Shown: in pieces, positions 1 through 30,018 of the stretch
How positions within the stretch are numbered: the first letter of the stretch is position 1
Layout of the letters: every line of letters starts with the position of its first letter
IMG/VR virus record: IMGVR_UViG_3300028025_001051
Coordinates: 1 to 30,018 of that record
Strand: one strand, 5' to 3'
DNA length: 30,018 nt
Source of the DNA: a virus
Made by a program: the position numbers and the translations under genes
The notes under the pieces: generated by a model
Databases searched by the model: none
What the model was told of the DNA's origin: nothing
What the model saw: the letters and a program-made list of their open reading frames with translations, nothing else

Positions 1-172
1 CTATGGAGGAGGCGGAGGCAGTTCACAATATGGCGGCGGCGGCGGTGGCGGTGCTATATATGTAGGTCCTGTCACTGCTTCAACGGGGTATGCTGTAACT
101 GTTGGTGCTGCCGGTAGCGCTGGACCTGGTGGTGGTGCTGGCGGTGCAGGTGTAGTCATCGTAGAATTTTAA
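1..172 (+). CDS. Glycine-rich tail fibre/adhesin tip, 3' end only
   Basis: This is the C-terminal 56 residues of a protein whose start lies left of the window; the frame is read from base 2 and stops with TAA at 170-172. It is almost entirely Gly-rich, then has the segment IYVGPVTASTGYAVTVGA, and ends in a hydrophobic VVIVEF tail. The same segment and a similar VVVVEY tail end the next gene, so the two are paralogous adhesin tips. Gly-rich polyglycine-type domains followed by a short beta-strand tail are typical of the distal part of phage tail fibres, which contact the host surface. The role is inferred from composition, the paralogue and the neighbouring tail genes; the receptor is unknown. 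Confidence 0.6.
   Translation, partial: YGGGGGSSQYGGGGGGGAIYVGPVTASTGYAVTVGAAGSAGPGGGAGGAGVVIVEF
56..120 (+). repeat. Adhesin-tip block, copy A
   Basis: This block encodes IYVGPVTASTGYAVTVGA and matches bases 667-731 in the next gene, offset by 611 bases. The match is clear at the protein level and mostly synonymous at the DNA level, so it is an old duplication or a recurrent module rather than a fresh DNA repeat. Confidence 0.55.
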
Positions 173-198
173 GAATTAATTAAACAAGGAAATAAATT

Positions 199-1041
199 AT
201 GAGTTCAGTAGTCATAGCAGGAAATACATCGGGATCAGTTACACTAGACGCCCCAGCGGTCGCGGGTACAACGGTGTTAACGCTGCCAGCCGTATCGGGA
301 ACTGTAGTTACAACAGCGACAACCACAGGTATAAGTGGTTCAGCGATTACAACAGGTACAGTCGGCGTATCAGTCGGTGGTACAGGAGCTAATACTCTAA
401 CAGCCAACAACGTCATCTTAGGTAACGGAACTTCCGCGGTTCAATTCGTAGCACCAGGTTCAAACGGAAACCTACTCACATCTAATGGCACTACATGGAC
501 TTCTGCTGCAGCTCCAGCTGGCGGGTTTTCTAACATGACTGTATATACTTCACCTGGTACATTTACTACACCTGCAAGTACAACTAAAATTAAAGTTACT
601 GTTGTTGGCGCTGGGGGAGGTACTAGTGGAGTAAATGCTTATGGTGGTGGAGGCGGCGGAGGTTCTATATATGTAGGCCCAGTAAGCGCTTCGACAGGTT
701 ATGCTGTGACTGTTGGTGCTGGCTCTGCAGGAGGTACAGGCGGTACTTCTTCATTTGGTTCTTTAGCTAGTGCTACAGGAGGAGGAGCAGGAACTGGAGG
801 CCCAACAGGTGCTGCAGGTGCGGGCGGAGTAGGTTCATCAGGTACATTAAATATAACTGGAGGAACAGCACAATTCGGCTCTGGCTCTACAGGAGGAGAT
901 TCTTTATTAGGTAATAATGCAGGTAGAACATCTGGTAATCAAGCTCCTACTGGATTATTATATGGTAGTGGTTCAGGTGGTAATGGTAATCCCTCTTCAC
1001 CTGCTGCAGGTGGCGGTGGCGTAGTCGTCGTAGAATACTAA
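199..1041 (+). CDS. Glycine-rich tail fibre/adhesin protein
   Basis: A 280-residue protein with AAGGA (184-190 area) before the ATG. Residues 1-90 are a Thr/Val/Gly-rich beta-repeat region with a VGGTGANTLTANNVILG stretch. Residues 90-105 hold the module GNLLTSNGTTWTSAAA, which is also present in the 1371-1892 product. The second half is strongly Gly-rich and ends in GGGGVVVVEY. It carries the same IYVGPVSASTGYAVTVGA block as the partial gene to its left. This layout fits a receptor-binding tail fibre with a fibrous N-terminal part and a Gly-rich tip. It could equally be one of several interchangeable side fibres. Receptor and oligomer state cannot be read from sequence. Confidence 0.65.
   Translation: MSSVVIAGNTSGSVTLDAPAVAGTTVLTLPAVSGTVVTTATTTGISGSAITTGTVGVSVGGTGANTLTANNVILGNGTSAVQFVAPGSNGNLLTSNGTTWTSAAAPAGGFSNMTVYTSPGTFTTPASTTKIKVTVVGAGGGTSGVNAYGGGGGGGSIYVGPVSASTGYAVTVGAGSAGGTGGTSSFGSLASATGGGAGTGGPTGAAGAGGVGSSGTLNITGGTAQFGSGSTGGDSLLGNNAGRTSGNQAPTGLLYGSGSGGNGNPSSPAAGGGGVVVVEY
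466..513 (+). repeat. Shared adhesin junction module, copy 1
   Basis: These 16 codons encode GNLLTSNGTTWTSAAA. Bases 1458-1505 encode GNVLTSNGTIWTSAAA at the matching position, just before the distal domain of a different fibre gene. It marks the border between a common stalk part and unrelated tips. Confidence 0.6.
667..731 (+). repeat. Adhesin-tip block, copy B
   Basis: This is the partner of the block at 56-120. It encodes IYVGPVSASTGYAVTVGA within the Gly-rich tip of the 280-residue fibre protein. Confidence 0.55.
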
Positions 1042-1072
1042 TTTTTTAAAGTAATAAATAAGGAGAAACAAA

Positions 1073-1348
1073 ATGGCAAAGAAAGCATTAATATCAACAG
1101 TAGAACCTAGAGAATCAGGTTACAGAGTAGCTCAAGTAGAAGATGCTGCAAACGTTTTTGAAGTAGGCTCTGGCCTTATGTGGGTAGACTGTGCAGACAA
1201 TGTAGTAGCAGATCAATTCTGGTATGACCCAAGTGACGAGCTTATCAAAGCAAACCCAGTTGTGGTTGTAGAAGAACCAGCTGCGCCTACTAAAGAAGAA
1301 CTGTTAGCTCAGCTTCAAGCATTACAAGCACAAATTACAGCGTTATAA
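1073..1348 (+). CDS. Small tail-region protein, unknown function
   Basis: A 91-residue protein with a good AGGAG ribosome site 8 bases before the ATG. Residues 1-60 look globular, with conserved-looking Trp/Cys positions (GLMWVDCADN, QFWYDPSD). The C-terminus (about 72-91) is a short Leu/Gln heptad-like helix, KEELLAQLQALQAQITAL, which could be a coiled-coil oligomerisation tail. It sits between two fibre genes. Small proteins in such positions are often fibre-associated structural proteins or fibre-assembly chaperones, but no motif proves this. The assignment is by neighbourhood only. Confidence 0.5.
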   Translation: MAKKALISTVEPRESGYRVAQVEDAANVFEVGSGLMWVDCADNVVADQFWYDPSDELIKANPVVVVEEPAAPTKEELLAQLQALQAQITAL

Positions 1349-1370
1349 TATTTATTTTTAGGAGTTAGAT

Positions 1371-1892
1371 ATGTCATTCATTATTAACGGTACTTCTGGC
1401 GCCACATTCCCAGATTCAACTACGCAAGCAACGGGCGTCCCTTCTCCTGGTACAGCTGGTAATGTTTTAACTTCTAATGGTACTATATGGACATCTGCTG
1501 CCGCAGCAGCGTTTGACTCAGGTACTAGAATGTCATTCCAACAAACAGCAGCTCCAACAGGTTGGACTAAAGATACATCAGCAGCAATCAATGATTCTAT
1601 ATTAAGATTTGTAACAGGTTCAGCATCCAGTGGGGGTTCAATAGCTTTTAGCACATGGGCAGCGCAAACAGCTGACGGCGCAACAACGCTTACTACGCCA
1701 CAAATTCCAAGCCATTCACATACTATACTCCCAATAGGAGGAGCTCAACCAAGTCCATCGATTAATTCTCCAGGTCAAAGCACTGTACCGACTCAAATAT
1801 CTACCCAAGCAACTGGTGGTAGCGGTTCACATACCCACTCATTATCTCAATCACTTAAATATTATGATTTTATCATAGCAAGTAAAAACTAG
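1371..1892 (+). CDS. Tail fibre/collar-type tip protein with HxH motifs
   Basis: A 173-residue protein with an AGGAG site before the ATG. Residues 1-45 are a short stalk with the shared GNVLTSNGTIWTSAAA module at 30-45. The rest resembles the collar-type tip domain of tail fibres: APTGWTKD at 61-68, FVTG at 80-83, IPSHSHT at 112-118, GSHTHSL at 152-158, and the closing LKYYDFIIASK. The pairs H115/H117 and H154/H156 are HxH motifs; in T4 gp37 such motifs bind iron along the fibre tip axis. A trimeric receptor-binding tip with metal-holding histidines is therefore likely. The stop TAG shares its G with the GTG start of the next gene, indicating translational coupling. Confidence 0.75.
   Translation: MSFIINGTSGATFPDSTTQATGVPSPGTAGNVLTSNGTIWTSAAAAAFDSGTRMSFQQTAAPTGWTKDTSAAINDSILRFVTGSASSGGSIAFSTWAAQTADGATTLTTPQIPSHSHTILPIGGAQPSPSINSPGQSTVPTQISTQATGGSGSHTHSLSQSLKYYDFIIASKN
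1458..1505 (+). repeat. Shared adhesin junction module, copy 2
   Basis: It encodes GNVLTSNGTIWTSAAA and is the partner of 466-513. The identical Thr-Ser-Asn-Gly-Thr core suggests a recombination or fusion point for swapping fibre tips. Confidence 0.6.
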
Positions 1893-2230
1893 TGGCTAAA
1901 GATGCTAAGATTATTTGCCCTTTGATGGGTGGGGAACCTTGTGTAGAAGATGGGTCAATCAGAAATGGTGAATTAGTAAGTTGTAGATTTTGGGTTTATG
2001 TACACGGTAAAAACCCACAAACGGGGGAAGATGTACGAAATGGCGACTGTGCTATGGCCTGGACACCTATGTTATTAATTGAAAATAGCAAAGTAAATAG
2101 AGAAACAGGTGCCGCAGTGGAGTCATTTAGAAATGAAATGGTAAAATCTAATGAAGCAAGTCAACAGATTTTAATAAACGCGGTAAAAATAAATACAAAT
2201 AATTTAATTGAAGTGAAAGACTCGCAATAA
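1892..2230 (+). CDS. Four-cysteine small phage protein, unknown
   Basis: A 112-residue protein starting at GTG (1892-1894), which shares its first G with the TAG of the preceding fibre gene. The N-terminal half has four cysteines at 9, 17, 31 and 53, within CPLMGGEPC, VSCRFW and GDCAMAW. This spacing could hold a zinc ion or Fe-S cluster. The second half is helical and charged (ESFRNEMVKSNEASQQ). I have an impression of similar proteins beside tail genes in other aquatic phages but no known function. Metal binding is an inference from the cysteines. Confidence 0.55.
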   Translation: MAKDAKIICPLMGGEPCVEDGSIRNGELVSCRFWVYVHGKNPQTGEDVRNGDCAMAWTPMLLIENSKVNRETGAAVESFRNEMVKSNEASQQILINAVKINTNNLIEVKDSQ

Positions 2231-2245
2231 ATAAGGAGAAATAAA

Positions 2246-2707
2246 ATGCAATTAACAATTATACCTATAGATGGAAATGTAATAAAAGATAAAATGGGAT
2301 ATATAAATCTTGACTTATCTTCTTGCGGAATTCCTTCTAATGTAAGAGCCCTACAATGGCAAGAAACATCAGGTTGGTTAGAGTTTTGGGATCAACCAAA
2401 TGAAAATATTACTGTTTTACCATCATGGACTGATTGTTGTTTAGCAGTATGGACAGTAGCTAATACTCCGGTCCCACCATCACCTCCTACAGCAGAAGAA
2501 AATAAACAAACAGCTATTGGGCTATTACAGCAAACTGACTGGACACAAATTCCAAGTGTTAGTGACCCAGCTTTAAGTAATCCATATCTTGCAAATAAAA
2601 ATGCATTTGATATTTATAGAAATTCTGTCAGGCAATATGCACTTAACCCTGTAGCAGGGAATATTACATGGCCTACTATGCCTGAAGAAGTTTGGACTAC
2701 TGTATAA
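2246..2707 (+). CDS. Tail-fibre assembly chaperone-like protein
   Basis: A 153-residue protein with AGGAG 8 bases upstream. Residues 1-75 are a beta-rich domain with Trp residues (LQWQETSGWLEFW). After a Pro linker (74-82), residues 83-153 match the pattern of phage tail assembly chaperone domains (PF16778-like): LLQQTDWTQIPSV, FDIYRNSVRQYALNP, and a closing WPTMPEEVW. Proteins of this type help fold or attach tail fibres and usually lie directly downstream of fibre genes, as here. The family call rests on the motif order and is moderately firm. The bases after its stop carry an oxygenase remnant. Confidence 0.6.
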   Translation: MQLTIIPIDGNVIKDKMGYINLDLSSCGIPSNVRALQWQETSGWLEFWDQPNENITVLPSWTDCCLAVWTVANTPVPPSPPTAEENKQTAIGLLQQTDWTQIPSVSDPALSNPYLANKNAFDIYRNSVRQYALNPVAGNITWPTMPEEVWTTV

Positions 2708-2709
2708 AA

Positions 2710-2826
2710 AGTGAGTATTGGCGCAATTCGTTTCAAGGCCAAGAATATGGCCAAGTATTTTTACACTATATGCGCGGTCGTAAAAAAATTGCATATACTA
2801 TTTTGATAAGTTTAAAAAATAAATGA
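2710..2826 (+). pseudogene. Remnant of a 2OG-Fe(II) oxygenase (C-terminal end)
   Basis: Reading from base 2710, just after the TAA of the chaperone-like gene, one frame stays open for 38 codons to TGA at 2824-2826. It begins SEYWRNSFQGQEYGQVFLHY. This lines up with residues 159-178 of the intact oxygenase at 27003-27593 (SEHWREKFEGDEYAQVFLHY). There is no start codon and no upstream domain. The position of the iron-binding His161 is Tyr here. The match ends at the Tyr and the remaining 18 residues have diverged. It is best read as the leftover 3' end of an oxygenase gene whose front was lost when the neighbouring gene was inserted. Its TGA overlaps the ATG of the next gene. Confidence 0.6.
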
Positions 2827-3365
2827 TTATAGAATTACCTAATTATTTAAGTTTAGATATGGTAGAAGAAATAAGGGCGTCTGTTAAGCCTTATATAAAT
2901 ACTAATAAACTAACTACATATAATAGAGACGGAAACACAGTAAATTTAAGTGAAATAGATACACTTAAAAATTTAGATACTAAATTACACGATATATTTT
3001 TAAATTTACAAAATAATGTAATAAAACACAGATATAAACCTCAAGGGCCTTCCGGAGATTCTGGGTACGAGTATCATATATATAATCCAGGGGATATATG
3101 TCATTATCATTCAGATGGAGAAATTGATAACAACGGGTTTATAAGATATGCATCAGTTACGGTACATTTAAATACAGTAAAAGAAGGCGGAGAATTAATA
3201 TTTCCTGAACAAAATAAAACTATAAAAACAGAAGTAGGTAAAATAGTAGTTTTTCCACCATATGGTACGTTTGGGCATTATACTACTCCTTCAAGTGAAC
3301 CAAGAGAGGTACTAGTTAGTTGGTTTATATACACAGATAAAAGAGTAATAAACAATGGAATATAA
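2823..3365 (+). CDS. 2OG-Fe(II) oxygenase, prolyl-4-hydroxylase type
   Basis: A 180-residue protein. The double-stranded beta-helix core is visible: HxD at H96-D98 (CHYHSDGE), a GGELIFP strand at 122-128, a second iron ligand His152 (FGHYTTPS), and Arg161 nine residues later as the likely 2-oxoglutarate carboxylate contact, before VSWFIY. Such enzymes couple 2-oxoglutarate decarboxylation to hydroxylation of a substrate; the substrate is unknown. No Shine-Dalgarno sequence precedes the ATG, and base use is more AT-rich than in the structural genes (many ATA, TTA and AGA codons), suggesting separate acquisition. Its 3' end overlaps the next oxygenase gene by 11 bases. Confidence 0.8.
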   Translation: MIIELPNYLSLDMVEEIRASVKPYINTNKLTTYNRDGNTVNLSEIDTLKNLDTKLHDIFLNLQNNVIKHRYKPQGPSGDSGYEYHIYNPGDICHYHSDGEIDNNGFIRYASVTVHLNTVKEGGELIFPEQNKTIKTEVGKIVVFPPYGTFGHYTTPSSEPREVLVSWFIYTDKRVINNGI

Positions 3366-3921
3366 TAACCTAAAAGATTATATATATGTAGTCAAAAATG
3401 CATTAAGTGTAAATTTGTGTGATGAAATATTAGATGAATTTAAAAATAGCGATGAGTGGCAGGATACCGTTATAGGGTCGGGAGTGGTACAAAAAAATAT
3501 AAGAAATTGTCAATTATTAACCATGTCTTATTCACATATTATACAAAAAAATAGTGAAGTAAGACATAAATTAGATAATGCTATATTTGATGGCGCTGCT
3601 AAATGCATTCAAGAATATAATAATAAATTTTCCTATTGTAGAATTGAAGAAGATAGTGGGTATGAGTTATTAAAATATGAAGAAGGGTGTTTTTATATTG
3701 AACATACTGATTCGTTTAAAGGTAGACCAAGAGCTGTATCTTGTTCGTTTATATTAAATGATAATTTTGAAGGCGGAGAGTTTGCATTTTTTAATAGAGA
3801 AATAAAATATAAATTAGAAAAAGGTGACGCTTTATTATTCCCTTCTAATTTTATGTATCCACACGAAGTAATGCCTGTAACAAAAGGTACTAGGTACTCA
3901 ATAATTACTTGGTTTATATAG
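3355..3921 (+). CDS. 2OG-Fe(II) oxygenase, prolyl-4-hydroxylase type
   Basis: A 188-residue protein with all catalytic features: H117-T-D119 (FYIEHTDSF), FEGGEFAFF at 138-146, KGDALLFPS at 156-164, distal His170 (MYPHEV), and Arg180 in TKGTRYSIITWF. It is a paralogue of the minus-strand oxygenase at 27604-28200, sharing ILNDNFEGG, EKGD, FPS and PVTKG-R at the same spacing. The ATG lies inside the preceding oxygenase gene (11-base overlap) and has no clear ribosome site, so translation is probably coupled. As with its neighbour, the sequence is markedly AT-rich. The protein or small-molecule substrate cannot be told. Confidence 0.82.
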   Translation: MEYNNLKDYIYVVKNALSVNLCDEILDEFKNSDEWQDTVIGSGVVQKNIRNCQLLTMSYSHIIQKNSEVRHKLDNAIFDGAAKCIQEYNNKFSYCRIEEDSGYELLKYEEGCFYIEHTDSFKGRPRAVSCSFILNDNFEGGEFAFFNREIKYKLEKGDALLFPSNFMYPHEVMPVTKGTRYSIITWFI

Positions 3922-3928
3922 GGAATCT

Positions 3929-4396
3929 ATGAAAATATTAATTGGAATTTTAATCACACTTTGTTTACTTGTTTGCATACACCAAGCTCACGCAGAAACC
4001 ACGACAATTAATCAAAAAGGAATGCCAGTACCTAGTGCTATGGCGCCTTCCATGTCTGCGTTTTCACAAGATGTTTGTGCAGTACCTATTAGTGCAGCGG
4101 GTAATTTAGGTTTTATATCTTTATCAGGTGGTACTGTATTACTTGATGAGAACTGTGTAAAAATTAAGTTAGCAAAAACCCTAAACGATTTAGGACTTAA
4201 AGTAGCTGCGGTATCGGTGCTATGTCAAGATCCTAAAGTATGGGACGCCATGGAGATGAGTGGTTCACCTTGTCCTATGGGTGGCGCTGTAGGCTTTACA
4301 GCTAAGAAGGCTTGGTATGAAAAAGACCCTGAAAAGTTTAGAAAATTATATGGCCCGAATTACACTCTTCCTACTCCTTCTAATACTAAGGAATAA
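3929..4396 (+). CDS. Exported protein of unknown function
   Basis: A 155-residue protein with a clear signal peptide: MK, a hydrophobic run at residues 3-17, and cleavage after AHA (20-22). The mature part has four cysteines (50, 76, 99, 115), suitable for two disulphides in the periplasm, and a FISLSGGTVLLDENCVKIKL beta-like stretch. No family was recognised. It opens the lysis region and its 3' end overlaps the next exported protein by 47 bases (chosen start). A periplasmic job during late infection (lysis assistance, exclusion of other phages, or an accessory virion factor) is possible, but nothing in the sequence selects among these. Confidence 0.6.
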   Translation: MKILIGILITLCLLVCIHQAHAETTTINQKGMPVPSAMAPSMSAFSQDVCAVPISAAGNLGFISLSGGTVLLDENCVKIKLAKTLNDLGLKVAAVSVLCQDPKVWDAMEMSGSPCPMGGAVGFTAKKAWYEKDPEKFRKLYGPNYTLPTPSNTKE

Positions 4397-5393
4397 CGCA
4401 TATGCAGCTTGTTACGCAAGTTCTTGGACGTCTTATGGACCAGTGTTTGACAGTTTATACGTTAATCAAGGGACTACTCTTGCTGCTTGCCAGCAAATTG
4501 CGTGTCAGTATTACCCAGGTATACCAGAGTGTGGCCAATTTACAGCTCCTCAACCATCTTGCCAAAGTCAAACAGAGTATCAATCACTTAGTTGCCAACC
4601 TCATTATTCAGGTGCTATTAATCAAAGTAGGACTTATGAATGTTCTACACAGGCTTGGACAGGCTGGACAACAACTTCTGATAATTGTACGCCAGACCCT
4701 CCAACGTGTATTGAATCTATTGAAACGAGGACGCTAACATGTCAAGCTGGCTTCGAGGGTTATTCACAAGAACAAAGAGCTTCGATATGCTCAGATCCGT
4801 ATGGTTCGCCAACTTGGACTGCATGGTCGGAATTATTCAATACTTGCAAGATGACGTCGACAAACCTAAACAATCCAGCATCGCCGATCAGTCCGATAAG
4901 CCCAACGAATCCCAACAGCGTGCTGAACCAAGTCACCACTGCGCCCATCATTCCGCCAGAACCTGTAATTGTACAGGACATGACTGCGTTGACAACGACA
5001 ACAGAAACACCAGCTACTTCGGTAGCCACAGTAAAGAGCGAAACAAGTGGGGGGACATCTGCACCAAGCCCCGCAAGTACTACGACGACGTCGGGTACAG
5101 ATAAGAAAGACAATATAAAAGCCCCAGAAACACCGAAGGGGAAAGATTTAGTACCAGGTTTTGGCATAGTTATGTCTATGCAGCTTTTGAACGCAGGCTA
5201 CAATATGCAGCAAGCGCAACTAGAAGAATCAATTAAACTTATACAGGAAGAAGAATATGGACGACAACAAAACATACTCCTTGAATTTATCAGCGCAAAT
5301 GATACTGGGGATTATATTATCCGTGCTAGTGCCAATAGGTGGCGCAGTATATTACGGGATAACCCTCTTCAACGATTTGACCTCGACGATTGA
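4350..5393 (+). CDS. Exported protein with two Cys-repeat domains
   Basis: A 347-residue protein from the ATG at 4350. This start gives a compact signal peptide with a Leu-rich core at 5-13 and cleavage at NAYA/AC. An upstream ATG at 4317 in frame would add 11 residues. The mature part holds two tandem repeats with near-identical cysteine spacing: C71-x10-C82-x15-C98-x14-C113 and C120-x10-C131-x15-C147-x18-C166, each with a WTGW or WTAW pair. A Thr/Pro/Ser-rich linker (about 168-265) follows, then a helical C-terminus. Similar Cys modules occur in secreted adhesin or pilus-tip-like proteins; the family here is not identified. The last 137 bases overlap the next gene in another frame. Confidence 0.6.
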   Translation: MARITLFLLLLILRNNAYAACYASSWTSYGPVFDSLYVNQGTTLAACQQIACQYYPGIPECGQFTAPQPSCQSQTEYQSLSCQPHYSGAINQSRTYECSTQAWTGWTTTSDNCTPDPPTCIESIETRTLTCQAGFEGYSQEQRASICSDPYGSPTWTAWSELFNTCKMTSTNLNNPASPISPISPTNPNSVLNQVTTAPIIPPEPVIVQDMTALTTTTETPATSVATVKSETSGGTSAPSPASTTTTSGTDKKDNIKAPETPKGKDLVPGFGIVMSMQLLNAGYNMQQAQLEESIKLIQEEEYGRQQNILLEFISANDTGDYIIRASANRWRSILRDNPLQRFDLDD

Positions 5394-5652
5394 GGAAGTA
5401 AAAAAGATGAGCTCTGTTGAGACTCGCATTATAGTTCTAGAAGATAGATCACGTTCTACTGAGCGTCAGTTAGTTGATGTGATGATGTCTAACAATCGAG
5501 CTCTCGAAAAAGCAAATGAAGCTTATGGTCGTGCAATTGAAGCTAACAGTGTTGCTAAAGCTACTCAAGACAAGATCACAGATACAGTAACAAACGTTAA
5601 AGACGAAATGAAACAACTACGAAAGGCAATGGTAAACCCATTGAATAATTAA
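5257..5652 (+). CDS. Membrane-anchored coiled-coil protein, possible inner-membrane spanin
   Basis: A 131-residue protein preceded by AGGAAGA. It has a short polar N-terminus, one membrane segment at about 14-37 (MILGIILSVLVPIGGAVYYG) and then an almost continuous charged coiled coil (44-125). This topology (N-in, single membrane span, long coiled coil) matches inner-membrane spanin subunits, which disrupt the outer membrane at lysis, and it lies just before holin and lysozyme genes. No convincing lipoprotein partner was seen; the cysteine after NAYAA in the preceding protein is only a weak lipobox. The first 137 bases, including the membrane segment, overlap the preceding gene in a different frame. 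Function is inferred. Confidence 0.55.
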   Translation: MDDNKTYSLNLSAQMILGIILSVLVPIGGAVYYGITLFNDLTSTIEEVKKMSSVETRIIVLEDRSRSTERQLVDVMMSNNRALEKANEAYGRAIEANSVAKATQDKITDTVTNVKDEMKQLRKAMVNPLNN

Positions 5653-5653
5653 T

Positions 5654-6139
5654 ATGCTATCCATCCTCTCCTCGATTCTCGGCTTCGCTACTGCGGGGCT
5701 ACCATCTATACTAGGCTTCTTCCAACAAAAGGGAGACCAAAAACATGAAAAAGAAATGGCTCAATTACAAATGCAACAACAAATGGCTATGGCTGAGAAA
5801 GGTTTTCAATCTCAAGAAAAAATAGCTGCTATTGAATTGGAGAGTACTTATGCTGAAACTTTTGCACAAGAACGTCAGGCTTTATACGAACACGATGCTA
5901 AATTGGTTCATGATGCTGCACCATGGGTTAGAACTCTTAATGCCTCTGTCCGTCCTATTGTTGCTTTCACTTTTGTAGGATTACTTGTATTCGTTGACGT
6001 AGCTGGATTTATATGGGCAGTTCAATCATCTGGCTTTAGTCGTGAATCTATGGACGTTGTATTTTCTACAGATGAAATGGCTATTGTAGCTTCGATTATT
6101 GGATTTTATTTTGGTGCTAGAACTTGGGAAAAGAAATAA
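5654..6139 (+). CDS. Holin-like membrane protein
   Basis: A 161-residue protein starting directly after the previous stop (TAATATG). It has a hydrophobic N-terminus at 3-23, a long charged Gln/Glu-rich helix (28-85), then two membrane segments at about 101-123 (IVAFTFVGLLVFVDVAGFI) and 141-156, ending with the basic tail RTWEKK. The layout resembles the three-span holins of phages and gene transfer agents (PF11351-like). Holins form lesions in the inner membrane that release the lysozyme. It abuts the lysozyme gene with no spacing, which supports the assignment. Confidence is moderate because holins are weakly conserved. Confidence 0.6.
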   Translation: MLSILSSILGFATAGLPSILGFFQQKGDQKHEKEMAQLQMQQQMAMAEKGFQSQEKIAAIELESTYAETFAQERQALYEHDAKLVHDAAPWVRTLNASVRPIVAFTFVGLLVFVDVAGFIWAVQSSGFSRESMDVVFSTDEMAIVASIIGFYFGARTWEKK

Positions 6140-6589
6140 GTGAATGTATCAAAAGCTGGCATTGCTCTTATTAAACATCATGAAGGTGTGCGTAATCGTC
6201 CCTACCGTTGCCCTGCAAACCTTTATACTGTGGGCGTTGGTCATCTTATCGGGGATGGTAAATCATTGCCTGAATCTTGGAACAGAACTTTTTCACAGGA
6301 AGAAATAGATGGAATTCTTAAATCAGACCTCAAACGCTTTGAGCTTGGAGTACATAAGATGCTACCTAACGTGCCTCTTAGACAATATGAGTTTGACGCT
6401 CTTGTCAGCTTTTGCTTTAATTTGGGTCTTGGATGCTTTCAGCGTTCAACCATCCGTCAAGCGCTTCTTCGTGGAGATAAAACGCAAGCTATGGAATCGT
6501 TAGTGAAATATTGTCGTGCAGGTGGTAAAATACTCAGAGGTCTACAACTTCGTAGATTAGATGAACGTGCACTCTTTGAAGGTAAATAA
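6140..6589 (+). CDS. Endolysin, phage lysozyme (GH24)
   Basis: A 149-residue muramidase that cleaves the beta-1,4 bond between MurNAc and GlcNAc in peptidoglycan. The GH24 catalytic triad pattern is present: Glu15 (KHHEG), Cys24 eight residues on (in place of the usual Asp) and Thr30 (LYTVGVGH). The E-x8-C-x5-T form occurs in other GH24 endolysins. The later family signatures YEFDALVSFCFNLG (83-96) and the closing RRLDERALFEG are intact. Length is normal. There is no signal peptide, so a holin is needed for export. The GTG start directly follows the holin stop codon, and the stop overlaps the next ATG by one base. Confidence 0.9.
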   Translation: MNVSKAGIALIKHHEGVRNRPYRCPANLYTVGVGHLIGDGKSLPESWNRTFSQEEIDGILKSDLKRFELGVHKMLPNVPLRQYEFDALVSFCFNLGLGCFQRSTIRQALLRGDKTQAMESLVKYCRAGGKILRGLQLRRLDERALFEGK

Positions 6590-8535
6590 TGCCATTAAGT
6601 AAGCTCATATTTAAACCAGGTGTCAACCGAGACCAAACTGATTATTCTTCAGAGGGTGGTTGGTACTCTATGGATAAAGTTCGTTTCCGTTCAGGCTTCC
6701 CTGAAAAATATGGTGGCTGGACTGTTAAAACTTTTGAAGCCTATGTAGGTTCTGCACGTAGTATATTTACTTGGACTACCACAGACTCAAGCCGATTGGT
6801 AGCAGTAGGTACCAATGAAAAAATTTATGTAAACGCAGCTACATCTTTATATGACATAACGCCTCTTCGTATTACTTATACTACTGCGTCAACACCAAGT
6901 TCAGATAATTGTTTCCAAACAACAAACGGTTCAAACTTAGTTGAGATATTAACTATCACAGCAGGTATTGAAGATGGTGAATGGGTAACATTTAGTGGCG
7001 TGACTACTGCTATAGGCGGTATCCCTGCAGCTGAATTTAATAACGAATTTCAAATTGATGTGATTGGTGGCACACCTTATATTACGCTTCCAACCACTGC
7101 AACATCTACTGCCACATCAACAGGCAATACAGCTATTACAGCGGAGTTCCAAATTAATATTGGAAATTCAATTACTACATTTGGTTATGGTTGGGGTGCT
7201 GGAGTTTGGTCTCGTGGTACTTGGGGTTCTGGATCTACGCTTCCTATAGTTTTTTATCCTAGATTAGAGTTTTTTGACAACTTTAATAATGACTTATTAT
7301 TTAATATTTTTGCCGGTGACCTTTATTACTGGACTTACGATCCTACGTTTACATCTCGTGCTATTTTATTAAAAGATGTAGCAGGTGCCGTTGCAGTTCC
7401 TCAACAAGTGACTATTAGTTTATTTGCAGCATCAGGGCATTACGTAGCGCTTGGTTGTACTAATTATGATGCGACAGCAGCAGCTCCTGATTATCTAGGT
7501 ACTTATGATCCACTACTTATTCGCTTTGCAAACGTAGATCCTGATATTGGTCCAGAACCTGAAGTATGGCAACCAACACTTACTAATACAGCGGGCTTCT
7601 TAAGATTACAAGCTGGTTCACGTATTGTAGCGGCAATTAACTCCCGTCAAGAAATGTTAATATGGACTGATACTGCGTTAACTTCTATGCAATTTTTAGG
7701 TACACAAGAAGTCTTTGGTCTTCAACAATTATCAGCTAATATTTCAATCGTGGGTTCTAACGCAGTGGTTGGCATTAATAACGTAGTTTACTGGATGGGA
7801 CGAGATAAGTTCTTCACATACTCAGGCCGTGTAGATGCACTACCTTGTACACTACGTCAATATGTTTTTGGCGACATTAACTATGAACAAGCGCAATTAT
7901 TCTTTGCGGGCACTAATAATGAATATAACGAAATTATTTGGTTTTATTGTTCAGCTACTTCATCAGAAATTGATCGCTATGTGATTTATAACTACAATGA
8001 AAATATTTGGTATTATGGTAATCTAGAAAGAACGGCTTGGGCGGATGCAGGTGATTTAACTAATCCTACGGCGTTTGCTGGTGGTTGGGTTTATAACCAC
8101 GAAACTGGTACAGACGATGGACAACCAAACGGACTACCTCCACTTCCTATGACTGCATTTATTCAATCTGCTGACGTTGACATTGATGACGGTGATAAAT
8201 ACATGTTAATACGTCGTGTTATCCCAGACGTTAATTTTACTGGGTCTGAAACGACTAATCCTGTAACAGGTGCTACGATAGTTCCAGAAGCTACCATTAC
8301 GATAGGCGCTAGAAACTTCCCAGGTGCAGCATCAACAACTACAAATGCATCCGGTGTTACAATGGCTAGAGATGTTATTACTTCAACAGCTACAATTAAT
8401 CAATATACAAACCAAGTATTTATTCGTGCACGTGGTCGTCAAATGAATTTTAGAATCTCGTCTGACACTGTAGGATCACAATGGCAACTAGGCATGCCAC
8501 GTATTGATGCACGTCCAGACGGAAGAAGAAACTAA
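6589..8535 (+). CDS. Tail nozzle / DNA-stabilisation protein (P22 gp10-like)
   Basis: A 648-residue protein with the typical beginning of this class: LIFKPGVNRDQTDYSSEGGW, then VRFRSGFPEKYGGW at residues 31-44, and many short beta strands (LVAVGTNEKIYV) as in a beta-propeller. Late in the sequence come QEVFGLQQLSANISIVG and GINNVVYWMGRDKFF, motifs common in podovirus tail stabilisation proteins. These form the tube or nozzle below the portal and keep packaged DNA in place. It is the largest gene of the tail block and is followed by small virion proteins. The ATG overlaps the lysozyme stop by one base. The class call is by motif memory; no structural comparison was possible. Confidence 0.6.
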   Translation: MPLSKLIFKPGVNRDQTDYSSEGGWYSMDKVRFRSGFPEKYGGWTVKTFEAYVGSARSIFTWTTTDSSRLVAVGTNEKIYVNAATSLYDITPLRITYTTASTPSSDNCFQTTNGSNLVEILTITAGIEDGEWVTFSGVTTAIGGIPAAEFNNEFQIDVIGGTPYITLPTTATSTATSTGNTAITAEFQINIGNSITTFGYGWGAGVWSRGTWGSGSTLPIVFYPRLEFFDNFNNDLLFNIFAGDLYYWTYDPTFTSRAILLKDVAGAVAVPQQVTISLFAASGHYVALGCTNYDATAAAPDYLGTYDPLLIRFANVDPDIGPEPEVWQPTLTNTAGFLRLQAGSRIVAAINSRQEMLIWTDTALTSMQFLGTQEVFGLQQLSANISIVGSNAVVGINNVVYWMGRDKFFTYSGRVDALPCTLRQYVFGDINYEQAQLFFAGTNNEYNEIIWFYCSATSSEIDRYVIYNYNENIWYYGNLERTAWADAGDLTNPTAFAGGWVYNHETGTDDGQPNGLPPLPMTAFIQSADVDIDDGDKYMLIRRVIPDVNFTGSETTNPVTGATIVPEATITIGARNFPGAASTTTNASGVTMARDVITSTATINQYTNQVFIRARGRQMNFRISSDTVGSQWQLGMPRIDARPDGRRN

Positions 8536-8536
8536 A

Positions 8537-8800
8537 ATGTCAGTTACTATATTAAAAACAAAAGCCCCAGCGTTAGCGTTAAGTCCAATTACGTTTTCAC
8601 AACAACACTTTGACTTATATAGCCAACAACTTCGTGTATATTTTAATACTCTAGATACGGCTAATGGTTTAACAATTCAAGCAGTTGCAGAAATTCTTGC
8701 ATTAATTGCGGCACAACAAATACAAATAGATGCAAATACAACTTCTATAAATAATCTTAATGTAAATAACTGGCTAAACTTAACAACAGGAATCTTTTAA
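8537..8800 (+). CDS. Small helical protein of the tail block, unknown
   Basis: An 87-residue protein. The ATG at 8537 directly follows the TAA of the tail protein; a start 33 bases earlier, inside that gene, is less likely. The middle has hydrophobic strands and the second half is helical with QAVAEILALIAAQQIQIDANT, a possible coiled coil. No family was recognised. The tight spacing (last base shared with the next ATG) places it in the virion structural operon, so it is probably a minor virion or assembly protein. Confidence 0.55.
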   Translation: MSVTILKTKAPALALSPITFSQQHFDLYSQQLRVYFNTLDTANGLTIQAVAEILALIAAQQIQIDANTTSINNLNVNNWLNLTTGIF

Positions 8801-9135
8801 TGGCATACAACAATATAACACCAGTAAAACTAGGACAAGCGGCAATAACTACCGGTTATACTACTATATATACCGTACCTACTAGTACAAGAACCTTTGT
8901 AAAAGATTTAGATATTATTAATACAACAGCAGCTGCAATAGGTATTTATGTAAGTTTAGTTCCGAGTGCAGGTACAGCAGGAACTTCTAATGCACTATTT
9001 TATAATACTCAGTTACCTGCTAATACAATTGTTCAATGGGCAGGATCTCAAATATTAAATGCGGGCGACACTATTCAAGTTAAAGCTTCTTCAACCGGTT
9101 GCACTATTACAGCTAGTGGTGGCGAAGCAGTATGA
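8800..9135 (+). CDS. Small beta-rich virion protein, unknown
   Basis: A 111-residue protein rich in Thr, Ala and Gly with alternating beta strands (YTTIYTVPTSTRTFVKDLDI). It ends in an NAGDTIQVKASSTGCTI stretch typical of jelly-roll or Ig-like virion decoration domains. It has no signal peptide or catalytic motif. It overlaps the next gene (ATGA, 9132-9135). It is probably a structural or decoration protein of tail or fibre. The function is inferred from composition and position. Confidence 0.55.
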   Translation: MAYNNITPVKLGQAAITTGYTTIYTVPTSTRTFVKDLDIINTTAAAIGIYVSLVPSAGTAGTSNALFYNTQLPANTIVQWAGSQILNAGDTIQVKASSTGCTITASGGEAV

Positions 9136-9686
9136 GCATAGCATATTTTCCAAATTTACCTGTAAATGGGTCTGGTGGGGAATTATCATTTCCTCATATT
9201 GCAGCCTCTGATTCAACTGATCAAGTAGCAACAGGTGATGATACACCTACAGTAGTAAATTGGAATACTTTAGATTCTGGATTAGGATGGACTTTAAATG
9301 CACCGGGCTCTGCAATTGCAGATTTTTCAGGAGTTTATACTATTCGATACAGTCTTCAATTTGTTAATACGGCTAATGCTATACATGAGGCAGTAGTTTG
9401 GTTAAAAGTAAATAGTGCTGATCTTGCTAATTCTACTACAACGTTTAGTATTCCCGCTCGTAAAAGTGCGTTAGTACCTAGTTATGTATGTGGATATTCT
9501 GAAGCTACGTTTGAAATAAACTCAGGAGACGAAATTGAATTATATTGGGCAACGGACTTAGCAGGTAATCCTACTACTCCTACAGACGGGGTTTATATTT
9601 ATCATGATACTGCTCAAACCGTACCTTATGCTAGACCCGCTATTCCATCCGCAATAGGCTCAATTACCTTTGTTTCTAGAACATAA
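9132..9686 (+). CDS. Beta-sandwich virion protein, unknown
   Basis: A 184-residue protein starting with an ATGA overlap. The pattern of FSGVYTIRYSLQFVN, HEAVVWLKVN and INSGDEIELYWATD resembles C1q/TNF-like jelly-roll domains found in phage structural proteins, in which a strand-rich domain trimerises. It has no stalk, so it may be a short spike or decoration. It ends before the only gap of note in the late region (37 bases), which precedes the internal virion cluster. The fold suggestion is from pattern only. Confidence 0.5.
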   Translation: MSIAYFPNLPVNGSGGELSFPHIAASDSTDQVATGDDTPTVVNWNTLDSGLGWTLNAPGSAIADFSGVYTIRYSLQFVNTANAIHEAVVWLKVNSADLANSTTTFSIPARKSALVPSYVCGYSEATFEINSGDEIELYWATDLAGNPTTPTDGVYIYHDTAQTVPYARPAIPSAIGSITFVSRT

Positions 9687-9723
9687 CTATGATATTATTA
9701 GACTAATTTAAGGACTCTCGATT

Positions 9724-11421
9724 ATGACAACATCCCACACAGCTCAAGGCTTAGCATCTTTAGGTAGACATGGCGACACAATGCTCGTCCATATGAGTCC
9801 GCATGAAGTTGCTGGCTTAAATTATCTTGCTAAAAAACAAGGCACTAAACTTACTGTTAACCCAGATACAGGTCTTCCTGAAGCATTTAGTCTAGGTGGA
9901 TTCTTTAGTTCTTTATTACCTACTTTAGCAGGGATGGCTTTTGCTCCGGCAACAGGCGGTTTTTCTATGGCTCCATTATTAGCAGGTGCTGCAACAGGTG
10001 CGGTGATGGCGGGGGTTCAAGGTAAAGATCCGTTAATGGGCGGTTTAATGGGCGGTCTTGGTGGATATGGCGGGGGCCAATTAGGTCCAGCTTTGGGCGC
10101 AGCAACACCAGGTGGCTACGTTGCAGGGCAAGTAGTGAAAGGTGCGGCTAATCCGTTGATGGATACTACTGTTAATACTGCGTTAAACCAAGCTGGTACG
10201 TCTATGATGACTAATCCTCTTATAACTAACGCTGCAAATAGTATGACTCAGGCTGGTTTAGGCGCAGGTAGTGGTGTAGGATTTATGGATAAAGCTACTC
10301 AAAATATTATGAGCGCAGGATCAGGACTAAAAAATATAGCAACAGGTCAACCAGGTGCATATGACGCATTTAAAGCTGCTGGTGGAACACCTATGCAATT
10401 AGCTCTGCCAGTAGGTGGCGCTGTATTAGGTGGTTTAGAACCTTCTGATATTTATGGTGAACCTATTAATATGGATGAAGCTAGAAAAAAACAAGCGTAT
10501 GATCCATACTCATCATTAAATTTAGGCAATGATACAGGTCTTCGTTTAGTTGCTAAAGGTGGTTATATTGATGGTTATGCAGTGGGTGGTACAGTAACTA
10601 CTGGTGGACTCCGTGATTTATATGGTACAGCAGATAATAATGCTAATCCTCAGTTAAGTCGTGATGGTTACGGTGTAGGCAGATTAGAAAATTTAGCTAG
10701 ACAACAAGCAATGACTCAAGCTCAAACTACAGGTTATGCTATGGGTGGCCCAGTAAGTTTTGCTGATGGCGGTGATGCTATGAAATTACAAGACGAAATT
10801 TCACCTGTTGATCAAGGTATGGGACTTACTTCATTAATGCCTCCAGCAACTACACCTCCAGCTCCAGGTCAAGCGATGCCTACTGGTCAAGTACAAAATG
10901 CAGCAGCAGCATTATCAGATACAGCAAGCTCAGATAGTAGTATCATCGCACAAGTTGCTAATAATTTAAGAACTGATCCTAACTATCAACCTAAGAATCC
11001 TATTGAAGCTGCAATTGCTAAACAAATTAAAGGCACAGATCAAACACAACAAAGCCAAGGATTAGGTTCAATTGCACCTAGTCAACCTATGGCACCAAGT
11101 TTTAATCCGTCCGTAGCTATGGGCCCAACTTATTTTGCTGGTATGAATGCACCTCGTGGTTATGCACATGGGGGTTACTTAGACGGTCAAGGTGATGGCA
11201 TGTCTGACTCAATACCTGCTACAATAGAAGGTAAACAACCAGCTCGTTTAGCTGATGGTGAATTTGTAGTGCCTGCAGATGTAGTAAGTCATTTAGGTAA
11301 TGGCTCTTCTAAAGCAGGATCAAAAAGATTATATGCAATGTTAGACAAAGTAAGACACGCTCGAACAGGAAATAAAAAACAAGGTAAAGAAATTAAACCT
11401 GAAAAATACATGCCCGCATGA
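9724..11421 (+). CDS. Glycine-rich internal virion / injection-associated protein
   Basis: A 565-residue protein with an AAGGA site before the ATG. Residues 55-165 are hydrophobic and Gly/Ala-rich (GLMGGLGGYGGGQLGPALG) and could insert in membranes. The motifs YAVGG (about 284), YAMGGPVSFADGGD (about 338) and YAHGGYLDGQGDGMSD (about 478) recur, followed by LADGEFVVPADVVSHLG (about 508) and a basic C-terminus. This repeated FADGG/ADGEFVVPADVV signature is common in proteins encoded among internal or tape-measure-like genes of phages. Together with its place before the GNAT-like gene it suggests a protein ejected with the DNA. The exact role is not known. Confidence 0.5.
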   Translation: MTTSHTAQGLASLGRHGDTMLVHMSPHEVAGLNYLAKKQGTKLTVNPDTGLPEAFSLGGFFSSLLPTLAGMAFAPATGGFSMAPLLAGAATGAVMAGVQGKDPLMGGLMGGLGGYGGGQLGPALGAATPGGYVAGQVVKGAANPLMDTTVNTALNQAGTSMMTNPLITNAANSMTQAGLGAGSGVGFMDKATQNIMSAGSGLKNIATGQPGAYDAFKAAGGTPMQLALPVGGAVLGGLEPSDIYGEPINMDEARKKQAYDPYSSLNLGNDTGLRLVAKGGYIDGYAVGGTVTTGGLRDLYGTADNNANPQLSRDGYGVGRLENLARQQAMTQAQTTGYAMGGPVSFADGGDAMKLQDEISPVDQGMGLTSLMPPATTPPAPGQAMPTGQVQNAAAALSDTASSDSSIIAQVANNLRTDPNYQPKNPIEAAIAKQIKGTDQTQQSQGLGSIAPSQPMAPSFNPSVAMGPTYFAGMNAPRGYAHGGYLDGQGDGMSDSIPATIEGKQPARLADGEFVVPADVVSHLGNGSSKAGSKRLYAMLDKVRHARTGNKKQGKEIKPEKYMPA

Positions 11422-11831
11422 TTAAAGTAGAATTAGTAGCGCCTGATTATGTTTATCAGGTCTGGGACGATGTCAAAGATTTTTTAGATGCCTCCATTAA
11501 AACTGGAACAGGTACATGCACATTAGACCAACTAAAATTATTATTGGCAAAAAATTATCAAACTCTTATTGTAGGTGTTAACGAAGATAATAAAATTGTA
11601 GGGGCTATGGCAGTTGAGATTGTGAACTACCCTAATGCTCGTACTTTATTTATTACAGCACTTGGTGGATTTGGTGTAGTAACTAGTGAGATTTGGCAAC
11701 AAGTAGAAGACTGGGCAAGATTACAAGGTGTTACAAAAGTAAGCGCATGGTGTGAAGAAGCTCAAGCAAGGTTATATAAACAAAAAGCAGGTTTTGATAC
11801 TATTAGATTCGTTGTGGAGAAAGATTTATGA
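11418..11831 (+). CDS. GNAT-like acetyltransferase-fold virion protein (T7 gp13 position)
   Basis: A 137-residue protein with the GNAT layout: an N-terminal helix pair, strand TLIVGVNEDNKIVGAMAVEI (47-66), ITALGG at 79-84, helix IWQQVEDWARLQGV and the closing strand pair VSAWCEEAQARLYKQKAGF. The KAGF ending is the GNAT motif B type. The usual acetyl-CoA loop (Q/RxxGxG/A) is not evident between 83 and 95, so catalysis is doubtful. T7 gp13, of similar size, is a GNAT-like internal virion protein next to gp14-16, the same order as here. It overlaps both neighbours by 4 bases (ATGA). Confidence 0.6.
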   Translation: MIKVELVAPDYVYQVWDDVKDFLDASIKTGTGTCTLDQLKLLLAKNYQTLIVGVNEDNKIVGAMAVEIVNYPNARTLFITALGGFGVVTSEIWQQVEDWARLQGVTKVSAWCEEAQARLYKQKAGFDTIRFVVEKDL

Positions 11832-12934
11832 AATTATTTAATTTGTTTAATTGGGTTACTAACCTAGTAGAAGCATTTACATTCTATGGTTCTGGTGGCG
11901 GATCAGGCGGCGGAGGCTCACAAACTTCTACTTCTTATTCTACTAACTTACCTGAATATGCTAAGCCATACTATGAAGAGTTATTAAAACAAACAGGTAA
12001 AAATGTTTATACAACTGACGCTGCAGGTACTGTTACTGGCGTTAAACCGATGCCAACTTATACAGGCGAAAGAGTTGCAGGATTTACTCCAGAACAATTA
12101 AAAGTTCAATCTGATGTAGCAGGTATGACAAGACCTGGTGGTTTTGGTGCAGCAACTACTGGATTAGGTATGGGCCAAACTATGGGTTTTGGCGCAGGCG
12201 CTGCTGGATTAGGTCAAGCATTCGGTTATACACCTACAGCTATATCTGGTGGCACATTTACACCAGGTGCCGCTGCGTATTATTCTTCTCCGTATCAAAC
12301 AGCCGTTACAGATATTGCAGTACGTGAAGCAGAAAAACAAAGAGACTTAGCTAAAGCCGCTGGTATGACAGGTGCTATTGGTCGTGGTACATTTGGTGGC
12401 GCGCGTCAAGCATTATTACAAGCCGAACAAGGTAGGAACGCTGCACAACAAATAGGGGACATTAGAGCTAAAGGCGCGGAATCTGCATATCTAAATGCAC
12501 AACAACAATTCCAAGCTGACCAAGCTAGACGCTTACAAGCTGAGCAACTTACTCAACAAGGTCAACAATATGCTGCAGGTCTTGGTAAAGACATCGGTCT
12601 TGCGGGTATTACAACTGGTATTGAAGCTTCTGCTAAACAAGCAGCTACAGCTGCGGCACAACAAACTGCTGATTTAGAAAGATTAAAAGCTCAAGCGGCT
12701 ACTGGCGCTGAAAAACAAGCGTACGACCAAAAAATTAAAGATCTTCAATATCAAACATTTATGGATCAACAGAACTATCAAAAACAACAACTTGAATATC
12801 TCAGTAATATTCTTCGTGGTAATGCAGCAGCTTTGGGTTCAACTCAAGTACAATATACACCGCAACCTTCTACTGTATCTCAAATTGGCGGTCTAGGTTT
12901 AGCAGGCCTTGGTTTAGCGAAAGCGTTAGGATAA
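11828..12934 (+). CDS. Internal virion protein (T7 gp14-like position)
   Basis: A 368-residue protein. Residues 1-20 are hydrophobic (LFNLFNWVTNLVEAFTFYG), followed by a Gly/Ser linker and LPEYAKPYYEELLKQTG at 40-56. Residues 120-320 are Ala/Gln-rich and helical, with the recognisable SPYQTAVTDIAVREAEKQRD stretch and GAIGRGTFGGARQALLQAE. Proteins of this form lie in the internal-core region of short-tailed phages and are probably ejected to form part of the channel through the cell envelope. The analogy to T7 gp14 is by position and composition, not by demonstrated homology. Confidence 0.55.
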   Translation: MKLFNLFNWVTNLVEAFTFYGSGGGSGGGGSQTSTSYSTNLPEYAKPYYEELLKQTGKNVYTTDAAGTVTGVKPMPTYTGERVAGFTPEQLKVQSDVAGMTRPGGFGAATTGLGMGQTMGFGAGAAGLGQAFGYTPTAISGGTFTPGAAAYYSSPYQTAVTDIAVREAEKQRDLAKAAGMTGAIGRGTFGGARQALLQAEQGRNAAQQIGDIRAKGAESAYLNAQQQFQADQARRLQAEQLTQQGQQYAAGLGKDIGLAGITTGIEASAKQAATAAAQQTADLERLKAQAATGAEKQAYDQKIKDLQYQTFMDQQNYQKQQLEYLSNILRGNAAALGSTQVQYTPQPSTVSQIGGLGLAGLGLAKALG

Positions 12935-12937
12935 AAT

Positions 12938-14452
12938 ATGAATATTGTTAAATTACAAAATGAATTAAAAGGTGTACCTGATGATGCACTTATTGGGTAT
13001 GTTCAAAATCCTACAGGTACTGTACCTAGCTATTTAGCATTATCAGAGTTACAACGCAGAAAAGAAATGCGTGCAAAATATCAAGCAGCTCAACCAGAAA
13101 AGACAACTGTTGCTGAAGATTTAGCAGCACCTCCACAACCACAAGGTATTGCAGCGATGGCACCACAACAAGCTCCAGTAGCGGAACCAGGTGTAGCAGG
13201 TCTTCCTGTACCCGATCAAATGTTTAGTGGCCAAGGTATGGCAGCTGGCGGTATTGTTGCGTTTGATAATGGTGGCTATGTTAATCCTAGTTTAATCGGT
13301 GGCCCTACACAAGAATCATTACCTTGGTACTCCGGCATCAACGAGTTTTTAAATAGAAATTTTGATTGGTCAGCGACTAATAGAGCTGCTCGTGAAAAAG
13401 GTTTAGAGCCTGGCGTAACTAATCCGTTTATTTCTGGTATGCCTAGAACAGACATTATGCAAGAGTATTTAGATATTAGACAAAAAGTAAATACAGGTAA
13501 AGGCTCATATCAAGATATTGAACGTATGAAACAAATCGAAAGTCAAGGTGTTCCTCCTGCACAAACTCCTGGTGGTGGCGGTTATGTACCTGGTCAAAAA
13601 ACTCAAGCAGATATTCAAGCTGATCTTGATAAACAAAGACAATTAGCTAAAGATAAAGAAAACGCTATTAAAAATATTTACGCTCCTAAAGGTGGCACGG
13701 CAAAAGAAAGTGCTAAGAGCTTAGCTGACTACGCTAAAGAATTTAGAGACGTTGTAGGCGAAGACCCAATGAAAGCTAAACTCATGGAAAGAATGGAAAA
13801 AATGGATGCCGCTTCAGCTAAACAAGCAGAACAAGCTCCGTGGATGGCATTAGCTCAAGCAGGGTTCGGTATTGCAGCAGGTAAGTCTCCATATGCATTA
13901 CAAAATATTGCAACAGGCGCACTAGAAGGCGTTAAATCTTACGGCGACGCTAAAGATAAAATGGCTGCACTAGAAGAAAAACGATTCAGTCTTATGGCTG
14001 ATATGGCTAAAGCACAACGTGCTGAACAACTTGCGATTGCGTCTAAAGGTGCTGACAGTCGTGATGCACAACTTGCTCGTGATCAACAAGATAGAATCGC
14101 TGATAAGAAGATAGCTAGTGATATGCAAATCCATTTACTTGATAACATATATAACTTAAAAGAAAAAGAAGTTGCTGCTGCGGCTAAAGATCAACCTGAT
14201 GCTACGGCAAGAGCTACTAAGATTTGGCCTTTAGTTCCTGAGCAACCAGAATACAAAGAAAAAATGAAAGCGTTACTTGAGACACTAGGTCCCGAAGCTT
14301 CAACAAAAGGTACTAGAAATTATAATAAGTTTGTTGAAGGTAGACAAGCTATTGAAAACGAAGTCTATAATAATTTAATTAGAAGACCTGGTATGGGCAC
14401 AACTGGCGCTACATATAACTATGTGCCAGGCAAAGGAATAATGCCACTCTAA
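12938..14452 (+). CDS. Internal virion protein, helical (T7 gp15-like position)
   Basis: A 504-residue protein that starts 3 bases after the previous stop. Residues 1-50 contain VPSYLALSELQRRKEMR, a motif shared by many aquatic phage virion proteins, followed by a Pro/Gln/Ala-rich linker. MAAGGIVAFDNGGYV at 101-115 is the same FADGG-type signature as in the 565-residue protein. Residues 200-450 form a long charged helical region (RMEKMDAASAKQAEQ, ALEEKRFSLMADMAKAQRAEQ). A structural, DNA-ejection related role is inferred from this and from lying just before the giant virion gene. Confidence 0.55.
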   Translation: MNIVKLQNELKGVPDDALIGYVQNPTGTVPSYLALSELQRRKEMRAKYQAAQPEKTTVAEDLAAPPQPQGIAAMAPQQAPVAEPGVAGLPVPDQMFSGQGMAAGGIVAFDNGGYVNPSLIGGPTQESLPWYSGINEFLNRNFDWSATNRAAREKGLEPGVTNPFISGMPRTDIMQEYLDIRQKVNTGKGSYQDIERMKQIESQGVPPAQTPGGGGYVPGQKTQADIQADLDKQRQLAKDKENAIKNIYAPKGGTAKESAKSLADYAKEFRDVVGEDPMKAKLMERMEKMDAASAKQAEQAPWMALAQAGFGIAAGKSPYALQNIATGALEGVKSYGDAKDKMAALEEKRFSLMADMAKAQRAEQLAIASKGADSRDAQLARDQQDRIADKKIASDMQIHLLDNIYNLKEKEVAAAAKDQPDATARATKIWPLVPEQPEYKEKMKALLETLGPEASTKGTRNYNKFVEGRQAIENEVYNNLIRRPGMGTTGATYNYVPGKGIMPL

Positions 14453-14453
14453 A

Positions 14454-17400
14454 ATGCCAAGCGTAAACGTACCAGGCTTTGGAGTTGTAAACTTTCCGGA
14501 CGATATGTCCGAACAAGATATAAACACAGCTATTGAAAATGATGTTCCGGCCTTTAGACAAAAAAGAGACCTAGAACTTAGACCTGACTTATCATTTGGT
14601 GAAGCGGCAAAGCGCGCTGTTATACGTGGTGGTAAACAAGTAAGCACTGCATTCGGAGACATTATCCCAGCAATTGGGGCAAGTGCATTAGGTTTTGATG
14701 ACTATGCTAAACGCCAAATGGAAGAAGCTGCGGCAACGCAAGAAGAAATTCGAAATAGATTTGCTCCTGAAGTTCAATCCTATAAAGAAGTTACTGGTCC
14801 TATGTCTGCGTTGAAGTATGGCGTAGAAACTATTGGTGAACAAATTCCTAATTTAGCAACAGCGTTAATACCAGGTGGTGTAGGTGCCATGCTAGGTCGC
14901 CGAGCTGCAGTAGGTGCTGCCGAAGCTGCAGGTCTTGGTACAAAAGAAGCTGCCGAATTATTAGCAAGTCGTCAAGCATTAGGTCAAAACTTAGGTGTCT
15001 ATCTAGGTTCATACTCTCAAAATGCTCCTGAAGTATTTCAAAACATATACGACACCTCTGGTCAATTAGAACCTGCTGCTGCATTGTTATTTAGTTCTAT
15101 TAGTGCTGGATTAGATTCTGCGTTCCCTGCAGCGATCATGAATAAATTAACTAAGCCTGCTAAGATTGGCTTGGTAGAAAAAGTATTAGAAAAGTCTGGC
15201 ATGGAGCCGAGTTTACTTCGTAAGATTACAGCGGCTATACCTGAGTCTATTGCATTAGAAGGTTTAACTGAAGGCGCTCAAGAAGCAATTAGTTTAAAAG
15301 CAGAAAACTTTATTAACAAGAATGCTGGATTATTTAACTCCGAAGGCTGGAATCGCATACTAGAATCTAGTATACGTGGCGCGATAGCTGGTGGAGCATT
15401 CGGTGCTGCTGCAGCTATCCCTGAAAGACTAAGTGAAAGAGCTCAAGCGCAAGCACAACCTATTCCAACCCCTGAACCTACACCTGAAGCTGATATAGTA
15501 GGAATTAAAAGAGAACCTGCTGTGCAGGAGATGAGGACACAAGATGGACTTCCAATCACCAGAACTGGAGAAGTTGACACCGCAGGAATTGGAGAAACTC
15601 TTCAAGTACCTGGACGACCCGCTGAGCCAGGACTTCCCGCAGGAACTAGAGAAGATCTCGGAGCTGGAGCTCCTGGGGTTACAACTGATGTTGAGCCAAC
15701 TGATGGACGAGAAGCGCAACAGCCCGCTGCACTAGAAGCTATATCAGAAGCAGATCAATTAAGAAACCAAGCTGCCGATATTCAAAAAGAACTTGATTCT
15801 AGAAGCATGCTTACTGAGACTGAAAAACAGTCAATGCGTAAACAAGTTGAGACACTACAAAAATTAGCTGCTGAATCAGAAGCAAGAAGACTAGATATAG
15901 TAAAAGCTCAGGCACCAATTTTAAATTATCAAGGTATTAGAGAGGTATCTAAAGTTCCTGAAAATATTTCTGATGCTCAAATTACTCCTCAAGAAATAGT
16001 CAAATCTCAACCTAACCCAGAAACAGTTGTATTACCCGACACAAAAGAAACAGCTGAATCTATTATTGACCATCTTGTCAATGAATTTGGTAACAACATT
16101 AGAGCAGCTCAAAATAGAGGCACAATAAAAGTTGTAAATAATGCTGAAGAACTTTCTAAATTAGGCGTAGATGTATCCCCTAATGCTATTGGAGCATACT
16201 CAAAAGGCACTTCTTATATTATTGCTAACCGTATAACTAAAGATAATTCAAGGCGCGCATTGTTACATGAAGTAGGAGAGCACCATGGGTTAGAAGGCAT
16301 GCTTGGTAAAAATATTTATAAACAAGTCTTACGCCAAGTTAAACAACTTAATACTATGGATAAGGTTGTTACGGAAGCCCATAATCATGTTACTCAACAA
16401 TACCCAGAATTACAAACGGGTTCAGATGCGCATACACGAGAAGTGCTTGCACGTATAGGCGAAGTAGCTCCAGAAAATACATTGTGGAGAAAAGTTGTTG
16501 GCGCGGTTAAAACCTTTTTAACTAAGTCTGGATTATATAATCCTAACAAAATGACTACGGCGGATCTTCATGATCTAATTTTACACTCTACTAGAACTGT
16601 ATTAAAACGCGGTACACCTCAACAAATAACTGCTAAGCCAGAAGTTCAAATGGCTAAAGTAGGCCCTACTACTACAGTTGACCCACAAAATTCTAGCGGT
16701 ATTATGGATTCTGTAGGTAATACAATTAGAAGCACACCTGTATATAACTCTAGATTAGCACAAGATGTAAGAAATGTTTACTCAACACTTCCGGATAGAC
16801 TTAGAGCTATTGGCCTTTCATTCTTATCATTGCCCCAACAAGCAGATTTATTTGGCAAAGAACTTCCAGCTCTTAATGACTTATTAGATATTATTAATAA
16901 ACGTGCCGGTGCATTACAACAATATAGACAACAAGTTGATGATAAAGTATTTAGAGGTTTTGAATTACTTAAAAATTATCCTAAGCCTATGGTAGATAAA
17001 TTTAACGATGTTGCACATAAATTAACAGCGCTCCGTATTGATCCTAGAAAAGGCAAAGACGAACAAGCTAATTGGGATGACCAATTAATGGCGGCATGGA
17101 ATAATATACCTAAAGAATTACGTAACTTAGCTTATGAATATTCAGATGCTTTTAGTGAATCTAGAGAGACTATGATTAGACAAGTAGAACTCTTTGCTGG
17201 TAAATCTATTGCGGACCAATTAAGAAATAGGTTTGAAAAAGAAAAGATTTCATTCTACTTACCATTAAGACGTAAAGGCAATTACCGATTAGCCTACTTC
17301 GATAAAGACGGTGAGCGTGTTGTAATTCATAAAGAATCTCCAGCTGAATTAGCTATTGCAGTTAAAGAAGCTCAAAAAGCTAATGGCCAAGACATAACAA

Positions 17401-19367
17401 CTAGTTTACTCACAAGAGAATTAAACTATAAAGATACGCCTCCATTAGGTTTTGCGAAAAGTATTATTGATTTACTAGATGAAAATATTGACGCAGATAT
17501 TAATGACCCAGATTCTGTCTTAGCTAAAGAGAATTTAATTAATGAAGTCTATAAGACTTATCTAGATACATTTCCTGATGAATCCTTGCGCCAACAAATG
17601 CGTACTCGTGAAGGCATCGAGGGATATATTAAAGATGTTGTAGGCGGATATGCAGATGTAGGATCTAAACTAGCGCATCAAGTTTCTAATCTTGAATACA
17701 AACCATTACTTGATAAAGCTATGGCGGATGTTAAAAAGAACGAAGCTGATTATAGATTAACTCATCCAGATTTAAGAGATAGTGCTCCTGTAACTCAAGT
17801 TGTTCAAAACTTAATTGATCAAAGAAAGTTCCTTGACAACCCTGTAGCTGACAGTATCTCTTCAAGAGCCAGCTGGTTTAGTTATATGTGGCACATTGCA
17901 GGTAACGTATCTTCTGCGGTAGTCAACTTAACTCAAGTTCCTATGGTAGTACTTCCTATGCTTGGCGGTAAATATGGTTGGAGTAAAGCAAGTGCCATGT
18001 TAAAAGAAGCATACTCACAATATACAAAAGGCGGCTTAGACGTCAATCGTAAGTTCTTACCTGATTTTACTTTTGGTGCCAATTTAAAACCTGGCGATAA
18101 ATACTATAACTTATATCACAATGCTGTAAGTCGATCTGCTATTCGTCGTAGTGTAGGATATGAACTCACAGAAATGAGACGTAGAACTACTGAAGAATTT
18201 ACAGGCACTAGAGCTAAGGTTGAAACTGGTCTAGGCTGGATATTCCAGAATTCTGAAAGAATGAATAGAGAAGTAACATTAATTGCTGCATATAATTTGG
18301 CTAAAGAAAATGGTTTATCTGAACAAGCTGCGATTGATGAAGCTATTGATATGACGACTCGTACGCATTCCCATGCACTATCAGAAGCTGGCCCTCGTAT
18401 GTTTCAGAATGGTCTTGGTAAGGTTGCATTTACGTTTAAGTCTTTTGCTCAAGCACAGATTTATAACATGGCTCGCTTATTCTATCTAGCGTTTAAAGGC
18501 GAACAACCTGAAGTGCGTAAACTTGCACAGAAACAATTGACCGGTATTCTAGGTATGACCTATGCATTCTCTGGACTTCAAGGTTTACCGACTTATGGCG
18601 CGGCTAATATGTTTGCGTCTACAGTTGCAGCTATGTTCGGTGATGACGATGAACCGTTTGACTTTGACGAAGCAGTTCGAACAGCGGTTGGTGACATCGG
18701 CTACAAAGGCCCACTCAATGCGTTAACAAATATCGATATAGCGTCGAGAACAGGTTTCAATGGTATGGTATGGCACGATGATCCAAGACGTTTAGCAGAG
18801 GTTGGGTTTGCTCCATACTTTATAGAACACTTCTTTGGCCCTTCATATCAAGCTTTATTTGTGAACCCAGGTAGGGCGATTACGCTTATGAAAGAAGGAC
18901 AAGTCTATAGAGGCCTTGAAACTGTTACGCCATCATTCGTACGTAATCCTATGAAAGCTTTCCGATTTGCAACTGAAGGAGCTACGACAACTAACGGTGC
19001 ACCTATTGTTGACGACGTAAGTGCGTACAGTGCATTCATGCAGATCTTTGGATTTAGTAATGCCGAGTTATCAGAAGCTTATGCAAGAGCAGGCTCCATG
19101 AAAAAAGCAGAACAAAAAATTGCTTCAAGACGTACTTCGTTACTAGACCTACACTTCTTAGCTAAGTCTAACGGTGATGATGATATGTTAGCGGAAATTA
19201 AAGACAAGATTGCAGGATACAATGAATCATACCCAAGTAATAAAATTTCTCCTGATACTTTAGCTAGATCTTATCGCGGTCATATGGAAAGAATTAAAAA
19301 CTCTGTTGACGGTGTTTATCTTAATAAGAAACTTAGGAATCAAATCATCGAAGAATACGGCGATTAA
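14454..19367 (+). CDS. Giant polyvalent internal virion protein
   Basis: A 1637-residue protein, the largest in the window, filling the place of T7 gp16. The first 30 residues (VNVPGFGVVNFPDDMSEQDI) are a short module found at the start of many ejected phage proteins. A hydrophobic Gly/Ala region (about 130-190) follows, then a Pro/Gly/Thr-rich linker (about 325-420). At 605-611 the sequence HEVGEHH looks like a metal-binding site; it is HExxxH in spacing, not the canonical HExxH. The C-terminal third (about 1130-1600), with SYMWHIAGNVSSAVVNL, FTFKSFAQAQIYN and late FRNPMKAFRF-like motifs, resembles large polyvalent protein domains. It is probably ejected with DNA and anchors to membranes. 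Confidence 0.65.
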   Translation: MPSVNVPGFGVVNFPDDMSEQDINTAIENDVPAFRQKRDLELRPDLSFGEAAKRAVIRGGKQVSTAFGDIIPAIGASALGFDDYAKRQMEEAAATQEEIRNRFAPEVQSYKEVTGPMSALKYGVETIGEQIPNLATALIPGGVGAMLGRRAAVGAAEAAGLGTKEAAELLASRQALGQNLGVYLGSYSQNAPEVFQNIYDTSGQLEPAAALLFSSISAGLDSAFPAAIMNKLTKPAKIGLVEKVLEKSGMEPSLLRKITAAIPESIALEGLTEGAQEAISLKAENFINKNAGLFNSEGWNRILESSIRGAIAGGAFGAAAAIPERLSERAQAQAQPIPTPEPTPEADIVGIKREPAVQEMRTQDGLPITRTGEVDTAGIGETLQVPGRPAEPGLPAGTREDLGAGAPGVTTDVEPTDGREAQQPAALEAISEADQLRNQAADIQKELDSRSMLTETEKQSMRKQVETLQKLAAESEARRLDIVKAQAPILNYQGIREVSKVPENISDAQITPQEIVKSQPNPETVVLPDTKETAESIIDHLVNEFGNNIRAAQNRGTIKVVNNAEELSKLGVDVSPNAIGAYSKGTSYIIANRITKDNSRRALLHEVGEHHGLEGMLGKNIYKQVLRQVKQLNTMDKVVTEAHNHVTQQYPELQTGSDAHTREVLARIGEVAPENTLWRKVVGAVKTFLTKSGLYNPNKMTTADLHDLILHSTRTVLKRGTPQQITAKPEVQMAKVGPTTTVDPQNSSGIMDSVGNTIRSTPVYNSRLAQDVRNVYSTLPDRLRAIGLSFLSLPQQADLFGKELPALNDLLDIINKRAGALQQYRQQVDDKVFRGFELLKNYPKPMVDKFNDVAHKLTALRIDPRKGKDEQANWDDQLMAAWNNIPKELRNLAYEYSDAFSESRETMIRQVELFAGKSIADQLRNRFEKEKISFYLPLRRKGNYRLAYFDKDGERVVIHKESPAELAIAVKEAQKANGQDITTSLLTRELNYKDTPPLGFAKSIIDLLDENIDADINDPDSVLAKENLINEVYKTYLDTFPDESLRQQMRTREGIEGYIKDVVGGYADVGSKLAHQVSNLEYKPLLDKAMADVKKNEADYRLTHPDLRDSAPVTQVVQNLIDQRKFLDNPVADSISSRASWFSYMWHIAGNVSSAVVNLTQVPMVVLPMLGGKYGWSKASAMLKEAYSQYTKGGLDVNRKFLPDFTFGANLKPGDKYYNLYHNAVSRSAIRRSVGYELTEMRRRTTEEFTGTRAKVETGLGWIFQNSERMNREVTLIAAYNLAKENGLSEQAAIDEAIDMTTRTHSHALSEAGPRMFQNGLGKVAFTFKSFAQAQIYNMARLFYLAFKGEQPEVRKLAQKQLTGILGMTYAFSGLQGLPTYGAANMFASTVAAMFGDDDEPFDFDEAVRTAVGDIGYKGPLNALTNIDIASRTGFNGMVWHDDPRRLAEVGFAPYFIEHFFGPSYQALFVNPGRAITLMKEGQVYRGLETVTPSFVRNPMKAFRFATEGATTTNGAPIVDDVSAYSAFMQIFGFSNAELSEAYARAGSMKKAEQKIASRRTSLLDLHFLAKSNGDDDMLAEIKDKIAGYNESYPSNKISPDTLARSYRGHMERIKNSVDGVYLNKKLRNQIIEEYGD

Positions 19368-19568
19368 CTATCTAACTCGCCAGGCTCTAACGCCTAAACA
19401 TCCATCCTTTTCTGTAACATACGCTTTAACAACTACCTTTGCACGTTTGGCACCTGTCTCTATTGCATAAATAATAGGCGAAGGCTTTAAGGTGGGGACA
19501 AAGAAACTATCCCCAACACTCATTGCTTCAAACGGAAATACCCATTCAGGTTCTTTAGTGAGACTCAC
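19368..19568 (-). CDS. Small phage replication-region protein, unknown
   Basis: A 66-residue protein, the last gene of the minus-strand block, overlapping the 3' end of the primase-helicase gene by 14 bases. It has a strand-rich pattern: VGDSFFVPT at 18-26, GAKRAKVVVKAYV at 39-51 and the basic ending GVRAWRVR. Similar small proteins with VGDSFFVP accompany primase or recombination genes in other phages, but their function is not known to me. A role as a small DNA-binding accessory of the replisome is plausible but unproven. Its stop codon touches the stop codon of the plus-strand giant gene. Confidence 0.55.
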   Translation of the reverse strand: MSLTKEPEWVFPFEAMSVGDSFFVPTLKPSPIIYAIETGAKRAKVVVKAYVTEKDGCLGVRAWRVR

Positions 19569-22407
19569 TATCTAATCCTTTTAATAGCACTTCAGGAAGA
19601 GTACCTAAGTTGACTTTATAAACCCTTGTAGCTGATTTGCCAAAGTCTTTCCATCCTGCATTCATACGCTTTTTAGTATCTTTATCAGCATCTACGCTAA
19701 TACCTGATTGTTGCATTTGGAATAAGAATTCTTTACGACTGACTGACATTTCACTTAAGTATTTATCAAACTCAGTTTTAGAAATCCACATTGTGTGCTC
19801 ATCAATTTCTACACGAATTACAAAAGCAGTACGTGGTTCCATCGTAATCTTATTATCTTTAAATGCTAGAATACCAGTTTGGTTCTTATTAATATAATCT
19901 GAAAGCACTGATTCATAATCAATACTATTGACCTTAACTACATTGTCTTTAATAGTAATCATTTCAGTTACAATCTTTTTATAAATTCTGTCAAGATCAA
20001 ATTGTGTAATACCCGCATCGTTGGTAATTTCACCTGATGTCATAGCAGCTGCAACTAAGTTTTGATAGAAGCGATATGCAGTATCTTCGCCAAAGTCTTT
20101 AGAGAACTTAGCGCACCACTTATCAATCATCTTACCAATTTCTAACTCACCTGTTTTATAAATAGCTTTGATAAACTCTGGTCCTGCCCATCCATGATTA
20201 AATCTAAATGAGTCAAATATCTCACGACCAAGTGTTGCATCGTCTCTAAATACGTCAGGCTTTCTTACTGATAACTCAATAAGTCTTGCTACCTCACCAT
20301 TAGGATCTTTCTTCAACGTAGTTAATTTATCGTATAAAGAATGATTTGATGTAAAGATTGCAATCAACGAAGCTGACATCTCGTGCTCACGTTCCGCATT
20401 AACTGAAGCTTGCATACGGATCTTAGATTTACCTTGTGATATCTTGTGGATCAGCTGAGACAAGGTCTTAGGTAATATATTACCCACCTCGTCGAGGCCA
20501 AATGGAATATTATGTAGACCTAAGTATCGGCCTGTCATACCATTTTCTGTTGCGTCTAACACAGATAAATCTTTTGGGTTACCCCATACACTTAGTGCTG
20601 AATATAAAGCACCTGTCTTAGCTGCACCTGATTCACCTGTTAAACAAATAGTCACACCTGATGTAGATGTGTAGTCCATGAGTGCGGAACCAAACCCTGC
20701 TAACATTGTGAATGCATGTAGTTCTAAACTTGGTTTATTAAGTTTATTAGCAGCGAGTTTCCAATCTTCGTACTTACCTGCTGGGGCTAAGTGTTTAGCA
20801 ATACCTCGGCATAATGGTGAAGTTGGAGATGATACATCTTTAAAATCTCTTGTGTATTCAGTGGCTCCAATCACAAATGATTCTCTGTTTGGTGTCCAAC
20901 CCATTTGCATCCGCATAACGTCTGCGGCTGACTTGTTCATTAAGTATTGTCCCCATTTAATTATATAGTTCATAAGATATCCTACCTCCTTGTTTCCCGG
21001 ATTAAATAAAACGCCATTACTTGCAATAGCTTCTTTAAACTTCTCAATAGCGTAGACATGCTTAATAGGTAATAAGAACTCTCTTTCAGGGTCGTTTGGT
21101 AGCATGGCCTTCATGAGCAGACATTCTCCATCTGCAACACTAAAGATTCGCTTCGTAGGGTAGATATCATAGAGTGAAACTATGATAGGATCTTTGGGGA
21201 TCGGTACTCCATTCTCATCGTATTCATGCGGTGGTAAATAATATATACCCCCGTTTTTACCGTAGACAAAAGGTTGTAATTCTTGTGGTAACCCATTGAG
21301 CTTAGTTGTAACTTTTGTAGTTTGGTTAATTGTTTCTGTTTTAGTTTCTAGTACCGTTTCGCTGACAGGTTGTGACATCTGTAGTTCTTTACCTATAGCT
21401 AACGGATTTGTAATCTTGCCCCTAAACGGACACCCTTCGCAACCGCCCGGATTAACGTTGTTAAAGGTATCGCAAGAATGTGGTTTATCTTGTGTAGCTT
21501 GGGCCTTTCTATTAGTAGCTTCTCGGTCATAACCTGGATGCTCTTCTGACATCATATGAATCGCGGTGTCACGATCAGAACAATGTTGTGCTATGGATAA
21601 CCCAGAATACCAAATAGGTTCTTGTAGAGTCTTTGCATTCTCTAAGATAAACTTAATCTGATTACATCCCTTACCTTCTAAAGACTTAATAGCAATATCG
21701 GAAAACTTAGTTTGGAAATTATCCAACTTCATCATCTTACGTTGATCTTCACTAAGTCCTGTCTTAGGTAACGTTGCAATTAAATCATCATGCGTTTGTG
21801 CAACAGCGCCTAAGAAGGTTTTAAACTCCTCGAATGAGTACATTGGAATATCAGTGCCAAGTACTTTAGTAGGAAGTGGTGGATCTGTTTTTTGATTAAA
21901 CGTATTTGGGCAACGTAGAATCCTAGCTAAATCTGCTGTCACTACAGGATCTATGTTCAGACCATGTGTTAGGCAAAAGTTTTTAAACTTCTCAGCGTAG
22001 GGTTTCCATTCTGCTGCAGGTACGTCTTGGTCAAATAACCAGTATGCGTGAACCCCACCACCTGAATCTATTCTTACCGGAGGAGGTAGATCGTTATCTA
22101 ATATAAATTTATCGATAGCATCAAGGGCGTCTTCTTTAGACTCATATCCTTTGCCTTCGCCAACATCTAAATCTACAAAGAAAGATTTAACTGCTTTAGC
22201 TTCCTCTGCCTTACGACTATAACCATTGAATGAACTAAGTGCTACAAAGATATTAGTCTTTGAGTCCTTCTTAGATTCAACAAATGATTCTAACTCATCT
22301 ATGTTTTCTACGAATTTGTGCTTAGTGATCTTAGCTATCGGATCGATAGTAGCTACACAATATACGCCTGTAGATGGCAATGCTTTCTTATAAAATTCTT
22401 TAATCAT
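19555..22407 (-). CDS. Primase-helicase fusion (AEP-type primase plus AAA+ helicase)
   Basis: A 950-residue protein. The N-terminal domain is an archaeo-eukaryotic type primase: FFVDLDVGEGKGY with D79 and D81, SGGGVHAYW with His120, and NIDPVVTADLARILRCPNT (151-169) with Asp153. A middle segment has Cys312, Cys323 and Cys326 (GGCEGCPFRG), a possible zinc or Fe-S site. The C-terminal motor has Walker A GESGAAKT (591-598), Walker B FGLDEV (636-641) and FTSNHS (685-690) as sensor 1, close to DUF927-type helicases. It would unwind DNA and make primers. The ATG has no Shine-Dalgarno sequence of its own and overlaps the stop of a 10-codon leader ORF (ATGA), implying coupled translation. Confidence 0.85.
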   Translation of the reverse strand: MIKEFYKKALPSTGVYCVATIDPIAKITKHKFVENIDELESFVESKKDSKTNIFVALSSFNGYSRKAEEAKAVKSFFVDLDVGEGKGYESKEDALDAIDKFILDNDLPPPVRIDSGGGVHAYWLFDQDVPAAEWKPYAEKFKNFCLTHGLNIDPVVTADLARILRCPNTFNQKTDPPLPTKVLGTDIPMYSFEEFKTFLGAVAQTHDDLIATLPKTGLSEDQRKMMKLDNFQTKFSDIAIKSLEGKGCNQIKFILENAKTLQEPIWYSGLSIAQHCSDRDTAIHMMSEEHPGYDREATNRKAQATQDKPHSCDTFNNVNPGGCEGCPFRGKITNPLAIGKELQMSQPVSETVLETKTETINQTTKVTTKLNGLPQELQPFVYGKNGGIYYLPPHEYDENGVPIPKDPIIVSLYDIYPTKRIFSVADGECLLMKAMLPNDPEREFLLPIKHVYAIEKFKEAIASNGVLFNPGNKEVGYLMNYIIKWGQYLMNKSAADVMRMQMGWTPNRESFVIGATEYTRDFKDVSSPTSPLCRGIAKHLAPAGKYEDWKLAANKLNKPSLELHAFTMLAGFGSALMDYTSTSGVTICLTGESGAAKTGALYSALSVWGNPKDLSVLDATENGMTGRYLGLHNIPFGLDEVGNILPKTLSQLIHKISQGKSKIRMQASVNAEREHEMSASLIAIFTSNHSLYDKLTTLKKDPNGEVARLIELSVRKPDVFRDDATLGREIFDSFRFNHGWAGPEFIKAIYKTGELEIGKMIDKWCAKFSKDFGEDTAYRFYQNLVAAAMTSGEITNDAGITQFDLDRIYKKIVTEMITIKDNVVKVNSIDYESVLSDYINKNQTGILAFKDNKITMEPRTAFVIRVEIDEHTMWISKTEFDKYLSEMSVSRKEFLFQMQQSGISVDADKDTKKRMNAGWKDFGKSATRVYKVNLGTLPEVLLKGLDSESH

Positions 22408-22436
22408 ATGCAGTGACTTTCTATTTTTTTAGTCAA
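22404..22436 (-). CDS. Candidate 10-codon leader peptide upstream of primase
   Basis: On the minus strand, GGAGGA (22448-22443) is followed after 6 bases by TTG (22436-22434), then nine codons and TGA (22406-22404). The peptide would be MTKKIESHCI. The stop overlaps the primase ATG as ATGA (22407-22404), the usual mark of translational coupling. The primase ATG itself lacks a ribosome site, which makes this reading attractive. A non-ATG start and the short length keep confidence low. Confidence 0.35.
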   Translation of the reverse strand: MTKKIESHCI

Positions 22437-22442
22437 CAGTAC

Positions 22443-22483
22443 TCCTCCGCAATAAATTGCGTTTTTTCAAATACCGCGGAGGA
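22443..22483 (-). promoter_or_regulatory. Leader hairpin hiding a Shine-Dalgarno sequence
   Basis: A perfect 8-bp inverted repeat: minus-strand TCCTCCGC (22483-22476) pairs with GCGGAGGA (22450-22443) across a 25-base loop. A competing smaller palindrome GCAATTTATTGC lies at 22460-22449 and shares bases with the second arm. The GGAGGA needed for translation of the leader ORF is inside the stem, so ribosome access would depend on which fold forms. No T-run follows on the minus strand, so it is not a terminator. The predicted transcription start falls on the first base of the stem. Confidence 0.5.
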
Positions 22484-22489
22484 ATCCCT

Positions 22490-22517
22490 ATTCTACTACG
22501 TTTTTATATCTTGTCGA
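22490..22517 (-). promoter_or_regulatory. Candidate sigma70 promoter for the primase gene
   Basis: Reading the minus strand, TCGACA (22517-22512; 5 of 6 to TTGACA) is separated by 16 bases from TAGAAT (22495-22490; 5 of 6 to TATAAT). The predicted start is near 22483. The -35 element lies inside the end of the HTH gene. Host RNA polymerase would use it, consistent with no phage polymerase being visible. Confidence 0.4.
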
Positions 22518-22815
22518 TAACTTTAGAACTGATAAAGTGTTTAGCATCGGTCGACGTTACAGCAGGCAACATGCCCTTGTCAAGACCTTTGTTTACTAAC
22601 TCTATAAATTTAGTTATCCTTTCATAATTTTTTTCTCTTACATATTGACCTCTGAACCAACTATGTATAGACATTCTTGATACATTGAAGGCCTCAGCTA
22701 CATAGGTCGTAGGCAAATTTGCTTTTACACAAACCTTACCTAGTTGTACACCTATTCTTGTCGGGTCAGCTTTCTGTAAGCTAATTAAAAATTGTTCGCT
22801 ATAAGGACGTGCCAT
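22504..22815 (-). CDS. Helix-turn-helix DNA-binding protein
   Basis: A 103-residue protein with AAGGAG before the ATG. Residues 35-57 form a clear helix-turn-helix: LPTTYVAEAFNVSRMSIHSW, with the tripeptide NVS at the turn and the recognition helix at 46-55. The rest (60-80) is a basic helix. It resembles small Cro/XRE-like phage regulators. It lies between the primase and the Cys4 protein genes. It could bind the inverted repeat at the helicase promoter or regulate the primase leader; either is inference. No protease or dimerisation domain is attached, so it is not a CI-type repressor. Confidence 0.65.
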   Translation of the reverse strand: MARPYSEQFLISLQKADPTRIGVQLGKVCVKANLPTTYVAEAFNVSRMSIHSWFRGQYVREKNYERITKFIELVNKGLDKGMLPAVTSTDAKHFISSKVIDKI

Positions 22816-22824
22816 GTTATCTCC

Positions 22825-23709
22825 TTATGATTTAGCAGACCATTTGTTGATGATACTACTTACATCAGCTTTAGGTGCCTGCGGTTGTTGGACAGATGAT
22901 TCTCTTAATACAGGTTCTGATAATACGTCTGCTTGTGGTGCAGCTTGTGTAGGTGCCGGTTGTGTTGGCGCTACATTAGGAACCACTGGCGTAGCTAACA
23001 TATCTTCTTCTTCCTTCTCTTGGTAGATAGAAAGTTTGACATAGTTCTGAGCTTCTTCTGAATTAGCTAATTCGTTTAATGCAGGAATTGCTTCGAGAGG
23101 CACAGGTGCGCTTGGTGCAAATAATAACTTCTGATACGTTGCCGCAGGATCAAAGTACATCTTAGTCACAGCAGCGTTATTATTAATACCACTTGCAGCT
23201 AGATATCTAATATACGTTTGGAACGGGCGACCACCATTAACTTCATCACCAAAACATGACTTAGGTGAAAGAATTAATTGAATCAATTCCTTAGGTTTAG
23301 CCGGTGTAACTACCGCAGTTCTCCATGTAAGCTTACATTGTTGTGCAGCACCTTTAATACTATGCGGACATTGATTACATGCCGGAGCTTGTTTATTCTT
23401 AACATCAGCATCAGGTGTTCTAGCATCACTTGCCCAGCAAATAATCTTAGCTTTTTTACCAGGAGTATAAGTACTATCATATAAAGTTCTGCATGGTGTA
23501 TGCGCCATCTTTACAAAGATAATATCCATCTCACCATTTACAGGCGATGATGCTACCTCGTTACCATTCACAAGCATTGTGAACTTACGGCCTTCTGTTG
23601 AAATCTTTCTACTATTAGCACGACCCGCAACAGCCAATGTATCTTGGTTAAGGCCATTAGGTGACGCTAATGAATTTTGTTGCAACTGACTAATTAAATC
23701 TGTACTCAT
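22825..23709 (-). CDS. Putative ssDNA-binding protein with Cys4 site
   Basis: A 294-residue protein with an AAGGAG ribosome site. The core (40-200) is beta-rich with FTMLVNGNEV and MDIIFVKMAHTPCRTLYDSTY. It has a four-cysteine metal site: C91 (ICWASDARTPD), C111, C114 (CNQCP) and C125. A Pro/Ala/Gln-rich linker (240-280) leads to the C-terminal peptide SSIINKWSAKS, unlike the acidic tail of T7 gp2.5. Location among helicase, primase and polymerase genes, the metal site and the flexible tail suggest an ssDNA-binding or recombination-mediating protein. I could not match it to a named family; an alternative is a replisome scaffold. Confidence 0.45.
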   Translation of the reverse strand: MSTDLISQLQQNSLASPNGLNQDTLAVAGRANSRKISTEGRKFTMLVNGNEVASSPVNGEMDIIFVKMAHTPCRTLYDSTYTPGKKAKIICWASDARTPDADVKNKQAPACNQCPHSIKGAAQQCKLTWRTAVVTPAKPKELIQLILSPKSCFGDEVNGGRPFQTYIRYLAASGINNNAAVTKMYFDPAATYQKLLFAPSAPVPLEAIPALNELANSEEAQNYVKLSIYQEKEEEDMLATPVVPNVAPTQPAPTQAAPQADVLSEPVLRESSVQQPQAPKADVSSIINKWSAKS

Positions 23710-23719
23710 ATACTTCTCC

Positions 23720-24151
23720 TTATTTACTTGTTGGTTTTCTTACAACTACACTAAATTCTCTTATCGAACTAATACCTGGTGGTAAACCTTGGCCTTCATG
23801 GTTTGCCATATGCTCTGCAAAGTTACCATTGTGAATACGTTGTTGCAGTAATTCAAGAGCATTATTTTCTAAAACATATTGCTTAAATTCATCCCAGTTA
23901 TTGCAAGAGAATTGTTCTTTAACTGTTCTTGTGATAGTGCCCATATTAGTACGCACACTTTCTACATTTAAAGCATTACATTCATCTAGCATAACTTGTT
24001 CTAACTGACTTAATTCAGAACCAAGTTCAGTATCTTTTGTCTTGTATTGTCTGTACAAGTTTTCCCTAGCTGTTCTAATGGCAATATAAGCTTTTACCAT
24101 TTCGTCTAGCTTTGGACTTTCATGTACTTGCGGTTCTAATTCTTCACTCAT
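23720..24151 (-). CDS. Conserved-looking phage protein of unknown function
   Basis: A 143-residue protein. Residues 15-60 form a charged helix (VKAYIAIRTARENLYRQYK), then TNMGTITRTVKEQFSC, WDEFKQYVLENNALELLQQRI and the closing REFSVVVRKP. The alpha-beta pattern, and the NN-W-F-YV and RIHNGN-like stretches, recur in my memory of phage recombination loci, but no function is known. It starts inside the end of the SNF2-like helicase gene (ATGA overlap at 24148-24151), so it is co-translated with it and probably works with it in DNA metabolism. Confidence 0.5.
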   Translation of the reverse strand: MSEELEPQVHESPKLDEMVKAYIAIRTARENLYRQYKTKDTELGSELSQLEQVMLDECNALNVESVRTNMGTITRTVKEQFSCNNWDEFKQYVLENNALELLQQRIHNGNFAEHMANHEGQGLPPGISSIREFSVVVRKPTSK

Positions 24152-25713
24152 GCGCCTAACTCCTCTCGATATAAATCAACTAATTTTGTATGTAAATCTA
24201 CTTTGCCTTGTAACATGGCATACATCTTTCTTTCTACTTCTGATCCTTGTAAATGTACTACAGTCATTTTGTTTATTTGTCCTACACGGTCCATCCGTGC
24301 AATACATTGTAAATACGTTTCAACGGACATCACTGGAGACCAAAATACAACTGTGTTAGCTGCGGTTAAAGTTACGCCATGAGACGCGGATTGAGGTTGG
24401 ATGACTAATACTCTTGGCTCTTCCATTGTTTGAAATTGGTTTATTATAGTAGCACGTTGTGTAGCTGATACGTCGCCTTGAATAATCTTATTAGTAATAC
24501 CTTTATCTTCTAGATGTCTAGCCACTAATTCAATCGTATGTCTATAAGGAACAAAGATAATGACTTTATGTTCTGTCTCATCTATAACTTCCATCAACGC
24601 ATTAAGACGTGGTTGAACATCAAACTCTAATACTTCTTTAGTATCCGTATATACAGCACCACCTGATATTTGTAGTAGTTTATTTAAACCTGCTGCAGCG
24701 TTGACTGCACTAATCTGTGCACCGGCAGCTTCAATCATCATTTGTTCTTTCAGCATTTTGTAATACTTCTGAACTTGCGGCGTGAGTGGGATCTCACGAG
24801 TTGTATAAAGTACGTCAGGTAAATCTAAACAATCTGCTTTAGCAAAACGAATAGCGGGTTGTAACGCTTTGAATACTTCGTTCTTAGCATTAGGTTTAGG
24901 AACCCATTTAAACCTTGTTACTTGATACATAACTTTGTCACGCCAAGCCATAGCAAATTTAGGTACGTTCTGCGGACAAACAAGTCTGGCCAATCCATAC
25001 GCATCGACAGGAGATTGAGACGCAGGTGTACCTGTCATCATCCATAGTCTTGTCTCGGGTTTAAGTAATTTAGCTAGAGTCTTCCAGCGCGTAGTGGATG
25101 GACTCTTGTACGCATTAGCTTCGTCAATCACGATTAAATCAAATCCGCCTTTTATAATATCGTCTTTAACAATAGCAACACCGTCGTAATTAATAATTAC
25201 AAATTCATATGGACCTTCTATAACCTTAGTTCTTTTAGCTGCAGGACCATGTGCTACTGAAACAGATCTATGCATAGCCGTATTTAAAATATCAGCTTGC
25301 CATGCGGAATACATAATAGATAAAGGACATATCACAAGAACTCTTTTAATTATCTTTTGCGTCATTAGATAATCAGCTGCCCAGATGACTGAAGAAGTTT
25401 TACCTGTACCCGCTTCGTTAAAACAGAATGCTCTGTGATTGATACTTAGAAATTCAGAAGTTACACGTTGATGATCAAAAGGTTTGTATAAACCTGGGTA
25501 GTTATAATCTCGTTTAATTGGTGAAGGTAAATTGTTTCGGAAAGAAACAATCTGGTTGAGCCTAGTCATCTCTGGAACGTCCCAGTATATAACCATCTCA
25601 GCTAAGTTACCATTGCGTTCTACTACTTCAGACTTTGCAATGTTATCTGTAATATGCGGAACGATGTGCTCCGGTACAGTAATCTTTAGTGCAGTGTTTT
25701 GTATGATTTCCAT
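24148..25713 (-). CDS. SF2 helicase, SNF2-like DNA translocase
   Basis: A 521-residue protein with all core motifs: Walker A NEAGTGKT (99-106), motif II DEAN (197-200), motif III TGTP (227-230), the second RecA domain with VIIFVPYRHTIE (384-395), and motif VI QCIARMDRVGQ (469-479), which is typical of SNF2 proteins. About 80 N-terminal residues precede the motor. It hydrolyses ATP to move along double-stranded DNA, and in phages such enzymes help replication-fork restart or recombination. No Shine-Dalgarno sequence is visible; the predicted transcription start coincides with the ATG, so the mRNA may be leaderless. An ATGA overlap couples it to the next gene. Confidence 0.88.
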   Translation of the reverse strand: MEIIQNTALKITVPEHIVPHITDNIAKSEVVERNGNLAEMVIYWDVPEMTRLNQIVSFRNNLPSPIKRDYNYPGLYKPFDHQRVTSEFLSINHRAFCFNEAGTGKTSSVIWAADYLMTQKIIKRVLVICPLSIMYSAWQADILNTAMHRSVSVAHGPAAKRTKVIEGPYEFVIINYDGVAIVKDDIIKGGFDLIVIDEANAYKSPSTTRWKTLAKLLKPETRLWMMTGTPASQSPVDAYGLARLVCPQNVPKFAMAWRDKVMYQVTRFKWVPKPNAKNEVFKALQPAIRFAKADCLDLPDVLYTTREIPLTPQVQKYYKMLKEQMMIEAAGAQISAVNAAAGLNKLLQISGGAVYTDTKEVLEFDVQPRLNALMEVIDETEHKVIIFVPYRHTIELVARHLEDKGITNKIIQGDVSATQRATIINQFQTMEEPRVLVIQPQSASHGVTLTAANTVVFWSPVMSVETYLQCIARMDRVGQINKMTVVHLQGSEVERKMYAMLQGKVDLHTKLVDLYREELGA

Positions 25714-25740
25714 TCTAGTATATTAACAGGTTCTAGAATG
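25711..25740. promoter_or_regulatory. 8-bp inverted repeat, candidate operator
   Basis: CATTCTAG (25711-25718) and CTAGAATG (25733-25740) are exact reverse complements, 14 bases apart with centres 22 bases apart, about two helical turns. The repeat brackets the -10 region of the helicase promoter and includes its ATG. This is the geometry expected for a dimeric helix-turn-helix repressor, such as the one encoded at 22504-22815, although the partner is a guess. Confidence 0.45.
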
Positions 25741-25747
25741 ATGTCAA
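25720..25747 (-). promoter_or_regulatory. Candidate sigma70 promoter for the SNF2-like helicase
   Basis: A perfect -35 TTGACA (minus strand, 25747-25742), a 16-base spacer and TAATAT (25725-25720) put the start at 25713, the A of the helicase ATG. A second -10 reading, TATACT (25722-25717), has a 19-base spacer and fits less well. It lies in the 45-base gap between two genes. Confidence 0.5.
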
Positions 25748-25758
25748 GTATTAATTTA

Positions 25759-26073
25759 CTATTTCTTAGTAACTTTTTTTCGTTCTCTTTTACTTGCTTC
25801 GGACACTAAATTGTGTTTGGAATCTCTTTTAAATGATCGGTTCTTTTTTGCATCTTGGATGAAGTATCCATCCTTGTTTGAACCGCCTTTGTCAAGAGCT
25901 TTTTTGTGAGATACATCTTTACCTTCTCTGATTTCTGCTGTATGGTCTTTGTCTTTCGGACTGTCAAAGTGTTTCTTATCAATTGCACGGCGTGCACGTT
26001 GACGCTCCATCCGCTTCTTATGTTCTAACGGGGAGTCTTTATAGATAGGTCTGGGTTTATTGACGAAGGGCAT
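25759..26073 (-). CDS. Small basic protein with HNH-like residue pattern
   Basis: A 104-residue, strongly basic protein (many Lys/Arg, few hydrophobic residues). The N-terminal KRMERQRARRAIDKKHF is a basic helix. The middle KDVSHKKALDKGGSNKDGYF and NRSFKR recall the H-and-N part of HNH nucleases (DxxH...KGGSN...N), but a full catalytic set is not visible. It may be a DNA-binding protein derived from an HNH nuclease. No ribosome site precedes the ATG; the promoter next to it would give a leaderless mRNA. The function is open. Confidence 0.45.
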   Translation of the reverse strand: MPFVNKPRPIYKDSPLEHKKRMERQRARRAIDKKHFDSPKDKDHTAEIREGKDVSHKKALDKGGSNKDGYFIQDAKKNRSFKRDSKHNLVSEASKRERKKVTKK

Positions 26074-26079
26074 GCGGGT

Positions 26080-26107
26080 ATTATATCACCCATTGTTAAA
26101 ATCACAA
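26080..26107 (-). promoter_or_regulatory. Candidate extended -10 promoter
   Basis: Minus strand TTGTGA (26107-26102), 16 bases, then a perfect TATAAT (26085-26080) preceded by TGA, giving an extended -10 (TGnTATAAT). The TGA is also the stop codon of the Fe-S nuclease gene. The predicted start, 26073, is the A of the ATG of the basic protein. Confidence 0.5.
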
Positions 26108-26742
26108 GACTTGACAGGGCAGAACCTGCATAGTGGCGTATAATTAGGCGGCCAACTATTTGTTTCATAAGAATTATTTAATCTTTCAAGTGGGCCTTTA
26201 AACTTTTCCCATGACTTGTCAATATCTTTTCTGTCGTATTCTTCTGTAATAAATGAATTGTGCATCACAAACAATAAACCCGCTTTAATTTTATTAACCT
26301 GTGGGAAGTGGGCAAAGGTCATAAGGGACATAAGTCTTAATTGTTTTGGGTCGGGATACTTATTACTGCCTGTTTTATAATCAACAATAAAAGCATAGTC
26401 TCCATCCACAATAAGTAAGTCAACGATTCCGCGAACCCAACGATTTGGATCTCCGAAACTGCACACCGTTTTATCTTTAAGTAATGCCATTTCATACTCT
26501 GCATACTTCGTGCCAGGAATTGCGATTAAGCTATCAGCTGCAGATTTAAACCTAAGGTAATTGGTTGCAAGTTCTTTACCATCTTTAACATAGTCTTCCA
26601 AAGCTTTATGGACTTCTGTTCCATATTTCATTTGCTCCGAAGGAATAATTTCATAGTTCTGTGCTACTTTAATTTCATAGTATTGCTTGGGGCAATTTTG
26701 ATATTGCTTTAACGATGAAAACGACCATGTAAAGTCAGCCAT
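26086..26742 (-). CDS. Cas4/RecB-type PD-(D/E)XK nuclease with Fe-S cysteines
   Basis: A 218-residue protein. Nuclease motifs: His45 in YGTEVHKALEDYV, Asp108 in RGIVDLLIV, and Asp121-x-Lys123 in FIVDYKTG. One cysteine near the start (C17 in YQNCPKQYY) and three near the end (C205, C208, C213 in LCRFCPVKSC) form the split Fe-S cluster pattern known from AddB and Cas4. It would be a metal-dependent exonuclease acting on DNA ends, for recombination or host DNA degradation. No cas1/cas2 or CRISPR array is present, so it is not part of CRISPR adaptation here. Its ATG overlaps the stop of an upstream micro-gene (TAATG). Confidence 0.85.
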   Translation of the reverse strand: MADFTWSFSSLKQYQNCPKQYYEIKVAQNYEIIPSEQMKYGTEVHKALEDYVKDGKELATNYLRFKSAADSLIAIPGTKYAEYEMALLKDKTVCSFGDPNRWVRGIVDLLIVDGDYAFIVDYKTGSNKYPDPKQLRLMSLMTFAHFPQVNKIKAGLLFVMHNSFITEEYDRKDIDKSWEKFKGPLERLNNSYETNSWPPNYTPLCRFCPVKSCDFNNG

Positions 26743-26909
26743 TAGTCTTCTTTCTTTTGGACTTCGCCTGTTGATTTATTAAGTTCGTACTCGGGTAATA
26801 CTTCTTTTTTCTTTCTAAAGATTAAGTCAAAGTTCTTTTCAAACTGTTCATTGTTAGGTTTAGACTGCATCCAGTCTCCTGTAACATCATTTCGTGCTGT
26901 CTTTTTCAT
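26742..26909 (-). CDS. 54-residue phage micro-protein
   Basis: A short gene of 54 codons plus stop, with GGAG 8 bases before the ATG. It begins MKKTARNDVTGDWMQSKPN and contains FEKNFDLIFRKKEV. The NDxTGD...FDxIF pattern recurs in small phage proteins in my memory but has no known function. Its stop TAA overlaps the ATG of the Fe-S nuclease (TAATG), which argues that it is translated. It overlaps the 38-residue gene upstream by 23 bases. Confidence 0.6.
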   Translation of the reverse strand: MKKTARNDVTGDWMQSKPNNEQFEKNFDLIFRKKKEVLPEYELNKSTGEVQKKED

Positions 26910-27003
26910 TCCATTTCTCCGCTAATATAATTACATAGATAACCCACCAAATCCAATGAGCCTCAAATCTATATAAACTAAATGCTACAAGTAATTCTAA
27001 CAT
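26887..27003 (-). CDS. 38-residue single-span membrane micro-protein
   Basis: This short gene begins at ATG (27003-27001), which overlaps the stop codon of the oxygenase gene (TAATG), and ends with TGA at 26889-26887. The peptide starts MLELLVAFSLYRFEAHWIW and continues WVIYVIILAEKW: a hydrophobic, Trp-rich membrane span followed by a charged end. The tight overlaps on both sides suggest real translation. The function is unknown; small phage membrane peptides may alter the envelope or act in exclusion. Confidence 0.55.
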   Translation of the reverse strand: MLELLVAFSLYRFEAHWIWWVIYVIILAEKWNEKDSTK

Positions 27004-27593
27004 TAATTCTTCTTTTTCTTATCAAAATATACATCCCAATGTTCGCCATTAAATTTTACATAGTGTAAGAATACTTGAGCATATTCGTCGCCTTCAAATT
27101 TTTCACGCCAATGTTCTGAGATCATACCTAGATATACTACAGCTTGACCAGGTTCTAAATCATAAGATATTGTTTCACCGTCAGGTTTAGTAAACCATAT
27201 AGGCCACTTAGATCCATCACTACCTAGATGTAACGTAACACTTACTTCACATGCAGGACGGTCTCTATGTTTCTTTAGCTCCTCACCATTAGCATATATC
27301 CTTGCATACGAATAAGTAGGTAACATTAACTCTTGCAGGAGTTCGTTCATGACGGGAAGTCTTGCTAATAATAAATGAATAAACCATTTGTAATCATACA
27401 TTGCTAAAGATAATGGGCACTGTGGGTCTTTAGAAAATAACTCTGGAGTCTCTACTGACGCTTTCTTAAATTGATCATAAAAGAATTTAGCTTCATCAGG
27501 TGAAATAAAGTTATTAACTACTAAATAATTATTCTCTAAGAGCTGTTCTCTTGGAGACTTTTGTACTTCTTCTACTAGTTTTTCTTCTGCCAT
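27003..27593 (-). CDS. 2OG-Fe(II) oxygenase, distinct phage subfamily
   Basis: A 196-residue protein with an AAGGA site. It has HxD at H109-D111 (LKKHRDRP), a GQAVVYLG strand at 149-156, and the distal His161 (SEHWREKF), followed by EYAQVFLHYV, the signature of a phage oxygenase group. It is only distantly related to the prolyl-hydroxylase type next door, but its 3' end is the closest match to the remnant at 2710-2826. The substrate is unknown. It lies with replication genes and so is expressed early, with its neighbour 27604-28200 directly upstream and micro-genes coupled to its stop codon. Confidence 0.8.
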   Translation of the reverse strand: MAEEKLVEEVQKSPREQLLENNYLVVNNFISPDEAKFFYDQFKKASVETPELFSKDPQCPLSLAMYDYKWFIHLLLARLPVMNELLQELMLPTYSYARIYANGEELKKHRDRPACEVSVTLHLGSDGSKWPIWFTKPDGETISYDLEPGQAVVYLGMISEHWREKFEGDEYAQVFLHYVKFNGEHWDVYFDKKKKN

Positions 27594-27603
27594 GATATTT
27601 TCC

Positions 27604-28200
27604 TTATTTAAAATATGGTCCTACTAACCATGTTATTACTGTAAATCTTTGTCCTTTTGTTACAGGCTCTACGCCATGAAGCATGAATGAAGGGAATATA
27701 ATAATGTCACCTTTTTCTTGAGGAGGATATATTTTATTATGTCCGGTTTGAATAAAGAATTTACCACCTTCAAAGTCATCATTAAGGATAGCTAAACAAC
27801 TAATCTTTCTAGTCTCGTCATTCGGTATATGAAAGGTATCTACATGAGCTTCATATTTACCCTTGATGTCATACATTAAAAACTCAGCTTGATTAGAATG
27901 AGTTACATGATACTTCCAATATTGATGATTGACATTTAGACCTACGGAAGTAAGCGTTGCACCAATGCCCGCATGTAAAGGGAGGGGTAATCTTAATACA
28001 TTTCTAATATCTAAATTAATATTTTTTTCAGAGTCTTTCCCTTGTCCAATAAATGGCTGTTCTTTTTCTACTTCGGGTTTGGAATATTCTTCAATTAGTT
28101 TTTCACAAAAGGCGTCTGATACTGCTTTCCGCATAACATAACAAACATCTAACTCACCTTGGTTTGTTGCTTGGTATTCTATTTCTGTATTGGTTTCCAT
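27604..28200 (-). CDS. 2OG-Fe(II) oxygenase, prolyl-4-hydroxylase type
   Basis: A 198-residue protein. It carries H119-V-D121 (YEAHVDTF), FEGGKFFI at 143-150, EKGDIIIFPS (162-171), distal His175 (FMLHGVEP) and Arg185 in TKGQRFTVITW. It is paralogous to the plus-strand gene at 3355-3921 (ILNDDFEGG, EKGD, FPS and PVTKGQR at matching spacing). The two copies are placed one in the early and one in the late block, so the phage would make this activity twice. It has an AGGAAAA ribosome site. The substrate cannot be inferred. Confidence 0.82.
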   Translation of the reverse strand: METNTEIEYQATNQGELDVCYVMRKAVSDAFCEKLIEEYSKPEVEKEQPFIGQGKDSEKNINLDIRNVLRLPLPLHAGIGATLTSVGLNVNHQYWKYHVTHSNQAEFLMYDIKGKYEAHVDTFHIPNDETRKISCLAILNDDFEGGKFFIQTGHNKIYPPQEKGDIIIFPSFMLHGVEPVTKGQRFTVITWLVGPYFK

Positions 28201-28201
28201 T

Positions 28202-28606
28202 TTATTTTCCTACGTAAGTTTTTAATATCCAGTTTGCAAATTTAATAAGTTCTTCCGGTGATGCATTACCTTTCATTGTATTAGCTTGGTGACTAATAAC
28301 TTGAATATTTCCTTTTGTGTATCCTTTAGTATTGTCTATCCTATCTATAGACGGAGAATTATTGTGTGGCCCTGATCGTACATCTACGCATATATGTTTA
28401 CTAATCGGTATATCTAATATAGGGCAGCTAACAGGAATCTCAACATCTACAGCTTCTATATTAAATTCTAATCCGCGTTTAACTGCTCTTTGTCTAGCGC
28501 CATTCATCAATACTCTATGAGGGTACTTTAGTCTCCATGCTTTAACCCTTGCATAAATTTTCTCTTTATTCTTCTCTCTATACGCTTTTTTACTAGGATG
28601 CTCCAT
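28202..28606 (-). CDS. HNH-type endonuclease (free-standing)
   Basis: A 134-residue protein from the ATG at 28606, chosen because GGAG lies 6 bases before it. The same frame is open to a GTG at 28630, which would add 8 residues. The C-terminal half has the phage HNH pattern: CPILDIPIS, SIDRIDNTKGYTKGNIQVIS and HQANTMKGNASPEELI. The first His of HNH is represented by IDRID, a known variant. The N-terminus is a basic helix (KKAYREKNKEKIYARVKAW). It follows polA with a 14-base overlap. Such genes are often homing nucleases that spread next to polymerase genes. Confidence 0.75.
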   Translation of the reverse strand: MEHPSKKAYREKNKEKIYARVKAWRLKYPHRVLMNGARQRAVKRGLEFNIEAVDVEIPVSCPILDIPISKHICVDVRSGPHNNSPSIDRIDNTKGYTKGNIQVISHQANTMKGNASPEELIKFANWILKTYVGK

Positions 28607-30018
28607 AACTTGCTCCATGATTAGCTTCACACGCTACGGGTAGCCCTGTTGCCCAGATAGGAGGAGTTGACATAGTGGACGTTATGAAGGAGAGAGCTTC
28701 TTCCACTTCTGTCTCAGGAACAACATTGACTACCGCATCGTGAACAGTAAGCACAGGTCGATACTTCTTATTAATTTCTATCATCTGTTCTCCTACAATA
28801 ATACGAGCTAACGCTTGTACCACATTCTCGACTACAGATCCGCCCCAAATTGATATCATGCCACGTCTTGACTTATATACAAATTTAGATTTGGCTTCTG
28901 ATACATCCCATGTAAGTCCAGGATAGTATATGTATAATCCGTTTGGTAGTTGTATACCTTTTGGGGTTACAAGTAAAGCATTATGGGCATCTAAGTAATA
29001 AGGCTTTTTATCTTTAGGCCAGTTAGCCATGGTCTGCAATGCTTCATCACAAGTTTTCCATAAGTCAATTACCTTGTTATTAACCTCGCGATAAACACCT
29101 ACAAGACGCTTGCATTCTTGTTCATCCATAACAACACCAGCTGAAATCTTTAATGTCTGTTGTAGTTTAGCTGATCCTGTACCATAGCCTAGCCCTAGAA
29201 TACAAGTCTTACCTACAGCACGCTCGGTCTTATCATTCTTTGTAATTTGTTTGTTATAAACTTTAGAAGCAAACTCTGAATATACATCTCGACCTTCTTC
29301 ATACCACTTAACAATATCGTTCTGCCCGGCTAACCAAACTAATACCCTGGCTTCAATCTGAGAGGAGTCACAGTTAATAACTTGATATCCTTCAGGGGCA
29401 ACGATTGCATTCTTTAATGCTTTCTTTTTCTTGTCTCGTGCGGGTAAGTTTTGGAAGTTTACCTTGTCTGATCCTGCCCATCGTCCTGTATGAGCGCCAT
29501 AGTATTTCAACGGGATAGGTAGTTTGCCTTTGTTACGCGCACCAATACCTAGGAATCTTTCAATACGCGACTCTTCTATAGTTGATTTAGTACCCAACCT
29601 AACGCGGCAAAGTTCTTGAATGTAAGGATCTTCGTGTTCACATAAATCTAGAAAGCCTTGGTCGCCCTTAGCCAAAGCAAACGTATCCTTGCCTGTCGCA
29701 GGACTTATCTTAAGTGGGACTATGACACCAAGTTCTTGAAGGATCTCGGCAAACTGTTTATTACTCGCTAACTTTCCTCGAACGCATTCTTCTGTATCAC
29801 ATTCTAATCTTGTCATCAACCCTTTTAAAAGCTCTGACTTTTCTGCCTGTACTTCTTCTAACCTAGCTTGTAATAAGGCGTCGTCGACTTCTAAGACTGG
29901 CTCTGTATACATGCGTAATGTTAAATCGATTAGCTTGATTTCTGACTCTGGAAACTCAGGGGCTAAGACTTGAAATAGTTTGTATGTAAGATCTACGTCG
30001 TTCTTACAGTATGAACCG
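28593..30018 (-). CDS. Family A DNA polymerase with 3'-5' exonuclease (5' end off window)
   Basis: The open frame continues past the ATG at 29912 to the window edge. The extra 35 residues include YCKNDVDLTYKLF, the exonuclease motif III (Y-x3-D), so the gene has a proofreading domain and starts beyond the window. Counting from that internal Met: motif A NCDSSQIEARVL with Asp182, the O-helix R231, K235 and Y243 (ERAVGKTCILGLGYG) and motif C LTVHDAV (H391, D392). The residue equivalent to E. coli Phe762 (T7 Tyr526) is Leu239. Motif C has Ala393 where Glu is usual. It is the main replicative polymerase. Confidence 0.93.
   Translation of the reverse strand, partial: GSYCKNDVDLTYKLFQVLAPEFPESEIKLIDLTLRMYTEPVLEVDDALLQARLEEVQAEKSELLKGLMTRLECDTEECVRGKLASNKQFAEILQELGVIVPLKISPATGKDTFALAKGDQGFLDLCEHEDPYIQELCRVRLGTKSTIEESRIERFLGIGARNKGKLPIPLKYYGAHTGRWAGSDKVNFQNLPARDKKKKALKNAIVAPEGYQVINCDSSQIEARVLVWLAGQNDIVKWYEEGRDVYSEFASKVYNKQITKNDKTERAVGKTCILGLGYGTGSAKLQQTLKISAGVVMDEQECKRLVGVYREVNNKVIDLWKTCDEALQTMANWPKDKKPYYLDAHNALLVTPKGIQLPNGLYIYYPGLTWDVSEAKSKFVYKSRRGMISIWGGSVVENVVQALARIIVGEQMIEINKKYRPVLTVHDAVVNVVPETEVEEALSFITSTMSTPPIWATGLPVACEANHGASYGAS

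Follow-up and report, generated by a model that had tools for sequence, protein, structure and literature searches.

A predicted leaderless helicase promoter with an inverted repeat around its -10 in an environmental phage fragment

The window analysed here is a whole ~30-kb IMG/VR phage fragment (30,018 nt). Its SNF2-type DNA helicase gene is preceded by a segment that is well supported, from its sequence and that of its relatives, as a sigma-70-type promoter whose transcript would be leaderless, its first base being the A of the helicase ATG. An exact inverted repeat brackets the -10 element of this promoter and takes in the start codon. We tentatively favor a reading, which we place a little short of probable, in which this leaderless promoter is coupled to a repeat that would act as an RNA hairpin and silence transcripts reading through from upstream.

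The predicted promoter and start of the helicase gene

The genes concerned lie on the minus strand and are arranged, from upstream to downstream, as a PD-(D/E)XK exonuclease (26086-26742), a conserved 104-residue protein matching PHROG 4590 (25759-26073), the 521-residue helicase (24148-25713; PHROG 62, E 2e-104; Pfam SNF2-rel_dom and Helicase_C), two further genes, and a 103-residue Xre/Cro-like HTH protein (22504-22815). The 104-residue gene is directly upstream of the helicase, and the two adjoin in 76 of the first 81 sequences examined, the window being counted among them. Relatives were gathered as 80 loci via the helicase, 80 via the exonuclease, 80 via the 104-residue protein, and 80 via a relative's helicase. 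A search for the phage host returned matches only to stray metagenome-assembled contigs of mixed taxa.

The gap between the 104-residue gene and the helicase is 45 nt, reading TAAATTAATACTTGACATCATTCTAGAACCTGTTAATATACTAGA and then ATG. The promoter, also on the minus strand, consists of a -35 element TTGACA (25747-25742), a 16-nt spacer, and an extended -10 element, TAATAT (25725-25720) preceded by TGT, followed by 6 nt and the helicase ATG (25713-25711), the A of which is the seventh base past the -10 and the predicted transcription start. No Shine-Dalgarno sequence precedes this ATG, unlike most genes in the window, which have AGGA or AAGGAG. The first-pass annotation had proposed both the missing ribosome site and this same arrangement of TTGACA, a 16-base spacer, TAATAT, and a start on the A of the ATG; its elements are correct to the base, and the leaderless layout is strongly supported by the relatives.

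Among 16 distinct helicase promoters, TANNNT lies 6 nt (7 in one) ahead of the ATG with TTGACA 16-18 nt further upstream, and the -10 bases T1, A2, and T6 are unchanged in all 16 of these distinct leaderless versions. Where close relatives have an intergenic gap, TTGAC almost always begins directly after the stop codon of the preceding gene. The nearest relatives have gaps of 45-52 nt, in which TTGACA abuts that stop codon and TANNNT lies six bases ahead of the ATG. An exact DNA search found no near-identical promoter elsewhere. Because the layout recurs across the 16 distinct leaderless versions and the nearest relatives, the predicted leaderless start is a property of this clade and not an accident of one contig.

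The upstream 104-residue gene has, judged by comparison of the loci, a better supported putative leaderless start than the helicase. Its extended -10, TGATATAAT (26080-26088, minus strand), is 6 nt before the ATG, with the promoter and ATG together spanning 26071-26088, and the TGA within this extended -10 also terminates the exonuclease gene upstream. Among 175 distinct loci, TATAAT is present 5-6 nt ahead of the ATG in 49, all of which lack a Shine-Dalgarno sequence; 95 other loci have a Shine-Dalgarno sequence and no such TATAAT, and in L146-L148 TATAAT is followed by a short leader with AAGGAG. Since the 104-residue gene has a conserved TATAAT without a Shine-Dalgarno sequence, both leaderless starts and an upstream promoter from which read-through could arise are plausible in this clade.

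A scan for TTGACA-N15-18-TANNNT-N6-ATGGAAAT gave a raw count of at least 120 viral stretches (L197-L276 among them), many with near-perfect TATAAT. This raises the possibility that environmental phages commonly carry leaderless genes of the sigma-70 type.

The inverted repeat

The 5' arm of the repeat, CATTCTAG (25740-25733, minus strand), lies inside the promoter spacer between the -35 and -10 elements, and the 3' arm, CTAGAATG (25718-25711, minus strand), includes the start codon. The arms match exactly over 8 bp and are separated by a 14-nt loop containing the -10, so that the half-site centers are 22 nt apart, just as the first-pass annotation had described. That annotation further took the repeat to be operator-like and named the HTH protein as its binder.

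One explanation, which we regard as unlikely, accepts the operator role: a dimeric regulator of phage or host would bind across the -10 and block both RNA polymerase and the start region. In its favor, a repeat brackets the -10 in several lineages of unlike sequence, including a leadered sister group (L333/L423 type) in which the flanking arms are AATAGGT/ACCTATT, AATGAGC/GCTCATT, or AATGGG/CCCATT. Three pairs are changed on both sides in this group, a covariation score matched by 1 of 500 shuffles with the arms aligned by hand, and here the arm type agrees with the recognition helix of the HTH protein (RQSIHN with AATGAG; RMSVY with AATAGG or AATGGG), an agreement that probably reflects one evolutionary event. 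Against an operator, the arm spacing is not fixed among close leaderless relatives, in which the loops are 5, 11-14, or 16 nt, plus bulges, and no second copy of the repeat was found in the window. A regulon sharing the repeat was also rejected, as there is no second window copy and only two (L101 and L116) of the 35 matches across all viral contigs carry the helicase.

In L333, L334, L423, L319, and L444 a second repeat, AGCAC-N7/9-GTGCT (AACAC/GTGTT in L334), is present in the promoter spacer, and it interlocks with the repeat bracketing the -10 in a pseudoknot-like order.

The protein encoded at 22504-22815 is a real Xre/Cro-like HTH protein. HTH_3 matches are present in 22 of 43 family members, the predicted structure is all-helical (pLDDT 92.8), and comparison with the PDB gives weak matches to Xre-type repressors (best E 0.27); the gene is present in 25 of 29 records searched. 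As the binder of the repeat it is not supported, because, apart from the sister group, a given recognition helix is not regularly paired with a given repeat. The same recognition helix, SRMSIHSWFRG, is shared by the window, L432, L323, L329, and L132, although their repeats differ or are missing, and different helices (DTRSVYS in L402/L403, SRMAIHS in L398/L399) accompany one and the same repeat, TATTCTAG-N5-CTAGAATA.

A second explanation, also improbable in our estimation, is that the leaderless promoter is real and the repeat a coincidence of A+T-rich promoter DNA and fixed sequences (CTAGA beside ATGG). Taken alone the repeat is unremarkable, since the window contains 11 perfect inverted repeats with arms of at least 8 and loops of 3-30, against 13.9 expected from shuffles. 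In composition-matched random DNA, ~0.8% of promoter-like sites have a repeat of 8 bp bracketing the -10, and shuffling the spacer of this promoter yields one in ~1%, a figure obtained after the fact. The leaderless lineages L141, L339, L405, and L329 have a weak repeat or none that is clear, that of L405 being weaker.

Other relatives speak against coincidence, the arms being kept while the loops change. Both arms are intact in the two nearest, L328 and L419, with loops differing by up to four bases; L322 has the repeat with one mismatch, and L317 has ten bases paired with one bulge. In L432 both arms have lost one base in matching fashion, giving CATCTAG-N16-CTAGATG. An independent repeat, the TATTCTAG type noted above, is present with three different loops in L397, L398, and L401, its 3' arm overlapping the -10. 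Spacer shuffling with one representative per class gives a combined Fisher p of 5e-4, which is indicative, since the classes are related to one another and one of them contains the discovery locus. The conserved arms, together with the compensatory changes of the sister group, place the repeat above chance in its context, and a function for it is moderately supported by these comparisons. The operator role suggested by the first-pass annotation is not established, the arm spacing ranging from 5 to 16 nt among related leaderless promoters.

A possible switch in read-through RNA

Half-sites at a constant distance would be expected for a dimeric repressor. Variable arm spacing and bulges can be accommodated more readily by a folded RNA than by a rigid operator of that kind, and the reading that we favor is one in which the repeat acts in the transcript. 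RNA would read through from the promoter of the 104-residue gene into the helicase, and in this RNA CAUUCUAG would pair with CUAGAAUG, hiding the helicase AUG, such that helicase would not be made from read-through transcripts. Because the local promoter sits on the 5' arm, its own transcripts would lack that arm and would be translated as leaderless mRNA. Helicase synthesis would thereby depend on the gene's own promoter, an arrangement known from T4 genes e, soc, and 49. Silencing of read-through RNA by the hairpin is a plausible guess.

The predicted hairpin of the window's read-through RNA is modest (-7.7 kcal/mol; z -1.3 to -2.1), and the AUG is paired in the predicted fold with a probability of about 1.0. 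The AUG is likewise paired in the predicted hairpins of L317, L419, L328, and L432, and largely so in L397/L398. Compared with shuffled spacers, the p values for read-through folding are 0.004 for L432, 0.008 for L317, 0.016 for L397, 0.024 for L322, and 0.03 for the window, each being per class and uncorrected; folding energies are better than those of the spacer-shuffled controls in most classes (p 0.004-0.1), and not in L141. A structure pairing the start codon is kept in some leaderless lineages and weak in others.

Two considerations temper the hairpin reading. Read-through RNA has no Shine-Dalgarno sequence for the helicase, and silencing may therefore be needless. In the sister group the covarying repeat lies ~42 nt before the ATG, so that sequestration of the AUG cannot be its role there and a role at the DNA level is favored in that group; our confidence in an RNA hairpin is limited for this reason.

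Read-through also enters into a very improbable alternative, in which the helicase is not leaderless and is expressed mainly from the promoter of the 104-residue gene, with the local promoter being minor or starting inside the gene from TATACT (19-nt spacer). In its favor, TATACT is a better hexamer than TAATAT and lines up with the -10 in leadered relatives, L002 and L007 for example, and the 104-residue gene and helicase overlap by 17 nt in distant relatives and are therefore probably cotranscribed. TATACT was nevertheless rejected as the true -10 because its register is lost in the leaderless L432, L323, L339, and L401, with TANNNT kept 6 nt before the ATG, and transcripts starting downstream of it would no longer include the conserved ATG.

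Other leader types and comparison with known systems

In other relatives the TTGAC promoter precedes either a leader of about 20-60 nt or a long structured one. In distant relatives a strongly covarying, structured RNA leader lies between the promoter and the helicase ATG (L013:5345-5520, L020:5841-6000, L035:614-832, L147:2600-2680, and others), with a core of AACC-N-GUCAG-helix-CGG...GACAGG-helix-CCG and a terminal hairpin. Its main helix is paired in 99.2% of cells in 22 sequences with 35 double changes, a result reached by 0 of 500 shuffles, the pairs having been chosen from the same sequences. The fold is possibly a pseudoknot plus the terminal hairpin, and the leader is a further candidate regulatory RNA. 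A covariance model built on it picked up additional members, located immediately ahead of the helicase; the window contains none. Rfam gave nothing at the gathering score in the window or the relatives, and permissive Rfam scans of two leaders gave weak matches only, the best (RAGATH-23, E 0.95) falling far under its cut-off. Upstream of the main RNA core, a first hairpin with a conserved GUAAGGCAUGAGUG is present at L013:5345-5375 and L014:5852-5880.

L117 and L153 carry an inserted ORF of ~190 residues between the 104-residue gene and the helicase promoter, giving an intergenic length of 635-651 nt. The ORF resembles 2OG-Fe(II) oxygenases by eye, and in L117 the helicase promoter is intact behind it.

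One intergenic gap in related phages would thus hold at least three leader types, namely a folded RNA, a short leader with or without a Shine-Dalgarno sequence, and none. Such variety within a single gene family makes it possible to test what each mode costs and what it is used for. It is conceivable, and we hold this with rather little confidence, that a structured 5' leader was replaced by a leaderless promoter whose spacer encodes an AUG-hiding hairpin arm, such that only transcripts starting at the AUG would be translated. If the leaderless start is correct, a phage replication gene would be leaderless by conserved design, beside a second leaderless gene.

Leaderless mRNAs are known in bacteria and phages, with lambda cI as an example (reviewed in PMC9031893), and the helicase promoter resembles them in having a -10 ~6 nt before the AUG, a predicted 5'-terminal AUG, and no Shine-Dalgarno sequence. 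It differs in that a replication helicase and the adjacent preceding gene are both leaderless, with the start site predicted from sequence, and in that other genes of these phages mostly have Shine-Dalgarno sites. Xre/Cro-type operators overlapping a -10 are similar in the repeat around the -10 and in the Xre/Cro-like gene downstream on the same strand; here, however, arm spacing is variable, helix and repeat track each other in one subgroup only, and a second operator was not seen in the window.

The closest parallel to the proposed switch is with T4 genes e, soc, 49, and I-TevI, for which section 29 of PMC3014915 describes a hairpin in read-through RNA that sequesters the AUG or Shine-Dalgarno sequence, with a promoter on the 5' arm. 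As in the gene e type set out there, the 5' arm is part of the promoter here, the start codon falls within the 3' arm and is paired in the predicted fold of the longer transcript, and local transcripts would lack the structure. Relative to the same account, silencing here is only proposed, the promoter is of the sigma-70 type whereas that of T4 is a late promoter, and the transcript would be leaderless whereas that of T4 has a Shine-Dalgarno sequence. If the proposal is correct, the phage would have a switch joining leaderless translation with read-through silencing of the T4 gene e type.
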